Source: Arthrobacter alpinus (GTDB taxonomy: Bacteria > Actinomycetota > Actinomycetes > Actinomycetales > Micrococcaceae). Taken from it: 64,000 nt of DNA. A program made the position numbers and the translations under genes. The notes beneath the pieces are model-generated. The model was given only the letters and a program-made list of their open reading frames with translations, was not told the origin of the DNA and made no database searches. Numbering within the stretch: the first letter of the stretch is position 1; each line of letters begins with the position of its first letter. This document shows, piece after piece, positions 1 through 64,000 of the stretch. The stretch lies in NCBI RefSeq assembly GCF_900105965.1, contig NZ_FNTV01000002.1, positions 124,001-188,000 of the forward strand. Reading direction: 5' to 3'.

Positions 1-2
1 GG

Positions 3-251
3 GTGCTCAAGGCACTCTCGGACCCGAACCGGCTGCGCCTGCTCTCCATCGTCAAAGCCGGCGACGGCGGCGAGGCTTGCGTGTGTGACCTCACCGAGCC
101 CCTGGATTTGGGTCAGCCCACCGTCTCCCACCATTTGAAGATCTTGGTTGATGCCGGACTGTTGGAGCGCGAAAAGCGCGGCACCTGGGCCTACTACTCA
201 CTGGTCCCGGGCGCCCTCGAAAAGGCCGCGACTCTCATCACCGGACTGTGA
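3..251 (+). CDS. arsR: ArsR-family repressor, 5' end cut by window
   Basis: This is the C-terminal 82 residues of a winged-helix metalloregulator of the ArsR/SmtB family, which normally represses an arsenic operon until arsenite binds. The visible part has the DPNRLRLL helix, a CVCDL segment where ArsR proteins carry their arsenite-binding cysteines, and the recognition helix PTVSHHLKIL. Family members are usually 100-120 residues, so about 25-30 N-terminal residues lie before the window and the GTG at 3 is probably internal. Its TGA overlaps the GTG start of the acetyltransferase by 4 nt, so the genes are co-transcribed. The arsenic role is supported by the two downstream genes. Confidence 0.85.
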   Translation: MLKALSDPNRLRLLSIVKAGDGGEACVCDLTEPLDLGQPTVSHHLKILVDAGLLEREKRGTWAYYSLVPGALEKAATLITGL

Positions 252-763
252 CTGAGCACGGGGTTCAAGGCGTGCAGATCCGCCTCATGGCCGAGAGTGA
301 CTGGGATGCTGTCCAGGGCATCTATGCCCAAGGAATCGCCACCGGAAATGCCACCTTTGAAGAACAGGTGCCGGCGAAAGCTGACTTTCTGTCCACAAGG
401 ATCCCGGAGCTCCGCATCGTCGCCGAGGATACCAACGGCGATGTTGTTGGCTGGGCTGCAGCATCGCCCACCTCAACCAGGGCGGCCTACCGCGGCGTCA
501 TTGAGCACTCCGTGTACATAGACCAGGCCCAGGCAGGCAGGGGCATCGCCACCCAGCTACTCCAAGACCTGATCTCACGCGCCCAAACCAATGGCTATTG
601 GACAATACAATCCGGGATCTTCGCTGAAAACACGGCCAGCAGGGCCCTCCACACCAAAACAGGATTCAGGGAAATCGGCCGACGCGAACGCATCGCACAA
701 ATGACCTTCGGGCCAGCAGCCGGGCAGTGGCGAGACACCTTCCTCTACGAACTTCGCCTCTAA
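248..763 (+). CDS. arsN: GNAT N-acetyltransferase, ArsN/phosphinothricin acetyltransferase type
   Basis: A 171-residue GNAT-fold acetyltransferase that would transfer an acetyl group from acetyl-CoA to a small amino-acid-like substrate. The layout is that of the phosphinothricin/arsinothricin acetyltransferase family: an IYAQGIATGNATFEE segment near residue 30, a YRGVIEHSVYI strand, the acetyl-CoA loop QAGRGIATQLL near residue 97, and a C-terminal GFREIGRRER strand. In ars operons this family (ArsN1) inactivates the organoarsenical antibiotic arsinothricin. The GTG start overlaps the arsR stop by 4 nt, and an arsenite exporter follows, which favours the ArsN reading. General phosphinothricin or methionine-sulfoximine acetylation remains possible. 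Confidence 0.8.
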   Translation: MTEHGVQGVQIRLMAESDWDAVQGIYAQGIATGNATFEEQVPAKADFLSTRIPELRIVAEDTNGDVVGWAAASPTSTRAAYRGVIEHSVYIDQAQAGRGIATQLLQDLISRAQTNGYWTIQSGIFAENTASRALHTKTGFREIGRRERIAQMTFGPAAGQWRDTFLYELRL

Positions 764-973
764 TCCTGCACGGGACCGCATCCCCACCTCTGAACGATGA
801 ACGCGGTCAACCCGGGGTCTGAGCACCAACCCTGTGACAGCCATTGCAATGATGTCTACTCCGCACGATTTTTTGGCCCATTTCCTGAACCAGGAGGACA
901 GGACTCTAGGCGCCATTTTCGCCTTTGCGCGAGCATGACTCCGATTCCAATAAGACCAGCCCTCTCGCCTAGC

Positions 974-1969
974 ATGGACTGGGTGAAACCCCAGAATCTT
1001 GTTACCCGGATGGAACACCATCAGATTGGCTTGTACCTGATCGCCATCCTGACAGGCGGGGCCATTGGACTCTTAGCCCCGGGCTCGGCAGGGGCGCTGG
1101 AACACTCAATCAATCCGATCCTTGGATTGTTGCTATACGCGACGTTTTTGGGGATTCCTTTTGCATCCATTGGCAAGGCCGCCAAGGATCTGCGGTTCAT
1201 GGGCACTGTGATGGCGCTGAATTTTGTGATTGTTCCTGTGGTGGTGTTTGGATTGACCCGTTTCATTGCCGGCGACCAAGCCCTGTTGCTAGGGGTACTG
1301 CTTGTGTTGTTGACTCCTTGCATTGACTACGTAATTGTATTCACCGGTCTGGCTGGCGGGTCCAGCGATCGACTCCTGGCCGCCGCCCCGGTGTTGATGC
1401 TGCTCCAGATGCTTTTGTTGCCCCTGTATCTGCTGTTGTTCGTTGGCCCCGAAGTTGTCTCGGCAATCGACCCGACACCCTTCATTGAAGCCTTGGTTGT
1501 CTTGATCATCATTCCGCTGGGCGCGGCGGCACTCACACAGGCACTGGCGCGCACACATTCGGCGGGCCGGACCATGATGACGATCATGCAGGCCCTCATG
1601 GTGCCGCTCATGATGGGGACATTGGCCGTGGTCGTAGGCTCCCAAATCACCGGAGTCGGGAAGGAACTTGGGTCTCTGCTGGCAGTGGTCCCGCTCTACG
1701 CCGCATTCCTCGTCGTGATGGTGCCACTGGGCATGCTCGCGGCGAAGTCGGCCCGACTCGACGCACCCGCTACCCTTGCCGTGATTTTCAGTGGCGCGAC
1801 CCGCAATTCACTCGTGGTGCTCCCGCTGGCCCTGGCACTGCCCGAACCTCTCTCCCTGGCTGCCCTGGTCGTGGTTTCCCAGACCCTAGTCGAACTCATC
1901 GGCATGATCCTCTACGTCCGGTACCTTCCAGTGCTCATCCGCAATGAAAACCCTCAACAGCCGGCCTAG
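974..1969 (+). CDS. Arsenic resistance protein, bile acid:sodium symporter/ACR3-type exporter
   Basis: A 331-residue integral membrane protein with about ten hydrophobic helices, of the BASS superfamily branch annotated as arsenic resistance protein. It would export arsenite across the cytoplasmic membrane. I see the conserved LVLLTPCIDYVIVFTGLAGG segment with a cysteine in helix 4, where ACR3 proteins carry the transport cysteine, and SGATRNSLVVLPLALALP in helix 9. The frame is open from 797, but the extra 59 residues are not protein-like. ATG 974 gives a family-length protein beginning just before the first helix. About 200 nt separate it from arsN, so it may have its own promoter. Confidence 0.85.
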   Translation: MDWVKPQNLVTRMEHHQIGLYLIAILTGGAIGLLAPGSAGALEHSINPILGLLLYATFLGIPFASIGKAAKDLRFMGTVMALNFVIVPVVVFGLTRFIAGDQALLLGVLLVLLTPCIDYVIVFTGLAGGSSDRLLAAAPVLMLLQMLLLPLYLLLFVGPEVVSAIDPTPFIEALVVLIIIPLGAAALTQALARTHSAGRTMMTIMQALMVPLMMGTLAVVVGSQITGVGKELGSLLAVVPLYAAFLVVMVPLGMLAAKSARLDAPATLAVIFSGATRNSLVVLPLALALPEPLSLAALVVVSQTLVELIGMILYVRYLPVLIRNENPQQPA

Positions 1970-2203
1970 CGCCATATTCCCGTGACAGGACCGCTGTGCC
2001 CCGTGATGCCATCTTCAAACCAGCATCACGTATCACGCGCAACTGAGGCTATTGCAATAATGCCTGCTCCTCGTGCAATTACGTATCGTCCACACATGCA
2101 CCCATTCTGTACCGGAACCTGAAACTCCGGAAGCCTTACCAAGTTTCAGCGATAATCCAACCTTGCCCCACAGCGAGTATTGGCCTATGGCTTCGCTTGT
2201 AGG
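1970..2203. other. Intergenic stretch with an 8-bp inverted repeat
   Basis: No convincing gene is visible between the arsenic exporter and the left 92-bp repeat. An inverted repeat CTGAAACT (2119-2126) / AGTTTCAG (2142-2149) could be a weak hairpin or an operator. A 24-nt segment near 2044 (GGCTATTGCAATAATG core) resembles one near 839 (AGCCATTGCAATGATG core), so similar short sequence lies on both sides of the exporter gene. The meaning is unknown. Confidence 0.4.
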
Positions 2204-2295
2204 CCCGTAACGAACAACGGAATAGTATCCGGCGGTAAGAGATCGTTGGCCGGGTGTTGAACCCCATCACGTGGACTGCCGCGCTAGCTGGGTTG
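2204..2295 (+). repeat. Left copy of a 92-bp direct repeat (partner at 55245)
   Basis: This 92-bp block matches 55245-55336 in the same orientation with six mismatches (about 93 percent) and no gaps. It starts CCCGTAACGAACAACGG and ends CGCGCTAGCTGGGTTG. Weaker similarity seems to extend about 30 bp upstream. The copies enclose 53 kb that holds all the plasmid-like genes here. They could be attachment-site remnants, recombined copies of a dispersed element, or old insertion sequence debris. I do not recognise the sequence. Confidence 0.8.
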
Positions 2296-2469
2296 CGTGT
2301 CAAGCCATAGGTTACGAGAGCTCTCGCTGCTTCAGGGAAGGATCGCTGTATTCTGAGGATCAACTGCGGATTGCGATGCGGCAAACCCGGCTAGATCCCA
2401 CCCAAATTATTTCGATGTTCACAAAATGAATCAGGGGTATCGCGAACCTACCGATGGGCATGCAACTTG

Positions 2470-3255
2470 ATGCGAGAATCCGACAAAGCCCCCTTCGCTC
2501 ATATGGAGTCAAGAGAAGCTGACTTAGAAGGGTGGAGAGTTAGGGCGCAACGTTCGGAAGTACCAGAAAGAGGGAGCGAGCTTCAGTTGGATGACGCCGG
2601 ATTCGATGAGCATCCCATCAGCGAGATGGCGCGCATAAGCCTAATTTCAGCCGGTGAGCATCTTCGTTTGGCTTGGACAGCAATCTTGGCTGGGCAGCTT
2701 TACCCTATTGCGCACTTCACTACGTTGCGGAGCGCCCTTCTTGCTGCGTCGCAGGCTGTCTACATTCTTGGTCCTGACGAGGGTAGTGTGCGGCGTGGAC
2801 GCGGGCTGGCTGCAGTGGCTGAGTCTTACAAGAGAGCACGACAGTTCCACAAGGAAACTCTCAAGCATCCGGATCTTACGGACGGCGAACGGCAGGAGAT
2901 CGAAGCCCACGTTGAATGGTTGACAACTCGACTGGGTGAGACGAGGCAAGCCGGTGCCGAAATCTCAATGAACATCACGGACGATGTCATTCCTTACGCT
3001 TCTAAGCTGGTCTATGGGATGAGCAAAGAGCGTGAGCTTGGGGTGAATCTGTTGTGGCGAAAATTGAGCGGGGACGCTCACGCATTGACGTGGGCTATGG
3101 CGCAACGCACGACCTTCCGGTCGGCTAGAGCAGGACAGATCCTTAGCGAAGGCATCGTCTGGGGGACTTTGGAAGAAGTTTCACAGCCTTTCGAGGCCTC
3201 ATTTCAGATCCTAAAGCGAGGCTGGTCCCTATATGACCAGAGGTGTGAGAAGTGA
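2470..3255 (+). CDS. Hypothetical protein, mostly helical, 261 aa
   Basis: I do not recognise this family. The product is soluble, with no signal peptide or membrane segment. It has a charged N-terminal 45 residues, then a helical body with an HLRLAWTAILAGQLYPIAHFT segment near residue 65, and a conserved-looking SGDAHALTWAMAQR segment near residue 200. The ATG at 2470 follows an alternative TTG by one codon. Codon use is typical of the neighbourhood and no frameshift is evident. It sits alone, just inside the left 92-bp repeat, about 500 nt before the NrdH-like gene, so it may be cargo of the mobile region. No function can be assigned. Confidence 0.6.
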   Translation: MRESDKAPFAHMESREADLEGWRVRAQRSEVPERGSELQLDDAGFDEHPISEMARISLISAGEHLRLAWTAILAGQLYPIAHFTTLRSALLAASQAVYILGPDEGSVRRGRGLAAVAESYKRARQFHKETLKHPDLTDGERQEIEAHVEWLTTRLGETRQAGAEISMNITDDVIPYASKLVYGMSKERELGVNLLWRKLSGDAHALTWAMAQRTTFRSARAGQILSEGIVWGTLEEVSQPFEASFQILKRGWSLYDQRCEK

Positions 3256-3752
3256 CAATTAGCCGTAGCCGTTTCCCAAAATAGTTGACCCTAGATGCTC
3301 GCTCCGGAGGACAGGGCGGCATTGAAGTCGCTCCTTGCAATTGCGGGACACCACTAGGCCCCACCTCGCCAAGGCAATGGCGGAAAACCTGAGTGTTCAG
3401 CTGATGTAAATACCTGTCATGGCAAAACTTCTGATAAACAAAAGACAAAAGCGGTCCGATGACGACACCTGTAGGGAGCGGGGAGCGTTGACCTGGCAAA
3501 GAAACCTTGAGAGAGGTATGAGTTTTCAAGCGCCTGAGGGGAATCCCAGCGAGGTTCTATCCGTTCTTGCACCACCCCCACCTAGCGTCGCGCACGTCAG
3601 AAGCGACACCCAAAATCGTTCAGAATATTCCTCAAGTTCCGCGTATTTATTGATCAAAACCCTTGTATATTCATATGAATAAACGATAGAATAGGGGTAT
3701 AGCAACAGCCGAACATAACCAGTGAATATACGAAACGCAGGAGCTGATTCCC
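3256..3752 (+). promoter_or_regulatory. AT-rich control region with a perfect 14-bp palindrome
   Basis: This 497-nt stretch has no convincing gene; an 87-codon reading frame at 3419 lacks coding character. The last 150 nt turn AT-rich. They contain the perfect palindrome TATTCATATGAATA (3668-3681), and a related half TGAATATA lies near 3723. A dimeric repressor could bind there and control the NrdH-like operon. An AGGAG-like sequence in ACGCAGGAGCTG sits before the ATG at 3753. Confidence 0.45.
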
Positions 3753-4016
3753 ATGACGATCACCATCTACTCAAAGCCTTACAAGTCCGGTTGCTTTCAG
3801 TGCGACAAGACGAAGGATTTGCTGGACGCTGCAGGGATCAGTTATATATTCGTTGACATCACGAGCAACGATGCAGCGCTGGAGTACATCTCGGAAGACC
3901 TCGGCTACGCGCAAGCCCCCGTGGTGCTGGTAGAAATTGCTGGCAGCATCGATCACTGGTCAGGGCTGAACCCACCCAAGATTCAGAAGGCCATTGCACT
4001 AGAGCTGGCCGCGTAG
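3753..4016 (+). CDS. NrdH-like glutaredoxin-family protein
   Basis: An 87-residue thioredoxin-fold redox protein. After the strand TITIYSKPY it has a CFQC active site at about residues 14-17, then helix KTKDLLDAAGI, and a cis-proline strand AQAPVVLVE near residue 53. NrdH and similar redoxins reduce disulfides in partners such as ribonucleotide reductase. This one is short and has a phenylalanine inside the CxxC, so its partner may differ. A start at ATG 3753 is supported by an AGGAG-like site. The next gene follows within 15 nt, suggesting an operon. A second redoxin of this type is encoded at 38074, also in a plasmid context. Confidence 0.75.
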   Translation: MTITIYSKPYKSGCFQCDKTKDLLDAAGISYIFVDITSNDAALEYISEDLGYAQAPVVLVEIAGSIDHWSGLNPPKIQKAIALELAA

Positions 4017-4028
4017 GGAGTGGACGCC

Positions 4029-4361
4029 ATGACAACCAGGATCACCCGCCTTGAAGACGTTGACTACTACCTCCCCCTCTACGACGAGGACGGCGACGTG
4101 GATCATGAGGCCTCCTACCACGGGAACATTCTCGCCCTGGGCCGCGACTTTGGACTCCCGGGCGTCAGCGACTGGACAGCCCACGAGGTCATGACCACAT
4201 TCCCCGAGGTGGAACATTTCAGCCAAGCTACCCCCGAAGTTCAGGCCGCATTGATTGCCCTGGGGAAGTCCATCGACAAGTTGAACCCCGAGGAACCGTC
4301 CACTGCAGAAAAGGTCGACGCGGCCACCGCTAACGTTCACGCAGTACTCACCACCAAGTAA
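4029..4361 (+). CDS. Hypothetical acidic plasmid protein, 110 aa
   Basis: A small acidic soluble protein that I do not recognise. It begins with TTRITRLEDVDYYLPLYDEDGD and has a helical C-terminal half, with a TPEVQAALIALGKSIDKL segment. No cysteine motif, signal peptide or membrane segment is present. ATG 4029 is chosen over GTG 4020, although both are in frame. It lies between the redoxin gene and ssb with gaps of about 12 nt, so the three would be one transcript. Its place next to ssb suggests a backbone gene of a conjugative or mobilisable plasmid. Function unknown. Confidence 0.6.
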   Translation: MTTRITRLEDVDYYLPLYDEDGDVDHEASYHGNILALGRDFGLPGVSDWTAHEVMTTFPEVEHFSQATPEVQAALIALGKSIDKLNPEEPSTAEKVDAATANVHAVLTTK

Positions 4362-4374
4362 AAGGAGCAAGACC

Positions 4375-4743
4375 ATGGCCGGCGAAACCACCATTACAGT
4401 CATTGGCAATCTCACCAGCGACCCCGAACTTCGGTTTACCCCGGTTTCCCGTGAGTTCGTGAAAACTGAAGGTGCTCTTGCGGGGAACTTCACCATAGAC
4501 TCGACGCTTCGGGACTTCGTTCTTGCCTCGAATGCGCGGAAGGGCAGTGAAGCGATCCTTTTCCTCACCACTGCCTGGCGGGAGATGGCTGAGAGGGTCG
4601 ATGAACCTTCCTGTAAGAGGTTCTGCTCCATAGTTTTGGGCTGGTTGAAGCCCGGTCCCGATGAACGGGGGAAGGCAGGAGTCGGATGGCCCTCGACTTG
4701 GATGTCGATGAAATTTGTACCAGCCTTCAGTATGACGAGTTGA
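4375..4743 (+). pseudogene. ssb: ssb: intact 5' end fused to a decayed, divergent 3' part
   Basis: Single-stranded-DNA-binding protein forms an OB-fold tetramer that coats ssDNA in replication and transfer. Codons 1-23 (MAGETTITVIGNLTSDPELRFTP) are a textbook actinobacterial SSB start, preceded by AAAGGAG. After 4443 the match degrades. The expected [12 protein letters not shown] is replaced by a longer stretch ending in GNFTIDSTLRDF, and only scattered agreement follows (LFLTTAWREMAERV). Homology then shifts frame and the reading frame ends early at 122 residues, without the acidic SSB tail. The missing continuation of the first 23 codons is found at about 11242, so this looks like one half of a split gene joined to an old alternative 3' end. 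Confidence 0.75.
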
Positions 4744-4746
4744 GGA

Positions 4747-5079
4747 ATGGACGTACTCAGCGAGGCCCCCAGAGCTCCGCGCATGTCCCATCGGAAGATT
4801 CTCAAACCGCGGGCTAAACGCGATGACAATTCCATCAGCGCCAAGTTCACCCGTGATGACGCTGAGCAGATCCGTGCCGTCGTAAGGGGTGCGGGTATTC
4901 AGGAAGGCTATGCTTCGGCCAATGACTTCATAGAGGCAGCCGTCCGGCGGGAATTGAGGCGGGTGCAGCGCAAGTACAACAACGGCAGGAAATGGCCTGG
5001 TGTGCCTGCAGGGCAACTACGCCCAGGCCGGCGTACGAGGGAAGAGTCCGCAGTACATGAAGATCGCCAGCAAACTTAG
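4747..5079 (+). CDS. Small RHH-like DNA-binding protein, copy 1
   Basis: A 110-residue basic protein with a divergent N-terminus and a core that matches the protein at 12375: an EGYASxNDxxEA segment, then RRELRRVQRKYNNG and a C-terminal WPGVPAGQLRPGRR. Its size, basic charge and short strand-helix-helix pattern suggest a ribbon-helix-helix type regulator or centromere-binding partner, but that is inference. The start could be ATG 4747 or ATG 4783; the homologous region begins after residue 25. It lies 3 nt after the decayed ssb part, and the paralogue also follows ssb. The pair therefore seems to have been copied or imported as an ssb-RHH block. Confidence 0.6.
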   Translation: MDVLSEAPRAPRMSHRKILKPRAKRDDNSISAKFTRDDAEQIRAVVRGAGIQEGYASANDFIEAAVRRELRRVQRKYNNGRKWPGVPAGQLRPGRRTREESAVHEDRQQT

Positions 5080-5290
5080 TCCGCCAGAACGTAGGGGTAT
5101 CGATGGTTCCGGATCTGAAGGCGACCAGGCCCTCCGAAACGTTGAATTTCGGTGATTAGGTGCTCCATGACTATCGATTGCTTGGCCAGAAGTACAGAAG
5201 AAGCTTCACTGTTTACTGCGTGTACAGCGCAGGTTTTCGTTTGTCATTGATATCGTATCTCTGAAGCCTACGAGTGGAGTTTAAGAGAAT

Positions 5291-5488
5291 ATGACGGAAG
5301 ATAGCGAAGTGCTGACAACCCAAGAAGCGGCAGCTCTACTCCGAATAAGTACCAAGACTCTGCTAGCACTTGTTCGAGAAGGTGCGATGCCGGGCGAAAA
5401 GGTGGGGCGAGCGTGGCGATTTCTCCGCGTTGACGTCCTTGCGCACGTGCGGGGGACAAATTTCAAGACAGCCGGGGGACCTGAATGA
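5291..5488 (+). CDS. Excisionase/MerR-type helix-turn-helix protein
   Basis: A 65-residue DNA-binding protein of the excisionase-like winged HTH type. Visible features are LTTQEAAALLRISTKTLLALVREGAMPGEK, with the HTH at about residues 9-30, and the typical wing VGRAWRFLRVDVLAHV. Such small proteins bind DNA as regulators or recombination directionality factors. The stop codon overlaps the start of the ParB-like gene (ATGA), so the product is made from the same message and may regulate that operon. About 210 nt precede it without a gene, which is room for the operon promoter. It could equally be the directionality factor for the nearby tyrosine recombinases. Confidence 0.8.
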   Translation: MTEDSEVLTTQEAAALLRISTKTLLALVREGAMPGEKVGRAWRFLRVDVLAHVRGTNFKTAGGPE

Positions 5489-6981
5489 TTGACATGTCAA
5501 CGTGGGAAGTTCTGACACTAGGTGTCGCGGACGAACTGTTGCTCGATCCTAAGAACGTCCGCCTCGACATCGCAGAAGGCGTCCCTCAGGCAGACCTCAT
5601 CCAAGACTTGTTTGCAAACGAAAAGGCATTGAGTCTTGTCGAAGGCATCACTAAAGTTGGTTTTCTAACACATGAGGTACCTATCGTTGTCGAGCGGGAC
5701 AAGAAATTCGTCGTAGTTGAAGGCAACCGCCGAGTTGCAGCACTCAAAGCGATACAGAACCCTCTCCTCGTTCCCGATCACCAATCAAAGATCCGGAAGT
5801 TGATCGGCAACGATTTCGACCATGCATCGCTAAGTCACATCACGGTCAAGAAAGCTCCTTCGCAAGATGATGCGGACCAGCTAATTGCTGCGCTGCATAC
5901 TGGCAATCAGCGGGTTGCTTGGAGCCCTACTCGACAAGCAGCCTTCTTCCAAGCACAGCTGGATGCAGGAAAAACTGCGGAAGAGCTGATTTCTCAATAC
6001 CCGACAGTTGACGTTCGAAAATTCATCACTCGAAGCCGAATTCTCGGACTGTTCCGCGAAGTTGACTATGACGATGCTGCCGTAGCTGATTACACCAGGA
6101 AGCGCCGCTTCCCGGTGTCTACACTGGCGCGATTGTACGAAAATGAGAATTTTCTCGAACTAGTCGGCATCTCAGTCGACGATGACACGGCGTCCGTTTC
6201 TTTAACTGCCAATCGTGGGGCCTTCAAACTGATCGCCACCAAAATAATCCTTGACATGAGTTCTGGGGTTATCAACACACGAGTGCTGAACAGAACTAAC
6301 AGCGCAAGCTACACGGAGTACATGGACGATCTCCGTGACCTACTCACTTCATATTCTGCTGCCGAGCACGATAACTTAGGCGCTGACGGGAATGAATCGA
6401 GTGCGTCAACATCTCGACCGTCAGAGCCGACCAATACAAGGGCTGGCACCAGTGACAAAACGGCACCCTCGAGCGGCAAGGGCAAAGGTGATTCCGACAG
6501 TCAGGGATCAAGTAAAACGAAGCCAAACCCACCCCTTCGCGAACGCAATTACCTCAACACGGATGTTCTGAGTGTGTCTCCCGACTTCCCTCCGGTAGTC
6601 GGTGACATCCTTCGCGAACTATCCAAGCTCCACGTTGGAACTTTTCCCAATGCAACAATGGACCTTCTTCGCACCTTCCTGGAGAAGACCATCAAGGCTT
6701 ATGCCGAAATTGTAGGTGAAGATATAAGGCGCACGGGCAACGAGCAAGGGTTTGTCCAGCTCAGCCACAGCCTCCTATGGCTCGAGGCTCATTTTAAGGA
6801 AAACGGCCCCAAAGCATTCGTGCAGCCGATCCAGAGAATCCGTGGAGGAAAGACGTTTGTCGGATCCAAAGAGCATTTGGATGCCACCAACCACAACCAC
6901 CATGTAGTGACGTCGGCCGACGATGTTCGCGCTGCATGGTCTTCTATCGAAAGCATCCTTAAGGCAGTTCTGAAACCATGA
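5485..6981 (+). CDS. ParB/sulfiredoxin-fold protein with helical C-terminal domain, linked to a methylase
   Basis: A 498-residue protein. The N-terminal 110 residues show the ParB/Srx fold, with LLLDPKNVRLD at about residue 19 and the ParB box VVEGNRRVAALKA near residue 77. A helical middle follows (residues 125-290). Then comes a low-complexity Ser/Thr/Gly/Lys linker (about 300-350), and a C-terminal helical domain ending DATNHNHHVVTSADDVRAAW near residue 470. That ending resembles C-terminal domains of defence proteins only loosely. Chromosomal ParB parts (CTP-dependent spreading, dimerisation tail) are not evident and no ParA is adjacent. The gene overlaps its neighbours by 4 nt on both sides. 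In methylase-linked modules a ParB/Srx domain may act as a nuclease; this is inference. Confidence 0.75.
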   Translation: MIDMSTWEVLTLGVADELLLDPKNVRLDIAEGVPQADLIQDLFANEKALSLVEGITKVGFLTHEVPIVVERDKKFVVVEGNRRVAALKAIQNPLLVPDHQSKIRKLIGNDFDHASLSHITVKKAPSQDDADQLIAALHTGNQRVAWSPTRQAAFFQAQLDAGKTAEELISQYPTVDVRKFITRSRILGLFREVDYDDAAVADYTRKRRFPVSTLARLYENENFLELVGISVDDDTASVSLTANRGAFKLIATKIILDMSSGVINTRVLNRTNSASYTEYMDDLRDLLTSYSAAEHDNLGADGNESSASTSRPSEPTNTRAGTSDKTAPSSGKGKGDSDSQGSSKTKPNPPLRERNYLNTDVLSVSPDFPPVVGDILRELSKLHVGTFPNATMDLLRTFLEKTIKAYAEIVGEDIRRTGNEQGFVQLSHSLLWLEAHFKENGPKAFVQPIQRIRGGKTFVGSKEHLDATNHNHHVVTSADDVRAAWSSIESILKAVLKP

Positions 6982-7877
6982 CAACACCATCAGCCACTAC
7001 CAAAACACCTAAGAGGGTCACGGTATCCCCGCTCCGGTATCCCGGCGGCAAGGGCATGCTGTACTCCAGGCTGCGGAATATCATCCGAACAAACGATCTG
7101 ACTTCTAGCACGTTCGTGGAGCCCTACGCAGGAGGGGCCGGAGCAGCCTTAGGGCTTCTGGTTTCGGGTCAGGTTTCCCGTATCGCCATCAACGACCTCG
7201 ATCCGGCGATTTTTGCTTTCTGGAAAGCCGTTGTCGAGCGGCCGAAAGAATTCACACAGCTTGTCAGCACGGTCGCTCTGACCGTTGATGAGTGGGAAAA
7301 ACAAAGGGAACGGTATCTCAACTCATCTAGAGATGACTATCTGACTCTCGGATTTGCGACGTTCTATCTGAACCGAACAAATCGATCCGGCATTCTGAAC
7401 GGAGGTCCAATTGGAGGTAAAGATCAAAGAGGAAACTACAAGATAGATGCCAGATTCAATCGGGAGACCCTTGTAGAACGCATAAGACTTATTGCACTGC
7501 ATGCTGGGCGCATAGAAATCACCAATGAGGACGGCCTAGGAGTCATTGACCGACATGCGCTCGACCCGGAATCACTCATTTATGCTGATCCGCCGTACTT
7601 TGAGAAGGCTGGTTCGCTCTATATGAACGCGTTCAATATGGACGGGCACGAACTCCTTGCTTCCCATCTTAACCAGGCAAGTGCGGCGAAATGGGTACTC
7701 ACCTACGACGATGTAGCGCACGTTCACCGGTTGTACCAGGACCGCAGGCGTATGTTGTTTTCGTTGAATTACTCGGCCCACAGAGTCACCAAGGCCCAAG
7801 AGCTGATGGTCTTTTCAGACAGTCTGACGATTCCCGATGAAATCAAGGAAGGCAACCAACTCTTGCTCGCTGCCTAG
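6978..7877 (+). CDS. D12-class (Dam-like) N6-adenine DNA methyltransferase
   Basis: A 299-residue methyltransferase that would transfer a methyl group from S-adenosylmethionine to the N6 of adenine in DNA. The motifs are complete and in the alpha-class order. The SAM-binding part is PLRYPGGKG at about residue 15 and FVEPYAGGAGAALGL at about residue 49. Motif IV is DPPYF at about residue 202. The insert FATFYLNRTNRSGILNGGPIGG is typical of D12 enzymes. The start overlaps the ParB-like stop (ATGA), so the two are translationally coupled. There is no ordinary restriction endonuclease next door. The partner protein could be the effector, or this could be an orphan methylase. The target site cannot be read from sequence. 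Confidence 0.9.
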   Translation: MTTPSATTKTPKRVTVSPLRYPGGKGMLYSRLRNIIRTNDLTSSTFVEPYAGGAGAALGLLVSGQVSRIAINDLDPAIFAFWKAVVERPKEFTQLVSTVALTVDEWEKQRERYLNSSRDDYLTLGFATFYLNRTNRSGILNGGPIGGKDQRGNYKIDARFNRETLVERIRLIALHAGRIEITNEDGLGVIDRHALDPESLIYADPPYFEKAGSLYMNAFNMDGHELLASHLNQASAAKWVLTYDDVAHVHRLYQDRRRMLFSLNYSAHRVTKAQELMVFSDSLTIPDEIKEGNQLLLAA

Positions 7878-7891
7878 GGGTCGTAGGCTCT

Positions 7892-7917
7892 TGGGCCATC
7901 CATCTAACAGTGGCCCA
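7892..7917. terminator. Hairpin between convergent methylase and recombinase operons
   Basis: A perfect 7-bp stem TGGGCCA/TGGCCCA with a 12-nt loop lies 15 nt after the methylase stop and before the end of the oppositely oriented recombinase gene. There is no T tract, so it is a weak terminator at best, but the convergent position fits that job. Confidence 0.45.
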
Positions 7918-8003
7918 TAGTGGTGCGTCCACCGCGTTCCCCCTATCCCGCAAGCCAGCTGAACATCGGTCTTTTGCGCCGTCCTCGGGTCCAGTTTCCT
8001 TCT

Positions 8004-9665
8004 CTATGTCGGGTTGAGGGTGTTTGTGTATCGCTCGGCGCCTTTCACACTCAGCCCAAAGAGATCACAGAGTCTGCGTATATCTTGAGTTGCGTTGGCT
8101 TCGTGCAGGATGCGGTCCTCACGGAGTGCCTGGGGGGACATACCCAGGGTATGGATGACCCAGACGTTGCTGACCGGGGTTGCTCGAACGGCGCTCTGTT
8201 TGGTGACGAACAAGTATGGATTACTCGTTTCGGGCCATTGGATGGCACGGTGGTCCAGCCAAGCGGACAGGCTTTCGCGAACGGGGCGAGCCAGCAAAAC
8301 TGTTCGTCCCGGCAGGTGTATCCGGCCGTCTTGAATATCCGTAAGTAGCAAGGCACGGACATGTTCGCTGCGCAGGGCGTGGTAACCGATGAGGTTGGCC
8401 AATGCGGTGCGGGCTGGGTTATTGGACTCAAGTGCTGCGCGCATAGCGTTTTCGTTGATCGGCAGAGGAATGCGGGACTCGGGGCGGCCGGTTTTGATGT
8501 GGGTCGTGGGGTTGGTAAAGACAAGTCGCTTTGACTTGAGGGTGCGGAACAGCGACCGCAACGAGGTTCCAGCCAGAGCACGATCGCTTCCTTGCGAGGG
8601 AATCATTCGATCGACATCGTCGCGGTTGATTTCTCGCAGGGAAGTTCGACCTTCGGCGGCCCACGCATGTACAGCGGGCAGCGCGGATCGGACCCGTACC
8701 TTGATGGTGACATGTGCCTTCGGACGCGACCGCGGTGCTGATGAGGTTCCGTAGAGCATTATTTCAAACCAGACTCGCATCTCGTTGTTGATGGATTCTG
8801 GGAGGTCGGCTATCTTTCGGTCGAACCAGTCGATGATCGAGGGTTCACGGTCATCCTCAAGTAGCCCGGCCGCATCGAGAACGTCCAGTATCGGCTGACG
8901 GCTGAACACGATCGGATCGAGTTGATTGACTTCACTGGCCTTGATCCTTGAGCCGGGAGTGTCCTGAATACGCGCGAGAATACCAAGACCTTGGCAGGTA
9001 ACGCTGAGACGTGTCTTGCTCCACCCATGCTTGAGTGCATGGTCTCGAGCGACGTGATCCAGCAGCCATGCGAAGCCCGGGTCGGGTGGACTCAGACGAA
9101 TCCGCAAGCGTGTGAGGTCGCGGGGCACGTGTACCAGAGTTAGCTGCTCGTGCCGTAATGGATACCTGCGACGAGCGGATGCGGGTTTAGCCTGGATGGG
9201 ATTGAGCCGGCGTTGTCGCCAAATCAGGCCGACGATGGACAGCTGTTGACCGTGTTGATTCATTTCAATGATGCTGGGTCCTGTTCCGTGGGGGCGTGCA
9301 CCAACTGCAGTGCGCCAACACAGCCGGCAGAACCCATCAGGGTTTAGGGCTTTCGTTTCCTGGCAGGAGAGGCACGGGCGGACGGTTTTGAATCTTCGGC
9401 GCCATCCTCTGCATCCCGCGCAGAGCCAGCTTGTGTGGCGAGTGACTCCCCAGCCGAGGCAATCCAAGCAGCTGTCCACCAGTTGAGGTGCGAAGCGATG
9501 ACATCGCTGGCATAACCCACCAGAGTAATATCGTTCGGTGGATCCGCATTTACGACAGGGTGGTGGCGCGAATGGTCCGCCGGGCATGCATTGGTGGCAA
9601 TGCACGTCTCGCGCTGTCGCTACCGGACGTGCACCACACTGAGTACATGTCCGCGGAGTGCTCAC
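8004..9665 (-). CDS. Tyrosine recombinase-like protein with N-terminal zinc ribbons
   Basis: A 553-residue protein. The first 120 residues hold several CxxC pairs (CTQCGAR, CHQC, CRKCGS, CQRC, CLDC, CAGC, CLSC, CRLC), which suggests four stacked zinc ribbons. The C-terminal part looks like a tyrosine recombinase catalytic domain: GYHALRSEHVRALLLTDI around residue 430, SPQALREDR near residue 500, and a terminal GAERYTNTL with the candidate nucleophile tyrosine. It would cut and join DNA at specific sites. The GTG start overlaps the stop of the HTH gene by 4 nt. Together with the upstream integrase it recalls multi-recombinase elements such as Tn554 or RIT types, but the order and the zinc ribbons differ from those I know. 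Confidence 0.7.
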   Translation of the reverse strand: MSTPRTCTQCGARPVATARDVHCHQCMPGGPFAPPPCRKCGSTERYYSGGLCQRCHRFAPQLVDSCLDCLGWGVTRHTSWLCAGCRGWRRRFKTVRPCLSCQETKALNPDGFCRLCWRTAVGARPHGTGPSIIEMNQHGQQLSIVGLIWRQRRLNPIQAKPASARRRYPLRHEQLTLVHVPRDLTRLRIRLSPPDPGFAWLLDHVARDHALKHGWSKTRLSVTCQGLGILARIQDTPGSRIKASEVNQLDPIVFSRQPILDVLDAAGLLEDDREPSIIDWFDRKIADLPESINNEMRVWFEIMLYGTSSAPRSRPKAHVTIKVRVRSALPAVHAWAAEGRTSLREINRDDVDRMIPSQGSDRALAGTSLRSLFRTLKSKRLVFTNPTTHIKTGRPESRIPLPINENAMRAALESNNPARTALANLIGYHALRSEHVRALLLTDIQDGRIHLPGRTVLLARPVRESLSAWLDHRAIQWPETSNPYLFVTKQSAVRATPVSNVWVIHTLGMSPQALREDRILHEANATQDIRRLCDLFGLSVKGAERYTNTLNPT

Positions 9666-9979
9666 GCCGGCGGAAGGGAACGGATGCGTCCCAACCGCGG
9701 AGTGATGATCTGCCCCCCAACAATTGAGATCTTTTCCTTAGCGGGCCGGCGTGCGGCCACCGCCTCAGGTTCCCTGATCAGCAGCTCATTCGGTTCACAG
9801 TCCAGGACGTGGCAGATAATGTCGAGATCATCCAACCGGATCGACGTGGGAGTGCCGGTCCAAAGGGCCGACATCTTCCCCGCGCTAATCTCAAGCCCGG
9901 CCTCGGCCAACCGCCGTCTCATTTCCGTCGATTTCCAGACTCCGAGTTCGGCAGCTTTCATGCGCAGGTTCCAACGCAT
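9662..9979 (-). CDS. XRE-family HTH protein in recombinase operon
   Basis: A 105-residue protein with a helix-turn-helix of the Cro/C1 type: MRWNLRMKAAELGVWKSTEMRRRL, then AGLEISAGKMSALWTG and LDDLDIICHVLDCEPNELL, which is the usual end of the domain. The frame is open further upstream, but MRWNLR at 9979 is the best start because it follows the integrase stop by 4 nt. It is the middle gene of a three-gene operon, integrase then HTH then zinc-ribbon recombinase. It probably controls or assists those recombinases. Confidence 0.8.
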   Translation of the reverse strand: MRWNLRMKAAELGVWKSTEMRRRLAEAGLEISAGKMSALWTGTPTSIRLDDLDIICHVLDCEPNELLIREPEAVAARRPAKEKISIVGGQIITPRLGRIRSLPPA

Positions 9980-9983
9980 TCGT

Positions 9984-11071
9984 TCACCTCTTTCCGTTTC
10001 CCCATCGCAGAGCGACACGTTCGTTCGCCACTGCCCATGCGTTTTCGACATGATTGTCATGGACATGGATATAGCGGGTGGTCGTAGACAGCCATTCATG
10101 TCCGAGAAGGTCTTGGATAGCCTTCAGATCCATTCCACGTTCGTACATCGATGAGGCGCAGAAGTGACGCATCCCGTGGGGGGTTAGCCGCCCGGACCAG
10201 TCCGGAAGCCACAGGCTCACTGACCTAGCGAAACCGGACCTTAACGCATCATCTCCTGCCCTGCGGCTCCGACCGAGTTCGGGGTCCCGCCGTTCGCTCG
10301 GAAGTAAAGGCGCATCCGGGTCATCCCAGTCGTCCCCGAATTGATGGCGCACGTCGCTTAGCCACCAGTTCAGTAACCCATCTACGCCGTTGATAGCTGG
10401 CACCATCCTTGTCTTGGGTCCTCGGCCCATGCTGCCCTTGCCGAAGCGGACATGTAGTTTTCCTTGCTCGCCCAAGTCAGGGCGCCAGTCGCGGATATCG
10501 AGCATTACCGTTTCGCTGATCCTCAGGCCGACCCGCCGCCACAGCGAAGCAGCAAGGTAGTCCCTTGCTGCGGGTAGATACTTGCGCGATTCGGGCAAGG
10601 CCTCACGCCAACCGGAGAACAATGCTTCGACTTCGAGGCTGGAGGGGGAACCCTGATCATGCCACCGTAATCTGCCTTGGCTGGGCGGTTGAACTCGTCA
10701 ACAGGTTGGGTCACCACGTGTCCGGTGAGTTGATGGATCTCACCTTGGTACCGGCTAATTAGGAACTCGAAGAACCGCGCAATGGTCCCAGCTTTTCCAT
10801 GCACAGTACTCTTGGCAAGCCCTTTGGACTTCCGCTCTTGGTTCAGGAATCTGTCGACGTCGCCGGGTTGGGCAGTCCAAAGGTAGTTTCCGAGATGACG
10901 AAGGAAGCTGAAGATCACGGACCGCGCCTGCGAGATGTACTCGTCGCTGATGCCGGAAGCCGCCGCTGCCAGTGCGAACTGGTCCAAGAGTTCCTGCTCA
11001 AAATCATCTAGTTCTTGAGGGGACATAGAGTGCCTGGTTATGGCAGGGCGAACGACCGCTAACTTAACCAT
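9984..11071 (-). pseudogene. Tyrosine recombinase/integrase split by a one-base frameshift
   Basis: Two overlapping frames together encode one tyrosine recombinase of about 362 residues. The N-terminal frame carries a SAM-like core-binding domain (SARSVIFSFL-like helices, KGLAKSTVHGKAGTIARFFEFLISRY). The C-terminal frame carries the catalytic residues: GLRISETVML (Arg), HGMRHFCASSMYERG (His-x-x-Arg), DLLGHEW (His) and TRYIHV (Tyr). The frames separate at a run of five C (on the coding strand GTTCCCCCTCC near 10645). One more C would restore VPPSSLEVEALFSGW. A true deletion is most likely; slippage at the C run could make some full-length protein. Its 5' end faces the right junction of the ssb insertion. 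Confidence 0.8.
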
Positions 11072-11241
11072 GTGGTCCCCACTTCGGTCGTAACGAAATA
11101 TTGTCAAATAAATAGTATATTAGTCAGGAATGCTGAAGAAAATTCATTACCAAGCGGTAGTGCTCGAGATCGCTAGGGCGACTGGATGTAGTCAGCGTAT
11201 AGGGGAGGTTCTGCATACCGAACCCACGGCAGTTGCGATAA

Positions 11242-11747
11242 GCGGATCCGCGGTAGCCAACTTCACCATTGCTTCAACACCACGCACCTTCGACCGCCAG
11301 TCCAACGAGTGGAAAGACGGGGAAACACTCTTCCTCCGTGCTTCCATCTGGCGTGAAGCCGCCGAGAACGTGGCCGAGTCCCTGACCAAGGGAACCCGCG
11401 TGATCGTCTCTGGCCGGTTGAAGTCACGGACATATGACACCAAGGAAGGTGAAAAGCGCACCGTCATGGAGCTTGAAGTCGATGAAATCGGCCCCTCGCT
11501 GCGCTACGCCAACGCCAAAATCAACCGCACCCAACGCTCCAGCAACCAGGGAAACCCGGCAGCTGCAGCTGCGGCTGCCCCTGCCTTCGGCGGGCAGGGT
11601 TACCAAGCCGGCGGACCCGATAACCAAAGCGGGGGAGGGTATGCGCCATCATCGCCAGCCACCACCAACGACCCCTGGGCAATTCCTTCAGAGCCGATTA
11701 ATGGAGGGTGGGGGAGCGGCCCGGATCAGTCTGAGCCGCCGTTCTAA
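11242..11747 (+). pseudogene. ssb: ssb 3' part, separated from its first 23 codons
   Basis: From about 11242 the frame reads [17 protein letters not shown], then [36 protein letters not shown] and [14 protein letters not shown]. It ends with a Gly/Ala/Pro/Gln linker and the acidic tip [10 protein letters not shown], a normal actinobacterial SSB from residue 24 on. The frame is open upstream to ATG 11130, but the 37 residues that gives ([13 protein letters not shown]...) bear no resemblance to the first OB-fold strand. They come from the inserted DNA. The missing start is at 4375-4443. If translated from 11130 the protein would lack strand beta-1 and may not fold. Confidence 0.75.
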
Positions 11748-11833
11748 ACCCTCCGCAGTGTCGAGGCCAGTGGATATGCTGGCCCCGAGGTACATCCCAG
11801 ACACGGATATGTGAAACGACTAGGACTAAAGCC

Positions 11834-12385
11834 ATGAGTAACGAACAAGAGCCCCCGCTGATACTCCACCGCATCTCAGATTTTGGGGATGATCTCAGCG
11901 AGGACAACTCCAGATTTCTCACCATTCCCAATTTTCCACTTAGCAAAGAGGACGAAACCTTGAGTCTCAACGATGAACTCCGCGCCTGGGCCAAAGGGCT
12001 GCACGCCTTAGAAGCAGCAACCGAACTGTTGATTAGATCCTTTGACGGGCGGTTCGCCAAGCCGGGGAACCCCTGGATCGATAAGGATATGGATTCCGGG
12101 AATGTGTGGGTCAACTTCGAGGCGATCCCCGAAAACCTGGGGGGAACATCCGGAGGGGAACGCCGACTCCTGATGCTCGCCGCATCCCTGTCAGACGTTG
12201 GCGTTGAGATAAACCTCGGAGACTACCTCCCTGGCCTTGACCGCAAGATTCTCAATCTCGTCCTGGCAGCTGTGGCCCAGGCTGCCGGCAGCCACGAACA
12301 CTCAGACCTTCTCGTCAATGAAGCCGGCGAGCCGACTTCGATTCAGCGCCTAGATTCCCTGTACCCATGGCCCGATGAGAGCTAA
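11834..12385 (+). CDS. Hypothetical plasmid protein, 183 aa, between ssb and RHH gene
   Basis: An acidic, soluble protein that I do not recognise. It has an N-terminal strand LILHRISDFGDDL, and a middle with LNDELRAWAKGLHALEAATELLIRSFDG. A segment NLGGTSGGERRLLMLAASLSDVGVEINLGDYLPGLDRKILNLVLAAVAQAAG looks like a helical regulatory domain. No signal peptide or catalytic motif is evident. Start at ATG 11834, about 85 nt after the ssb stop. The end overlaps the start of the RHH-like gene by 11 nt, so the two are probably coupled. Its conserved position between ssb and the RHH-like gene suggests a maintenance function. The copy of this block at 4.4-5.1 kb lacks it. Confidence 0.6.
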   Translation: MSNEQEPPLILHRISDFGDDLSEDNSRFLTIPNFPLSKEDETLSLNDELRAWAKGLHALEAATELLIRSFDGRFAKPGNPWIDKDMDSGNVWVNFEAIPENLGGTSGGERRLLMLAASLSDVGVEINLGDYLPGLDRKILNLVLAAVAQAAGSHEHSDLLVNEAGEPTSIQRLDSLYPWPDES

Positions 12386-12635
12386 GCGAACACCACCAAG
12401 CTTCAGCATCACCCTGCCGGTGGAAGTGGCGGACCAGGTGCGGGCGGCACTACAAGCCGCCGGCGCTCTGGAAGGCTATGCCTCCGTGAATGACTTGTTG
12501 GAGGCTTCAATACGTAAGGAGCTCCGCAGACTACAGCGCAAACACAACGCCGGTAAAGCATGGCCGGGGATCCCCGCCGGTGTGTTGCGCCCCGGGCGAC
12601 GCACCCAGGAAGAAACACAAACTACTGCTCAGTAG
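12375..12635 (+). CDS. Small RHH-like DNA-binding protein, copy 2
   Basis: An 86-residue basic protein. Its core has a strand SFSITLP, helix VADQVRAALQAAG, then EGYASVNDLLEASIRKELRRLQRKHNAG, and a C-terminal WPGIPAGVLRPGRR. Strand-helix-helix with a basic first strand suggests a ribbon-helix-helix dimer, as in plasmid partition or copy-control proteins, though no ParA is nearby. It is the paralogue of 4747-5079, with roughly half of the core residues identical. It overlaps the preceding gene by 11 nt. It could be an operon autoregulator or a centromere-binding protein. Confidence 0.65.
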   Translation: MRAKRTPPSFSITLPVEVADQVRAALQAAGALEGYASVNDLLEASIRKELRRLQRKHNAGKAWPGIPAGVLRPGRRTQEETQTTAQ

Positions 12636-12680
12636 GGCCAAGCACCGAAATCACCGCACCAACACATTGAAGACAAGACC

Positions 12681-12959
12681 ATGGATGCAAGCCGGAGGCC
12701 ACACGTAGACGTCAAAGACGAACGCGGCGGGATCATCGATCCCGAGCTGTTGACAACCAAACAGCGGACACAACGGCGCGCCGCCATTACGGAACAGTTC
12801 CGTGAGGGTGGACAGCTGTCGAACTTGCAGAGTGTGCGCGACGAGCTGGCCATCAGAATGTCATGGGTGGAGGAGTGGGACCACCACAGGGCCTTGAATA
12901 AGTGGACGCTACGCCAAATGGGCGGACTCATTGCCGCGAGTAGTGCCGGAAATGGCTGA
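12681..12959 (+). CDS. Hypothetical small charged protein, 92 aa
   Basis: A small charged soluble protein, not recognised. It reads MDASRRPHVDVKDERGGIIDPELLTTKQR and continues with a helix-rich, arginine-rich middle and WVEEWDHHRALNKWTLRQMGGL near the end. It follows the RHH-like gene by about 45 nt and overlaps the next short coding segment (ATG 12952). It probably belongs to the same plasmid backbone operon. No function is inferred. Confidence 0.55.
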   Translation: MDASRRPHVDVKDERGGIIDPELLTTKQRTQRRAAITEQFREGGQLSNLQSVRDELAIRMSWVEEWDHHRALNKWTLRQMGGLIAASSAGNG

Positions 12960-13136
12960 ACCAGACTGGTTTAGCGTGGACGAGGCTGCCCGCGCGCTGA
13001 AAGCCTACGACCAGGGATGAGAAGTTGACCAGAAGTTTGGGAACAGGACACCCCGGAGGCTGAACGCCAGGACTACCGCCGCGAAGTGGCCCGCATAGCG
13101 ATCGTGGTTGAGATTCTCCAGAAGGCGGGGCGGTAA
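12952..13136 (+). pseudogene. Small backbone gene with internal frameshift
   Basis: Reading from ATG 12952 gives MAEPDWFSVDEAARALKAYDQG and then a stop at 13020. A different frame downstream encodes EVWEQDTPEAERQDYRREVARIA and ends EILQKAGR with a TAA at 13134. Both pieces have protein-like composition and good codon use. Together they would be a roughly 60-residue protein of the kind found in plasmid operons, broken by an indel near 13020. I do not recognise the family. Confidence 0.45.
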
Positions 13137-13216
13137 GGGTCTCGCCCCAATAGCCCCTCGTGAATGCATCTTAATGTTTGTTTGAGTGTGTGGTGCTGCT
13201 GAGGCCGGTTGTATTC

Positions 13217-13858
13217 CTATTTCTTCCACGAACTGAAGAAATCAGCGATTAGACGTCCTGAAAATGGCACCGCTGCCGCCACCGCCACTTCTCCCACTTC
13301 GCTGACTGTAAGAGCGAGGGCCTTAATGACAGAACTGCTGGCAGTCTCTCCCATGACGATGTCGGCCTCAATGAGTCGGCCACCTACTTTCGGGTTGGCA
13401 GGGCCCGAGACGATGCAATCGATTCCCCACGATGTGCCCTTGGGGATGTGTGATGGCTCAATGAGAATGAATCCCATGCCATGATCGTCCTCATCTGGGT
13501 CAACGTAGGTTGGACCCCCGTCGCTACTTTCGATCTGCACGACCCCGTATAGGGGGCAATTAAGTTCGATGGACAAGGATCGTCCATCGAACTGTTCCCG
13601 TGTTATGTCGCGGGAACCGATGTTCTTCAGCACAAGACTCAACAAATGGGGATTATTGACTGGAGCGTCATTGAAGGTCACTTTGAGCTCGTCTGCTGCG
13701 GGTTTGACTGCAAGCAGTCGCGTCGAGCTGTAGGCGACCAACACTTTGCCCCGCCGGTTACCCCAAGTCCGCGTGGCCAAGATCGCAGCGACACCAATGA
13801 TAATTGCAGCGATGATGGCCAGAAATGCTAGCCATTCGCTTGTTGTCCAGTTTCTCAT
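13217..13858 (-). CDS. Membrane-anchored hypothetical protein, 213 aa
   Basis: A protein with one N-terminal membrane helix (LAFLAIIAAIIIGVAAILA, about residues 11-29) followed by a basic stop-transfer TRTWGNRRGK. A beta-rich soluble domain of about 170 residues comes after it (KVTFNDAPVNNPHLLSLVLKNIG, GVQIESSDGGPTYVDPDED). The order and charge suggest that the domain stays cytoplasmic. I do not recognise the family. It is divergent from the next gene, with 178 nt between them that must hold both promoters. No enzyme motif is visible. Confidence 0.6.
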   Translation of the reverse strand: MRNWTTSEWLAFLAIIAAIIIGVAAILATRTWGNRRGKVLVAYSSTRLLAVKPAADELKVTFNDAPVNNPHLLSLVLKNIGSRDITREQFDGRSLSIELNCPLYGVVQIESSDGGPTYVDPDEDDHGMGFILIEPSHIPKGTSWGIDCIVSGPANPKVGGRLIEADIVMGETASSSVIKALALTVSEVGEVAVAAAVPFSGRLIADFFSSWKK

Positions 13859-14036
13859 CCACTAATCATGGAGCATCACCGAACATCGTCGAAAACGACC
13901 CTTTTTGCACCACTAGGAAATCGATCACGCTACGATGATGCATAACTTGACTGCGTAAACTAATAAGTCGATTGTGTAATCAAAGTCAGTCAAAACCGTG
14001 TAGGTATGGTTTTTGACAAGATTTCAGGGGGAATAA

Positions 14037-14639
14037 ATGGAATTGGATCAGCTGGGTAGAATCCTCGCCGGTATAGCAGGACTGCTCGGAGTTGTGGTAA
14101 CAGTCTTTCTTGCAGCTCGAAAAGCTACAAATCGGGAAGCGATAGCCCATCGCCGCGCTTCGGAGGCTTTGAGCTTGCTCAAAGCGTGGGAGGAAACCAA
14201 ACTTGCCGATGAAAGCCCGGGAGATCTGAGAGCCAAAGCGAGCCTTCGTCTCGAACTGCTTGATCAGGCCTTACGTTCCACCCAGATTTACGTTTCCTCT
14301 ACCAAACCCATACTTACTACCTACTGGGCATCATTCATCTTTTTTGCGTACGTTCCTATTAGTGCGGGAATCATGATGTTCAAATTAGAGGCCTCGGACC
14401 TTGACAACCCATGGATCCAAGCCATGGTTGTTGGGGTTCCGATGGCCGTGCTTTTCGCGGCCGTATTCGTGAGCTTTAGGGTTTCTCAGCATCGTCAAGA
14501 CGCAAAGTCACTCAATGTCTCGCGGAAGAGACGATCTGCTCACATCAGAGGAAAGACTAAATCAGGTGCGCGTCAGAAATGGAACAAAGTGATGGCTGTG
14601 TTTGCTGGCAAACATGAGCGCATTGGAAACGGAGACTGA
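14037..14639 (+). CDS. Membrane protein with coiled coil, 200 aa
   Basis: This product has a first membrane helix (GRILAGIAGLLGVVVTVFLAA, residues 7-27) and a charged helical segment of about 60 residues, likely a coiled coil. Two more membrane helices follow (SFIFFAYVPISAGIMMF and MVVGVPMAVLFAAVFVSF), with a very basic C-terminus. No known motif is seen. AGGGGGAATAA precedes the ATG and supports this start. It ends 1 nt before the resolvase ATG. Together with the divergent membrane gene at 13217 it may form an accessory cassette of unknown role. Confidence 0.6.
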   Translation: MELDQLGRILAGIAGLLGVVVTVFLAARKATNREAIAHRRASEALSLLKAWEETKLADESPGDLRAKASLRLELLDQALRSTQIYVSSTKPILTTYWASFIFFAYVPISAGIMMFKLEASDLDNPWIQAMVVGVPMAVLFAAVFVSFRVSQHRQDAKSLNVSRKRRSAHIRGKTKSGARQKWNKVMAVFAGKHERIGNGD

Positions 14640-14640
14640 G

Positions 14641-15225
14641 ATGGCGACGTTGATTGGGTACGCCAGGGTGAGTACTACGGAGCAGAACGTTGATCTACAA
14701 CACGACGCTCTCAACGCGGCCGGCACCTACCGGATTTGGACGGACTACGCCTCAGGTGCGACGGCGATCCGTCCGCAGTGGCAGGACTGCCTGGACCACC
14801 TTCAACCTGGAAACGTGCTGGTCGTGAAAGACTTGTCGAGGCTGGGGCGAAACTCGGCTGACCTGGCTGCGATAGTCAAGACTCTTGCCGAGCGGAACGT
14901 AGGCCTCCAATCCTTGACAGAGACGTGGTTGGACACCACCAACTCCCAGGGGCTGTTGATGTTTCATTTCTTCTCCGCCATTGCGGAGTACGAACGCAAC
15001 AGACTCCGCGAACGGACCATGGATGGCCTGAAGGCCGCCAAGGCCCGGGGGAGGGTTGGAGGGAGGCCCACGAAGATGACACCTGATAAGTCCGCCACAG
15101 CACAGGATATGCGAGCCAAGGGCCGGACTATCAGGGACATTGCGAACACGATTGACGTCAGCGAAGCCACCGTTGTACGGCACCTGTCCGGGGCGAGGAA
15201 GGACCAGCGCCCTTCTGCCAAGTAG
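14641..15225 (+). CDS. Serine resolvase/invertase family recombinase
   Basis: A 194-residue small serine recombinase. The catalytic domain begins LIGYARVSTTEQNVDLQ, with the nucleophile in RVST at about residue 10. It continues with VVKDLSRLGRNSADL (arginines of the active site) and the long E helix FFSAIAEYERNRLRERT. A C-terminal HTH follows (KGRTIRDIANTIDVSEATVVRHL). Such proteins resolve plasmid multimers or transposon cointegrates at res sites, or invert DNA. ATG 14641 is preferred to an in-frame start 39 nt upstream, since it gives the family-typical N-terminus. No transposase is adjacent, so a plasmid multimer resolution role is likely. Confidence 0.9.
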   Translation: MATLIGYARVSTTEQNVDLQHDALNAAGTYRIWTDYASGATAIRPQWQDCLDHLQPGNVLVVKDLSRLGRNSADLAAIVKTLAERNVGLQSLTETWLDTTNSQGLLMFHFFSAIAEYERNRLRERTMDGLKAAKARGRVGGRPTKMTPDKSATAQDMRAKGRTIRDIANTIDVSEATVVRHLSGARKDQRPSAK

Positions 15226-15362
15226 GCGGGTTCAGCGGCTAAATAATTTGCTTGTCCAGTTAGCGTTGGAGAAATCTCCAACGAGCGAGAAAACGGGTCA
15301 CTGGTATGCCGGAAACCGCGGCCTAGGGGCCAGATTTGTAGAGACGTGAGGGGGAAGGCCTG

Positions 15363-15581
15363 ATGAAGACTGAAATTCATTCGTTGGCAAACCTCTGGAT
15401 CGATGACCTAGAATCCTGGCGACCAGCAGAAGAAAGCTGGTCGGTTGGTACTACGCTCTTGGGCGGACCTGAAGGAGAACCGGGGGAGAGTCCTTCGACA
15501 TTACAGTGTGAAGCAAAGCCTGGATTGATAAGCAGGCTAACCGCGATGGCATTTGCGATGGACGCCATCACCACATCGTGA
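15363..15581 (+). CDS. Possible small protein, 72 aa
   Basis: A short frame with a strong ribosome site (AGGGGGAAGG, 5 nt before ATG 15363). The product is acidic at its N-terminus (HSLANLWIDDLESW) with no recognisable domain. It lies between the resolvase and the glycosyltransferase. It could be a small unrecognised gene or a remnant. Confidence 0.35.
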   Translation: MKTEIHSLANLWIDDLESWRPAEESWSVGTTLLGGPEGEPGESPSTLQCEAKPGLISRLTAMAFAMDAITTS

Positions 15582-15709
15582 ACGCGTACGATTGGCAACC
15601 CAATCGATACGCTCTATGTTGTTTCCGATTCCTGCGTAGATTTGCTTCATTCTAAGGTCGCGACCTCTTGTGAGAGAATTTGTACGGCTCCGCTAGGTCC
15701 AGCAGAGGC

Positions 15710-17302
15710 ATGGATCGAATCGTGGCCACGGCTCGCCGGTCACCCCCGTTCACGTACAGAGGATTTGACGTCATCGCCACGCCTGACACCCTGCAGCGAA
15801 AGCCACACTTCTCCCGTCTGAGATCGGTTCAACTGGCGCCTATTTACGTAGGTTTTGTTGGCTTCTTGGTGTCCTTCGCTGCCAGTTGGGTACCGTCACT
15901 GTGGCGCGATGAGGCCGCTACTGCCTACGTGGCAAATCACACGACATCCGAACTATTCACCATAGTCGGGCAGATAGATGCAGTCTTCGGACTGTATTAC
16001 TGGCTGATGCATGAATGGCTATCGGTGGTCGGAACGAATCCGTTGACACTGCGATTTCTGAGCGCCGTCGCGGTGGGCGTGGGCGCCGCCGCCGTCACCG
16101 CAACCGGGACACGCCTTTATCGGACCAGTTTCGGGATCGTCGCCGGCCTGCTCTTCGCCATCCTGCCCCGGATGACCACCATGGGCATCGAAGCACGGTC
16201 CTATGCCTTGTGCGCCGCCATGGCGGCGGTTCTAGGCTGGCTCACAGTAGTTCTGTCTGATCGTGCCCGCGCACTGACAGCCGTCTTCTACTTCCTGGTG
16301 GGTACATTCGCCGTCTACCTGCACATGTACGCCGTTCTAGTTGTTGGCACACTGTGGCTCTCCGGCATGTTTCTCGCCCGCACCAAGAAGTCACGAATAT
16401 GGCTCTCGTTTGCCAGTGCAGGGGTGTTTGCGGCCACCATTCCGCTGCTGTTGCTGGCCAAGAATCAAGCTGGTGCGCAGATCAGCTGGATCAATTCCTC
16501 GCCCTTGCGGATGATGTACCAAGCCGTTGTTGAGCAGTATTTTCCGTACAAGACCGTGGTTCGTTTCACGACCCCTGACCAGGAATGGGTGCGCGTTGTC
16601 GCCACGGTCCTGGCTGTTGTTGCGTGGCTGCTCATTGCAGTCGTCGTCGTACGCGGCTGGAAGCAATACCGCCGACTACTTATCTTTTCTTTGCCGAGCG
16701 TGGTGTTACCAACGACGCTGGTGCTGGCCTATTCACTGGCTGTCTCACCGGTCTACACGCCAAAGTACCTGATCGCCACCGTCCCTGCGTTCGCCATCTT
16801 GCTAGCGTGTGCGCTCTTCTCCCTCCGGCGTACGTGGGTGCAAGCAACGGCGGTTGTCTTGTTGGTAGGCCTGATCGTCCCGATCTATATTGCCCAACGC
16901 CAACCAAATGCGAAGTTCGTTATCGATGACTATTCCTTCATCGCCGAGACCGTGGACCACAATGCCAGGGAAGGGGACGGGATTCTCTTTGACTCCAGCC
17001 CTGGAGACCCCATTGAATCAGGGCGCAACGCGATTTCCGGCTATCCTCAAGCTTTTAGTAAAACACTGGATATGGCCGAAGTAACCGGGCCGGCCCGGCT
17101 CACCACTCCGTGGTCGCCCCAACTCTCCTTCAACCAAATACACCAAGTCGTCGAACAGACACCCAGGATTTGGCTGGTCACAACACCCCAGCGGGACAAC
17201 AACGCGAACGCTGATTATGCTGCAGAACTAACGCAACTCGGGTTCCGGGAAGTCAGTCGATTCGCCGGCCCCACCCACATCGTGCTGCTCTGGAGCCGAT
17301 GA
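15710..17302 (+). CDS. GT-C family membrane glycosyltransferase (PMT/ArnT-like)
   Basis: A roughly 530-residue polytopic membrane protein with about ten helices. The first helix is followed by SLWRDEAATAY, the acidic motif in the first extracytoplasmic loop of GT39/GT83-like enzymes, which move sugars from polyprenyl-phosphate donors. IEARSYALCAAMAA at about residue 165 is also typical of this superfamily. The C-terminal 140 residues form a soluble extracytoplasmic domain (FVIDDYSFIAETVDH, IWLVTTPQRDNN). The substrate is unknown; a mannosyl or arabinosyl donor acting on cell-wall glycans is plausible. ATG 15710 is chosen; TTG 15680 would add 10 residues. It is monocistronic and has no glycan operon around it. 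Confidence 0.8.
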   Translation: MDRIVATARRSPPFTYRGFDVIATPDTLQRKPHFSRLRSVQLAPIYVGFVGFLVSFAASWVPSLWRDEAATAYVANHTTSELFTIVGQIDAVFGLYYWLMHEWLSVVGTNPLTLRFLSAVAVGVGAAAVTATGTRLYRTSFGIVAGLLFAILPRMTTMGIEARSYALCAAMAAVLGWLTVVLSDRARALTAVFYFLVGTFAVYLHMYAVLVVGTLWLSGMFLARTKKSRIWLSFASAGVFAATIPLLLLAKNQAGAQISWINSSPLRMMYQAVVEQYFPYKTVVRFTTPDQEWVRVVATVLAVVAWLLIAVVVVRGWKQYRRLLIFSLPSVVLPTTLVLAYSLAVSPVYTPKYLIATVPAFAILLACALFSLRRTWVQATAVVLLVGLIVPIYIAQRQPNAKFVIDDYSFIAETVDHNAREGDGILFDSSPGDPIESGRNAISGYPQAFSKTLDMAEVTGPARLTTPWSPQLSFNQIHQVVEQTPRIWLVTTPQRDNNANADYAAELTQLGFREVSRFAGPTHIVLLWSR

Positions 17303-17323
17303 CAAGTTCTGCACAACCAGTCA

Positions 17324-18261
17324 CTAAGCGGAGGGCTCTGATTCGGACATGATGCCCAGGAACGAGCCACCTTCCTCATCGGTGGCAGGCTGCGGTGTCC
17401 CGGATCCTTCAGCCAGCAGATTGGCCCGGGCAGCATCCCAGGCGCGGTCCTCGCCGGCGGGTTGGACATGGTCGTCCCTGAGTTAGTTGATGGTTTCTTC
17501 CCCGTCATAGGCCATCAAGAGGGGGAGTCCACCCACCTATTGGGTGTAGTTGTAGTGGAGCTCGGCCTGCTCCTGGGCGACCATGGTCGGGTCGATGATC
17601 TTGGCCCGGGGCCGGGCCAGCAGGTCCTCGGCGGGCATCGCATCGATGATGGATCCGGCGGCTTTGGCGGTCATCCGTGCGAAGTAGTCCTCGAGCATGG
17701 GCTTCCACTCCCGCTCGGGGGCGTTGGGAATTGTTCGTGCCCCCGGGAGCGCCTAGGGCAGGTACTTTCTGGCCAAGGCAAGGTAACTGCCGGGCAAGTC
17801 CGCCGGAAGTTCACTCATCAGTGTGTAGAAGTTGACGGTCACCAACTCCGTCGCCCGGCCTCTTCGCGGGGCCGGGGGACACGGCTGCCTTTCGCCTTGG
17901 GCCAGACATCCCCACTCTGCTCATCCCGCATCACACCGGCGGTGAACGTGGCCAGTTTCCGGGCAAACTTCACGGCGTGCGGAATCGAGGTTTCCTCACT
18001 GCCCTCCACCAACACCTGGTACACGGCCTGGGCACCGATCACCGATGCCGTCACCTGCTCCGGGACGTCCTCGAGCTCCACCTCAAAGGGGCCGTCAATC
18101 GTGAAACAGTACCCGCGGCGCGCACCGCGAACCACCATCAACGAGTCAGAATCGCGGGTGTGTTCGACATCGATGTCGAGCCCGGATCTGCTCCGCACCA
18201 GCGCCAGCAACTCGTCAAAGCCCAAAAGGGCCTCGGCGTAGACGGACAGATCGAAGGAGAT
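17324..18261 (-). pseudogene. Decayed paralogue of the toxin immunity gene
   Basis: The reverse strand encodes a relative of the 18336-19508 protein that is clearly broken. The start is ATC where the paralogue has ATG (SFDLSVYAEALLGFDELLALVRS follows). The first 130 residues match closely (SDSLMVVRGARRGYCFTIDGPFE, VSIPHAVKFARKLA-type). A one-base indel at a C run near 17860 shifts the frame. The second frame then holds ARKYLP followed by TAG (17753-17755) where the paralogue has GAG. It continues in frame through TAG (17537) and TAA (17483) to a last TAG at 17324. The C-terminal part differs from the paralogue, so it was once an immunity protein for another toxin. Confidence 0.75.
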
Positions 18262-18335
18262 GAGATAAGGCTTCTATTGATGAGTGACGCGGGGCAGGGT
18301 AGATGAGTTCGTGGCGATCCGGCTTGTGTGTGGAG

Positions 18336-19508
18336 TCAGTGACGTGATGGATTGGGTGCTAGGCGTGCAGGGACAATTTTGGCGGCTTGGTCAAGTAGTC
18401 CATCCGAATTCGGGATGGATTGGAGATCGCTGGGGATCCAGGGCTGGGTCGGGTCGGGTAGTAAAGCCGTGAGTTGGTCTCGGTTCAGGGGTTCTTCTGA
18501 CCACGAGTGGAAAAGGTTGTCATCGTGCATTTCCCTATGGCCGGTGAGGTGCGGTGAGACAAGCTGGACGTAGTCGGGGCTAAACCACGTCCACCAGTGA
18601 GGGTAAGGGTGCAGTCCTTTCCACGTGCCTCCGATGGCACCTAATAATCTTCGTTCGCTTGCGGACGTGCTCCCAAAGCCGCGTTGGCTCAATACAAATT
18701 CACGTAGCACTTCGGCGCTGGCGAAGAAGCTTCGTGACTCAGTTGCGAATGCTATAAAGAAGGCCTGGAGCGCATCACGCCACTGCCGATCGCTAAAGAC
18801 GGTCTTGTCAAGATAGAGCGAAAGTCTTCCAACAGGCATCTCCGAATCTTTGTCGTAGTATCCCCCACAGACTGGATAATTGCCGACGAGAGACAGGCCG
18901 GACGACCCGGTGTTGTCGGCGGCGTCGATGAATGCTTGGTCGCCATCACGAGCCAGATTGCCTCGCAATGGTTCATATTCGCCGAATCGTCGGGGTAGGG
19001 CTTCGGGCAAATACTTCCGAGCAAGGCGGAGGAAAATTTGCGGTAGATCATTCGGGCTGTCCTGATTGAGGAAGTAGAAGATCACGTCAACACGGTCAGT
19101 AATCATTGAGCCAGAGGGTGCGGCGATCCGGTTGCCCTTCGATTTCGGCCACACGTCCTCGCTCTGCTCATCGAACACGGCCCCGCCACTGGTTTTAGCG
19201 AGCTTCCGCGCGAACTTCACGGCGTGGGGAACTGACACCTCATCGCTACCCTCCACCATTACTTGGTACACCGCTTTAGCGCCCAGTACCGAGGCCGTGA
19301 CCTCCGCCGGCAAATCCTCAGCTTCAACCTCGAACGGGCCATCAATTGTGAAGCTATAGCCACGTTTAGCGCCACGGACCACCATCAACGATTCGGCGTC
19401 ACGCGAAAGTTCCCCTTCAACGTCGAGCCCGGCAGTGCCGCGCACCAACGCCAGCAGGTCATCAAGAGTCAGCGGGGACGGGGTGTAGACGGAAATGTCG
19501 TACGACAT
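18336..19508 (-). CDS. Probable immunity protein for the adjacent ALF-repeat toxin
   Basis: A 390-residue cytoplasmic-looking protein with two parts. The first 140 residues (SYDISVYTPSPLTLDDLLALV, LMVVRGAKRGYSFTIDGPFEVE) are shared with the pseudogene next door. The C-terminal 230 residues (FLRLARKYLPEALPRRFGEYEP, GRLSLYLDKTVFSDRQWRDALQAFF) look like the Imm-type proteins that follow polymorphic toxins, though I cannot name the family. It starts 31 nt after the toxin stop, on the same strand and within the same apparent operon, with AGGATCAAC-type spacing before the ATG. It would bind and neutralise the C-terminal nuclease. Position and paralogy support this more than motif evidence. Confidence 0.6.
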   Translation of the reverse strand: MSYDISVYTPSPLTLDDLLALVRGTAGLDVEGELSRDAESLMVVRGAKRGYSFTIDGPFEVEAEDLPAEVTASVLGAKAVYQVMVEGSDEVSVPHAVKFARKLAKTSGGAVFDEQSEDVWPKSKGNRIAAPSGSMITDRVDVIFYFLNQDSPNDLPQIFLRLARKYLPEALPRRFGEYEPLRGNLARDGDQAFIDAADNTGSSGLSLVGNYPVCGGYYDKDSEMPVGRLSLYLDKTVFSDRQWRDALQAFFIAFATESRSFFASAEVLREFVLSQRGFGSTSASERRLLGAIGGTWKGLHPYPHWWTWFSPDYVQLVSPHLTGHREMHDDNLFHSWSEEPLNRDQLTALLPDPTQPWIPSDLQSIPNSDGLLDQAAKIVPARLAPNPSRH

Positions 19509-19538
19509 GTGTTGATCCTTTCCAGAGTTCTCAGGAGG

Positions 19539-22500
19539 CTAAGGGAAAACCCCGGGCCGAAAGACAGGGGTTGCCCAATCTCCGGGATTGGCAAGATCCG
19601 CGGGGAGACGTCGAATTACGATGACGCCCTTGTCGATTTTTTCTTGAATTTTACCCAAGATCTCGGTGTGAGCACCAACGTAAAGTATGAGTTTCCCTGG
19701 GTTCCCGTCGATTTTATTGCTTTGGGCGTACGCTAAGAAATCTTCAAGTTGGCGCGTCAGGTATAGCTTCTTGACATTTTTTACGTCGATTAGGTTATTC
19801 GCGTCGACACCATCAGGGACGCGGAAATGAAATCCAATCCCATTCTTGTTTGGGATTTGTAGGTATGGCTTCCCAGCAGTCGACAGACCGACGACTTGTT
19901 CTGCCCACCGTCCAAGGTAGCCCACAGTGTAGATTCTCTTACCGGCGGAGTCTTTGAGGGCCTTCCCCAGCGAGTCGACGTAGCTCGCAGGGTTCTTGGG
20001 TTGAAGTGGACAAGTCTTGTCTCCTGCAGCGGCCCTCAGTGCGTTTGCCGGGTTGACCTTCAAGGTCTTTGACCCAGAGTAACCTGCTGTTATCACGGCT
20101 CGTGTTGGGCTTTGGGAATTATTGAAGCTGGCGAGTTTCGCCGCGACACCGACTACGCATGATGTAGCAGTTGCTGAGTACTTCTCAACGACGGTCCGGG
20201 CCCATTTGTTTTTGGCGACGAATTCTAGGGCTTTGGGGACGAGCTTGCCGATCATGCCGAGGACTTTGCCTGCTTTGAAGATTTTCCCGATGGGCAGTGC
20301 ACTGATGAGGGCCATGGCGCAGGCGGCGATGTCGCCTTTGGTGAAGCAATTGATAACGTCGGTGACGCCGAAGAAGTCTAGGAGGAGTTGGCCGCCTTCT
20401 TTGATGATGAAGTCGAGGATGCTCCCTTGGCCGAGGACCGATCGAGCGTCTTTGAGCTCTTGAGTGGCAGCGGCCCCGCCAGCGAGATTTGCCGCATCCA
20501 GTTCTTCGCTGGAAACGATCCCGGATAGATTCATCAGTTTTTTTGTGAGTCTGGCCGCCCGGTCTTCCTCCTGTTGGAGTGTTGTGGCAGCTTGCGTTGC
20601 AACCGTTGCAGCTTCTGCAGCCTCGGCGGCGTCCAGGCCGGCTTGCGCTGCTGATGCGGATGCTTGGGCTGCGGCAGTGTTGGCAATGGCTGCTGCTGAT
20701 GCTGCCATTGCTGCAGATTGGGCGGCATTGGCTGCGTGGTTTTGAGCGAGGTTAGCGTCGCTGCGGGCTTGGGTTGCGGCTTGCTGTGCGGTCGCTGCAG
20801 ATTGGGCGGCTTGGTTCGCTGAGGCGGTTGCTGCATCTGCGTGGTTCTTCGCTTCAGTGCCTGCTGATGCTGCAGTGTTTGCGAAGCCTGTGGCTTGTTG
20901 TGCGTACTTTTGGGCTTCGGTTGCGGCGTTCCTTGCCTTGGCCGCTGCTTGGGCTGCGGTGGCCGCATTGGCTTGCGCTGTTGCTGCGTTTTTCGCAGCT
21001 CCAGCGATCATAGAGGTCACGGCTGAAACGTGGGCGGCGGTTTGATAGTCACGGTCTTCGGCGTCGTACCTGCCTGATTGCACGAAGCGGCGGACATCAT
21101 CACGTGGCCCGTTCAGGGCTACTTCGGCGGCAACTTTGACTTCAGGACTGCCCGTGGCAAGAAGTTGGTAGGCGGTTATGCGGTCATCAAGGCGCTGGGC
21201 GGCGTCGTAGCCTTCATCGAGGAAAATACTGACCGCGGCCTGGTCGGTACTGGCCAGCGACACCTCGGCAGCTTTCTTAGCCTCGGTTCCACCCTCGACC
21301 ATAATCTTGTAGGCGGCCTGACGCTGGATCGGGTTTTCAATGGCCTGGTGACCCGTTGTTAGGAACTCGGTGATGTCTTCGGGGCTGGTTTCCATAGCTT
21401 CTTCAGCCGCGTAGCTGATGTCTGCATTGTCGCTGGCCACGTAGGTGAGTGCTTCGTCCCATTCGTCTTGTTCGACCGCAACGCTGCGGCCTTCGGTGAA
21501 GTACTCCTTGATTTGCTCGTTCGTACCGGTAATTGCGTTCTGGGCGCCGGCTTGAACCCAAGGACCGCCTACTTGCATCAAACCTACGAGGGCTATCCGA
21601 GCTTCGGGAATGAGTTGATCAAGATCTGCACCCGGCGTCGTCAACTTGGTTACCAGGGAGTCCGTTTGGGCTGCTGCCGTGGTGGCCGCTTGGGCCCTCA
21701 TTTTTTCTTCGTGCAGTCGGGTCGCTTCGATGTCAGCAGCGGCCTGGGCACGCTTGATCCCAAAGTCCTTCTCGGCGGTCAGTCTGGCTGCGTCAACTTT
21801 TCGAGCAGTAGCTTCGACAGTCTTGGCTTGCGCGACTGCGGCTGACGCGGCATCGGCCGCTGACTTTGCGGCCGTGGCTGCTTGCTGGGACTTTGCTGCA
21901 GCGGTTGCGGCGACGCCAGCGTGTGCAGCTGCGTCATCTGCTGCCGCTGCGGCATTGTTTGCATGGGTTATTGCTTCACTGGCAGCTTTTCGGGCTTCCT
22001 CAGCGACGGTCTTAGTCTCGTTGGCCAAGGCGATGACTCGTTGGGTGGCTTGTTCGGCACGATCAGCGGCCGCGGCAGCTCGGCCTGCGGCGGCCCTGGC
22101 ATGGGCTGCCTGTTCGGCAGATACACCAGCTTCATTGCTGGCGGCCATCGCTGAAGCCGCGGCTGCCTGCGAGTGGCCCCCGGCACTAGAGGCGGAGTTC
22201 GCGGCAATAAGTGATTGTTCGACGGCAGTTATGGCTGCGGCAACAGCATCCACGGCCTTCTTGGCGTTGGTTGCGGCGTCACGAGCCTGAACGGCCGCAG
22301 CTTTGGCGGCAGCGGCCTGCGATGCGTCACTTGCGGCCGCGGCAGCAGAATTTTGGGCTGCGGCAGCGGCGTTATTTGCCCGCGCGGTAGCCGCCGCAGC
22401 GTTGGCCGCAGCGTTGGCTGCAGCCAACATGGCTTCGTGAGCAGCCTGGGCCGCATTGACAGCGATATCAGCGGCTAGAGCTGCCTGATCCGCCAGGGAA

Positions 22501-23438
22501 GCGGCCCTGCTCGCGGCCGCGCCTGCCTTCGCTGCAGAGGCCTTGGCCGCTGCAGCTTCTTGGGCAGCGCGAGCTGTTGCTTGTTTAGCCATGCGAGCGG
22601 CGTCAACAGCTTGATCCGCGGACTTTTGAGCCAGAGCCATTTGTGTCGTGGATAGATCACTAGCGGACTTTGCTTGCGCGGCCAGCTGGCTAATAGTGGC
22701 CGTTTCGATGTCGTGGGACGCTGCGACGAACTGACCGTACCGTAAGAAATCTTGTACCGCGTTCGGGGTACTGGAATTGAGTGCTGCTGCTGCAGCGGTT
22801 TGAACACTTGGAGATCCGGAGGCTTGGAGCTGGTAGGCGCTCATGCGGTTGTCGGTGGTACTGGCGACTTCTTGACCGGTCAGGATAAAGTCCTGGACGG
22901 CTGCTTCTGTCCCCGCGTTAAGGGCTTTCTGTGCAGCCTTTTTGACCTGTGGTGTTCCGGTGTTGAGAAATTGATAAGTTTCTAGCCGGTCATCGGTAAG
23001 CCATGCTTGCTTCCAACCGGTAGCGACGAATTCGCGAAGGGAGGTGTCCGTATTTGTGTCGAGGGCTTCTTGGGCTTTGGTTCGGACAGTTTTTCCACCG
23101 AACAAAGTCAGCTTCAGCGTCATGAGCCGGTAGTCCTGGTTCAGGCTGTCATGCTGCCCACCAGCGATGAACGCCTGAATCTGTTCCGGCCCACCCTGCA
23201 ATGCGGCCTTAGCAGCCTCACGAGTTGTCTCGCCACCGGACTTCCAAAGCCTGACAACACCGGCAGCGTCGACAGCCGGACTCAGCGGCAGAGATGCATC
23301 GCTCGAAGACGGTCCAGAAACAGCGGCGGATGGCTCAGCTCCGGAAAGCATACCCGCAACGAGTGCAACAACCAGCAGAGCAACGACAGACGTCGCCACC
23401 AAGTAAGCACGCAAGGCGCGCCGAATACTGAATACCAT
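19539..23438 (-). CDS. Secreted ALF-repeat polymorphic toxin with REase-like C-terminal domain
   Basis: A 1299-residue protein. It has a signal peptide or anchor (about residues 9-38), then ALF-type repeats of roughly 45 residues (AAKAALQGGPEQIQAFIAGG and similar, about residues 45-235). Next are a very alanine-rich coiled coil (about 250-590), a second ALF block (about 600-790) and a second alanine-rich coil (about 800-960). A hydrophobic stretch near 1020-1070 may help membrane passage. The last 140 residues look like a PD-(D/E)xK nuclease toxin of the Tox-REase-7 kind: GRWAEQVVG (Glu about 1180), LIDVKNVK (Asp about 1218, Lys about 1220), then a TRQLEDFLAYA helix. It would attack nucleic acid in neighbouring cells. 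The following gene is the likely immunity gene. Confidence 0.8.
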   Translation of the reverse strand: MVFSIRRALRAYLVATSVVALLVVALVAGMLSGAEPSAAVSGPSSSDASLPLSPAVDAAGVVRLWKSGGETTREAAKAALQGGPEQIQAFIAGGQHDSLNQDYRLMTLKLTLFGGKTVRTKAQEALDTNTDTSLREFVATGWKQAWLTDDRLETYQFLNTGTPQVKKAAQKALNAGTEAAVQDFILTGQEVASTTDNRMSAYQLQASGSPSVQTAAAAALNSSTPNAVQDFLRYGQFVAASHDIETATISQLAAQAKSASDLSTTQMALAQKSADQAVDAARMAKQATARAAQEAAAAKASAAKAGAAASRAASLADQAALAADIAVNAAQAAHEAMLAAANAAANAAAATARANNAAAAAQNSAAAAASDASQAAAAKAAAVQARDAATNAKKAVDAVAAAITAVEQSLIAANSASSAGGHSQAAAASAMAASNEAGVSAEQAAHARAAAGRAAAAADRAEQATQRVIALANETKTVAEEARKAASEAITHANNAAAAADDAAAHAGVAATAAAKSQQAATAAKSAADAASAAVAQAKTVEATARKVDAARLTAEKDFGIKRAQAAADIEATRLHEEKMRAQAATTAAAQTDSLVTKLTTPGADLDQLIPEARIALVGLMQVGGPWVQAGAQNAITGTNEQIKEYFTEGRSVAVEQDEWDEALTYVASDNADISYAAEEAMETSPEDITEFLTTGHQAIENPIQRQAAYKIMVEGGTEAKKAAEVSLASTDQAAVSIFLDEGYDAAQRLDDRITAYQLLATGSPEVKVAAEVALNGPRDDVRRFVQSGRYDAEDRDYQTAAHVSAVTSMIAGAAKNAATAQANAATAAQAAAKARNAATEAQKYAQQATGFANTAASAGTEAKNHADAATASANQAAQSAATAQQAATQARSDANLAQNHAANAAQSAAMAASAAAIANTAAAQASASAAQAGLDAAEAAEAATVATQAATTLQQEEDRAARLTKKLMNLSGIVSSEELDAANLAGGAAATQELKDARSVLGQGSILDFIIKEGGQLLLDFFGVTDVINCFTKGDIAACAMALISALPIGKIFKAGKVLGMIGKLVPKALEFVAKNKWARTVVEKYSATATSCVVGVAAKLASFNNSQSPTRAVITAGYSGSKTLKVNPANALRAAAGDKTCPLQPKNPASYVDSLGKALKDSAGKRIYTVGYLGRWAEQVVGLSTAGKPYLQIPNKNGIGFHFRVPDGVDANNLIDVKNVKKLYLTRQLEDFLAYAQSNKIDGNPGKLILYVGAHTEILGKIQEKIDKGVIVIRRLPADLANPGDWATPVFRPGVFP

Positions 23439-23744
23439 TGATTCCCCAAGATCGTGTGGTTGATGACGGCTTCAAAAATACCAATTCTGAGCCCAGACAA
23501 AATTCAAGTCTATGGATTGTCGGAGCCATGAGTTTCTGCATGCCCAACATAGTTTTACATGCCAAAGCGTGATGCAGATAACGACACGCAAGAAAAATGT
23601 TATTCTACGCTTTGCCGAGAATACTCAGATTCCGCCACGGCCAACAAACAGCATTCATTGGGCTCAGTGGGAGAGAAATGGGCTCGAAAACGTCACGAAA
23701 TCTAGCCACGCCATGCCGATTCTTCGGCACTAATAGGGGGAACC
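23439..23744. promoter_or_regulatory. Divergent promoter region with inverted repeat
   Basis: This 306-nt gap separates the toxin gene from a secreted-protein gene on the other strand, so both promoters should lie here. It is AT-rich compared with its surroundings. An 8-bp inverted repeat CAAAGCGT (23563-23570) / ACGCTTTG (23607-23614) is a candidate operator. No gene is visible. Confidence 0.4.
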
Positions 23745-24254
23745 ATGAAAATTAAACGTACGGCAGCAATTGTTGCTGCCACGACAGCGTCTCTATGCGT
23801 CATTGCCATAGTCGCAGGGCCTGGAGCGGCGGCTTTTCCAACGCAAAAATCGGAATCGAAATCCTTGGCGCAAAACACACAGGATGGGCCAGTATTCACT
23901 GTAGAAAACTACGTTCATCCCGAAGCGGACCGTTTAGGTGAGGAACTAGGGATCAAACTAAAAGACGGCAACGGAAATATGATCTACGTCGAGTGCACCC
24001 CTGATGGCTCCCTAATTCGAGTCGAATCAATAGATGCAACCGGAAACGTCGTCTGTTTCCAGGCAACAGGTTCACCTGCATGGCTGAACATGGAAATCAC
24101 GGGATCCTTCGGCGTCCAAACCGGACAGAAGCCCGTCGACGTCACTTCAACTCTCGACGGGAAAGAAGCAAAGATGACTGTCCCGAAAAACTCCGTCAAG
24201 CCCGTCGGAGTCGCCGACGGCGAATCAGTCGTCGTCCAGCTCAAAGTGAACTGA
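23745..24254 (+). CDS. Secreted hypothetical protein, 169 aa
   Basis: A small exported protein. The N-terminus MKIKRTAAIVAATTASL with a hydrophobic core up to GPGAAAF is a Sec signal peptide. The mature part contains VENYVHPEADRLGEELGIKL. Two cysteines (VECTPDG, VCFQATG) probably form a disulfide. A beta-rich C-terminus ends VADGESVVVQLKVN. I do not recognise the family. The ATG follows AGGGGGAACC. It lies 72 nt upstream of the protease/GH25/SLH gene on the same strand, so the two may be co-expressed and act outside the cell. Confidence 0.7.
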   Translation: MKIKRTAAIVAATTASLCVIAIVAGPGAAAFPTQKSESKSLAQNTQDGPVFTVENYVHPEADRLGEELGIKLKDGNGNMIYVECTPDGSLIRVESIDATGNVVCFQATGSPAWLNMEITGSFGVQTGQKPVDVTSTLDGKEAKMTVPKNSVKPVGVADGESVVVQLKVN

Positions 24255-24326
24255 CCTGACATGCCGTCAAATATTCAGCTGTCATCGTCTCGCCCAAATC
24301 ATTTCACCGATGGAAGAACTTCACTT

Positions 24327-26801
24327 ATGAAAAAATTCGTTCCAATCGTTTTAACGCTGACCCTAGCTATCGGCCTTGGATCTGCGGTTCAAAGCCCTGC
24401 GAACGCTGTCAGTAACAGCCCAGCTACACTTGCAGGAACGAATCAGTTCACAGTCAAAATAGAAACTGGTTTTGGCACCTGCACCGGAAGTCTCATTGAC
24501 CGTCAATGGATTGCAACTGCAGCGAGTTGTTTCACCGAGGATCCGTCGAAGTTTGCATCTCTAGTGGCAGGTAAGCCCGCGAGGGCTTCCAAAGCTCTCT
24601 TCGGATCTGATGCAGCAAATCGAGACAAGCCTGGCATTGCCATCACGTACATCCAGCCCCCTGATGGCCCCAACCGGCGCGATTTCGTGCTCGCCAAACT
24701 GGCCAATCCCGTCAACAACATTGTGCCCCTAAAAGTCTCGTCCGTTCTCCCCTCGGCAGGGGAAAAAATTAGCTTCACCGGATACGGACGCACAAGTACT
24801 GAATGGCTTCCGACGCAGTCACACACCGCCGATTTTAGTATCGCCACCATCGATTCGACAGCACTCGAAGTCACCCCCACCGTTCAAGGAGCCGGGCTCT
24901 GCGCGGGAGATAGCGGTGCGCCAGGAGTAAGGGCCACACCCACCGGCCCGGAACTCGCAGCTGTCAATAGCCGAAGTTGGCAGGGAGGCTGTCTCTACGT
25001 TGAAACCCAGAACACCGGGGCCATCGCGTCCCGAGTTGATGACATTAGCGGCTGGATCAACTCAGTCATTGTCGAGGGTCGCCGCATTCCTGGTATAGGT
25101 AACCACTCGGTCGTACAAATCAAAACAACAGCACCTTCAGCCAACTGCTTGACACTACAGGCGAACACTGGGCAAACGGTGTCCTGTAAACAGGGCTTGG
25201 ATCAGCAATGGCAACTCTTCGAAATTTCACCCAACACATTCCTCTTGCGCAATAGTGCCTCTCAAGAATGTCTTTCAGGTACGGCCTCTCCTCAAAGAGC
25301 CCAACTAATACATCAAGCTAGCTGCAACATCGCCGCGCCCCTCCAGTCGTGGGAGCTTGTGCCTGGAACTAATGGCCAAACCATCTTGAAAAACGGTGGG
25401 AACCAATCCTTCACCGGCTTCAGAACGCCAGCAGCCAGCACGCCCGCCTTCCATAGCGCGCCGCAATACACGGTAAACGTCGAATGGAAGCTTACGAATG
25501 TCGGAACCTACTCCGGGACGGGCATTCAGGGAACTCCAATCAGCCAATCACCCGGGGCTGGCTCAGCTCAGAATCCTTCTGCTGCCGGACCGCGAGGTCT
25601 AGAAGTCAGTGAATGGCAAAGCGAGATGAACTGGGCCGCGCAAAAAACTGATGGGATCACATACTCCTATATCAAAGCCACAGAAGGTAACAGCTTTACC
25701 AACTCTCACTTTGCCACTCAGCAAAGCGCTTCCAAGGCTGCAGGTCTACTAACTGGTGCTTATCATCTAGCAAGTCCAGATGTATCAACTGGTGCCGAGC
25801 AAGCACACTACTTCGTAACCAACGGCGGGGTATGGAACCTAAAAGGGTCAACCATGCCACCAGGCATTGACCTTGCCGCGAACCCGGGAACCCAAACAGA
25901 TTCATGCTATGGGCTGACACCGGCGCAGATGGTTTCGTGGATCACAGATTTTTCCAACATCATGGTACTGAGAGTGGGAAGGCTTCCTGCCATCTTCACC
26001 ACCACGAGCTGGTGGAATCAATGCACAGCAAACAGCCAAGCATTCAAGGACAGTCCTCTGAACCTGGTTTCCCATGAAGATGTTCCGGGATCATTGCCCG
26101 CGGGTTGGGCTGCCTACAAAACCTGGCAATATGCCGATAGTGCCACCATCACCAACCCAGCAGGCACTGGGTTCCCCAGCGTTTTCAACGGCTCGGTCGA
26201 CGAACTCAAGACCTACGTTTCCACGGCCGGAACGATTCCGGCTATCCCGGAGTTGACCTTCCCAGACGTACCTGCCGGCAGGCTTTACTACAAAGAGATC
26301 TCTTGGCTGGCGAACGTTGGAGTAACTACCGGTTGGCCAGATGGAACTTTCCGACCGGCGTCACCAGTGAATCGGGACGCGATGGCAGCGTTTATGTACC
26401 GGCTTGCGGGGAGCCCGGCGTTCACGCCTCCAGCAACCTCGCCATTTCCTGACGTAGCCACGAATAACATGTACTACAAGCAAATCACTTGGCTCAATTC
26501 GTTTGGAGTAACTACGGGTTGGCCAGACGGAACTTTCCGACCGCTTTCTCCGGTGAACCGAGACTCTATGGCAGCGTTCATGTATCGGCTTGCGGGGAGC
26601 CCGGCGTTCACGCCCCCAGCAACCTCGCCATTTCCTGATGTAGCCACGAATAACATGTACTACAAGGAAATCACTTGGCTTGCTTCGACCGGTATCTCCA
26701 CTGGTTGGCCAGATAAGACGTTCCGGCCGCTCAATAGCATCGACAGGGATGCTATGGCAGCGTTCATGTACAGACTCAACAGCTATATCAATAACAAATA
26801 G
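24327..26801 (+). CDS. Secreted protein: trypsin-like, lectin-like, GH25-like and three SLH domains, catalytic residues missing
   Basis: An 824-residue secreted protein (signal peptide to about residue 28). Domain 1 (35-250) is a trypsin-fold domain: CTGSLID, DFVLAKL (Asp119) and GDSGAP (Ser196) are present, but the catalytic motif TAAHC reads TAASC, with Ser67 (codon AGT) for His. Domain 2 (255-395) looks like a beta-trefoil lectin. Domain 3 (424-640) is GH25 lysozyme-like, with YIKATEG and YGLTPAQMVSWITDF. The usual GIDVSxWQ reads GLEVSEWQ and the usual LDLE/DVE reads IDLAA, so the catalytic acid is lost. Three SLH repeats (650-824, WPDGTFRP) anchor it to the wall. It is probably a binding rather than a cutting protein. 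ATG 24327 gives the signal peptide. Confidence 0.85.
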   Translation: MKKFVPIVLTLTLAIGLGSAVQSPANAVSNSPATLAGTNQFTVKIETGFGTCTGSLIDRQWIATAASCFTEDPSKFASLVAGKPARASKALFGSDAANRDKPGIAITYIQPPDGPNRRDFVLAKLANPVNNIVPLKVSSVLPSAGEKISFTGYGRTSTEWLPTQSHTADFSIATIDSTALEVTPTVQGAGLCAGDSGAPGVRATPTGPELAAVNSRSWQGGCLYVETQNTGAIASRVDDISGWINSVIVEGRRIPGIGNHSVVQIKTTAPSANCLTLQANTGQTVSCKQGLDQQWQLFEISPNTFLLRNSASQECLSGTASPQRAQLIHQASCNIAAPLQSWELVPGTNGQTILKNGGNQSFTGFRTPAASTPAFHSAPQYTVNVEWKLTNVGTYSGTGIQGTPISQSPGAGSAQNPSAAGPRGLEVSEWQSEMNWAAQKTDGITYSYIKATEGNSFTNSHFATQQSASKAAGLLTGAYHLASPDVSTGAEQAHYFVTNGGVWNLKGSTMPPGIDLAANPGTQTDSCYGLTPAQMVSWITDFSNIMVLRVGRLPAIFTTTSWWNQCTANSQAFKDSPLNLVSHEDVPGSLPAGWAAYKTWQYADSATITNPAGTGFPSVFNGSVDELKTYVSTAGTIPAIPELTFPDVPAGRLYYKEISWLANVGVTTGWPDGTFRPASPVNRDAMAAFMYRLAGSPAFTPPATSPFPDVATNNMYYKQITWLNSFGVTTGWPDGTFRPLSPVNRDSMAAFMYRLAGSPAFTPPATSPFPDVATNNMYYKEITWLASTGISTGWPDKTFRPLNSIDRDAMAAFMYRLNSYINNK

Positions 26802-26873
26802 GTCCGATCCTTTCAAGCGGCGTGACAACAGGGAATATCTCGCCACGTGATTTCCAATCCATGGGAATCGAAA

Positions 26874-26908
26874 AGTTGCACCCCGGTCAGGTAGGCCGGG
26901 GTGCAACT
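26874..26908 (+). terminator. Strong hairpin after the SLH protein gene
   Basis: A perfect 13-bp stem AGTTGCACCCCGG / CCGGGGTGCAACT with a 9-nt loop lies 73 nt after the stop codon. It is a likely intrinsic terminator, though only a short T-rich stretch follows. Confidence 0.75.
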
Positions 26909-27122
26909 ATTTGGCATAACAGTCTCAACTTGGCCGGCAAGTATCCTACGGTTTCCGCAGAACTATCTGTTGTCTGGCCCTAGCCTGCAGGAATCTTCTG
27001 TGAGGCACCTTTACGCTTTTGCGAGGTAGGCATCGTTGCCTCCCCTCCGCATAGTGATTCAAAGGGCAGCAGGATCAGTGCGCCCGTTGGTCGGTGGGGC
27101 GAAATGCGAGGCCTTGAGGGGT

Positions 27123-27512
27123 TCAGAAGACCCCACTGTCCTCACCATGAACGATCATGAAGTTCGTGTTCCATGTTGAAATCGTAACTGCGGTCGAAAA
27201 CCCTTTTTCGTGCTTGGCAAGATGATCCTGAGGCTCATCCAAAGCCTGACGCCACTTCTCGCGTGTTTCGGCAAGGGTCGTACTCTGCGTTGAGGATTGA
27301 TCTTTGATGATTTGAGAAACTCGTCCCGGGCTTCTCCCTGTCAAGGCGGCCAAGGTTTTTTGCTTCACACCGTACGGCTCGGCCGCCCGAATAGCTTCGC
27401 GCTCGTACTGCTCTACATCAGCCAGTTGATTCGCCAGGGCTTCCCTGTGCTGCGCCAGCGTCCAAGCGTATGCGGCTAGGTTCTCTTGGGCTTCAGTCAA
27501 TATTCCTGCCAT
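27123..27512 (-). CDS. Small HTH regulator, paralogue of 36456
   Basis: A 129-residue protein. The first half is helical (LTEAQENLAAYAWTLAQHREAL, DVEQYEREAIRAAEPYG). Then comes a clear helix-turn-helix VKQKTLAALTGRSPGRVSQIIKD at about residues 57-79. The C-terminal part ends STWNTNFMIVHGED. The C-terminal half, with its conserved WNTNF-x-x-VHGED ending, is not part of the HTH and may be an interaction or sensor tail. The frame is open further upstream, but ATG 27512 gives the same length as the paralogue. It is divergent from the toxin-antitoxin operon, with 130 nt between them, and could regulate it or itself. Confidence 0.7.
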   Translation of the reverse strand: MAGILTEAQENLAAYAWTLAQHREALANQLADVEQYEREAIRAAEPYGVKQKTLAALTGRSPGRVSQIIKDQSSTQSTTLAETREKWRQALDEPQDHLAKHEKGFSTAVTISTWNTNFMIVHGEDSGVF

Positions 27513-27608
27513 GATATGAGAATATCTGACTATCTTTTCTTTAGGTAAGTAAAGTAAATTAACACGGCATAATATCAACTATCGACGTTTTGTACACTTA
27601 TTTAACTA

Positions 27609-27636
27609 TTGACATTGTGTACACAATTGGTAGACT
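27609..27636 (+). promoter_or_regulatory. Toxin-antitoxin promoter with palindromic operator
   Basis: TTGACA (27609-27614) and TAGACT (27631-27636) are spaced by 16 nt, as in a vegetative promoter. The start of transcription would fall at or next to the antitoxin ATG (27643), so the mRNA may be leaderless. The perfect palindrome ATTGTGTACACAAT (27614-27627) fills the spacer and would block the promoter when bound. A partial copy, TTTTGTACACT, lies about 35 nt upstream. Confidence 0.65.
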
Positions 27637-27642
27637 TGAGAC

Positions 27643-27906
27643 ATGAATACGATCACTTCATCCATTACGGTTCGGGCGCTACGCGATGGACTGGCCGATG
27701 CCGTGGGGCGTGCCGGCTACGGGCATGAGCGTGTCCAGATCACCAAGAACGGCAAGCCTGCTGCCGTGTTGATTGGGCCTGAGGACTTCGAGCTACTGGA
27801 GCAGTTGGAAATGATGCGCGACGTTAGCGAGTACCGCGTTGCCAAAGCCGAGGACAGCGGGGGGCGTGTCAGCCTGGATGAGCTGCGTGCCGAGCTTGAA
27901 GCGTGA
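27643..27906 (+). CDS. Phd/YefM-family antitoxin
   Basis: An 87-residue antitoxin. The N-terminal Phd/YefM DNA-binding domain is clear: ITVRALRDGLADAVGRAGYGHERVQITKNGKPAAVLIGPEDFELLEQLE. The C-terminal tail (VSEYRVAKAEDSGGRVSLDELRAELEA) would wrap and neutralise the toxin. It should autorepress the operon through the palindrome in its promoter, more tightly in complex with toxin. The stop codon overlaps the GTG of the toxin gene by 4 nt, which is typical for such pairs. Confidence 0.9.
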   Translation: MNTITSSITVRALRDGLADAVGRAGYGHERVQITKNGKPAAVLIGPEDFELLEQLEMMRDVSEYRVAKAEDSGGRVSLDELRAELEA

Positions 27907-28163
27907 GTTCCTACCGCGTTGAGCTCACCACTGCTGCCGCCAAGGAACTGCGCAAACTTGATGCCGGGATCCGGCGCCGCATTCTGGCCGGTATTTCCGG
28001 CCTTGAAGGGGATCCGCGCCCGGCCGGCTGTAAGAAGCTCGTAGGCGAAGACAACGCCTGGCGTATCCGCATCGGTGACTACCGCGTGTTGTATGACGTC
28101 CAAGACGAGGTGCTTGTGGTCACCGTCGTGCGAGTCGCCCATCGCCGACATGTCTACCAGTAG
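27903..28163 (+). CDS. RelE/ParE-family toxin
   Basis: An 86-residue toxin of the RelE fold. It reads YRVELTTAAAKELRKLD, then RRRILAGISGLEGDPRPAGCKKL, WRIRIGDYRVLYDV and VVTVVRVAHRRHVY. The basic GDYRVLY strand and the closing HRRxVY are the pattern of RelE-type mRNA interferases rather than ParE gyrase poisons. When free it would cut mRNA at the ribosome and stop growth. On a plasmid such a pair stabilises inheritance. GTG start, overlapping the antitoxin stop. Confidence 0.9.
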   Translation: MSSYRVELTTAAAKELRKLDAGIRRRILAGISGLEGDPRPAGCKKLVGEDNAWRIRIGDYRVLYDVQDEVLVVTVVRVAHRRHVYQ

Positions 28164-28212
28164 GAGGAAAGGACGAGGTGTCCGTTAGGGGTTGTTGAAG
28201 GGATAAGTAGCA

Positions 28213-28431
28213 ATGGTCAAGAATGAGTCCTCGCCCCTGGGCGCCGAGGAGGAAGACCGCTACCAGGCACTGGCCGATTGGGCTGAAAGTGACATGTCCG
28301 CAGTCCTTGGGAGCGGCATGCCACTTCGGGGCGCGGATGCTGCCGCAGCTGGGCGCGTAATACTCATTGCTTCTGGAATGGACCCTGCAGAGCTGGATCG
28401 CATCAGTGAGGGCCATCCTTATGAAGGCTGA
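28213..28431 (+). CDS. Hypothetical acidic protein, 72 aa
   Basis: A small acidic protein, SSPLGAEEEDRYQALADWAE followed by SGMPLRGADAAAAGRVILIASGMDPAELDRISEG. It has an AGGGA ribosome site 9 nt before the ATG, which supports translation. No known domain is seen. It overlaps the start of the broken HNH gene by 11 nt, so it may have been co-expressed with it. Confidence 0.55.
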   Translation: MVKNESSPLGAEEEDRYQALADWAESDMSAVLGSGMPLRGADAAAAGRVILIASGMDPAELDRISEGHPYEG

Positions 28432-28713
28432 GGTGGGCGACCCCACTGTGCCGACAGGCCGGTTTTGGTCCAAGGTCCTCAAGGCTGAGATATGGACTCT
28501 CACTGGCTCTGGACGGCGGCCGTCGGTGACGATGGCTATGGTCGCTATTTCCTGCGCCAGGGCGGGCGTGATACTTCCGTGCGTCCGCACCGCTACGCGT
28601 ACGAGTTGGCCACCGGTGTTCCCTTGGCTGAGGGTGAGGTGTTGAGGCATGTGTGCAATATCCCGACGTGTGTCCGTCGAGGCACGGGGCAATTGATAGC
28701 CGGCACGTTTTGA
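28421..28713 (+). pseudogene. Broken HNH-like endonuclease gene
   Basis: The frame from ATG 28421 encodes PTGRFWSKVLKAE, a common start of small phage-type HNH proteins, and then goes out of frame near 28490. The next frame continues DSHWLWTAAVGDDGYGRYFL, SVRPHRYAYELATG, then LRHVCNIPTCVRRGTG, where one expects an HxCdNPxCVrxxHL nuclease core. The second metal-binding histidine region is missing, and the frame stops after AGTF. It is a frameshifted, 3'-truncated HNH nuclease remnant. Confidence 0.65.
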
Positions 28714-28744
28714 TCGAGACGTTACGACTGGCTAGGGTCTGTTC

Positions 28745-31700
28745 ATGACACGCAATTTGAATCAGCCGAGTGATCCACTGAATTTCTGGATGGCTGTGGA
28801 GGCCTTTTCCCCCCAAAATGTTCCGGCACTTTCAAAATCGCGTGGAGAAATCCCTTACGTGGCCGATTATTCAGGACATCAGCCCCTTCCCTGGGAAGAA
28901 AACTCCAGATGGCCGGCCAGCCGGGCAGGTTTCGCCTGGCAGCACACCGTCTATGTGGGTGTATTCGATCTTGAATCCGCGTGGGATGTGTTGCAACCAC
29001 CGACAGTCGAGGAGTTCAACGCAAAGCCCTCGCGCAGCTCTGTCATCACAGTCACAGTTAGTGAAGACGGAACACTTATCCCAGACACTGCGGTGTTGTC
29101 CCAGTGTGTGTGGGCCGCTGGACAATATGTAAAACGCCGACAACTTGCCGACGTGTTCACTGATTTCGCTGTGGCTGAAACGAAATGGCGCACGAATCTG
29201 GATGATCTGATCGTTGCTCGAGGCATCCGTGTCGGGGCTGATTCGTCCGAGGGTTTTCGCACACATCCGGTGGCCGAAAGAGATTTGACGGCTATTCTTT
29301 CCCACGCTTTGGATGCAACAGATACCACGGCTGTTCTGACTCTTGAAAGCAAACCTGTTGCTGGCTTCCGAATCAAGAGCGAGCAGGTCTCCTTGAAGCG
29401 GGTAGAACCAGAAACTGGTTCTGACTTCCTCAATAGCCCGTACTCGGCCGACCTCTACCGGCTGTCGTTGCAGCCCCGCAATCGCGGCAGTATCCGACAA
29501 TATCTTGGCCTAGATACTCCAACCGATAAGGTCGATATCCAGAAGAATCTACGAGCAGTCTACGACTCTGTTGCCCCCGATCTGGTCCCGGACGGTCGGT
29601 GGCCCAGCAACACAGACTACCCTTTAGCCCTGTCGCAACAGTTCGCAGTTAATAGGGTGCTGGCGGACTTGAACGAGGTCAGCGGCATCTTCTCTGTCAA
29701 TGGCCCGCCCGGAACGGGTAAGACGACGATGTTGCGGGATCTGATCGCGGCCCTAGTGACACAACGAGCCGCAGCGCTTTCCACCTTCACCAATCCCTCG
29801 GACGCGTTCGTTGAAAAAGGTACGCTTAAAACCTCCGGCAATTTCCCGCGCACGGTCCACCGCCTCCATGACAGCTTACGAGGCTACGAGATTGTCATCG
29901 CCTCCTCCAACAATGGCGCGGTCGAGAACATCAGCCTAGAGATCCCCGCCAAGAACGACAACGTGATTGCACCCCAGTTCCAAAAAGACCTTCCATACTT
30001 CTCAGACATCGCAACTCTCCTATTGAGCGAGAAGGACAGCCAGGGGCGCTGGAAGAAGCCACAGGATGGAGCCTGGGGGTTGATCTCAGCAAAGCTAGGC
30101 AATGCCAAAAACAAAGGGTTCTTTCTCTCTACTGCTTTGTATAGCGAGGACGCCAACGAGAAGGAAGGGCTTCCGAAAGTTCAGGGTCTCTACGACCTAC
30201 TGAAAGACGTCCCCACGGCCGAAAAGGTGAGCTGGAGCGATGCCCGCCAAGCGTTCCTCACAGCACAGTCAAGAGTCCACAGGCTTCGGGACGAACGCCA
30301 AAAGCTCCATGATGCTTTCCTTGAGCTACCAATCCTTCGCCGGGAAGTCAGCAACGTAGGGGCGGAACTGAAGACCTTCGATGAACAGTGCAAGGTTCAC
30401 CAACATTTCATTGAAGAACAGCGCACGGAACTAGCGCGGATTCGACAATACGAAAGCGCTCGACGAATTGATCTGAAAACGCATATCGCGGCCAAACCCG
30501 GCCTGTTGGAGCAAATCTTCACGTTCGGCAAGACCTTGGGGCCCTGGCGTGAACGACAAGTCAACCTTACTGAGGAGATCACCACCCACCAGAGCTCGAT
30601 CGCTGGAATGGAGCACATTTTAGATGACGCACAACGCACTCTGAGCACCATTCGCCATCATCATCAACAATCCAAACAGACTCTAGAGGGCCTCCAACGA
30701 CAGCAAAAGCGGCTCGAGAGTACCAAGACTTCGTATCGTCATAGTGATTCTTACCCGTCTGCTCAGTGGTTCGACCCTGACAATAGAGAACGAGACAAAA
30801 CCTCACCTTGGCTCGATTGCGAGTACAACGAAGCCCGCTCCTTGCTCTTCTTGGAAGCCCTAAAATTGCACAAGGCCTTCGTTCTGGATCAGAGCATAAA
30901 GATGCGTCAGAATCTCATGTCCTTCCAAGATGTTCTCAAGAACGCAACGACGCCCGAGGCACAGCCGGAGCACGTACGTTGGGCATGGGAAGCACTGTTT
31001 ATGCTGGTACCGACGGCTACCACAACATTCGCCTCCACCCCTCGTATGTTCGCCTCTCTTCAGAACGAGCAATTGGGGTGGCTCTTTATCGATGAGGCAG
31101 GACAAGCCGCCCCACAGCACGCATACTGCGGTATCGCGCGCACACACCGCACCGTACTTGTCGGAGACCCCCTCCAGCTCACCCCCGTGATCACTCTGCC
31201 TGAGAAATACCAGAACCAGTTGTTGGAAATCACTGGAACAGACGAAGAGTGGTTGCCAGCAGCTAACCCGGCCCAAGTTCTTGCTGACCGTAGCACCAAA
31301 TACGGCACTCTAATCCAGCCACCCGGGTCAGACGAAATCTGGATCGGAGCTCCCCTGCGGGTTCATCGACGCTGCGACAACCCAATGTTTGATGCAGTGA
31401 ATTCCCAGGTGTACGGCGGGCTCATGATCCATGGAGAAGGAGCCACCCCCAGGGACTATCCCATCGCCAAACCCGAGCTTCAAGCCCCACCCTCAGCTTG
31501 GTTTGACGTGCAAACACCCCATTGGAACGGACACGCCTCACCCCAAGAAATCACGAAACTCAAAGAGCTGCTCCAAACACTCAAAGAGTCCGGCTATGAC
31601 ATGTCCAAAATCTTGGTGATCTCACCCTTCAAAGACACTGAGACGAGAATGTCGATGGTCGTCCGTGAAGCAGGGATAAGTGCGAAAACCCATGCCGGAA

Positions 31701-31990
31701 CCATTCACAAAGCACAAGGTAAAGAAGCTGACATTGTCATTGTCATCTTGGGTGGACAATCCGGAGGAGCTCGCAACTGGGCTATCAGTTCCCCGAACTT
31801 GTTCAACGTTGCCGTGAGCCGAGCCAAACGACGCCTATACATCATAGGAGACCACCGGAATTGGTCTAGCTTGCAGTACTTCAAGGCACTCGCACCCGAG
31901 CTCGATATTCACGCTTCAGAAACGAATCTCAGCGAAATATTCGAATCAACAACACCCCAAAGCCCCCCTATTGCCGCCGTCGCTACATAG
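28745..31990 (+). CDS. Large Upf1-like superfamily 1 helicase
   Basis: A 1081-residue cytoplasmic protein. An N-terminal region of 310 residues without known motif precedes the helicase core. The core has Walker A GPPGTGKTTML (about residue 320), Walker B FIDEAGQAAP (about 781), GDPLQLTPV (about 808), and C-terminal motifs IHKAQGKEADIVIVIL (about 991) and AVSRAKRRLYIIGD (about 1024). A long charged, probably coiled-coil insert (about 500-680) splits the core, as in Upf1/DNA2-like AAA_11/AAA_12 proteins. It would move on DNA or RNA using ATP. Large stand-alone proteins of this kind are common in phage defence islands. Here it follows a toxin-antitoxin pair and an HNH remnant. Its exact role is unknown. 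Confidence 0.8.
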   Translation: MTRNLNQPSDPLNFWMAVEAFSPQNVPALSKSRGEIPYVADYSGHQPLPWEENSRWPASRAGFAWQHTVYVGVFDLESAWDVLQPPTVEEFNAKPSRSSVITVTVSEDGTLIPDTAVLSQCVWAAGQYVKRRQLADVFTDFAVAETKWRTNLDDLIVARGIRVGADSSEGFRTHPVAERDLTAILSHALDATDTTAVLTLESKPVAGFRIKSEQVSLKRVEPETGSDFLNSPYSADLYRLSLQPRNRGSIRQYLGLDTPTDKVDIQKNLRAVYDSVAPDLVPDGRWPSNTDYPLALSQQFAVNRVLADLNEVSGIFSVNGPPGTGKTTMLRDLIAALVTQRAAALSTFTNPSDAFVEKGTLKTSGNFPRTVHRLHDSLRGYEIVIASSNNGAVENISLEIPAKNDNVIAPQFQKDLPYFSDIATLLLSEKDSQGRWKKPQDGAWGLISAKLGNAKNKGFFLSTALYSEDANEKEGLPKVQGLYDLLKDVPTAEKVSWSDARQAFLTAQSRVHRLRDERQKLHDAFLELPILRREVSNVGAELKTFDEQCKVHQHFIEEQRTELARIRQYESARRIDLKTHIAAKPGLLEQIFTFGKTLGPWRERQVNLTEEITTHQSSIAGMEHILDDAQRTLSTIRHHHQQSKQTLEGLQRQQKRLESTKTSYRHSDSYPSAQWFDPDNRERDKTSPWLDCEYNEARSLLFLEALKLHKAFVLDQSIKMRQNLMSFQDVLKNATTPEAQPEHVRWAWEALFMLVPTATTTFASTPRMFASLQNEQLGWLFIDEAGQAAPQHAYCGIARTHRTVLVGDPLQLTPVITLPEKYQNQLLEITGTDEEWLPAANPAQVLADRSTKYGTLIQPPGSDEIWIGAPLRVHRRCDNPMFDAVNSQVYGGLMIHGEGATPRDYPIAKPELQAPPSAWFDVQTPHWNGHASPQEITKLKELLQTLKESGYDMSKILVISPFKDTETRMSMVVREAGISAKTHAGTIHKAQGKEADIVIVILGGQSGGARNWAISSPNLFNVAVSRAKRRLYIIGDHRNWSSLQYFKALAPELDIHASETNLSEIFESTTPQSPPIAAVAT

Positions 31991-32226
31991 TCCTGACCGG
32001 ATAGTCGCTGCGCGCACCAAACATAACTCACAGAGCACGGATGGGCTACCGGCGGGACCGCGGATCATTGGCCGCTGAGGAGGACCAGTACGGATAATCA
32101 AGCTAAGGAGCACGTTGTCGGCTGAAGGTGTGCCATGACAGTCGATTTCTAATTGAAGAACTGGCCGCGGGGTTCAGCAAATTTCCTGATGAAATCTCGG
32201 TAGAGGACCTTTAGCGATTCTGTTAG

Positions 32227-32556
32227 TTGGACGGTGACGATATATCACTCAGCGACGATCGGCACGCGGACGAAATCTTGATGTTCGCGGACTTTGCCTG
32301 GAAGTCCGTGGGAGGAAGGCCCACAGGGTTCCCCCGGACCAGTGATACGGAACGGCTGAACGCAGCTCTGACAGACAAGTTCCGGGGCCAAACCCTAAGC
32401 ACCCAGTTCTACTCACGGGACAACGCAGTGTTCGTGATCCTCGAAGACGGCACCGGCCTTAGCTACAGCTGTGAAGGCAAGCTTCTTAGACAGCACCAGC
32501 CGGACACTGGCAAGGAAGCCGTCCCAAAAGACCACTCCGAGCTCACCTTTGAATAG
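32227..32556 (+). CDS. Hypothetical protein, 109 aa, uncertain start
   Basis: A small acidic protein with ILMFADFAWKSVGGRPTGFPRT and FYSRDNAVFVILEDGTGLSY, which looks like a compact alpha-beta domain. The only early start is a TTG at 32227 with no clear ribosome site, so the gene may be 5'-truncated or start elsewhere. Not recognised. Confidence 0.4.
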   Translation: MDGDDISLSDDRHADEILMFADFAWKSVGGRPTGFPRTSDTERLNAALTDKFRGQTLSTQFYSRDNAVFVILEDGTGLSYSCEGKLLRQHQPDTGKEAVPKDHSELTFE

Positions 32557-32659
32557 CCGATTTCAGGGAGCAAAGAAGGGCCACACTGCCCGTCCTTTGC
32601 TACGCAGGAAGGTGTATCCCACAAGGTGAGGTGTCTCGTAATAAGAAGAAACCGATACC

Positions 32660-32839
32660 GTGGCGCATACACGGCAACTGATACACGGCCCCACCTGGCG
32701 GTGGCGAGTCGCAGGGCGGGAACTCTTCGTCGCCAGATCCCGAGCCCTGCGGGACACGGACCCAAAACACGGCAAGGACCCGGACATCCTAGGCCCATGG
32801 ATGAACGGGAAAGACCCCGACGCCCCCAGGTTGTTCTAG
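32660..32839 (+). CDS. Possible small basic protein, 59 aa
   Basis: A GTG-initiated frame with high third-position GC: HTRQLIHGPTWRWRVAG, then LFVARSRALRDTDPKHG and a tail PWMNGKDPDAPRLF. The tryptophan/arginine-rich start and codon use look real, but the ribosome site is weak (AAGAAGAAA). Its 3' end overlaps by 4 nt the 3' end of the convergent gene at 32836. It could be a remnant of a longer gene. Confidence 0.35.
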   Translation: MAHTRQLIHGPTWRWRVAGRELFVARSRALRDTDPKHGKDPDILGPWMNGKDPDAPRLF

Positions 32840-33195
32840 CCCAGTAGCCCTTCAGGAAGCCACGCTCGACGATAAGTTTCTCCCTTAATCCTGCCCAGCG
32901 CGCGTAGGAACTCTTCCCCGTTCTGGACCTCGGGGGTCTCTGGCGGATAGGCGCATGGTTCCCCTGGCCGAGGCCAGTCCATCAGCACAGCGAAGATACG
33001 ATCACGCACGATGGTTGTTTTCATAGGTCGGTCCAGCTCTGCTGCATTTTCACGAGCAGCAAGCCGCCATTGGTTACTCGAAACCGTCAGATCCGCATCA
33101 TCGACGAACGAGTATCCGCGGGATTCTAGCTGTCGGCCTATCTCGGCACGGGCATCTGTAAGAACTGACTCTCGATCGGTTTTCTCAATTTCCAT
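32836..33195 (-). CDS. Hypothetical protein, 119 aa
   Basis: A small soluble protein beginning MEIEKTDRESVLTDARAEIGRQLESRGYSF. A middle LTVSSNQWRLAARENAAELDRPMKTTIVRDRIFAVL and a C-terminal EEFLRALGRIKGETYRRAWLPEG follow. The mix of a charged amphipathic helix and a strand-helix body suggests a folded domain, but I do not recognise the family. It is divergent from the long structured leader of the ParB-like gene. Confidence 0.5.
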   Translation of the reverse strand: MEIEKTDRESVLTDARAEIGRQLESRGYSFVDDADLTVSSNQWRLAARENAAELDRPMKTTIVRDRIFAVLMDWPRPGEPCAYPPETPEVQNGEEFLRALGRIKGETYRRAWLPEGLLG

Positions 33196-33285
33196 GACTA
33201 AAGAGCCTACAGAACACCCCGAAACAGGCCCGCTAGGAATGTCGAAACAACCATCGTGTCCTGCACACCGTAGGCTGAGGGCAGA

Positions 33286-33328
33286 AGCCCTGCCGGGTGT
33301 CCCGCTATGACCCCGGCAGGGCTTTTTT
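33286..33328 (+). terminator. Hairpin 1 of the leader: strong intrinsic terminator
   Basis: A perfect 12-bp stem AGCCCTGCCGGG / CCCGGCAGGGCT is followed directly by six T. No plus-strand gene ends just before it, so it probably acts in the leader of the ParB-like gene or ends a short RNA. Confidence 0.8.
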
Positions 33329-33381
33329 CATGCCCTCACGGCGGTGCAAATCCGCGGTGAGCTTCCCTTGTGTTTCAGGGC

Positions 33382-33411
33382 GGCCTGGTACTCGCGAGCT
33401 CGCACCAGGCC
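33382..33411 (+). promoter_or_regulatory. Hairpin 2 of the leader
   Basis: An 8-bp stem GGCCTGGT/ACCAGGCC encloses the 14-nt loop ACTCGCGAGCTCGC. The loop differs from that of hairpin 3 at only two positions. There is no T tract, so it looks like a regulatory or protein-binding structure rather than a terminator. Confidence 0.6.
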
Positions 33412-33444
33412 AGTGGGCGTCCGCTGCGCGGCCGGCTCTTTGTA

Positions 33445-33493
33445 GGGGGTTGTCATGGACTCGCAAGCTCGACCATGACAACCCCCTTTTTTT
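33445..33493 (+). terminator. Hairpin 3 of the leader: 14-bp stem with T tract
   Basis: A perfect 14-bp stem GGGGGTTGTCATGG / CCATGACAACCCCC encloses the loop ACTCGCAAGCTCGA and is followed by seven T. It is a strong intrinsic terminator that would have to be read through or bypassed for any promoter upstream to reach the ParB-like gene. Confidence 0.8.
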
Positions 33494-33578
33494 CTCTCTT
33501 TTTTGGTTGCTGACCGATGGATTTTACCCACCTGGTTCAAGCCTTTCCCTCATCCCTCCGTTGTCGGGATCTGCACCT

Positions 33579-33632
33579 GGGTAAAGGTGGTCCCGCGCTC
33601 GTTCCTCGCTTATTTCGGGACAACCTTTACCC
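33579..33632 (+). promoter_or_regulatory. Hairpin 4 of the leader: long nested stem
   Basis: GGGTAAAGGT (33579-33588) pairs with ACCTTTACCC (33623-33632), and inside it GTCCCG pairs with CGGGAC. This gives a 16-bp interrupted stem with a 20-nt loop. It lies 140 nt upstream of the ParB-like gene and completes a series of four hairpins in 350 nt. Confidence 0.6.
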
Positions 33633-33772
33633 CGTCTGGCCCTTGCGGGGAGGGGTCTTGCCCCTGGCGGGACGATCCTTCGTTTCGCCAGCAACCAAAA
33701 AACAATGGGGGAGGGGAGGAGCTGGCCGGTCCTGTACCGCTTCCCGATCACCCAATCCTCAGCAAAGGACGA

Positions 33773-35089
33773 ATGATTACTATGACAAACACACAGCAGC
33801 TGGAATTCCTGGACCCGGCAACGTTGACCCTCGACATCAACGTTCGGAAAGACGCAGAGCTCACGGCAGGATTCATTGCCAGCTTGAAGGAGCACGGCGT
33901 CATGGAGCCAGTGCTTGCCCACCGCAATGCCGACGGTGTAGTTCGGGTCCTGATGGGCCAACGCCGCACCTTGGGTGCTGTCGAGGCCGGGCTGATCTCG
34001 ATCCCTGTGGTGGTGAAGGATTCCCCTGAAGAGGCAGAACGGATCATGACCCAGATGGTGGAGAACATCCAGCGCACTGAGTTGAGCGGGGCGGATGAGG
34101 CGGACGCTTACAAGCAGCTGTCTTTGATGGGGATTAGCGCAGCCCAGATGGCCAAAGGTACGGGGCGAGACAAAGCAGTTGTCGAGGACACCCTGAAGGC
34201 CAGTGCAACGGCCGCCGGTACCAAGGCCCTGCACGAAGGGATGACTCTTGAGCAGGCGTTGGTACTTGCAGAGTTCGACGGCGACGCCGATTCCATTGAG
34301 GAATTGAACAGCGTGATCGCCGACGAGCCGCACTACCTCGATCATGTGGCCCAGAGCATTCGTGACAAGAAAGCCGCTGCAGCCGCTTTGGAAGCCACGC
34401 TGGCGGAACTTGCCGAAGCTGGTAAATCAGTGGTGGATGAAGCAGGGAACTACGCCGATTCGGCCGCCATCTATGTCGATGCTCTCACCACTGCTGCTGG
34501 GGAACCGGCCACCGATGAAGATGCCAATGCCTTTGTGATCCAGACCAACTACCGGGGCGAAGTTTCTGTCCGACCCGTCATTACTGGTTGGGAAGCTCTG
34601 GGATTCGTGCCCAAGTACAAACGCTATGGTCAGGAACCGGCCCAGTCAGGCCCCATGACTGATGAGCAGAAAGAGGCACGCAAGACACTTATTGCCAACA
34701 ACAAATCCATGGAGTCAGCCACCGTGGTTCGCCAGGAATGGGTGAAGACCTTGCTCAGCCGCAAAACAGCCCCGAAGGCATGGGCATATTTCGTGGTTCA
34801 CGCCATCACCCACCATCCTGAAACCACTCAAGGCTACGAGAGTCACGTGGCAGCGGCCATGATCGGCGCCAAAACTGAGGGCCAGCACCACCCGCTCCGG
34901 TCTCACGTGGACGAGACCACAGCACGCGCCGAGTTCGCTCTCATCGCCTTGATCTGTGGGGGATACGAGAAGAAAGTCCTCAAGGACTCGTGGCGTAGTC
35001 CCTACCAAATCCACAAGGACTACCTCGAGCAGCTCGTGACTTGGGGATACACCGCCAGCGCTGTTGAGCAGATCATCCTCGACGCCTAA
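33773..35089 (+). CDS. Plasmid ParB-like protein, about 438 aa
   Basis: The N-terminal 110 residues are a ParB/Srx-type domain: FLDPATLTLDINVRKDAEL, EHGVMEPVLAHRN, the ParB box LMGQRRTLGAVEAG, and VENIQRTELSGADEADAY. A ParB-like HTH follows (YKQLSLMGISAAQMAKGTGRDKAVVEDTL). The long helical C-terminus (YQIHKDYLEQLVTWGYTASAVEQIIL at the end) is unlike chromosomal ParB. A centromere-binding or other plasmid-specific role is likely, but no ParA gene is within view. Starts at ATG 33773 or 33782 are both possible; AAAGGA is 3 nt before the first. A structured leader of about 500 nt with four hairpins precedes it. Confidence 0.75.
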   Translation: MITMTNTQQLEFLDPATLTLDINVRKDAELTAGFIASLKEHGVMEPVLAHRNADGVVRVLMGQRRTLGAVEAGLISIPVVVKDSPEEAERIMTQMVENIQRTELSGADEADAYKQLSLMGISAAQMAKGTGRDKAVVEDTLKASATAAGTKALHEGMTLEQALVLAEFDGDADSIEELNSVIADEPHYLDHVAQSIRDKKAAAAALEATLAELAEAGKSVVDEAGNYADSAAIYVDALTTAAGEPATDEDANAFVIQTNYRGEVSVRPVITGWEALGFVPKYKRYGQEPAQSGPMTDEQKEARKTLIANNKSMESATVVRQEWVKTLLSRKTAPKAWAYFVVHAITHHPETTQGYESHVAAAMIGAKTEGQHHPLRSHVDETTARAEFALIALICGGYEKKVLKDSWRSPYQIHKDYLEQLVTWGYTASAVEQIILDA

Positions 35090-35101
35090 AAAGTCCGTCT
35101 T

Positions 35102-35133
35102 GGGGTGTGGACCGAAAGGCCGGTTCACACCCC
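35102..35133 (+). terminator. Hairpin after the ParB-like gene
   Basis: GGGGTGTG pairs with CACACCCC around an inner ACC/GGT, 12 nt after the stop codon. The T tract is missing, so termination may be partial, letting transcription continue into the next genes. Confidence 0.55.
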
Positions 35134-35369
35134 ACCCCGCGGGGAAGCATCCTCGCGCACACAAGATTTCCTTTTGCTGAGGGAAACCCGCGGTACTCCG
35201 ACATTTGCACGCAGTACCGCACCACCGGCTCCTGTCAATCAGGGGAGCGGTGACACACGGCGGTGGGAGACGGCAACGAATACCGCCACGAACGGCACTG
35301 CAGGGGAGCGTTCCGTCTCTCACCGCCGAACAACAATTCACAACGCCAGGACATGGGGGAGAAGGCACG

Positions 35370-35654
35370 ATGAAAACCGAGGAAGAAATTGCCGAATTCA
35401 TCACCAAGAACCCCTTGGCTTGGCGAATCTGGATGACCGGCTATGAAGCCGGACTGGCACAAGGGCGCATTGATGAGCGGGTCAGCACCGATGACCTGGC
35501 GGACCTAACTGCTCGACGAATCATGACCCTTCAGGACTGTGAAGAACACATCCGCAAAACAACCAAGAACACTATCGCCATGGGCCAGGCAATCGAAGCC
35601 CGGGCGAACACCACGGTAGGAACCTATCGAGGAGGTCCTATTGCATGGGAGTAA
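35370..35654 (+). CDS. Hypothetical plasmid protein, 94 aa
   Basis: A small soluble protein, MKTEEEIAEFITKNPLAWRIW then GYEAGLAQGRIDERVSTDDLADLTARRIM. The G-x-x-A-G-x-x-x-G-R-x-D-E pattern is common in small actinobacterial plasmid or phage proteins of unknown function. ATG 35370 has a GGGGGAGAAGG ribosome site. It overlaps an in-frame upstream extension of the next gene by 10 nt, but that gene most likely starts at 35699. Confidence 0.6.
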   Translation: MKTEEEIAEFITKNPLAWRIWMTGYEAGLAQGRIDERVSTDDLADLTARRIMTLQDCEEHIRKTTKNTIAMGQAIEARANTTVGTYRGGPIAWE

Positions 35655-35698
35655 CCCAAGCGCCTCCAGCACGTCCCGCACATAGAAAGGGATTCACA

Positions 35699-36382
35699 AT
35701 GAACTCCAATGAGCTCGTTCAAGAAGACACCACGACTGCCATCTTTGATTTCGGCCGAGGATCCACCGCACTAGACAGGCATGTTGCCTGGCTGGTCACA
35801 GACCACCATGGATACGACTACGCCAAAAGGATTGGTACCGAATACGCCTGGGCCACCGCCTATGACTCTTACAAGTCATTCCGGAACGTGGCCGGTACCT
35901 CCATCATGTGCCAGCCGCGGTCCTTGCCCGAATGGCTCTTTGAAGCAGTTCAAGAACATGCTCGCCGTGACTCTGATACCCCGGGCCCGTCTTGTTTCGC
36001 GGCCACCTCAACTGCCATTGACTGGTTTGCCCTGGCGAAGGAACATTCCGAGGAATTGTTTCTGGTCGTGGATTTTGATCCAGCTCCAACCGTTCAACAA
36101 ATAGAGAAGGCATTGCGAGCTGCACAGGAACGATCTGCCGAGGTAGACCTTTGGGTCACATGTGAGCCCTCGGCATACCTAGGCGGCGGCTTCGCCGTAA
36201 GCCTGGGCGGTCTCTTCATCACACCCCTGGCCGGGGACACTGAGCTGGAGTCCATCATTGAAAGGGAGCTGGGTGGAGTTCCGGCCTTCATCGACCCCCG
36301 GCAACCGAAGACGTTGGAGTGGGCTTGGATGACCCAGTGGCCCGAGGCGTCCGCTACGTCCGAGGATGCACCCCATGAATGA
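35699..36382 (+). CDS. Hypothetical plasmid protein, 227 aa
   Basis: A soluble protein that I do not recognise. It starts NSNELVQEDTTTAIFDFGRGST and contains RHVAWLVTDHHGYDYAKRIG. It continues with a strand-rich half (FLVVDFDPAPTVQQIEKAL, DLWVTCEPSAYLGGGFAVSLGGLF) that looks like an alpha-beta domain. ATG 35699 is preferred because AGAAAGGG precedes it. A start at 35645 would be preceded by an overlap with the upstream gene. Transcribed with its neighbours in the leader-controlled plasmid operon. Confidence 0.6.
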   Translation: MNSNELVQEDTTTAIFDFGRGSTALDRHVAWLVTDHHGYDYAKRIGTEYAWATAYDSYKSFRNVAGTSIMCQPRSLPEWLFEAVQEHARRDSDTPGPSCFAATSTAIDWFALAKEHSEELFLVVDFDPAPTVQQIEKALRAAQERSAEVDLWVTCEPSAYLGGGFAVSLGGLFITPLAGDTELESIIERELGGVPAFIDPRQPKTLEWAWMTQWPEASATSEDAPHE

Positions 36383-36455
36383 CACTTCCTCCGAGACGGT
36401 ACGAATCTCCTACGACCGCTCACTGCACTATCCAGAGGGTGTCGGAGGATTGGGA

Positions 36456-36845
36456 CTAAAAGATGTTGTTGTCCTCGCCGTGGACGAGGTTGAAATTGGT
36501 GTTCCAGGTGGCAATCGTTTCGGCTGTTGTGAATTTCTTTTCATGCAGCGCTAGGTGCTCCTGGGGTTCATCCAGTGCCTTGCGCCAAGTCTCACGACTT
36601 TCCGTCAGTGCTTTTCCTGTCTTGGGGCCAGATTCACTGATTATTTGAGAGATTCGGCCGGGGCTTCGCCCCGTCAACGCGGCCAAGGTCTTTTGCTTGA
36701 CACCGTATTGCTCGGCCGAGCGTATCGCTTCACGCTCAAACTCCTCCACATCAGCCAGTTGCTTTGCCAGGGCAAGCCGATGCTGCGACAGCATCCATGT
36801 GTATGCCGCCAGGTTCTCTTGATCATCCGTCAACATTCGCACCAT
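36456..36845 (-). CDS. Small HTH regulator, paralogue of 27123
   Basis: A 129-residue protein that matches the 27123-27512 product along its whole length. It shares DQENLAAYTWMLSQHRLALAKQLADVEEFEREAIRSAEQYG, the same helix-turn-helix VKQKTLAALTGRSPGRISQIIS, and the end TWNTNFNLVHGEDNNIF. It would bind DNA as a repressor-like protein. The start MVRMLTDD at 36845 gives the same length as the paralogue. The upstream AT-rich sequence shares TTTACTTTAC with the region upstream of the other copy. It is convergent with the gene at 35699, so its target is more likely the operon at 37073. Confidence 0.7.
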   Translation of the reverse strand: MVRMLTDDQENLAAYTWMLSQHRLALAKQLADVEEFEREAIRSAEQYGVKQKTLAALTGRSPGRISQIISESGPKTGKALTESRETWRKALDEPQEHLALHEKKFTTAETIATWNTNFNLVHGEDNNIF

Positions 36846-36979
36846 GAAGCCAGTATAGCTCTCTTGCATTTCTTTAACGCGCTAAAGTATGTTTACTTTA
36901 CATAAGGTAAGTTATCGGCCTAACGGTGAAGGTGTGGTTCTGAACTTCAAAGAACCGATGCCAGCACGGCTTGAGGTCG

Positions 36980-37005
36980 TCAGGTGTTGCAAACGCAACA
37001 CCTGA
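36980..37005 (+). promoter_or_regulatory. Perfect hairpin upstream of the 37073 gene
   Basis: TCAGGTGTTGC pairs perfectly with GCAACACCTGA around the tetraloop AAAC. It lies 67 nt before the ATG at 37073 with no T tract after it. It may be an RNA structure in the leader or a repressor operator. Confidence 0.55.
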
Positions 37006-37072
37006 CACGCCCAAAAGAGGCACTCGAGCGAACTAACAACTGACACGTACCAACGAACAAGGAGTATTTCTC

Positions 37073-37552
37073 ATGGCTGTAAAGACCATCTATTCGATTC
37101 AGCACTCATGCCGGCACATTGCCGAGCGGGACTTGTCCAAGAAGCCGGCCGGACAGCGGGCAGGGTTTGCTTCCTGGCTTGCCAAGCAGCCCTGCACAAC
37201 ATGTTTCGCCAAGTCCAAGAGCCGAGAGGATCAGAAGGCTGGCATCGCTGACGCCGAGCACTTCGAGAACCAGAATGAGCTTCCAAAGCTGGATGGAAGC
37301 GAGAAGCAGCTGATGTGGGCGCCGATATTCCGTCACAAGTTGATCTTCAAGGCCCATGAGCTGCTTGTTGACACGGATCAGGTGATGACGGAAGAGGAAT
37401 TTGAAGACCGCATTATGGTTCCTGCGCGCCGGATTACCGGCTCAGGGTGGTGGATGGACAACCACGACTGTGAAGTTGAGGACCTTGAAGAGTTGGTGAC
37501 CACAGCCATCGATGATGTTGCTGTTCCGACAGCATCGGAAAACCCCTTCTAG
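37073..37552 (+). CDS. Hypothetical protein with cysteine/histidine cluster, 159 aa
   Basis: A soluble protein with an N-terminal metal-site-like part: HSCRHIAERDLSKKP and then KQPCTTCFAKSK. A middle QLMWAPIFRHKLIFKAHELLVDTDQVMTEEEFEDRI precedes the acidic C-terminus. One histidine-rich CRHI and a CxxC could bind zinc. AAGGAG 8 nt before the ATG makes the start secure. Homologous small proteins are common on actinobacterial plasmids and in phages, but I cannot name a function. Confidence 0.65.
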   Translation: MAVKTIYSIQHSCRHIAERDLSKKPAGQRAGFASWLAKQPCTTCFAKSKSREDQKAGIADAEHFENQNELPKLDGSEKQLMWAPIFRHKLIFKAHELLVDTDQVMTEEEFEDRIMVPARRITGSGWWMDNHDCEVEDLEELVTTAIDDVAVPTASENPF

Positions 37553-37837
37553 AGCTCTGATCTGTGGGAGCGGAGATTATCGGCTCACCTTGGGTTCCTT
37601 GATAGCTGCTCTCTGCCCTCTGTAAAGGGTGCTCCTGGAAGCTTTCGCGGCATAAAACCTCTCACCCGCTTCGCTCCATCGAGATTTATTCCACGACTTC
37701 CTTCGCTCCCTTGACACAGGGAACCCTTCGAGAGCAGCTGCCAAGGTGGGGTGCGGGCCGGCCAAATGAAGCCACCCGCCACGCCCAACAGGAACTGTCC
37801 ATGGAGACCACATGACAGCAATAGAAATCAGGTTCTT

Positions 37838-38086
37838 ATGAGATCCGCGATCCGACTTCCCTACAGCAACGACCACGCCATTGTTGAGTCTCGCTGCATC
37901 AAGTCCCTTTTGAATTTGCCCGTCGTGAGTCTCACGCTTCGCGGGCAAACCATCAACCTCAGCCAAGACACGGCAACCGCCATCGGAACTGCGCTCTTGC
38001 TAGCCAGCACCGACGAAGATCCACCTGTCCCGCCTCATGCTTTGCCGACCAACGAACTTTCCGAGGAGAACTCATGGACGCGGTAA
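37838..38086 (+). CDS. Hypothetical protein, 82 aa
   Basis: A small protein with RSAIRLPYSNDHAIVESRC and LTLRGQTINLSQDTATAIGTALLLASTD, a strand-helix pattern that resembles short plasmid proteins ending in a helical ALL segment. It overlaps the redoxin gene by 13 nt and shares its transcript. A longer reading frame on the opposite strand over the same region has a weaker coding pattern. The 285 nt between this and the gene at 37073 hold no convincing gene. Confidence 0.5.
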   Translation: MRSAIRLPYSNDHAIVESRCIKSLLNLPVVSLTLRGQTINLSQDTATAIGTALLLASTDEDPPVPPHALPTNELSEENSWTR

Positions 38087-38367
38087 CCCTCTACACAATT
38101 CCTGGATGCGTGCAATGCAATGCATCCACAAGAGCGCTCGAGAAGGCAGGCATCGAGTACGCAACGGTCGATCTCAGCAAAAACCCCAGAGCCTTGAAAA
38201 TGCTTTTGACCATGGGCTACCAGCAAGCACCCGTCATCATCACAGACACCGATCACTGGACAGGCTTTCGACCCGACAAAATCGAATTATTGGCAGACCG
38301 CAAGAACTCAGAATTAGGGCTGGCTAGCGGTGCCGGCACCGCCATCGGTATCGAAGGAATCCAATGA
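38074..38367 (+). CDS. NrdH-like glutaredoxin-family protein, second copy
   Basis: A 97-residue thioredoxin-fold protein with TLYTIPGCVQC, the CVQC active site at about residues 12-15. Then come TRALEKAGIEYATVDLSK, and the cis-proline strand QAPVIITD. The FRPDKIELL segment is typical of NrdH-like proteins. It would carry electrons to a disulfide substrate. The ATG start overlaps the previous gene by 13 nt, and the stop overlaps the next gene's ATG by 4 nt. A secreted esterase-like gene follows. The other redoxin copy is at 3753, with a different CxxC (CFQC). Confidence 0.75.
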   Translation: MDAVTLYTIPGCVQCNASTRALEKAGIEYATVDLSKNPRALKMLLTMGYQQAPVIITDTDHWTGFRPDKIELLADRKNSELGLASGAGTAIGIEGIQ

Positions 38368-39845
38368 AAACCCTTAACGTTGCCGCATCAGCAATGCTCG
38401 CGTTCTCACTCCTAGCAGGCGCCGCGGTCGTTGCCACGGACACGGCCCAAGCAGCTAGCTCCACCCAAGTCCCAGTGGTTGATGGGTATACCGGGAGCTT
38501 TTACTACTCCAATCTGGAGGCCCGGTCCGCTCTTGGCCAGCCCAAGACCAACAAAACGTGCCCCTATCCCAATGGGCTGTTGTCCTGCCAGCAAGGTTTC
38601 GCCAATGGCTCCATTGTTTGGTCACAAAAGACCGGAGCTCAATACACAACCGGTGCCATCGACGCAGCATGGGCCCAGGTAGGAGGACGAACAGGCTATC
38701 TAGGACATTCCCTGCAGAGCCCCAGGTCCAGTACCCAGAACGGTGTCTACCAGTTCTTTGAAAGAGGAGCTATTTATTGGACGGCCGCGACCGGTGCTCA
38801 GATCTCCTACGGTGGTATTCGCTCAACGTGGGGCAACCTGGGCTTCGAGAAAGGCGCCCTAGGCTATCCCCTGACCAATGAGACGGTGGGCTATAAGACG
38901 GGTGGTGTTTATCAGCGCTACCAGGGCGGAACAATTATCTGGTCAGAAAGAACTGGCGCTCATGCCATGCTTCCGGGAGACATAGCAGCCCGGTACAACG
39001 AACTCGGTGGCCCTGACGGAATCCTTGGCTATCCGACAGGGGAAAAGTATCGGATCAATGACGGATGGGGCCAAGCCTTTGCCAACGGCCGCATCCTTTG
39101 GGGCCCCAACATTGGTGCCAAGGTGGTCGATGAAAATACCTACCGAATCTGGGCGGGAAATCCCAGCCAATTCGGGTGGCCGACCACCGACAACTGGGCC
39201 GGAGCTGATGGTATTCACACCAAGTTCCAGAAGACCGAAACAGTCTGGAATCAAACAACCAACCGGCTCTACTCCGCGCAGGTGGCAGGGCCGAATTCTG
39301 TGGTGATGATTGGAGACTCCCAGCTCGATGGAGATTCCTATACAGAACAGGCCGCGCGGGCCTTGGGTATGACCGATCAAATCCAGCTAGCTTACGGGGG
39401 CATGGGATACGTCGCCTCCAACCCGGTAGCTGGAGGTTCCGGACCGTTCGCTATCGACAGCAACCACGTTCTGCTACCAGGAGGAACGCCGGGCCTGGTC
39501 ATTGTGAACCTGGGCGGCAATGATGCCCGGCTCAACGTCCCGCTGCCTGACGTCGCCAAGCAAGCCACGCTGATGTGGAAAGAATTGCGAGCGAAGTACC
39601 CGCAGTCAAAGATTGTGGTTAACGGGGTCATGTCCCGTACGGATGCCTCTCACACACAACGCAGGGCAGTCGACCAGATCATTGTCCAAACAGCCACGGC
39701 ACAAGGGATCGAGACGATTTCACTGGCAGGGATGGCAACAAAAGCCGGGGCAGACGGCCTGTACCAAGACGGCGTACACCTCACACAGGCAGGCCACAAC
39801 CTTCTCGCAAAATCGTACTTGACCGAACTGAGCAAGCACTTCTAA
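38364..39845 (+). CDS. Secreted LGFP-repeat protein with SGNH hydrolase domain
   Basis: A 493-residue secreted protein. Signal peptide, about residues 1-30 (LLAGAAVVATDTAQAAS). Then five or so LGFP-type repeats (residues 40-310) with the pattern GxLGYPxxxE...F..G.I.W: GALGYPLTNETVG, GGTIIWSERTGA. Such repeats bind actinobacterial cell wall polymers. The C-terminal SGNH hydrolase domain (about 312-493) has GDSQ with the serine nucleophile, the GGND block, and DGVHLTQAGH with the catalytic Asp/His. It would cleave acyl or acetyl esters on wall polymers. The start overlaps the redoxin gene by 4 nt. The hydrolase is complete, so it is probably active. Confidence 0.85.
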   Translation: MKTLNVAASAMLAFSLLAGAAVVATDTAQAASSTQVPVVDGYTGSFYYSNLEARSALGQPKTNKTCPYPNGLLSCQQGFANGSIVWSQKTGAQYTTGAIDAAWAQVGGRTGYLGHSLQSPRSSTQNGVYQFFERGAIYWTAATGAQISYGGIRSTWGNLGFEKGALGYPLTNETVGYKTGGVYQRYQGGTIIWSERTGAHAMLPGDIAARYNELGGPDGILGYPTGEKYRINDGWGQAFANGRILWGPNIGAKVVDENTYRIWAGNPSQFGWPTTDNWAGADGIHTKFQKTETVWNQTTNRLYSAQVAGPNSVVMIGDSQLDGDSYTEQAARALGMTDQIQLAYGGMGYVASNPVAGGSGPFAIDSNHVLLPGGTPGLVIVNLGGNDARLNVPLPDVAKQATLMWKELRAKYPQSKIVVNGVMSRTDASHTQRRAVDQIIVQTATAQGIETISLAGMATKAGADGLYQDGVHLTQAGHNLLAKSYLTELSKHF

Positions 39846-39881
39846 TGTCTCCATCCACAATTCAAACAGTGAAGAACCATC

Positions 39882-40085
39882 ATGACTGAAAAGCCCGTAA
39901 GTCCTTGGAATGATCGAGGACCAGGAAAATCACCGGACTGCACCAATACTCAATGCATCGAGGGTTGGGACTGGGATATTGCTGAATCCTTCCCGGAACC
40001 GTGCCCCAACTGTTGGCCGGAAGAGGACCCAAAGGAAGACATTAAATTCCTAACCCGCATTCGAAACCTCTTCAGCCGTAGCTAG
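39882..40085 (+). CDS. Small protein with cysteine motifs, 67 aa
   Basis: A short soluble protein with a possible zinc site: CTNTQCIEGWDWD near residue 20 and CPNCWPEED near residue 42. The spacing of four cysteines suggests a small metal-binding or zinc-ribbon peptide. The gene is 35 nt after the esterase and before the terminator at 40137, so it ends this transcription unit. Not recognised. Confidence 0.5.
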   Translation: MTEKPVSPWNDRGPGKSPDCTNTQCIEGWDWDIAESFPEPCPNCWPEEDPKEDIKFLTRIRNLFSRS

Positions 40086-40136
40086 AACCCAACACCTGGG
40101 TGGAACATGAGGAAACCGCCCCACAAAAAATGAACT

Positions 40137-40189
40137 ACTCCCCGAAATTTGGACTGAATAATTCAGCTCCACTCTTCCGGGGAGTTTTT
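40137..40189 (+). terminator. Terminator ending the redoxin/SGNH operon
   Basis: ACTCCCCG (40137-40144) pairs with CGGGGAGT (40178-40185) across a 33-nt loop and is followed by five T. The following 400 nt up to 40598 hold no convincing gene. Confidence 0.6.
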
Positions 40190-40597
40190 CAATGTCTAGA
40201 CAAAGTTCAACCTACGCAGCTCAGCAGGTACTTGCTGTTGATCTATACGAGGAGGGGGTTGGGGCATAGAAAAGGTATCGACGAGACTTCGTGTCAGCGT
40301 CCATGTGGTCCGGGGGTTTGGACTGGTCATGTTGTGGCTGCCAAAAGTCAAGGCGAGAGCAGTTCATTGCCCTTTCGGACCAACTATCTGCCTTTGGGCT
40401 AGCTAACGGGGTGAGTCGCATTTTTCAGGGCTAGTGTTGTTCTCTTGCGCTTTGGGTGGTCCACCCTTGATTGTTGCGTGCGCGATTGCAGGTGCATAGT
40501 GGGTAACCACGGCACAACAAGCAAGAAGGGAGGGAAAGTGTTTCGCGCTTCATAACGTTCCCGCATACCCGCACATCTACCAAGATGGAGACTGCAG

Positions 40598-40834
40598 ATG
40601 AGCAACACTATTCACGGCCCCAGGTCATCACGTAATTGGTTCATCGATAACTATTTGGCCCTTGTGATTGTGGTGGTATTAGTCATTTTCGGGGTGCTCA
40701 ATACCGCCTATGGACTGATCACCAACACCGTCATCAACGTCCTGTTGGCCTTACTTGGCATGGGAATTGTCTACTGGGTTATGAAAGTTTCTGCGACGCG
40801 AAAATCAAGGAATAACGAACAAACTGGCCCATAG
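40598..40834 (+). CDS. Small membrane protein, 78 aa
   Basis: A protein with two predicted membrane helices (YLALVIVVVLVIFGVLNTAYGL and VINVLLALLGMGIVYWVM), separated by a short loop, with a charged C-terminus. GGAG lies 7 nt before the ATG. Not recognised; it could be a small transporter subunit, an immunity protein, or an entry-exclusion-like plasmid protein. No neighbouring genes tell which. Confidence 0.5.
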   Translation: MSNTIHGPRSSRNWFIDNYLALVIVVVLVIFGVLNTAYGLITNTVINVLLALLGMGIVYWVMKVSATRKSRNNEQTGP

Positions 40835-41065
40835 ATGGGGCTGCTTGTGAAGAAGTGAAATATCCGACGCTCTGGTTTTGTCGAGCGCCGTAGTGGCTTG
40901 ATTCTGCCGCACTGACGGCGGTCACCACGATGAAGCGTTGTGCGTGTTCGGCCAGGCGCCCAACACGCCGATCCATCCCAGTCGCGAGGAAGGATCTTCT
41001 GCTTGTCATAGGCTCGAAACCATCTCGTCGAACTCGAGTTTCAAAGCAAGCAACCTGGGGAAGCA

Positions 41066-41707
41066 ATGAAAAAAATTCGAAAGCACCTACTGTCATTTGC
41101 TGCTATCGCCGCAGTATCCATGGGGCTCACAATGAGTGGCGGTATCGCTGCTAACGCCGCACCGTCCGAGCCATCAAATCAAGCCACCACAAGCACAACC
41201 GCGCCGACGTCACCCGACTGGGAAGCCCAATTTCCAGACGGCAGCAAGTATGTTTCAGGGATCGGCTTCGTCCCGAAGCCGGGTACTATCCAGCCCAGGC
41301 TGCTCAACCCCTTCGATTGGCTATCGTGTAACAATCCCAACGACCCCTTCCATGTCATCACTACTTGGTCCTCGAAGTATCAAGGCAATGTTGCCTTACA
41401 GTGTGGCAAGGCCACGACAAGTGGATACAATCACATCAGCGCCCAACATAAGAATAATTGGCAAGATCTGATCAATCGTTTCGGTGGCGGATCCTCGTGG
41501 GATGACTTCATGGCCTACGTCACGCAAGCAGCCTTAAGTTCACCGTCAGCAATCTACGGGGCAGGGTTCGAAAAAGTTTGCTACACGACCCCGATTAACA
41601 TGATTAATCACAACAACGGAGACAAGGCGACGCTTTCGCCGACGATCATCATCTCGTCAAATAACAAGATCGTCATTACGTCGTACCCCGGTGGAAATTG
41701 CAGGTAG
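41066..41707 (+). CDS. Secreted single-domain candidate toxin, BECR-like
   Basis: A 213-residue exported protein (signal peptide to about residue 33). A short Ser/Thr/Pro linker follows. The C-terminal domain (about residues 85-213) carries TSGYNHISAQHKNNWQDLI, GGGSSWDDFMAYVTQAAL, and the ending TIIISSNNKIVITSYPG. This HI...KxW pattern, the CY, and the final strand ending TSYP resemble BECR-fold (barnase/EndoU/colicin-E5/RelE) RNase toxins. Four cysteines probably form disulfides. The downstream gene at 41713 reads like an immunity protein, 5 nt after this stop. No long delivery domain is present, so it would be exported alone. The toxin reading is inference. Confidence 0.55.
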   Translation: MKKIRKHLLSFAAIAAVSMGLTMSGGIAANAAPSEPSNQATTSTTAPTSPDWEAQFPDGSKYVSGIGFVPKPGTIQPRLLNPFDWLSCNNPNDPFHVITTWSSKYQGNVALQCGKATTSGYNHISAQHKNNWQDLINRFGGGSSWDDFMAYVTQAALSSPSAIYGAGFEKVCYTTPINMINHNNGDKATLSPTIIISSNNKIVITSYPGGNCR

Positions 41708-41712
41708 AGAAC

Positions 41713-42051
41713 ATGAATACACCATCCACAAGAGTTCGGCTGATGGCTGACTATTCCATGGGTGCCGGCTTCCCGCTGTGGAGCGATACAGACGTCGCTG
41801 GTACTGAATCACACGGTTGGGATCTGTCAGAGGAGCTGACGGCTGCTCTCAGCTCGTGGCAGGCAGACTTTGACAACGCCTACGATCCATCCACGGGTTG
41901 GCCATCTTTGGAATTGTTGAACCGGCACTTCAAGGAAGCAACTCGACTAAGAACCTGTTTGCAGCTGGCGCTCCCCAGCAATGTCATCGAGCTTGATTAT
42001 TGGCAAACTATGGTCAATGGTAAGGACGAGCCGCTTCCTAACAGTGTGTAG
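41713..42051 (+). CDS. Candidate immunity protein for 41066 toxin
   Basis: A 112-residue soluble protein, TRVRLMADYSMGAGFPLW, then DLSEELTAALSSWQADFDNAYDPSTGW and RTCLQLALPSNVIELDYW. VRLMADY at the start followed by LW, and a helical W-x-x-x-FD..Y DP..GW segment, is a pattern I associate with small actinobacterial immunity-like proteins next to secreted toxins. ATG 41713 is used; an earlier in-frame TTG at 41698 would overlap the toxin gene. It shares a terminator with the toxin gene at 42069. Confidence 0.5.
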   Translation: MNTPSTRVRLMADYSMGAGFPLWSDTDVAGTESHGWDLSEELTAALSSWQADFDNAYDPSTGWPSLELLNRHFKEATRLRTCLQLALPSNVIELDYWQTMVNGKDEPLPNSV

Positions 42052-42068
42052 AGAAGGCCAGGTAGCAA

Positions 42069-42098
42069 GAACCCGCAGAGCACTCACTCTGCGGGTTC
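42069..42098 (+). terminator. Terminator of the secreted toxin/immunity unit
   Basis: A perfect 12-bp stem GAACCCGCAGAG / CTCTGCGGGTTC with a 6-nt loop, 17 nt after the immunity gene, followed by TT. Confidence 0.75.
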
Positions 42099-42294
42099 TT
42101 GAGTTAACCAATGTAACGGCAACCGAACTTTGCGATACACAATGCCTGCGGAAGTCGGCCACAGAGCTACAAACTGGACAGATTGCAGGTCAACGGCTGC
42201 ACACTTCTGGCGGACAATCGCGCTAACGTCGGATATTTCACTTTTTCACAAGCCACCCCTAGATGGGGTCCACTACCTTGCTAGGGCATGCATG

Positions 42295-42324
42295 AAAGGG
42301 TCGCACCATCTGGTGCGACCCTTT
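42295..42324. terminator. Perfect 14-bp hairpin in convergent region
   Basis: AAAGGGTCGCACCA pairs with TGGTGCGACCCTTT around a 2-nt loop. It is almost fully palindromic and flanked by A/T runs on both sides, so it could stop transcription on either strand between the toxin unit and the convergent sortase operon. Confidence 0.7.
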
Positions 42325-42468
42325 CTGTCGAACGTGTCTGCTGGCCCGGTTCTCCCGCAGAGATTGGCCTCGGCGGGCAACAGCAAGCACGAGTATGCCT
42401 GGATGTCCGTACTCAGCGATATCCGGGTCAGATCCTAGGTCTGGGGCGACGCCAAACGACGCTTTCAT

Positions 42469-42509
42469 ACGGTAGCCATCGAGGGCACCTACCGGTCGAT
42501 GGCTACCGT
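42469..42509. terminator. Second hairpin before the sortase gene end
   Basis: ACGGTAGCCATCGA pairs with TCGATGGCTACCGT around a 13-nt loop. It lies 168 nt past the end of the sortase gene on the minus strand, and probably ends that operon. Confidence 0.6.
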
Positions 42510-42676
42510 TACTGTGTTGGCGGGTGTGGCTCCTACCCAAAAGCGGCCCGTTCATTTCCGGTTTTGGCCCACAGAGTCAACACTCCCTAATTATGGAACC
42601 CGCAAAGCCGGGTGACAATACGTTCGCGGGCATCATCGACCCACAGCAAGACGCCGGCGATCGGCCGATCAGTGCT

Positions 42677-43357
42677 TTACGGCCAAGGGACAGCGACGAC
42701 CGCAGCGTTATCCAGGAAATTCACGACACCATCGAGGGGCCCAATAGCTCCGCCGCACGTCAACAAAACCAGCTGCGGATCTCCGTCCGTGCGAAAGAAG
42801 CTTGAAGGTAGTGCATGCTTCCCGTACAGGGTGGCTTCAACAGCCTTGTAGCGGTGAACCTTCCCTGAAGAGTCGGTAATGAAGATAGGTGCCCCCTTCT
42901 CAATTTTGGTGAGCTGACCCATAGGAGCCGGGGAGGCATCCTCATGATTGACGTGTCCTGCAACAACGGTGGAACCTGTTGACGATCCAATCGGGGCAGC
43001 ACCCGTGTAGAAAGCTGACTGATCAGGTTCAGGGAGAATCATGCGCCCTTGCGCATCTAGTCCCCCGTCCACGATGGAGATCCGAAGGCCAACTGAGGGA
43101 ACGGAGAGTTCCATCGAACCCATCGGCTTGTCTTGGGCAGGTAATGCTGTTGGGCCTGTGAACGTGTCAGGTTCGGTAGGGGAAAAAGGCTTCTCAATAG
43201 CCGGTGCCGGGACATAGCTGGGGGTGCTGCCTGCCCCCAGAAGGCCCATGGCCACGATCCCGATTCCAACTAATCCCATCAGAGCAGCCAGTACGATAAA
43301 CGCGCGTGTTCCACGCCTGGTCACTTTAGACCGGCTTTGAGGCTTGATGGCGTTCAC
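42677..43357 (-). CDS. Class E/F-like sortase
   Basis: A roughly 226-residue sortase. After a basic N-terminus there is one membrane anchor (AFIVLAALMGLVGIGIVAMGL), then the catalytic domain: MELSVPSVGLRISIVDGGLD, STVVAGHVN with the catalytic histidine, and VLLTCGG with the nucleophile cysteine. The arginine usually expected a few residues after the cysteine is not evident; the end reads NFLDNAAVVAV. It would link LAXTG proteins to peptidoglycan. The GTG start chosen at 43357 overlaps the upstream gene's TGA by 4 nt; the frame extends further upstream but would overlap that gene by 166 nt. It lies next to two candidate substrates. Confidence 0.75.
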   Translation of the reverse strand: MNAIKPQSRSKVTRRGTRAFIVLAALMGLVGIGIVAMGLLGAGSTPSYVPAPAIEKPFSPTEPDTFTGPTALPAQDKPMGSMELSVPSVGLRISIVDGGLDAQGRMILPEPDQSAFYTGAAPIGSSTGSTVVAGHVNHEDASPAPMGQLTKIEKGAPIFITDSSGKVHRYKAVEATLYGKHALPSSFFRTDGDPQLVLLTCGGAIGPLDGVVNFLDNAAVVAVPWP

Positions 43358-44124
43358 AGGATCTGCATCCACATCGGCATGGCGTTGTTGATCCGGCCCA
43401 TAAGTGCGGCGATACCTTGACTCATCTGTCCAAGGCGTGGGAGGGGGTAGTTCCGCAGGTGTGGTTTCAATGGAGCTGGGGTGGAAAGATTGGCGCGGAC
43501 GCTGTTTTTCACGATCCACAAGAGCTCATTGATAGGTGCCCCGGTTATGGCCATGAACACGGCAACGGGGTAGCCAGAGTCCATTGGGAGAAGATCTGCA
43601 TCGGTGACCCAGTACAGGCTGTGGTCTGGGCGAAACATCAGTTGCTCACCTTGGCTGACCGTGAATTTACGGCCACGTAACTCAAGGGCCCTTCGGGGTA
43701 TGTCTCGCCTGGAGGACCGGACTGCGGAGACGCAACCTTTATGCCTGAAAAGGGGGCTTGGTTCGGCATTCTGAAAGGTTTTGAGTGTGGGCTGATACCG
43801 CAGATGCTGGGGCAGGTGACGGGTACTGGCCTGAGCCCTCGCAAGAACCTCCTTGAAGGTCGCTCCTAGTGGGGCGAGGAAACACGTATGGGGTTCAAGC
43901 CAGGTCTTCGCCCGCGACAACCACCAAACGTTGCTGCACAGGACCTCGTTGAAGGTAGGCCGGCAAGTGAGGATCCAGACCCCTTCCTCAGGACCAAAGT
44001 TCAATGGCACGGAGGCGGCTGGCGAAAAGTCGATCGAGGCCAGTTCCAAATCTAAGACCCCTGCAGGATCAGACCTGACGAAGACAAACGAGTCCTCACT
44101 GATGGCGGATGTCCCGTTATTCAT
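43354..44124 (-). CDS. Hypothetical protein in surface cluster, 256 aa
   Basis: A soluble protein without a signal peptide, not recognised. It contains FVFVRSDPAGVLDLELASIDFSPA, VWILTCRPTFNEVLCSNVWWLSRAK and a C-terminal GAPINELLWIVKNSVRAN. It lies between the vWA adhesin gene and the sortase, on the same strand, overlapping the sortase start. Its context suggests a role in assembling or controlling the surface protein. The 112-nt gap from the adhesin gene is free of genes. Confidence 0.55.
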   Translation of the reverse strand: MNNGTSAISEDSFVFVRSDPAGVLDLELASIDFSPAASVPLNFGPEEGVWILTCRPTFNEVLCSNVWWLSRAKTWLEPHTCFLAPLGATFKEVLARAQASTRHLPQHLRYQPTLKTFQNAEPSPLFRHKGCVSAVRSSRRDIPRRALELRGRKFTVSQGEQLMFRPDHSLYWVTDADLLPMDSGYPVAVFMAITGAPINELLWIVKNSVRANLSTPAPLKPHLRNYPLPRLGQMSQGIAALMGRINNAMPMWMQIL

Positions 44125-44236
44125 GGCTGCTGCTTTCCTTTGAGGGGATGGGTGCGGGGCACCCAGCCTGTCCCTTTGCTTCTGACTGGCCGGATGCCCC
44201 GCATGGTGGTGCTTGTTTCTTGGTTCGTGCTGGGCG

Positions 44237-46459
44237 TTACTTGGTGTCGGTCAATTCCTCGGCGGAGGACTTGTTGCGACGGTAGAGGGCTACGCCTCCC
44301 AGGGCGAGTGCTGCTGCGCCCAAGGTGCCACCACCGATGAGCAGTGCGGGATTCACACCGGTTTCAGTGGCCACGGAGCCTGCCTGCACTACCGGCACAA
44401 CGTTTGCCGGAGCAACGGGCGCGGGAGTAGGTACGGAAGGTACCTTTGCTTCGTCGGTGTCCGTGACCGGGGGCTTTTCCTTGCCGTCAGGGCCAACCGG
44501 GGGCTTGCCGGTGACGGTGGCTTCATTCACGACTGCACCGGCTGAGGCGTCCTTTTCCGTCACGGTGTAGGAACCGGACTGGAACGTTACGGACTCACCT
44601 GGTGCCAACGTGGCTTTGAAATCTTCCGGTGCCTTGATCTCGATCTTGGCATCGTCCAACATTTTGTCCGTCAGCTCGATACTGGCCAGGGTGACGTTGC
44701 CGGTGTTAGTGGCGACGAAGTCGTAGTTGATGGTCTCGCCCGCATCGGCGTCACCGTCATTGTTCGTGTCGTTCAAGTGAGCGGTCTTCTCCAGATCAAT
44801 GGCGGGCTTCTGGTCAGGGTTGACCTTGGCCTCGTCGGTGTCTTTGACCGGAGTCTTGTCCTTATCAACGCCAATGCCATCGAGAACGGCGGTGTTGTGG
44901 ATCAGGCCCAGATCAACATCAGCCTGTGTGATCGTGTATTCCCCTGAAGTCCAGGTAGTTGACGCGCCGGGGGCGAGAGTTCCCTTGAAGTCCTCCTGGG
45001 TGAGCACTGCCACTGGTGTGGGTGAAACCTTGGAGAGCATGTCATCAGTGAGTACAACGTCTGTCAGTGGAACTGTGCCGGTGTTCGTTCCCTTGAAGCC
45101 GTAAACAACGGTGTCACCCTTATCGGTGATCCCGTTCTCGTTGACGTCCTTGACTTCCTTGATGGACTTCACCAAGTCAATGGCCGGAGGCGGGCTAACG
45201 ACCGGCTGATCGTCAGTATCAGTCTGCTTCGGAGGGTTCTTGTCGGGATTCCACGGGTTCTTGCCGGTCACGGTGGCGACGTTGTGAATTTCGCCGGCCC
45301 ACTCATCGGCTGCGGTGATGATGTAAGGAGCTGCTGTCGCGGTCACTGACTCACCCGGTGCCAAGGTGCCAGAGAATCCTGCCGGGTAAGCCCATGTGAT
45401 ACCCAGTGAAGAAAGCTTCTCATCGACCAACTCCAGGGTGTTCAAGGGGGTGGAGCCGGTGTTGGTGACCTCGAACTTGTACACCAGGGTGTCGCCAGCG
45501 TTCGGCTTGCCGTCCTTGTTGGTGTCGTCGTAGCTGTGGGACTTATCCAGAGCCAACCCGGGCTCACAGCTAGCGGTGACGTCAGCGAGCATTTTCGCTG
45601 CGATCTGATCGACGTCCAGGGCCTTACTGACGGTGAAGTTTGGGTCGATGAGTCGCATCGCCTTCTCGATGTCGGCGGTCGAGGAGGGACTTACCGGATC
45701 GTTAATACCGTGCATGCGAGGCTCTGAGGTTTTGATGAACAGTGGAATGATTTCCACGCCTTCGGCCTTCAGGTCAGCAATTGCACGAGATGCCCCATCC
45801 ATTGCCTGCTGGTTGATGAATACATTGCCGGGGATCGAGCCCAGATCAGCTTCGGTAGATCCCCAAGCATTGGGCACACCATCGGTGATGAAAACGATCT
45901 TCTTCAGGCCCTTGCCCTGCATGGACCGGAGTCCTGCTTCCCAGTTGGTGTTTGATGAGGCGTAACTTTCCCGGGTGAATCCGAGGAAGCGATTGCTCGC
46001 ATCGGTAGCACCGGCTGAGGAGGAAATGTCCGTTCCGTAGAAGCTTTTGTTTTCTTCCTTGGTGTTGGCCTCGTTCATATGTCCGACGTCAGTGCTCGTG
46101 CCATTGCCCCACAAGGGAGCGGTATAGCCAAAGGCTGATCCGGAAAGGTTCATTCCTGGTCCTTGGCCCAGGGCAGTAACGAAGTTGGCGGCCTGCTGTT
46201 TTGTATTGTCGTACTCCGCCTGGGTGAAGGAGTAAGTAGAGTCCAGCACTACTCCCAGATCCATACTGCATGCCCCGGGATTGACGGCCGCCGCGTCGGG
46301 TGCCGGTGATGCAGTGGCCATGGTGGCTGCTGAGATTCCGCCACTGGTCAAAATTGCTGTGGCCATGACCGTAGCCGCTGCCGAACGAGCCCAACCATTC
46401 TTCTTCTTGCTTGGAGCCACAGTCCTGGCGCCTTTTGTTGAGTTGCCCTGAAATTCCAT
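44237..46459 (-). CDS. Secreted vWA-domain surface protein with DUF7507-like repeats and wall-sorting tail
   Basis: A 740-residue surface protein. A long signal peptide reaches about residue 60. A von Willebrand A domain (about 62-290) starts CSMDLGVVLDSTYSF; its metal site has DSTYS where DxSxS is usual, plus VFITDGVPNAWG. Then come three beta-rich repeats of roughly 120 residues of the DUF7507 type (DTNKDGKPNAGDTLVYKF, VNENGITDKGDTVVYGF, DTNNDGDADAGETINYDF). The C-terminus is a sorting signal-like VATETG, a hydrophobic helix and RRNK. The motif differs from the LAXTG expected for class E/F sortases. It probably mediates adhesion or mating contact. Confidence 0.8.
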   Translation of the reverse strand: MEFQGNSTKGARTVAPSKKKNGWARSAAATVMATAILTSGGISAATMATASPAPDAAAVNPGACSMDLGVVLDSTYSFTQAEYDNTKQQAANFVTALGQGPGMNLSGSAFGYTAPLWGNGTSTDVGHMNEANTKEENKSFYGTDISSSAGATDASNRFLGFTRESYASSNTNWEAGLRSMQGKGLKKIVFITDGVPNAWGSTEADLGSIPGNVFINQQAMDGASRAIADLKAEGVEIIPLFIKTSEPRMHGINDPVSPSSTADIEKAMRLIDPNFTVSKALDVDQIAAKMLADVTASCEPGLALDKSHSYDDTNKDGKPNAGDTLVYKFEVTNTGSTPLNTLELVDEKLSSLGITWAYPAGFSGTLAPGESVTATAAPYIITAADEWAGEIHNVATVTGKNPWNPDKNPPKQTDTDDQPVVSPPPAIDLVKSIKEVKDVNENGITDKGDTVVYGFKGTNTGTVPLTDVVLTDDMLSKVSPTPVAVLTQEDFKGTLAPGASTTWTSGEYTITQADVDLGLIHNTAVLDGIGVDKDKTPVKDTDEAKVNPDQKPAIDLEKTAHLNDTNNDGDADAGETINYDFVATNTGNVTLASIELTDKMLDDAKIEIKAPEDFKATLAPGESVTFQSGSYTVTEKDASAGAVVNEATVTGKPPVGPDGKEKPPVTDTDEAKVPSVPTPAPVAPANVVPVVQAGSVATETGVNPALLIGGGTLGAAALALGGVALYRRNKSSAEELTDTK

Positions 46460-46556
46460 GTTGTTCCTCTCGGGAATGATTCCTAGCCACGGTTGGGAGG
46501 CCCCAAAGCATGGATCGGATTAACAACGAGATATTCGGCCCCTTTCAACAGGTCGC

Positions 46557-46576
46557 GTGTCAGGGTTTTTTGACAC
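46557..46576. promoter_or_regulatory. Short inverted repeat in divergent surface-gene promoter
   Basis: GTGTCA (46557-46562) / TGACAC (46571-46576) lies in the 189-nt divergent promoter region between the vWA protein and the propeller protein genes. A regulator binding here could control both. Confidence 0.35.
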
Positions 46577-46648
46577 ACAAATGTCCCTAGATGTCGACAA
46601 TTACTGACCAAAGAATCCATCAAAATCCAGGCAGAAAGAGGCAGCTCG

Positions 46649-48490
46649 TTGAACACTGAAATGCCAGGTAGAACCATCAAGGCGTCCGCACGATTAAGAC
46701 TTTCGGATCCGCGTATTCAAGTCGGTGCGTTGTACCAGAGCTACACGGATGCCATCCGTGATGTTGCCCAATCTGCAGCCTCAGAACGCCGTTCCTTTTC
46801 CGTGGCCTTCAAGGACTCGACTCAATCAACGCGCTCATCGCTGCTCGATATGTTCATCAGCGTGGACGCAGAAGGTCATGACAGCGTTGTTCAAACAAGC
46901 TCAGGATCTCCGGTGGGCATGCAGTTGGAGGTTGTTGAGTGGGTCGTTGAAATTGATTCCGGGGTGCCTCGGACGATACGCGGACTGGAAGCGATAGTTC
47001 GCTATGCACAGCAGGTAGTCACCGATACTCAACATGATGTCTGCTTCACCATCGTTAACGTTGCGCGGACACCCCTGTCGCTCATTGCTACACCCCGGAC
47101 AGATATTGAAGCCGCCGTAGCTGCTTTGATTTCTCGGAGAGAACTCCCTACTGAGGTTCGTTCAATAGAACCTGTGGCCGTACTTCCCCAGGTTGCACTC
47201 GTTGTCGCCCCTCTGGAAGAGCTGGCCCCCGCAATCACTATTCCCAAACGACCAACCTCTCCCCCAACAGCCGTCCCCGTCCCAGAAACATCCCTTGAGA
47301 CTGAAACAGAATTGGAAGTAGCACAGGAGGAGGTAGCTCTCCCGGCAACAGAGCCGCGGAAGGGAATCCGACGCAGGAAGATCCGGGCAGGTGTCATCGC
47401 TGGATTGGTAGTGGTCGGGCTGCTGTGCACGGGAGGCATTGCCCTCAGCAATATCTTGAACAATGGTCAAGTTCCCGGCTCAGCGACAACAACGAACTCT
47501 TCGGCCGACATCATTACCGGCTGGTCTCAACCGCCTCTCTGGACCTTGCCCGTCACGAGCGACTCACTACCTGCGCTTTCTCACGACGGACGGTTCGTTG
47601 CCGTTCACGATGAAGCAGGAATACTCACGATCTACTCCATGGGTACCAAAGCTACAAAAGTTGCATCAGGCAAAGCCCAAGGATCTCCTCTCACTGTCAT
47701 CATCGACGGCAAAGCAGGATTCATCTCTGGAACTGAAGGCACGCTTCAGCTTTGGGTAGAAGGGTCAAACGAACTCCGACCCACCACCCTTCCCAAGGAC
47801 CAAAAACTCGTCATTCGCAGTGGCCGGCCTTTTATGTCCCCCATCGATGGCTCGGCAAGCCCCGTGGCGATTACCGTGGCTAACACTCAGGCCTACACCC
47901 CTCCAAATCCACAAGCAGTCCCTATCGCTCTCACTGATACGAACCAGATGGTGTGGGCAGGAACGAACAACAGGCTCATCACAACCGCACCAGAGGGGAA
48001 GGATCCCCTTGAAGTCACTCTGGAAACACCGCCCAAGGCAAGCCAACTCACCCGAATCGTATCCGTCAACGGAACCACCGTTCTCACCGTTTGGGACAAC
48101 AACCTTTTAGCCCTGAACAACCTGACCACAGGAAAGTTCACCACCAGCTCGGCCGCCGATCCGAAACTCACTCCAAAGGCAGTGCTCACCTCATCTGCCA
48201 CATCGGTGTTGATGACCTTCTCTGGCCACCTCATCGACAACACCAAAGGGACCATCACTGCCTTAGCCGAGAATCAACAACCAATGTCTATCTTCGGCCC
48301 GTACCTCCTGGCCAAGGAAGGCAAAGAATCAATCCTTCTTCAACCAGGCAAAGACCCCATCACCATCAACAGCGGCGTCGTTCCCCTAGGGACAGACAGC
48401 CAAGGGAACCTCATCGCTGTCTCCGGTGGCAGCGTTCACTCTCATGCCCGCACTGACACACGCAACCCGACAGCGGCACCGAAGAACTAG
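46649..48490 (+). CDS. Membrane protein with N-terminal domain and extracellular beta-propeller, 613 aa
   Basis: The first 170 residues look cytoplasmic (FSVAFKDSTQSTRSSLLDMFISVDAEG, VEIDSGVPRTIRGLEAIVRY). Then comes a Pro/Glu-rich linker to residue 245. One membrane helix follows (AGVIAGLVVVGLLCTGGIALS, about 250-270). The C-terminal 340 residues look like a repetitive beta-propeller (SLPALSHDGRFVAVHDEAG, GKAGFISGTEGTLQLWV), facing outside. TTG 46649 has a good ribosome site (AGAAAGAGG, 7 nt away); ATG 46661 is the alternative. It lies in a divergent and surface-protein context, and may be a sensor or anchor for the surface cluster. No family is recognised. Confidence 0.65.
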   Translation: MNTEMPGRTIKASARLRLSDPRIQVGALYQSYTDAIRDVAQSAASERRSFSVAFKDSTQSTRSSLLDMFISVDAEGHDSVVQTSSGSPVGMQLEVVEWVVEIDSGVPRTIRGLEAIVRYAQQVVTDTQHDVCFTIVNVARTPLSLIATPRTDIEAAVAALISRRELPTEVRSIEPVAVLPQVALVVAPLEELAPAITIPKRPTSPPTAVPVPETSLETETELEVAQEEVALPATEPRKGIRRRKIRAGVIAGLVVVGLLCTGGIALSNILNNGQVPGSATTTNSSADIITGWSQPPLWTLPVTSDSLPALSHDGRFVAVHDEAGILTIYSMGTKATKVASGKAQGSPLTVIIDGKAGFISGTEGTLQLWVEGSNELRPTTLPKDQKLVIRSGRPFMSPIDGSASPVAITVANTQAYTPPNPQAVPIALTDTNQMVWAGTNNRLITTAPEGKDPLEVTLETPPKASQLTRIVSVNGTTVLTVWDNNLLALNNLTTGKFTTSSAADPKLTPKAVLTSSATSVLMTFSGHLIDNTKGTITALAENQQPMSIFGPYLLAKEGKESILLQPGKDPITINSGVVPLGTDSQGNLIAVSGGSVHSHARTDTRNPTAAPKN

Positions 48491-48520
48491 CCGTTAGCTA
48501 ACAACCGAAAGGACCCACTC

Positions 48521-49276
48521 ATGGGAAAACACACACTCCAAAAAACTCGAAACTTCCCCAAGCTCTACCGGACAGCAGGAGTAGCCATCGCAATCCCCCT
48601 GATCGGGTTGGGATCAGCCGCGGCCTCCCTCGCCGACACCGGCACCGAAGTAAAACCAGTCGAGCAGGCCTTCGAAGTCTCCGCCCTGCAGTTGCCAGAA
48701 GCCTCCAATGCACCCGCGCTTGAAGCAGCTCAAAAGTCGGCAGATACAGATGCTCTTCCCGCTGTCGAAGCAGCCATCACAGCCGAGGTATCTGTTGAGG
48801 ATTCCACACTCGCTGAACCACTTGAGGGGGAAGAAACAGACCCGCCTGTTATCCCGCCCGTCGATCCTCCTATTGACCCCACAGACCCGCCAGTGATTCC
48901 TCCGGTGGATCCGCCCATTGATCCAACGGACCCTCCGGTCACTCCACCGGTTGACCCTCCAGTAACTCCCCCAGTTACACCTCGCGTCGCTCCTGTGGTG
49001 GTTCCGACTGTTCCCACCAACGTCAGCCCCGAGCTTCCTCAGCAGCCGGCTATCCAGTTACCAGGGAACCAGGTGCAAGTACCTGTGCGAAGCTACCCGG
49101 TGGAAGGCGCCTACGTTCCGGTGGCCAACACCACCCAGACCCAGGCTGGCCAGCAGCTCGCCAATACGGGGGCTGACGGAACAGCAATTGCAATCCTCGG
49201 TGCCGGAGGAATCGCACTGGGTTCAGGGGCCATGCTGGTCGCTAAACGACGCAGCAAGCCCAAGCACGCTTCATAA
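48521..49276 (+). CDS. LANTG wall-anchored proline-rich surface protein
   Basis: A 251-residue surface protein. Signal peptide to about residue 38 (VAIAIPLIGLGSAAASLA). An Ala/Glu-rich region follows. Then comes a repetitive proline stalk (about residues 107-160) built from PPVIPPVDPPIDPTD-like units. The sorting signal is textbook class E: QQLANTG, a hydrophobic helix (IAILGAGGIALGSGAMLVA) and KRRSKPK. The neighbouring class E/F-like sortase would cut after the LANT threonine and attach it to the wall. RBS GAAAGGA 9 nt before the ATG. It is probably a wall-spanning stalk or plug of the surface structure. Confidence 0.85.
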   Translation: MGKHTLQKTRNFPKLYRTAGVAIAIPLIGLGSAAASLADTGTEVKPVEQAFEVSALQLPEASNAPALEAAQKSADTDALPAVEAAITAEVSVEDSTLAEPLEGEETDPPVIPPVDPPIDPTDPPVIPPVDPPIDPTDPPVTPPVDPPVTPPVTPRVAPVVVPTVPTNVSPELPQQPAIQLPGNQVQVPVRSYPVEGAYVPVANTTQTQAGQQLANTGADGTAIAILGAGGIALGSGAMLVAKRRSKPKHAS

Positions 49277-49300
49277 CTGCAAGTACCATTCAGAAGTATA

Positions 49301-49352
49301 GAAAATGAGGGTGGGTCCCAATCCAACAGGATTGGGACCCACCCTCATTTTC
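49301..49352 (+). terminator. Perfect 24-bp hairpin terminator
   Basis: GAAAATGAGGGTGGGTCCCA continues into a 24-nt arm (49301-49324) perfectly complementary to 49329-49352, with the tetraloop AACA. The A run on the left and T run on the right make it a bidirectional intrinsic terminator. It insulates the surface cluster from the transfer region. Confidence 0.85.
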
Positions 49353-49537
49353 TATTGGTATGGCCGAGAAAAGATTAGTTACAAACGCTGGCTACAACAC
49401 CCATAATTTCAGAAGATAAATTCTTTGGGATTTCCAGTCACATATTCTCTAAATCGATTCATGACTACCGGTCGGCTTTATCAATATTCTGATTTCAGCT
49501 AGGACCGGCATCGTCGCACGCCGCATGCGCTGGCGTA

Positions 49538-49739
49538 GCTACCGCGAGCACCGTCATCTGCCCTTGTTGCTGTTCGCCCACCGTCGTCGCTTCCGCCGCC
49601 GTGCGCTTGCGCCGCTGCCGCTGCCGCTGCTTCCGCAGACGACGCTACCGCGAGCACCCTCGTCTGCCCCTGTCTCTGTTCGCCAGCTGTCGTTGCTTCC
49701 GCCTTCGTCGTGGCGTGCGTTTGGGTCGCTGCCGCCGCT
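49538..49739. repeat. Tandem degenerate repeat before the transfer region
   Basis: Two copies of an approximately 95-106-nt unit start at 49538 and 49644. Both begin GCTACCGCGAGCACC and continue through CTGTTCGCC, TCGCTTCCGCC and GCTGCCG. They are CG-rich on one strand, with tracts of CGC/TGC triplets. I see no gene here. This could be a spacer of the plasmid transfer origin, or unstable triplet-like DNA. Confidence 0.6.
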
Positions 49740-49772
49740 AATGCTCATTCTCTTCGCCCAGCGCCCCTGTGG

Positions 49773-49881
49773 ACGGCAAAAGATTTTCCTCCGGTCTTTT
49801 CCCGCCCACAGGAGGACTACCCCGCTTCCACAGGTGCACGGCAAAAGATTCTCCTACGGTCTTTTCCCGCACACAGGTGGA
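49773..49881 (+). other. oriT: Candidate origin of transfer (oriT)
   Basis: Two 44-nt direct repeats (49773-49816 and 49838-49881), about 91 percent identical, each begin ACGGCAAAAGATT and contain GGTCTTTTCCC. Each unit can form an AAAAGA/TCTTTT hairpin. CCTGTGG and CCACAGG flank them. They lie 270 nt upstream of a mobilisation accessory gene and 970 nt upstream of the MobF relaxase, the usual place for oriT. The nick site cannot be read directly. The remaining sequence between 49353 and 50155 has no gene. Confidence 0.5.
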
Positions 49882-50155
49882 TGCCGGGACCCGGCGAAGA
49901 GAGGGGGATTTGGCACCGGGCCCAGGGGGCTGAGGGTGAGTGGCAGGTAACAGAACATAACCCCGCCCAGGGGCGGGAGCTAGCCCAGCCAAAGAGCGGC
50001 AGGGCCACAAGATATGCAGACCGGAGGCCTGCACTGAGCCAAGGACGGCTCAGGAACCAAAACAGGAACACACGTCTGGCACCACGGTGCATAGTGCGTT
50101 AGATAGCTAACGCTTTACGACACACAGATTTTGTCCATCCAGCGAAGTCCTTCGC

Positions 50156-50854
50156 ATGAATGAACTTCCAAGAGCTTCCAAGCTCTGCCGAAAGTGCCAC
50201 GGCCCCCTCGAAGGGGGCCGTAGCGATCGGCAGTATTGCAACACAACATGCAGCTCCATCGCTAGGCAACGACGTCTCCACGACAAGCCCATTGGCGACG
50301 CCATGGTTTCAGCCGAACAACATACGGTTGTCCTTCGCGAATTGGCCAAGTACAAACGGCTTGTCGCGGCGTTAGGGAGAGTGCGCCGGTCCCGAGACAA
50401 TGCAGTGGCCACCGCCAGATCCACAACCATGGCGATGGCGTCATTGAGGCAAGACGCCGAGGCGCAGGTGCGTGCCGCTGCGGCAGAACTGCGTGCTGCC
50501 GCAGCGCAAAGTGATGCGCCCCGCAACGTGCAGCTGAGGACGGCGCCGGAACACCCCGCCGCCGATGCGGCGCTTTTCGCGGAACTAACGAAGCAACTCG
50601 GCAACGCACGTGCGGCGTATCTGGGACTGCAGAAAACGAACGCCGCACTCAAGCGCCGGGCGCCGGCGCGGCTTGCCGAAGATAAGGAGCTGCGGAAGAT
50701 CCTGAACCACTGGCAGGACCTGGCAAGGGACTTTGCCCGCCGCAAACGAGGCCTGCCACTGGTCGATCACGAAGCCGAAATTATCAACACGTGGACCAAC
50801 TGGACGACCAAAAACAATAACGCAAGTACAACATCTAAAGGACCTAACCGATGA
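50156..50854 (+). CDS. Mobilisation accessory protein with zinc-finger and coiled coil
   Basis: A 232-residue protein. The N-terminus has CRKCHGPLEGGRSDRQYCNTTC, a CxxC...CxxxC zinc-finger-like motif that resembles those of small DNA-binding proteins. It is followed by a long alanine/arginine-rich coiled coil (about residues 60-180), and a basic C-terminal region (RDFARRKRGLPL). Its stop overlaps the relaxase ATG by 4 nt (ATGA), so the proteins are made together. It may bind oriT and recruit the relaxase. No specific family is recognised. Confidence 0.65.
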   Translation: MNELPRASKLCRKCHGPLEGGRSDRQYCNTTCSSIARQRRLHDKPIGDAMVSAEQHTVVLRELAKYKRLVAALGRVRRSRDNAVATARSTTMAMASLRQDAEAQVRAAAAELRAAAAQSDAPRNVQLRTAPEHPAADAALFAELTKQLGNARAAYLGLQKTNAALKRRAPARLAEDKELRKILNHWQDLARDFARRKRGLPLVDHEAEIINTWTNWTTKNNNASTTSKGPNR

Positions 50855-53800
50855 CGGCATCAATTTCTAAGATGAGTATCGACTACTACTTCTCAACGAT
50901 CTCAAATAGCGATGGTCAAATAAAAGGAGTCCGAGATTTAACCGCCTATTACACAGATAGCGGAGACCCTGCAGGAAAATGGTTTGGTGCAGGCCTTGCA
51001 GGACTTTCTTTGAACGCTGGCGACAGAGTAGAAAAGTTTCAGGCCAAGCGACTATTCCAGGACTCCAAAGACCCACTCACTGGTGAACTTCTAGGGCGAT
51101 CGCAGATCAAGGCAACGACCGCACCGGAAGGAGCACAAAGCCCTAGCGGACAGACTGTGAAGAAAACCCGTGAGGCCGTGGCAGGGTTCGACATCACCTT
51201 CTCAGTCCCCAAATCCGTCTCCGTCCTGTGGGCCATTTCCACCCCAGAGGTCCAGGCCAAGCTCTTGGCAGCTCACCGCCAGGCCATGGCAGAATCATTG
51301 GCCTGGTTGGAAGAGAACGTCATCCAGACGAGGACCGGTCACGGCGGTGTTGCGAAGGTCGAAGTCACAGGCCTGATTGGCAGTTCCTTTGACCATTGGG
51401 ACTCACGGGCAGGGGATCCCCAGCTCCACACCCACGCAGTGATTGCCAACCGCGTCCAAAGAGTTTCAGACGGCCAATGGGCAACCTTAGATTCCTACAC
51501 ACTGCACAAGTACGTCGTGGCGACCAGCGAAAAATACAACAACTTACTCTTCGATGCCGTCTACCGCGAAACAGGTGCCGTGGCTGAACAACGTGGACAA
51601 GAACCAACCATCGTCCCCTCCCCTGAGGGCAATCTTGCTGTCAGCGATGCCGTGGAGGAATCAGGAAAGATTCGAGTCGAGCTGGCAGGCGTCCCCAACG
51701 AGTTAATCGAAGAGTTCTCCACCAGGTCACGAGCCATAGAAAATGAAAAGAACCGGCTCCTCAAAGAGTGGGAAGACTCTAACGGAAGGCCAGCACCAAC
51801 AGAGGTGATCATCCGTCTTCGGCAACAAGCAACGCTGAGTACACGAACTGCCAAAGTCAGTGATGCACAACCCTTGGCGGTCAAGATGACCAACTGGCGC
51901 GAACGCACCCGGGCCCTCGGGCTCAACCCGAAGCAGGTTGTGGCCGCAGCCATAGGCCACGAAACAACTGTCTTTGAGTCCGGCGCAATCACGTACTCAG
52001 CTGTACTGGAGATTGCCGGCCACGTCCTTGCCCAAACTGCCCATAAACGAGCAACCTTCAATCAGGCCAATCTCATTGCCACGACAGAGAAGCTACTGAC
52101 CACTATCCGTTGCGCCAGCGCTTCGGAACGAAACGAGATCACTCATCAGATCGTAGAGGCGGCAACCGGCATGGCAGCCTCCCTCACTCCAAGAGCTTCC
52201 CGGTACATGGACGATGCTGATGCCGTGCTGACCAACCGCGGCCATTCCATCTTCGACTCCCCCGAAACGGCAATCTTCGCCAGCAAGCAGCTGATGAATG
52301 ATGAAGCATTCCTGATGGGCCTTGCCGCCAACGAGGCCGGCCCCTCTCTCCCAGATCCGTCCAAGGTGCAAGAAGCATTGGGTAACGTCCTCGTCGGAGA
52401 TAACCACCATCTCAGTTCAGACCAAGCGCGAGCTGCCCTGGAGGTTCTGACCAGCAAGCAAACACTCACAGCAATCATTGGTCCTGCCGGAACAGGAAAG
52501 ACCACCACGATGCGCGGGATCAAGGAGCTGTGGGAAGCCCACCACTCCCCCGGATCCATCGTCGGCCTTGCCCCTTCAGCTGTGGCGGCCGCAGTGCTAG
52601 GTGAAGAAGTCGGTATCGCTACGGACAACACAGCCAAGTGGCTGTATGAGTCGGTCGGGGACGGTGCAGCTCGCAGGACCCAACGCTACTTTCAAGCCAC
52701 CGCCGCAATCACTGCCACGGAAAACAGCATCAAGGCGGCAAGATCCCAAAGCGCCACCTCAACCCCAGCACAACGTACCGCCCAGGCAGAGAAGATCCGA
52801 CAGCTCACACGAAAACGCCAAGCCCACGCTGCGACCGTGGCCAAATGTGTGGCCGAACAATCCAAATACACCCTTCGCCAGGGCCAACTACTCATTGTCG
52901 ATGAAGCATCCATGGCAGGAACCACGACCCTGGCAGAACTCGGCGCACAGGCTGACCGTGCAGGAGCAAAGGTTCTTCTCGTCGGGGATCCAGCCCAACT
53001 GGAATCCGTGGAAGCCGGAGGAATCCTTGGATGGATGGAACGCGACCACAACGCCTCACACCTCAACCAGGTCTTTCGCTTCAAAGCAGACTGGGAAAAG
53101 AAGGCCTCCCTCCAGCTCCGAGAAGGAATCATCGATGTACTCGATGACTACGAGGAAGAACAACGACTCCACTACAGCGAACAAGGTACCGCCGCCGGTG
53201 CCGCCTACAAAGCATGGCTGACAGACACCACCGGAGAACCAGGAAAGAGCAGCATCCTCATTGCCGCTGACAATGAATCAGTGGGCGAACTCAACCTTCA
53301 AGCTCAAGCAGATCTAACCGCCCTCGGCCGGATCAATCTCGATGTGACAGTGGACGTCAGAAACGCCACAGCCGGCGTCGGCGATGTTCTCTTGGCCCGA
53401 CAAAACGACCGCAAACTCAAGGATGCCAACGGCGCCTTCATCAAAAACGGCAGCCGCCTGGTCATCACAGAAATCAACCTCGATGGAACCATCGCCGCCA
53501 CTCGAGAGGAAACAGGAGCAACCATTCAGCTGGGCCCCGACTACCTCGCTGCCAACACTGAGTTGGGATACGCAGTCACAGCCCACCGCGCCCAAGGAGT
53601 CACCGTGGACACGGGCCACTGCCTCGTTAAAGACGGCCTCAGCAGAGAGCTATTCTACGTCTCCATGACACGAGGCCGCGAAGGAAACCATGCATACATC
53701 GACGTCACCCCCGACGATGAACTCCACAGCCCCGACGAATGGAACCTCTTCCACCAGATGGTTCCCACCCAAGGACGAGAAATCCTCGAAGGAGTCCTGA

Positions 53801-54633
53801 ACAACAGAAACGCTGCGCTCACTGCCCATGAAACGCTCGCTATCGAAGAAGGCAAAGCGAACGACTTGGCCACCATGGTCAGTGAATATGAATACGCCAC
53901 AACCGCAATAGCCACAGAATCCTTCACCACCTGGTTGACTGCCAATGGCGGACAGGACATTCTCCACCAAATACAACGCGCACCAGAATGGGCCCGACTC
54001 ATTAGCGCATGGTCTCAAGCCGACCATAACGGGCTCACATCTGAAACGGCGGAACTTCCCCCTCCAGAGTTACTGACTCATCTCCGTTCCCTCCCCGCCA
54101 ACGGGTCTGCCGATGCTGAACTGATAGATTCCCTGCTCCCAAAAAGCACGGCAGCCAACAGCAGCGACCAGCAGATCCTGAATGACCTGGACAGACGGAT
54201 CACCACACGCATCGACTACCTCACCAAAACAGCCCTCAGCGAGAGCAAAAAGTACGAAACCATTCCTCTGGGCTACCGGTACGAAGTCGCACGTCTAGAC
54301 GCCATCTGGACCGAAGTCTCCGAGCAATCACCCAGCGACACAATCTTGGGCAGGACACCACCCAAAAGCGACTGGCGACTCAGTCGCTACTACAAACACC
54401 TTAAGGAGCAGCTGCCCGACCTCACAGCTCCCATCCCCGAGATGATCGACCAACCTTGGAACACTGAAGAAGACCTCAAAGAACGCCTGGCAGACCAAGG
54501 CTATCTCGATCTATTGGACCAAACACTGCACCCCAATATCGTTGCAGGGAGCGCAAGGGAAACCGATGCTGATCAGTTTGATCCAACCCTGCAGTTGCCA
54601 GGGCAAGACAATGCCGCCGGGTTAGACATCTAG
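50851..54633 (+). CDS. traA: MobF-type conjugative relaxase-helicase (TraA/TrwC-like)
   Basis: A 1260-residue protein that nicks oriT and unwinds the strand for transfer. The N-terminal relaxase domain (1-300) starts DYYFSTISNSDGQIKGVRDLTAYYTDSGDPAGKW and holds the three-histidine motif DHWDSRAGDPQLHTHAVIAN at about residues 181-200. The RecD-like helicase domain has Walker A GPAGTGKTTT (about 545), DEASMAG (about 686), GDPAQLESV (about 712), and YAVTAHRAQGVT near 910. The C-terminal 250 residues are helical. It is the signature enzyme of actinobacterial conjugative plasmids. It overlaps the accessory gene by 4 nt. No frameshift is seen. No coupling protein or secretion genes follow in this window. 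Confidence 0.9.
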   Translation: MTASISKMSIDYYFSTISNSDGQIKGVRDLTAYYTDSGDPAGKWFGAGLAGLSLNAGDRVEKFQAKRLFQDSKDPLTGELLGRSQIKATTAPEGAQSPSGQTVKKTREAVAGFDITFSVPKSVSVLWAISTPEVQAKLLAAHRQAMAESLAWLEENVIQTRTGHGGVAKVEVTGLIGSSFDHWDSRAGDPQLHTHAVIANRVQRVSDGQWATLDSYTLHKYVVATSEKYNNLLFDAVYRETGAVAEQRGQEPTIVPSPEGNLAVSDAVEESGKIRVELAGVPNELIEEFSTRSRAIENEKNRLLKEWEDSNGRPAPTEVIIRLRQQATLSTRTAKVSDAQPLAVKMTNWRERTRALGLNPKQVVAAAIGHETTVFESGAITYSAVLEIAGHVLAQTAHKRATFNQANLIATTEKLLTTIRCASASERNEITHQIVEAATGMAASLTPRASRYMDDADAVLTNRGHSIFDSPETAIFASKQLMNDEAFLMGLAANEAGPSLPDPSKVQEALGNVLVGDNHHLSSDQARAALEVLTSKQTLTAIIGPAGTGKTTTMRGIKELWEAHHSPGSIVGLAPSAVAAAVLGEEVGIATDNTAKWLYESVGDGAARRTQRYFQATAAITATENSIKAARSQSATSTPAQRTAQAEKIRQLTRKRQAHAATVAKCVAEQSKYTLRQGQLLIVDEASMAGTTTLAELGAQADRAGAKVLLVGDPAQLESVEAGGILGWMERDHNASHLNQVFRFKADWEKKASLQLREGIIDVLDDYEEEQRLHYSEQGTAAGAAYKAWLTDTTGEPGKSSILIAADNESVGELNLQAQADLTALGRINLDVTVDVRNATAGVGDVLLARQNDRKLKDANGAFIKNGSRLVITEINLDGTIAATREETGATIQLGPDYLAANTELGYAVTAHRAQGVTVDTGHCLVKDGLSRELFYVSMTRGREGNHAYIDVTPDDELHSPDEWNLFHQMVPTQGREILEGVLNNRNAALTAHETLAIEEGKANDLATMVSEYEYATTAIATESFTTWLTANGGQDILHQIQRAPEWARLISAWSQADHNGLTSETAELPPPELLTHLRSLPANGSADAELIDSLLPKSTAANSSDQQILNDLDRRITTRIDYLTKTALSESKKYETIPLGYRYEVARLDAIWTEVSEQSPSDTILGRTPPKSDWRLSRYYKHLKEQLPDLTAPIPEMIDQPWNTEEDLKERLADQGYLDLLDQTLHPNIVAGSARETDADQFDPTLQLPGQDNAAGLDI

Positions 54634-54711
54634 TCAAGAGGGGAAGCCCAGAGACCCAACGTTTTGAAAAAGCTGGATACCAACCATGATCTGGAATCGT
54701 CCTTATGACCA

Positions 54712-54960
54712 ATGACTACGCGGATCCCAAATAACTCTGATGCGTCTCAACGGCTGCCGTTGGAACAACAGTGGCCACAGAGATTCCTCTGCGGCCACTG
54801 CGACCCGCTAGCGGGTCAAGTGCCAGAACATGCGGATCAGCTCAGCCAACAATCGGCTGAGATTCACCACCAAGTTCATGGCGCCCCATGGCTTCTCTCG
54901 CTTTCGCTTGGGAGACATGTCAGCACCTCCTCCCGAAGGAACAGGCGCGATGCCAGCTAA
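54712..54960 (+). CDS. Doubtful small ORF after the relaxase
   Basis: This 82-codon frame has CGHCDPLAGQVPEHADQLSQQ, but its C-terminus (SLSLGRHVSTSSRR) looks like an out-of-frame reading. Another frame reads GDMSAPPPEGTGAMPAN there. It may be a frameshifted remnant. It lies just downstream of the relaxase. Confidence 0.25.
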   Translation: MTTRIPNNSDASQRLPLEQQWPQRFLCGHCDPLAGQVPEHADQLSQQSAEIHHQVHGAPWLLSLSLGRHVSTSSRRNRRDAS

Positions 54961-54997
54961 TTGCAAACATGCCGGAAACAAGCCAGCATGTTTGCAA
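54961..54997 (+). terminator. 12-bp hairpin after the relaxase region
   Basis: TTGCAAACATGC pairs with GCATGTTTGCAA around a 13-nt loop. It is followed immediately by two more hairpins (55008 and 55085). Confidence 0.55.
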
Positions 54998-55007
54998 TCT
55001 TAGGCAG

Positions 55008-55049
55008 GGAACAATACTCTTGAGGTGTGAGCAGCAGGAGTATTGTTCC
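55008..55049 (+). repeat. Inverted repeat with 12-bp arms
   Basis: GGAACAATACTC (55008-55019) pairs with GAGTATTGTTCC (55038-55049), with 18 nt between. It could be a protein-binding site, a recombination site arm or a hairpin. Confidence 0.5.
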
Positions 55050-55084
55050 TGTTTTCGCACCAAATGAGCCCAGAGCTCAGAACT

Positions 55085-55112
55085 AAGACCCGAGGCCTAA
55101 TTCGGGTCTTTT
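55085..55112 (+). terminator. Intrinsic terminator with T tract
   Basis: AAGACCCGA (55085-55093) pairs with TCGGGTCTT (55102-55110), followed by further T. It closes the transfer unit. Confidence 0.65.
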
Positions 55113-55244
55113 GTTCTTTAACACTGCGACGGGCTTTTGCCCGCTACCTCAAGTCTACGAGTAGAACTAACGCCTAGAAATCAACAAAGCGGTCCCGATC
55201 GGTCGAGGACGTGCGAAATGCTCGCGCCTAGGTGCACGGCTCTG

Positions 55245-55336
55245 CCCGTTACGAACAACGGAACAGTATCCGGCGGTAAGAGATCGTTGGCCGGACGTGG
55301 AACCCCATCACGTGAACTGCCGCGCTAGCTGGGTTG
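55245..55336 (+). repeat. Right copy of the 92-bp direct repeat
   Basis: This matches 2204-2295 with six mismatches, same orientation. Here it begins CCCGTTACGAACAACGG and ends CGCGCTAGCTGGGTTG. It lies just outside the transfer region terminators. No intact gene includes it. Together with the left copy it brackets about 53 kb of plasmid-like DNA. Confidence 0.8.
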
Positions 55337-55395
55337 TCTTGCAGACCATGGGGAACTTCTCCGATAGCCGGCTCCTGACTAAGGGCATAAAAAAT

Positions 55396-55432
55396 GAAGT
55401 GGCCAGCCTCTTGGGGGACGGCTGGCCACTTC
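55396..55432 (+). terminator. Hairpin after the right repeat
   Basis: GAAGTGGCCAGCC pairs with GGCTGGCCACTTC around an 11-nt loop, a 13-bp perfect stem. Little T tract follows. The 350 nt between this and the gene at 55783 show no convincing gene. Confidence 0.6.
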
Positions 55433-55782
55433 GTTCTAAACACTACAAGGACACTCTGACAATCAGCTTAGGACCTCATTTGCCAGCAACAACCAGGCAA
55501 CCAGGCAACCACAGGGCAAGGTTCCATGACCGCCTAACAGCACCCCGGCCCCGCGCCCTGTCCAACAAGTATCTCCCCACAGAAACCACCAAGACCCCAG
55601 ATCGTGTGCGCGGAAGAATTCGAATCTCCCTTCACCTCTACAAGAGGAATGGGCCCAACACCCCGGGGCGGACACTCCAACGTCGGTCGGACCTGCAAAT
55701 AGTTCCCATTGACAAGTAGCCAGTTGAGTAAAGTGACCTTGACATTCCCTGAAGACAATGTAAAGGTTGGTTTACATACTAG

Positions 55783-56241
55783 ATGTACGGCACGAGAAAG
55801 AGGCACCACAAAGAGATGAAGAAGCAGATTGCGGGAGTCTTGGTTATAGGCGCTGCGGTACTAGCCACCCTTCTGGCTTGGGCGAACACTGCGGGGCCGC
55901 CTTGGGAATTGCTCGCTCGAGTACTAATGGCAGTTTGGATTGTTGGACTTTTTCTGGCGATCCAAACGATAAAGAAGAAGCGCCAGCAGCAAACATTTGA
56001 GCAAACGGAGGGGAGCTTCGAGAGGGAGATGTCGGTGAGAGCCCAGTCCGAAGCTTATATCGATGCCTTGGTCATTTTGGTCCTGGCGCTTGCCGTAGTG
56101 GCAGTCTTCGGGAACTCGCTCCTTGCCACATTGGTGGTACTGGGCGCGATCGCACTTATCATATTGTCTTTTTGGATTCGATACCAAAAAGCGAAGATTG
56201 CATTTCTTTCGGAGACAGTCGATGAAAAATACCATAGCTGA
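55783..56241 (+). CDS. Membrane protein paired with an XRE regulator
   Basis: A 152-residue membrane protein with four helices in two hairpins (QIAGVLVIGAAVLATLLAWA, ARVLMAVWIVGLFLAIQTI, DALVILVLALAVVAVFG, LATLVVLGAIALIILSFWI). A charged linker between pairs (KKKRQQQTFEQTEGSF) and a cytoplasmic tail are visible. Such proteins are often encoded directly before a small XRE regulator and may respond to membrane stress or a peptide. The function is unknown. The next gene starts inside its last codons (overlap of 20 nt). The start could be ATG 55783 or ATG 55816. Confidence 0.65.
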   Translation: MYGTRKRHHKEMKKQIAGVLVIGAAVLATLLAWANTAGPPWELLARVLMAVWIVGLFLAIQTIKKKRQQQTFEQTEGSFEREMSVRAQSEAYIDALVILVLALAVVAVFGNSLLATLVVLGAIALIILSFWIRYQKAKIAFLSETVDEKYHS

Positions 56242-56455
56242 CTCCCGAAAAGCGGCCAAGTGGTCGCAACAATATCTAGCTACGATGCTGTCCGTCTCTC
56301 GACAGACTGTCATAGCCTTAGAACGTGGCAAATATAATCCCAGTCTTCCGCTGGCGTTCCGTCTTGCCCGGGTATTTAACACTACGATTGAGGATCTTTT
56401 TATTGACGAAGATTTGGGGCCGGAGTTATCCGACCCCAAATCCTCACCCCTCTGA
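56222..56455 (+). CDS. Small XRE transcriptional regulator (YozG-like)
   Basis: A 77-residue DNA-binding protein. It consists almost entirely of a Cro/C1-type helix-turn-helix: ADSRKAAKWSQQYLATMLSVSRQTVIALERGKYNPSLPLAFRLARVFNTTIEDLFI. This matches the small, stand-alone regulators that accompany a membrane protein. It overlaps the membrane protein gene by 20 nt and would be translated with it. It probably controls its own operon. The tail after DLFI is acidic. Confidence 0.85.
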   Translation: MKNTIADSRKAAKWSQQYLATMLSVSRQTVIALERGKYNPSLPLAFRLARVFNTTIEDLFIDEDLGPELSDPKSSPL

Positions 56456-56459
56456 GTTG

Positions 56460-57020
56460 TTAGACACAACCAGCAATTCGACCTGAAACATAGACCTTGA
56501 GCTGCTTGTTGTTATTGCATTTACCGTTGTAGCTCAAGTAAATAACAGCAGCGGCAATAATCACACCAACAGCCGTGCATGCGGCCCAGCCAACAGCAGG
56601 AATAGCACAAATCGCCGCTCCGAGAGCAAGCCCGGCGCCGCTGATAATTGCATCTTGGTCAAACTGGTTGAGCAAAATGTAGGGACCGCCACCATCAAAG
56701 CCTCCCCCAATACGGGGAGCTATGACTCCGACAGCTGGTTCAACAAAAGTCATCCCAAAGTCGGCAGTGAGCTGAAAACGCGTTTGAACAGTTGAACCAA
56801 CCGTCTCAGAAACCCTTGGCAGTGAAGATGCTTTTAGCTCCAGTAGGGCTTGGGCAACCTGTGCTGGCGTGAGTTCCCCATTCGCAGAAGACGGAAGGCT
56901 CACAGTCTGAGCCGCAGGCGCCACGTCGGGCGCAGCTGCTGAAGCTGAAGCAATTCCAAAAGTAAATAGCATGGCAACTACCAACGGTAACGCTAGTAGG
57001 TGCTTCCCCAAATTTTTCAT
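56460..57020 (-). CDS. Secreted protein with C-terminal hydrophobic glycine/alanine domain, bacteriocin-like
   Basis: A 186-residue exported protein: signal peptide (LLALPLVVAMLFTFGIASASAAA), a Pro/Ser/Thr linker and helical middle (QVAQALLELKASSLPRVSETV). A glycine-rich turn GGGFDGGGPYILLNQ leads to a very hydrophobic segment (GAGLALGAAICAIPAVGWAACTAVGVIIAAAVIYL). The basic C-terminus (GKCNNNKQLKVYVSG) has two further cysteines; four cysteines in all. A leader, hydrophobic pore-like helix and cysteines resemble membrane-active bacteriocins, but I have no family match. It is convergent with the XRE regulator unit, 4 nt away. No ABC exporter or immunity gene is adjacent. Confidence 0.6.
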   Translation of the reverse strand: MKNLGKHLLALPLVVAMLFTFGIASASAAAPDVAPAAQTVSLPSSANGELTPAQVAQALLELKASSLPRVSETVGSTVQTRFQLTADFGMTFVEPAVGVIAPRIGGGFDGGGPYILLNQFDQDAIISGAGLALGAAICAIPAVGWAACTAVGVIIAAAVIYLSYNGKCNNNKQLKVYVSGRIAGCV

Positions 57021-57224
57021 GTTGTCCTTTTAGTCAGTTCTAAATGTTTTAGCCGAAGATCAAGTTAACCGCCAGAAATATCGTAGCAGAGAGTTGTACC
57101 TCGAAAAACATCAAGATGGTCGTCTCCGGATCGTTAAGTAAGTTAACGCATTTTGGCATCGACGCGTCTAACTGCACCTATTTGAAAACGTCCATCAATT
57201 GCAATTTTTCGAGTATCGGTACTT

Positions 57225-57260
57225 AATCAAATGGGCTAAACTTCCCCATTTGATTGGGCT
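57225..57260. terminator. Hairpin with T-rich end
   Basis: AATCAAATGGG (57225-57235) pairs with CCCATTTGATT (57245-57255), followed by GGGCTTTTATTG. It lies 200 nt upstream of the bacteriocin-like gene on the other strand, so it could end a transcript running rightward. Confidence 0.55.
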
Positions 57261-57417
57261 TTTATTGTGCCCAAAAATAATATGAATTTCACTACACGTT
57301 TCAAGTATTTGAATGAATCTTTTGATGCCGGTCAATTGATTATTCGGCTACTTACCCTGCCCATAGAGGGGTCTTGGGAGGGAGGCAGCACTAAGCCTGA
57401 CTGTCCGCGCCGCCGGA

Positions 57418-57455
57418 GTGTCCCAGTTCCAAGGAACCGGGACACCCCCCAGTGA
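57418..57455. repeat. Copy 1 of a short repeat (other copy at 62309)
   Basis: This 38-nt stretch contains TCCCAGTTCC AAGG GAACCGGGA-like palindromic sequence ending GACACCCCCCAGTGAGAC. The sequence at 62309 shares TCCCA..ACCAAGGAA...ACACCCC..GAG.GAGAC. Both sit next to gene-poor DNA. They may be ends of an insertion sequence family, or a short palindromic element. Confidence 0.45.
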
Positions 57456-57991
57456 GACACTGCCGGCTGTGAAAACACTGTCATTTTCAGTACTCCTCTG
57501 CACACGCTCCCACGGAATTCAGGGGCTGTGCAGACGACTTTCGACATAGAAATTCCAGAAGTGCACTACGCGGTACGGCGTTCTGATGAACAGTCCTCTG
57601 CGCAAACCGTAATTCTTCAGAACTGGGGGCTTCGGAGGATCGGTAGGAAATTCGTGCTAATGGGTTATGTCGGAGTGTCTGCGCGTTTGATGGCCCGTTA
57701 CACGGTGGAATGGGCTGCCGCGCCATCAAACGCGCTGGCCACAACCAGGCAACCTCGATGCAGGGTTCTCTGACCGACTGACACCACAGCAGAGCAGAGA
57801 CACACACAACAAGCTGCACAACATCCCGAGCCACCGCAAAAGGCGACGAAACTCAGTCCGTCCGAAGGCGATTTGACGGGATTTCAGAGAGTGGTTATAT
57901 TTTTTCTCGTAAGAAAAAGAGAACGGAAGTTCCCCCGCTCAAAGTAGTTGTATTTGCTTGTTGAGGGGAAGCACCGTTGCAGTGAACGTGG
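57456..57991. other. Gene-poor stretch, possible remnant
   Basis: No convincing gene is seen. Short frames exist on both strands, but none has a ribosome site or a recognisable domain. An AACCAGGCAACC motif near 57742 also occurs near 55491. This looks like decayed or intergenic DNA. Confidence 0.4.
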
Positions 57992-58379
57992 CCGTCAAGC
58001 AGTAGGAGACGGACTCACGCAACACCAGCAGTACGTGGTTGTCGACAGCTTGAGACGACCACGGCAGGACCCGGAAGGCGTGGTCGTCGGAAGAGCTTGA
58101 GACGACCGCCGCAGCACCAGTAGTACCGGACCGTCAAGCAGTAGGAGACGGACACGGCAGGACCCGGAAGGCATGGTCGTCGGACAGCTTGAGACGACCA
58201 CAGCAACACGAGTAATGGCAGTACCCGTAGTACCTGGCCGTCAAGCAGTAGGAGACGGATACAGCAACACCAGTAACAACAGCAGTACCAGCAGTAAGCG
58301 GTCTTCGACAGCTTGAGACGACCACAGCAACATCAGCAACACCAGCAGTAGGTGATCGTCGACAGCTTGAGACGGTCAC
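57992..58379 (+). repeat. Array of two alternating hairpin types (B-A-A-B-A-B-A-A)
   Basis: Eight imperfect hairpins occur in 390 nt. Type B is CCGTC-AAGCAGTAGGA-GACGG (57992, 58131 and 58238). Type A is a GTGGTCGTC arm, a GACAGCTTGA loop and a GACGACCAC arm (58035, 58080, 58174, 58298 and 58352, with small changes). They are separated by repetitive spacers rich in CAGCAACACCAG and CAGTA. Compensating changes occur, such as GTGATCGTC with GACGGTCAC at the last copy, which suggests selection for pairing. No protein-coding frame explains it. The array ends next to a strong terminator. Confidence 0.8.
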
Positions 58380-58394
58380 AGCAACGCACCTTAT

Positions 58395-58450
58395 GGGGCG
58401 GGTAAGGAAAGTGCTTTCATATGCACTCCTTGCCCGCCCCGCACCATTTT
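58395..58450 (+). terminator. Strong terminator after the hairpin array
   Basis: GGGGCGGGTAAGGA (58395-58408) pairs with TCCTTGCCCGCCCC (58427-58440), including one G-T pair, and is followed by GCACCATTTTT. It would end a transcript that reads through the array from the left. Confidence 0.75.
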
Positions 58451-58836
58451 TAGCTATGGGTTGCGCCTCTATTCGGTCGGTATTCTAAACAGGGGTGAGT
58501 AGGAACTGAATCCCCAATTATGGGCGTTGCCCACGCTGCTACCTGGCGCTTGAACAGGTCCAGAGGAACCCCAATTTATCCGGCCATAAGAAGTGTTGTG
58601 CGACAGGGTGGCGGTTCCGACTATATCGGCGTCAATGAGGGCGGATTCAAGCCCCCTGAAACTCTTACCTGGCCGATGGCCACTCTGCATAAAACTTATT
58701 ATGCCTAGGTCCCTTCTTAGGCGTCGATGTTTTGTTGGTATTTAGCGTGGGCGGGCCACAAGGCGGGCCCCAAACAAACGGGGAAAGCGGTACCCAATCA
58801 AACTGCCATAATCACCGCAGCGAGGACGTGGCCTGT

Positions 58837-59367
58837 TCACCGTGGCGAAGGGGTGCTAGGTGGGACCGGGCCGGGCCAGTCGCCGTACCGGGTCGTGAGG
58901 TCGGCTACTTTTAGTAGGAGTGAGGAGCTGGCGTATTCCGAAGAGCTGATGCCAAGGCGGTTAAGGGCTGCTGAGGTTGTTGCTTGTGTGTGGCCAGTGC
59001 CGGTGACGCCTAGCGTGACAAATTTTTGTGGCGAATGCTCGTCCTGGGACCAGACTTGCGCTAAGAGATGGTCCAGAAATGCGGATTCATCTCCGGTGAA
59101 GGCAGCGGTGAGTTCCACGTTCACGGAAAGGAACGGTGTTGTCCCGTTGTACGCCCGGCCTATGCGCGCCGTAACGCCGGGTATTTCGGCGAGGTCAGCC
59201 TCGGCTGCTGCAGTACTGCGGTGAGGTGCGCTACGATCGCCAGCCAAAGAACACCCAGAGAGTAGAGCAGTGCAGATCAGAATGAGCGCGACGGCCGTTC
59301 TTGTGGATGCTCTCCGGGCGACAACTCTCTGCGGGAGTGGTTTTCTATTGAGGGTCGAGGTCGTCAT
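58837..59367 (-). CDS. Lipoprotein with helical domain, 176 aa
   Basis: An exported lipoprotein. The N-terminus has a basic start, a hydrophobic stretch (TAVALILICTALL) and the lipobox LSGC at about residues 36-39. The mature part contains EADLAEIPGVTARIGRAYNGTTPFLSVNVELTAAFTGDESAFLDHLLAQVWS, a strand-helix arrangement seen in cell-envelope-associated proteins of unknown function. The ATG overlaps the previous gene by 23 nt. It is one of three lipoprotein genes within 2.2 kb. The 380 nt before its 3' end hold no gene. Confidence 0.7.
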   Translation of the reverse strand: MTTSTLNRKPLPQRVVARRASTRTAVALILICTALLSGCSLAGDRSAPHRSTAAAEADLAEIPGVTARIGRAYNGTTPFLSVNVELTAAFTGDESAFLDHLLAQVWSQDEHSPQKFVTLGVTGTGHTQATTSAALNRLGISSSEYASSSLLLKVADLTTRYGDWPGPVPPSTPSPR

Positions 59368-60022
59368 GTTCGGCTATCACAATGTCTTCGCGGTTGGTGA
59401 CATCTGAAGGTTCTGGAGCTGGCACGAACAGGGCAGTAGGCACGGTGGCGTCGGAGCATTTTTGGCTTGAGACCCCTGCGGTCCCGACGACTCGTATCGT
59501 TCCTCCGGGTAAGCGTTCGAGTCTGTACTCGCGTTCATAGGCCTTGAATTCGGCAGGTACTTCTCCGGTTTCCGACGCCCAGTTACCTACCGTGCAACCT
59601 CTCACTGCGGCCAGATTCGGGTCTCCCCAAAAGCTGGTTTCTACAGAAAGGGGTAAGAACGGTGTAGGCCCGGGAAGAATGTCGGGGCGGCGCTTTTGTT
59701 TGACGTCCTCGATGGCCGGTCGCGCGGCACGGCTACGCACGTCCCTTCCCGCTGTTTGGACCAGCTCGGGCAGGGTGAAGTCGTTGATGTTACGGGCCAC
59801 GGCCTCAGCCTCAAGGTATTTTCGTGTTGCCTGCACCCAAGGATCGGATTCAAATTTCCCCGTCGGCGCAGGGCCCTGCCACTCAACGGCCGGGTAGGGC
59901 GGTGCCGGCCGCTTCTCCACCCGGCATCCGGCAAGGCCACCTACTGTAACCACAGCGAGCACCAACACCGCGGTCGCTCGTAGAAAACGCTGACGTCGTC
60001 GTGGCAGGACTGTGACGCGCAT
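59345..60022 (-). CDS. Lipoprotein, 225 aa, paralogue of 60351
   Basis: A 225-residue lipoprotein with lipobox LAGC at about residues 29-32. It is followed by RVEKRPAPPYPAVEWQ, the same opening as the divergent gene's WVEKSPAPPYPAVEWQ. The two share a layout throughout: WVQATRKYLEAEAVARN, FTLPELVQT, ILPGPTPFLPL, VRGCTV. The start ATG 60022 places the signal peptide correctly (an upstream extension is not needed). It is in an operon with the lipoprotein gene at 58837 (overlap 23 nt). Function unknown; a cell-surface role is likely. Confidence 0.75.
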   Translation of the reverse strand: MRVTVLPRRRQRFLRATAVLVLAVVTVGGLAGCRVEKRPAPPYPAVEWQGPAPTGKFESDPWVQATRKYLEAEAVARNINDFTLPELVQTAGRDVRSRAARPAIEDVKQKRRPDILPGPTPFLPLSVETSFWGDPNLAAVRGCTVGNWASETGEVPAEFKAYEREYRLERLPGGTIRVVGTAGVSSQKCSDATVPTALFVPAPEPSDVTNREDIVIAEHDDLDPQ

Positions 60023-60350
60023 AGGTTTCCCCCAAGAAAGGTTTTTGCAGTTTCGAGCAGCTTTAACACTATCTGCCACGGGCACGGGCACGGGCCACGA
60101 TGGGCACGACAACCCATCCGGTTTCCCTCAAACTCCCAGTAGCACTCATGCCACTGAGGAAGGCCGCCACGGCGGGATGGTGACGTGTCGGAGGAATTCA
60201 ACGGAATTCCTCCGACGGCTCGGAGCAAGTATCCCTGCACTGTCTGACTGTCCAGGCAGTCCTGGGTTGTAGTACCCATCGTGGTGTGGGTTGATCTGGT
60301 TCTAGGATGAGGCGTACCGGAGTTGAACTGGTTTCTTAGGGGGATCATTC

Positions 60351-61022
60351 GTGAGCATCACTATGCGTCCATCTAGTCGACGGCGTTCCATGACAGCTGC
60401 AGCCGCAGCGTTCCTTCTAGCTGGGGGCGTTACGGGTTGCTGGGTCGAGAAAAGCCCTGCACCGCCTTACCCTGCTGTTGAGTGGCAAGATGGCGTGCCG
60501 GTAAGTCCGTTGGAAGAAAACCCGTGGGTCCAGGCTGTCCGCCAGTCCTTGGAAGCCCAAGCTGTCGCTCAGAACACCCGAGATTTCAAGTTGCCGGAAT
60601 TGGAACAGACAACAGGGGTTCATCTGCGTAGCCGACTGGCGAGCCACACGACTCGATACATGCAACAAAACAAGCGGTCAATGATCTTGCCTGGCCCAGT
60701 CCCTTTCGCCCCCATAGCCGTGACCAAGGACGACCAGAACGGTGAGAACAGAATGGTGGTGCATGGTTGCGAGGCCCTTGAGTGGTCCTCTGAGGAGGGG
60801 GCAGTACCAGCAGACCCGAAAGCGACACGAGTGGATCTCTTCATGGAGCAACTCGATAGCGGTCAGATGAGAATCACGGCCCGCACGAGCCTGCCAGTAG
60901 ATCCGGGCTGCGAGAACATCATTTTGCCTATCGCCCTATTCAACCCCGCTCCCCCACCCTCGAATACTTCAGGAAACTCATCCATCGTCCAACCGGGCCC
61001 GTCAGAAAGCGACCCAAAATAG
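60351..61022 (+). CDS. Lipoprotein, 223 aa, paralogue of 59345
   Basis: A 223-residue lipoprotein with lipobox VTGC at about residues 27-30, followed by WVEKSPAPPYPAVEWQ. It is divergent from its paralogue with a 330-nt control region between. Shared features include NPWVQAVRQSLEAQAVAQN, FKLPELEQTTG, ILPGPVPFAPI and a VVHGCEA segment with one cysteine. A GTG start follows the ribosome site GGGGGA. The two divergent paralogues probably arose by an inverted duplication. Confidence 0.75.
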   Translation: MSITMRPSSRRRSMTAAAAAFLLAGGVTGCWVEKSPAPPYPAVEWQDGVPVSPLEENPWVQAVRQSLEAQAVAQNTRDFKLPELEQTTGVHLRSRLASHTTRYMQQNKRSMILPGPVPFAPIAVTKDDQNGENRMVVHGCEALEWSSEEGAVPADPKATRVDLFMEQLDSGQMRITARTSLPVDPGCENIILPIALFNPAPPPSNTSGNSSIVQPGPSESDPK

Positions 61023-61131
61023 CAAGCACCAGCAGAGAACACCTTAGTAAAAACACTCCAAAGGAGCAGTCATTAGCAGCGACGGTCTGGCCCGTGACTC
61101 ACATCACTGACAGACGGGTCTGCCCCCGGTT

Positions 61132-61314
61132 TCATTGACTCTCTGACCTGTCCCATTCGCCCACGAGAACGCGGACCTTCTTACTCCAAGGGACATCGCG
61201 CAACGCATCTCGCCGCCGGGTCAGGAACCTCACATCATGGTCTTGGTCCAGCAAGAGCGGGACAAGCCGACCATCGATATACCCGCTTGCTCCGGTCACG
61301 GCGATGATGCTCAC
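61132..61314 (-). pseudogene. Truncated NAD(P)-binding oxidoreductase, coupled to the TspO gene
   Basis: A 60-residue frame with VSIIAVTGASGYIDGRLVPLLLDQDHDVRFLTRR, the start of an atypical short-chain dehydrogenase or NmrA-like Rossmann fold. The GxxGxxG loop reads GASGYIDG, with the third glycine replaced (Asp before the last Gly). It ends shortly after one helix-strand unit, so the rest of the domain, normally at least 200 residues, is lost. GTG 61314 overlaps the stop of the upstream TspO gene (GTGA). Confidence 0.65.
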
Positions 61315-62123
61315 GCGGTATTCTCCGCTCCGCGGTTGAACCTGACCCGCCGCTGCAGGGCGGCCAGAACGGCGTAAACAACCAGCAGGCCGGCGGCGCA
61401 AAAAGCCGCAATTGCCACTGGGGCCGATTCCAGACCACCGTCGCTGCGGCCCACGCCGATCCATGCGATACCCCACGCCATAGCCAAGGCGGCAGATATG
61501 CGGCCACCGGAGAAGTGGACCGTGCCGGCACCTATAAGTGCCGCAACCACCAGCAGAAGTATCGCAAGCGGGATTGTCCATGCTGCCCCCTCGCCCAAGC
61601 CAAACGAGGATAGCCAGGCAGCGATGTTTGCCACCGTCGCAACACTGACCCACCCCAAGTACGGGCCAAAAGCCACGGCGGTAATCCACCGCTCCACCGC
61701 AGATTCCGCTACTGGGATCAGTAGCAGAAAGATCCTGACCAGCACGGCCAGGAGAAGTAAAATCACAAGGACACTGAGACCAAGCCATCCGAGCTGAACA
61801 GTGCCAATCCAAAGCGCGTTAAGGACGGCAGAAGCGGCCGCCCACGGACGCATCTTTCGCTGGGCCCGACTTTCACCAGCTTTCGCACTCACCTGCCATG
61901 CAGCGTAGACCAACAAAGCTGTGTAGATGAAGCTCCAGATGGAAAAGGCTCCGGTTCCCGGCGCCAGCAACGTTGAGTCCGCGCCGAGGCGACCACCTGC
62001 AGCCTCGGCAATGGGCGTCCCACCCAGCACCCCGCTGCCATAGAATGCCCCCAAAGTTGCCAGCAGTACTGCAACGGCACACAGTATTCGGACAGTTACT
62101 GAAGCAGAGTACGTTGTTCGCAT
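61311..62123 (-). CDS. TspO/MBR-family tryptophan-rich membrane protein
   Basis: A 270-residue integral membrane protein with about eight helices. It resembles the TspO/tryptophan-rich sensory family in its later extended form: FSIWSFIYTALLVYAAWQ, MRPWAAASAVLNALWIGTVQ, and WITAVAFGPYLGWVSVATVANIAAWL. The conserved Trp and Pro positions and the WxxNxxW-like helices support this. It may bind small ligands such as porphyrins, or have an unrelated role. ATG 62123 has a GGGAGTGGCA ribosome site. It is followed in the same operon by a truncated oxidoreductase (often the actual partner of such proteins). Confidence 0.7.
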   Translation of the reverse strand: MRTTYSASVTVRILCAVAVLLATLGAFYGSGVLGGTPIAEAAGGRLGADSTLLAPGTGAFSIWSFIYTALLVYAAWQVSAKAGESRAQRKMRPWAAASAVLNALWIGTVQLGWLGLSVLVILLLLAVLVRIFLLLIPVAESAVERWITAVAFGPYLGWVSVATVANIAAWLSSFGLGEGAAWTIPLAILLLVVAALIGAGTVHFSGGRISAALAMAWGIAWIGVGRSDGGLESAPVAIAAFCAAGLLVVYAVLAALQRRVRFNRGAENTA

Positions 62124-62308
62124 TGCCACTCCCCTTCCCATTTTGGGACTTCACTTTTCAGAACAATGTCCATTCGACAAGTGTGAGTCATGTAACCCGT
62201 AATGGATCTAGATCGGCAAGCAATCAATCTATCGAGCTGAAATGACAGGCTATACCTTGACCAATGTGAACGACGGGACCCCAGCCTCCATCCTTTACTT
62301 CCCGCATA

Positions 62309-62353
62309 GGGTCCCACTACCAAGGAAGTGGAACACCCCTGAGCGAGACTCCG
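62309..62353. repeat. Copy 2 of a short repeat (other copy at 57418)
   Basis: TCCCACTACCAAGGAAGTGGAAC is followed by ACCCCTGAGCGAGAC, corresponding to the copy at 57418 with mismatches and one gap. It lies in the 416-nt gap upstream of the RHS gene, which holds no other gene. Such shared segments often come from insertion-sequence ends. Confidence 0.4.
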
Positions 62354-62539
62354 GACCTCATATTCGTTAGCCAGTAGGGTATTTCTGGACGAAGATTCGC
62401 GACCACCTTTTCATGAGCTTGTCTCCTCATTTTCGCTGTATCTATTGTCTTCCTAGCGAGGTGGGGCGCATACTCAGCTTGTGCTCGCTGGGGGCGCTAA
62501 CGTGCTCACTGGCGAGCACACCATTATTGGGGGTACAGC

Positions 62540-64000
62540 GTGAGTGCTGTTCGGTCTCTTTTCTCTGCTCTTGTCCTTTCCTCCGTGGTTCTCACGGGGT
62601 TGAGTGTGCCCGCACAGGCGACCACAGCACCGGCGACAACCCACCCACCTGGTGCACTCAAAACGACTAAACCCGTACAAAAACAGGTACCTGCTCCTGC
62701 GGCAATCCGGGCGTTGCCGTTCCGGGGCTTTGCACCGATGGTGTTGCCACCGGCAACGGGGCCGGACGGGATCAAGTCCGGAAACCGGGGCGCGGCGGCG
62801 ATGGTCACCCGACATCTGACCGATATGACCGCCATCTCGTTCAACCCCACGAACGGCAATGTCGTCCTGACAGGGCAGCTCCTGCACGTCAAGGGAGCCG
62901 GGCATGACCTGGGGATTGGGTGGAGGTACAACTCGCTCAATGACACCCGTCCCACCCTATCTGTCGGTGGGGCCGAGGGCTCGATCACCGTCGGTACGGA
63001 TAATTCGGTAATTTTCACGGCCCCGGATGGGGGTACCTACACATTCGTATCCACCGGTGCCGGTGCCTGGTCCATGCCGCCTGGGCTGAACGCGTCTATT
63101 ACGAACTTCACCACCACGGCCGTGACCATAAGGTTCAATGACACCGGCTACAGCAATCAGTACCAGAAAGTTGGTTCCGTCTTCCGGCTGGTGTCCGAGG
63201 ACGATCAGAACGCTACGACACCGAATAAGATCACCTACACCTATAACGGTGCCGGACTGCTGACCACGATCAATGACAGCATCGGCGGCAGGCCCGTCAC
63301 CTTCACCTATGCGGATCCGAACAATGCCGAGCAGCCCTCAGCCATCCACGATGACGCCCTGTCCAGGACCATCTCACTGGAATACGACGGGCCCAGCGGG
63401 GCGATGTCAAAGATCACCGACGCCACCGGAGCAGAAATGTCCTTCGGCTACGGCTCCCCCAGCAACCGCATCACGACCATCACCGATGACGCCGGCACTG
63501 TCACGACCCTGGCCTATAACGGAACGTCCAAGAAACTCACCCAAGCCACCTACGCCACGGGCAAGCCGGTGCAAAGTGTCTACTCCTACAGCTACCCCTC
63601 TGGGACACTCACCACGGGCACTGACCCGAACGCCGCCGTCACCAGCTACGAATACAACGCCTCCAACCAGGTCACGAAGGTCACCGACCCGCTCGGTCAC
63701 ACCGGTCAGGGTACCTTCGACGGCCACGACAACCGGCTGACGTCCCTTAACGGGCTTGGCAACACCACCACCTACGCGTACAACGCGAACAACTCCCTGA
63801 CCAAGATCACCAACCCCGCCGGCGGGACCGCGGGGGCGGAGACCACCTTCAGCTACCCCTCGACAACGGGGAATCCGCTCTCGAACTACCAACCCACTGC
63901 TTCTGTCAGTAGTGAGAATCAGAGCACCGGGTACAGCTACGACGCGAACACCAATAACAAATACCAGACCACCACCCCCGGCACCGGCGGAGGCGCCGGA
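62540..64000 (+). CDS. RHS/YD-repeat secreted protein, 3' end beyond window
   Basis: The first 487 residues of a large secreted RHS-type protein. GTG 62540 follows a GGGGGT ribosome site and gives a signal peptide (LFSALVLSSVVLTGLSVPAQA). A jelly-roll-like N-terminal domain follows: HDLGIGWRYNSLND, PDGGTYTFVSTGAGAWSMPPG and RLVSEDDQNATTPNKITYTYN. YD repeats then begin: ITYTYNGAGLLTTIND, FGYGSPSNRITTITDDAG, SYEYNASNQVTKVTDPLG, YAYNANNSLTKITNPAGG. RHS proteins form a shell enclosing a C-terminal toxin, which lies outside the window, as would any immunity gene. No stop is seen up to 64000. Confidence 0.85.
   Translation, partial: MSAVRSLFSALVLSSVVLTGLSVPAQATTAPATTHPPGALKTTKPVQKQVPAPAAIRALPFRGFAPMVLPPATGPDGIKSGNRGAAAMVTRHLTDMTAISFNPTNGNVVLTGQLLHVKGAGHDLGIGWRYNSLNDTRPTLSVGGAEGSITVGTDNSVIFTAPDGGTYTFVSTGAGAWSMPPGLNASITNFTTTAVTIRFNDTGYSNQYQKVGSVFRLVSEDDQNATTPNKITYTYNGAGLLTTINDSIGGRPVTFTYADPNNAEQPSAIHDDALSRTISLEYDGPSGAMSKITDATGAEMSFGYGSPSNRITTITDDAGTVTTLAYNGTSKKLTQATYATGKPVQSVYSYSYPSGTLTTGTDPNAAVTSYEYNASNQVTKVTDPLGHTGQGTFDGHDNRLTSLNGLGNTTTYAYNANNSLTKITNPAGGTAGAETTFSYPSTTGNPLSNYQPTASVSSENQSTGYSYDANTNNKYQTTTPGTGGGAG

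What the first reader, a model, noticed from the sequence alone, without database searches (positions are those of the whole stretch)
4375..11747. ssb split by a 6.8-kb insertion that carries a replacement 3' end and defence-like cargo
The sequence shows that codons 1-23 of a standard ssb end at 4443, and that codons 24 onward resume in frame at 11242. Joining them restores [12 protein letters not shown]. The intervening DNA begins with a degenerate, divergent ssb 3' part and an RHH-like gene, paralogous to the RHH-like gene that follows the real ssb 3' end at 12375. It ends with an integrase operon whose start is near the right junction. Elements that integrate into a gene and bring a substitute gene end are known for tyrosine recombinases. 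Here the substitute is decayed, so the element may be old. That this is one element is inference.
Basis: partly seen in the sequence, partly recalled or inferred. Interest (0 to 1): 0.8.

Follow-up and report, generated by a model that had tools for sequence, protein, structure and literature searches.

The report
Mobile element inside plasmid ssb gene
[quoted passage not shown] relatives show that such elements bring a replacement gene end whose own terminal DNA becomes part of the coding sequence, although the copy seen here looks broken.

Summary
An Arthrobacter alpinus plasmid carries the uninterrupted locus (about 90% identical on both sides). Against it, window 4444-11240 (6797 bp) is a clean insertion between ssb codons 23 and 24, without target duplication. 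A Paenarthrobacter nitroguajacolicus contig shows the same architecture at the same codon, with unbroken chimeric ssb and integrase. In genome G139 a related element sits at a second ssb site (after codon 114), apparently in two different ssb genes, again bringing a substitute ssb end plus an RHH gene. Ends carry inverted arms (CGAACYCACGG-like), 5 bp and a 6-bp non-identical overlap. The module is a tyrosine recombinase, an HTH protein and a degenerate Cys-rich recombinase. A 44-bp left-end probe alone hit 5 of 72,556 plasmids; the 4 read have the third gene or a remnant beside it, the fifth an integrase 2 kb away. The left end is in frame and adds a VSREFGKTEG-like peptide to SSB. Cargo is a PD-Lambda-5-like anti-phage pair. 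Here the substitute ssb and the integrase are interrupted, so this copy is probably defective. GInts are already reported to insert at the start or end of ssb: a new variant of a known kind. Movement was not tested.

The parts
3753..4016 (+). glutaredoxin-like gene of the plasmid backbone (left flank)
   Evidence: Pfam Glutaredoxin 5.5e-11; same order in A. alpinus plasmid
4375..4443 (+). ssb codons 1-23 (5' part of the interrupted gene)
   Evidence: 66 of 69 bases identical to the uninterrupted ssb of NZ_CP013746.1
4438..4443 (+). 6-bp target overlap ACCCCG (codons Thr-Pro) that stays at the left junction
   Evidence: alignment with empty sites and L013; role inferred
4444..11240 (.). the inserted element, 6797 bp
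   Evidence: absent from the empty site in A. alpinus
4444..4459 (+). left end: GTTTC spacer plus arm CCGTGAGTTCG, read in frame with ssb
   Evidence: conserved in L013, L031, L086, L044 and at modules in Nocardia/Streptomyces plasmids
4444..4814 (+). substitute ssb 3' part, frame interrupted in this copy
   Evidence: tblastn of the unbroken L013 chimera: residues 1-92 at 4375-4650 (frame 3), 89-147 at 4638-4814 (frame 2)
4747..5079 (+). element-borne RHH/CB_ParB_C gene, follows the substitute ssb
   Evidence: Pfam CB_ParB_C 4.4e-11; an RHH gene follows the chimera in L013 and the substitute tail in L031
5291..5488 (+). small excisionase/MAD1-like HTH protein
   Evidence: HTH_17 4e-13; NCBIfam excise 2.5e-12 and MAD1 6.3e-11, the latter below its cut-off
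5485..6981 (+). PD-Lambda-5 A-like (ParB-like) defence gene
   Evidence: PADLOC PD-Lambda-5_A 2.3e-44 over residues 16-495
6978..7877 (+). PD-Lambda-5 B-like D12 adenine methyltransferase
   Evidence: PADLOC PD-Lambda-5_B 1.2e-107; MethyltransfD12 2e-17
8004..9665 (-). third gene of the module: Cys-rich N-terminus plus degenerate tyrosine-recombinase C-terminus
   Evidence: profile hits XerA 5hxy 8.8e-05; Arg430 24/24, Arg513 23/24, Tyr544 24/24, the expected box His is Gln in 18/24 (assignment by eye)
9662..10099 (-). XRE-type HTH gene of the module
   Evidence: HTH_26 3.1e-11
9984..11107 (-). tyrosine recombinase, frame interrupted in this copy (two ORFs)
   Evidence: two ORFs in different frames; 83% and 89% identical to the unbroken 362-aa protein of L013; Phage_integrase 3.3e-19 on the second ORF
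11219..11240 (+). right end: arm CGAACCCACGG, spacer CAGTT, element-borne 6 bp GCGATA
   Evidence: similar motif upstream of homologous integrases
11241..11747 (+). displaced ssb codons 24 to stop
   Evidence: 159 aligned codons, dN/dS 0.05 against A. alpinus ssb
11834..12385 (+). backbone gene following ssb (right flank)
   Evidence: same place in A. alpinus plasmid
12375..12635 (+). backbone RHH gene, paralogue of the element's RHH gene
   Evidence: similar to an L013 RHH region by blastn; A. alpinus order

Best explanation
Window 4444-11240 is one mobile element that integrated by tyrosine-recombinase strand exchange at a site inside ssb (shown by comparison: a clean 6797-bp insertion between codons 23 and 24, with inverted arms at both ends). 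Its int-distal (left) end is an open reading frame in phase with ssb. It encodes an about 8-residue loop insertion and then runs on into a substitute ssb 3' part and an RHH gene, so an intact element keeps an open chimeric ssb while the recipient's own 3' part is displaced to the int-proximal end (shown in L013 and, at a second site, in G139; that the chimera is expressed and works is inferred). The 6-bp overlap is heterologous: the target's 6 bp stay at the left junction and an element-borne GCGATA/GAGATA-like hexamer stays at the right (pattern shown, chemistry inferred). The element carries cargo, here a PD-Lambda-5-like defence pair. In this window the substitute ssb and the integrase are both interrupted, so this copy is probably immobile and this ssb locus non-functional. 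The same replicon has a second ssb, uninterrupted at codon 23 but ending about 19 residues before the A. alpinus protein's tip, and the chromosome has a full-length ssb.
For: Empty site at about 90% identity both sides. Second copy (4820 bp) at the same codon with unbroken chimera and integrase and different cargo. Third element (L031, G139) at a second ssb site: two contigs with different ssb genes (C56, C58) end in its first 127 bp, and its right end continues into an ssb tail plus RHH; uninterrupted relatives of that site exist (P0241, P0242, P0244, P0247). ERGS1:01 plasmid carries a left-end remnant fused into ssb at the same codon. Inverted arms with constant 5+6 spacing in the three ssb elements. 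The 44-bp L031 left-end probe alone hit 5 of 72,556 plasmids; 4 were read and all 4 have the third gene or a remnant beside it, the fifth was judged from coordinates. In the 5 type-2 ssb loci found without using the DNA motif, GTTTCCCGTG follows the junction in 5 of 5, while the preceding 6 bp take three forms.
Against: No excision, circle or transposition was observed. The integrase frame in the window is interrupted. For nearly all SSB proteins with the translated-end peptide I could not see the genome around them; in four loci that I read (L044, L045, L046, L088) no integrase module of this kind lies nearby. Only 7 of 395 sampled family genomes hold a close integrase (E up to 1e-60), and of those 7 only the window's genome and G139 have it in ssb (and contexts read). 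The two sides of the target show little similarity to the arms, judged by eye. The G139 double insertion is read from assembly overlaps, with only one right-hand contig found.
Confidence: 0.88

Rival explanations
1. The VSREFGKTEG-type SSB is simply a native plasmid SSB variant. The mobile module once landed next to such a gene and captured its 3' part plus RHH, and later moved into type-1 ssb genes. The loop peptide is then an SSB feature that happens to serve as the element's end.
For: Type-2 ssb genes occur without the module in L044, L045, L046 and L088; 40 of 231 listed SSBs carry the peptide at site 1.
Against: Similar terminal DNA occurs at the ends of modules or module remnants in Nocardia and Streptomyces plasmids where the ssb query found no ssb, and the peptide occurs at a second, non-homologous place in SSB (23 of 231).
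Confidence: 0.25
2. Homologous recombination or cointegrate formation between two related plasmids with different ssb loci produced the mosaic; no site-specific event was involved.
For: The replicon carries a second glutaredoxin-ssb-RHH locus (L007), so it may itself be a fused plasmid; the substitute is homologous to ssb.
Against: The right junction is at exactly codon 24 next to a conserved arm in two elements only about 70-74% identical to each other; inverted arms and fixed spacing; other insertions at the same codon and at a second site.
Confidence: 0.04
3. The type-2 SSBs without a module are scars: an element integrated, donated its ssb end, and the rest (module, cargo, displaced 3' part) was deleted. 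This concerns the origin of those SSBs and is compatible with the main explanation.
For: ERGS1:01 plasmid shows such a deletion, though there the gene was broken; identity between L013 and L044 rises from 81% (codons 1-21) to 100% over the 30 bases right of the junction and falls to 66-68% from base 130 on.
Against: No displaced ssb 3' part or module remnant was found in L044, L045 or L046 (L045 has one weak match to a different integrase).
Confidence: 0.4

Closest known systems
[quoted passage not shown] PMC5385486)
   Same: Multi-recombinase module at one end, variable cargo, staggered 6-7 nt overlap with heteroduplex, and reported insertion at the beginning or, preferentially, the end of ssb genes; the authors also report changes of variable length in the C-terminus of some target products.
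   Different: GInts have three tyrosine-recombinase genes plus GinD and are reported from Proteobacteria, Bacteroidetes, Firmicutes and Verrucomicrobia. Here there is one canonical recombinase, an XRE-type HTH and one degenerate Cys-rich recombinase, on actinobacterial replicons. The substitute end covers ssb from codon 24 on plus the next gene in two elements, and the ssb tail plus the next gene in the third. In the parts I read I saw no statement that a GInt supplies a substitute gene end.
Tn554 and Tn554-related actinobacterial elements (PMC3414803)
   Same: Two recombinases, one normal and one long, plus a small protein; Tn554 makes no target duplication (title of a paper cited in PMC10214605, seen in its reference list only); Actinobacteria plasmids.
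   Different: Here the small gene is in the middle, while Tn554 is recalled as tnpA-tnpB-tnpC; the third protein is about 553-582 aa in the loci read (one relative, in L031, is an ORF of 677 codons) rather than 611-828 aa; direct comparison with Tn554 proteins was not made.
[quoted passage not shown]
   Same: 6-bp footprint, inverted imperfect ends, one ordinary and one large recombinase, cargo.
   Different: In SEs the carried 6 bp end up at the int-distal border; here a conserved hexamer sits at the int-proximal border. The gene set intA-tfp-intB-srap is not met; SEs were reported only from Gammaproteobacteria.
RIT elements (recombinase in trio; as described in PMC10214605)
   Same: Three adjacent genes with recombinases, terminal inverted repeats.
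   Different: The three archetype RIT proteins all have the catalytic tyrosine; here the middle gene is an HTH protein.
PD-Lambda-5 anti-phage system (PADLOC models)
   Same: Both gene models matched over nearly full length, genes adjacent.
   Different: Carried inside this element; activity not tested.

Membership tests
GInt | ginABCD operon: three tyrosine-recombinase-type genes plus small HLH protein | tested here: not met
   Module is Int, XRE-type HTH, degenerate long recombinase
GInt | insertion at the beginning or end of ssb (reported for several, not defining for all) | tested here: met
   codon 23 and codon 114 sites
RIT | three recombinases with catalytic tyrosine | tested here: not met
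   middle gene is HTH_26
SE | intA-tfp-intB-srap gene set | tested here: not met
   three genes, middle one HTH_26
SE | carried 6 bp placed at int-distal border | tested here: not met
   conserved GCGATA/GCGACA/GAGATA at int-proximal border in three ssb elements; static comparison only
Tn554-related | no target duplication, heterologous 6-bp junction | tested here: met
Tn554-related | tnpA/tnpB/tnpC homology | not tested
   no Tn554 sequences were fetched; the NCBIfam scan at E 0.01 listed no family named Tn554
PD-Lambda-5 | adjacent A and B genes | tested here: met
   PADLOC E 2.3e-44 and 1.2e-107, genes overlap by 4 bp
Gene-end-replacing integrative element (general kind) | integration inside a gene and supply of a substitute end in frame | tested here: met
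   unbroken chimeric frames in L013 and across the G139 contig overlap; interrupted in the window
Gene-end-replacing integrative element (general kind) | excision restores the original gene | not testable with these tools
   needs PCR or reads

The most novel reading that the evidence does not exclude
Plasmid ssb genes of Micrococcaceae act as docking genes for a family of multi-gene recombinase elements that re-encode SSB: each integration fuses the element's own terminal recombination site into the protein at one of two LR(F/Y)XX sites and swaps the SSB tail and the neighbouring RHH gene. The VSREFGKTEG-like and VPRGFTKSEG-like SSB variants seen in many database proteins would then be the heritable traces of these events, a mobile-element end turned into protein.
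Probability: 0.4. Interest if true: 0.78.

Novelty: new variant of a known kind. Interest (0 to 1): 0.62.

Why it matters
The GInt authors called the repeated choice of ssb by unrelated multi-integrase elements remarkable. This adds an actinobacterial plasmid family and a concrete hypothesis: a short LR(F/Y)XX coding motif that occurs twice in ssb, met by an element end that stays open in that frame. It also suggests how recombination-site DNA may become part of a conserved DNA-binding protein, and links an anti-phage cargo to a gene-preserving way of inserting into plasmids.

Tried and rejected
Rejected: two genuine ssb genes (the right part lacks codons 1-23). Chance motif: a viral-contig scan with the left-end pattern gave 3 hits, none with ssb or the module by tblastn. 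A first genome pattern (1 mismatch) found only the window's genome among 395. A looser pattern (2 mismatches) matched 46 of 395 genomes; I fetched and read five of those places, of which two are ssb (L086, L088) and three are not. G385 is by coordinates the plasmid already read as L044. The other places, including the large group reading GTTTCCCATGG, were not opened, so most matches of that loose pattern may be chance. Direct repeats around distant modules in conjugation loci gave nothing clear. Inverted left arms were found for L015, L016, L017, L020 and L032 (0-2 mismatches of 11, close to the module) and not convincingly for L018, L019, L036, L037 or L033-L035. Profile comparison of the third protein with the integrase family gave no match (hhalign probability 0.1, E 0.45), although the third protein's profile matches XerA. 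The search for related loci in viral contigs found no integrase relative.
Full report
OBSERVATION. The window is part of a 384,619-bp replicon of a two-contig genome. A megablast of 3601-13200 against 72,556 plasmid records found 6 records. The best, the A. alpinus A3 plasmid NZ_CP013746.1, matches both flanks as one uninterrupted stretch. Local alignment gives 90.4% on each side, with the break after window 4443 and resumption at 11241. The insertion is 6797 bp. No bases are shared between the two junctions, so there is no target duplication. The displaced ssb 3' part is not decayed: dN/dS 0.05 over 159 codons.

SECOND COPY. A genome scan with the 553-aa protein returned one locus, L013 from P. 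nitroguajacolicus SM1928. There the order is glutaredoxin, an unbroken chimeric ssb (MAGETTITVIGNLTSDPELRFTP followed by VSREFGKTEGTPVANF...), RHH, other genes (a response-regulator domain among them), then the convergent module in full, then ssb from SGSAVANF on. The element is 4820 bp by its ends. The window and L013 differ in cargo but share both ends, at about 70-74% DNA identity.

THIRD ELEMENT, SECOND SITE. In genome G139 the 6949-bp contig C57 (L031) carries a homologous module (integrase 69% identical) and starts inside an ssb-like reading frame. Contigs C56 and C58 hold two different ssb genes that both end in its first 127 bp, at ...SLRFGP or ...SLKFGP followed by IPRGFTKSEG. Its last 127 bp continue in contig C39 as an ssb tail ending GNVD, then an RHH gene. 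Uninterrupted homologues read SLRFGPATLH (P0241, P0242), SLKFGPVTVH (P0244) or SLKFGPTVH (P0247). The site is after codon 114. The element again brings a substitute tail ending GNVD and an RHH gene. That two copies exist rests on assembly overlaps; only one right-hand contig was found.

ENDS. Right (int-proximal): CGAACCCACGG-CAGTT-GCGATA in the window, CGAACACACGA-CAGTT-GCGACA in L013, CGAACTGACGG-GATTC-GAGATA in L031. Left: target 6 bp, then GTTTC-CCGTGAGTTCG (window, L013) or ATCCC-CCGTGGGTTC (L031). The arms are inverted and the spacing is the same in these three. The element-borne hexamer is similar at the int-proximal end; the target's hexamer (ACCCCG, GGGCCC) stays at the left. More distant modules in conjugation loci show a related right end (for example CGAACCTGAGCGAATAGAGATA in L017, L032, L036), and five of them an inverted left arm, others not. 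In the Streptomyces NBC_00334 locus (L020) the left end begins with a stop codon in frame with the upstream gene, which I read by eye.

THE LEFT END BELONGS TO THE ELEMENT, NOT TO SSB. A 44-bp piece of the L031 left end, searched alone, hit 5 of 72,556 plasmids, at weak E-values of 0.2-0.6. I read four (pNF1, NBC_01591, p3211-1, NBC_00984): each has the third gene or a remnant of it within about 330 bp inside, in the same orientation. For comparison, the third gene's window protein matched 100 of the 72,556 plasmids in all. For the fifth (pNF2) I rely on the coordinates. A 51-bp L013 piece hit 7 records: four ssb loci (P. defluvii, YJN-5, FW305-BF8, ERGS1:01) and three Streptomyces. One of these three was opened and shows only a weak, distant remnant of the third gene; the other two were not opened.

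TRACES IN SSB. In the five type-2 ssb loci found without the DNA motif (window, L013, L044, L045, L046) the ten bases after the junction, GTTTCCCGTG, are identical in all five, while the six before it are ACCCCG (three loci), ACGCCT and ATACCG. L013 and L044 are 81% identical over codons 1-21, 100% over the 30 bases right of the junction, 93% over the next 30 and 66-68% further downstream. Two more loci (L086, L088) came from a pattern that contains the motif. In L086 (ERGS1:01) codon 23 is followed by about 65 bp that begin with the left end and then by ssb again from WREAAENV, with a stop between: I read this as a deletion scar. L088 holds a broken type-2 ssb. Among 231 SSB proteins in the best-120 lists of two searches, a peptide pattern finds 40 with the peptide at site 1, 23 at site 2, 4 at both; 166 have neither and 6 lacked the anchor used. 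The lists are biased because the queries carried the peptide, and each search scored only 8000 candidates. Both sites follow LR(F/Y)XX, and XX is the 6-bp overlap.

CARGO AND MODULE. 5485-7877 matches PD-Lambda-5 A and B nearly end to end. The module is a XerC/D-like integrase (below the equivalog cut-offs), an HTH_26 protein and a protein with a Cys-rich N-terminus whose C-terminal profile matches XerA weakly (E 8.8e-05). Its Arg and Tyr positions are kept and the expected His positions are mostly replaced (the assignment is by eye). A profile comparison with the integrase itself found nothing.

STATE OF THIS COPY. The substitute ssb and the integrase are each interrupted relative to L013. 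The same replicon has another ssb (L007) that is uninterrupted at codon 23 but stops after 174 residues at NDPWAIP, about 19 residues before the tip of the A. alpinus protein; the chromosome has a 202-residue ssb ending SEPPF. I conclude the copy is probably immobile and its ssb locus not needed for a full SSB.

LITERATURE. For PMC5385486 (GInts) I read the outline with abstract, the whole Discussion and passages: it reports insertion at the beginning or, preferentially, the end of ssb, calls it remarkable, and describes 6-7 nt staggered cuts. For PMC10214605 (SEs) I read the first of ten parts and passages. For PMC3414803 I read passages on Tn554-related actinobacterial elements; whether their Famint36/41 pair includes this module is unresolved. 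Searches for ssb as an integration target and for gene-end replacement showed, in the listings (5 of 5, 4 of 4, 12 of 91 and 10 of 26 papers listed), no paper on a substitute ssb end carried by an element, apart from the GInt paper's report of ssb insertion. This is a limited search of an open-access library.

VERDICT. A site-specific element, a variant of the multi-recombinase kind. The ssb preference is known for GInts. I did not find in print, in those searches, the translated end, the large substitute plus RHH, the two LR(F/Y)XX sites or this actinobacterial module in ssb. Mobility, expression of the chimera and defence are untested.

Noticed in passing
11130-11240: An ATG-initiated frame inside the element's right end runs in phase into the displaced ssb 3' part (37 residues in place of codons 1-23); L013 also has an in-frame GTG. 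It may be chance or give an altered SSB.
   Followed up: no
L007 (G000:C2:245000-262000): The same replicon holds a second glutaredoxin-ssb-RHH locus, suggesting a fused plasmid; its ssb is uninterrupted at codon 23 but lacks the usual C-terminal tip.
   Followed up: partly
L036 (NZ_CP084557.1): Integrase and HTH genes of the module lie in a conjugation locus without an annotated third gene, while the ssb of the same plasmid (L012) shows a site-2-like peptide match.
   Followed up: no
L034 (G131 chromosome): A module whose integrase is about 58% identical lies near arsenic-type genes and an SSB-family-like gene in a 3.8-Mb contig (names by eye from the ORFs).
   Followed up: no
L015, L016, L017, L020: Distant modules sit inside conjugation loci, just after the 3' end of the gene that follows an SCO6880- or PrgI-family gene; in L016, L017 and L020 a VirD4-type gene lies on the other side.
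   Followed up: partly
window 3-1969: ArsR-type regulator, GNAT and arsenite-transporter-like genes left of the locus (by eye from the ORFs).
   Followed up: no
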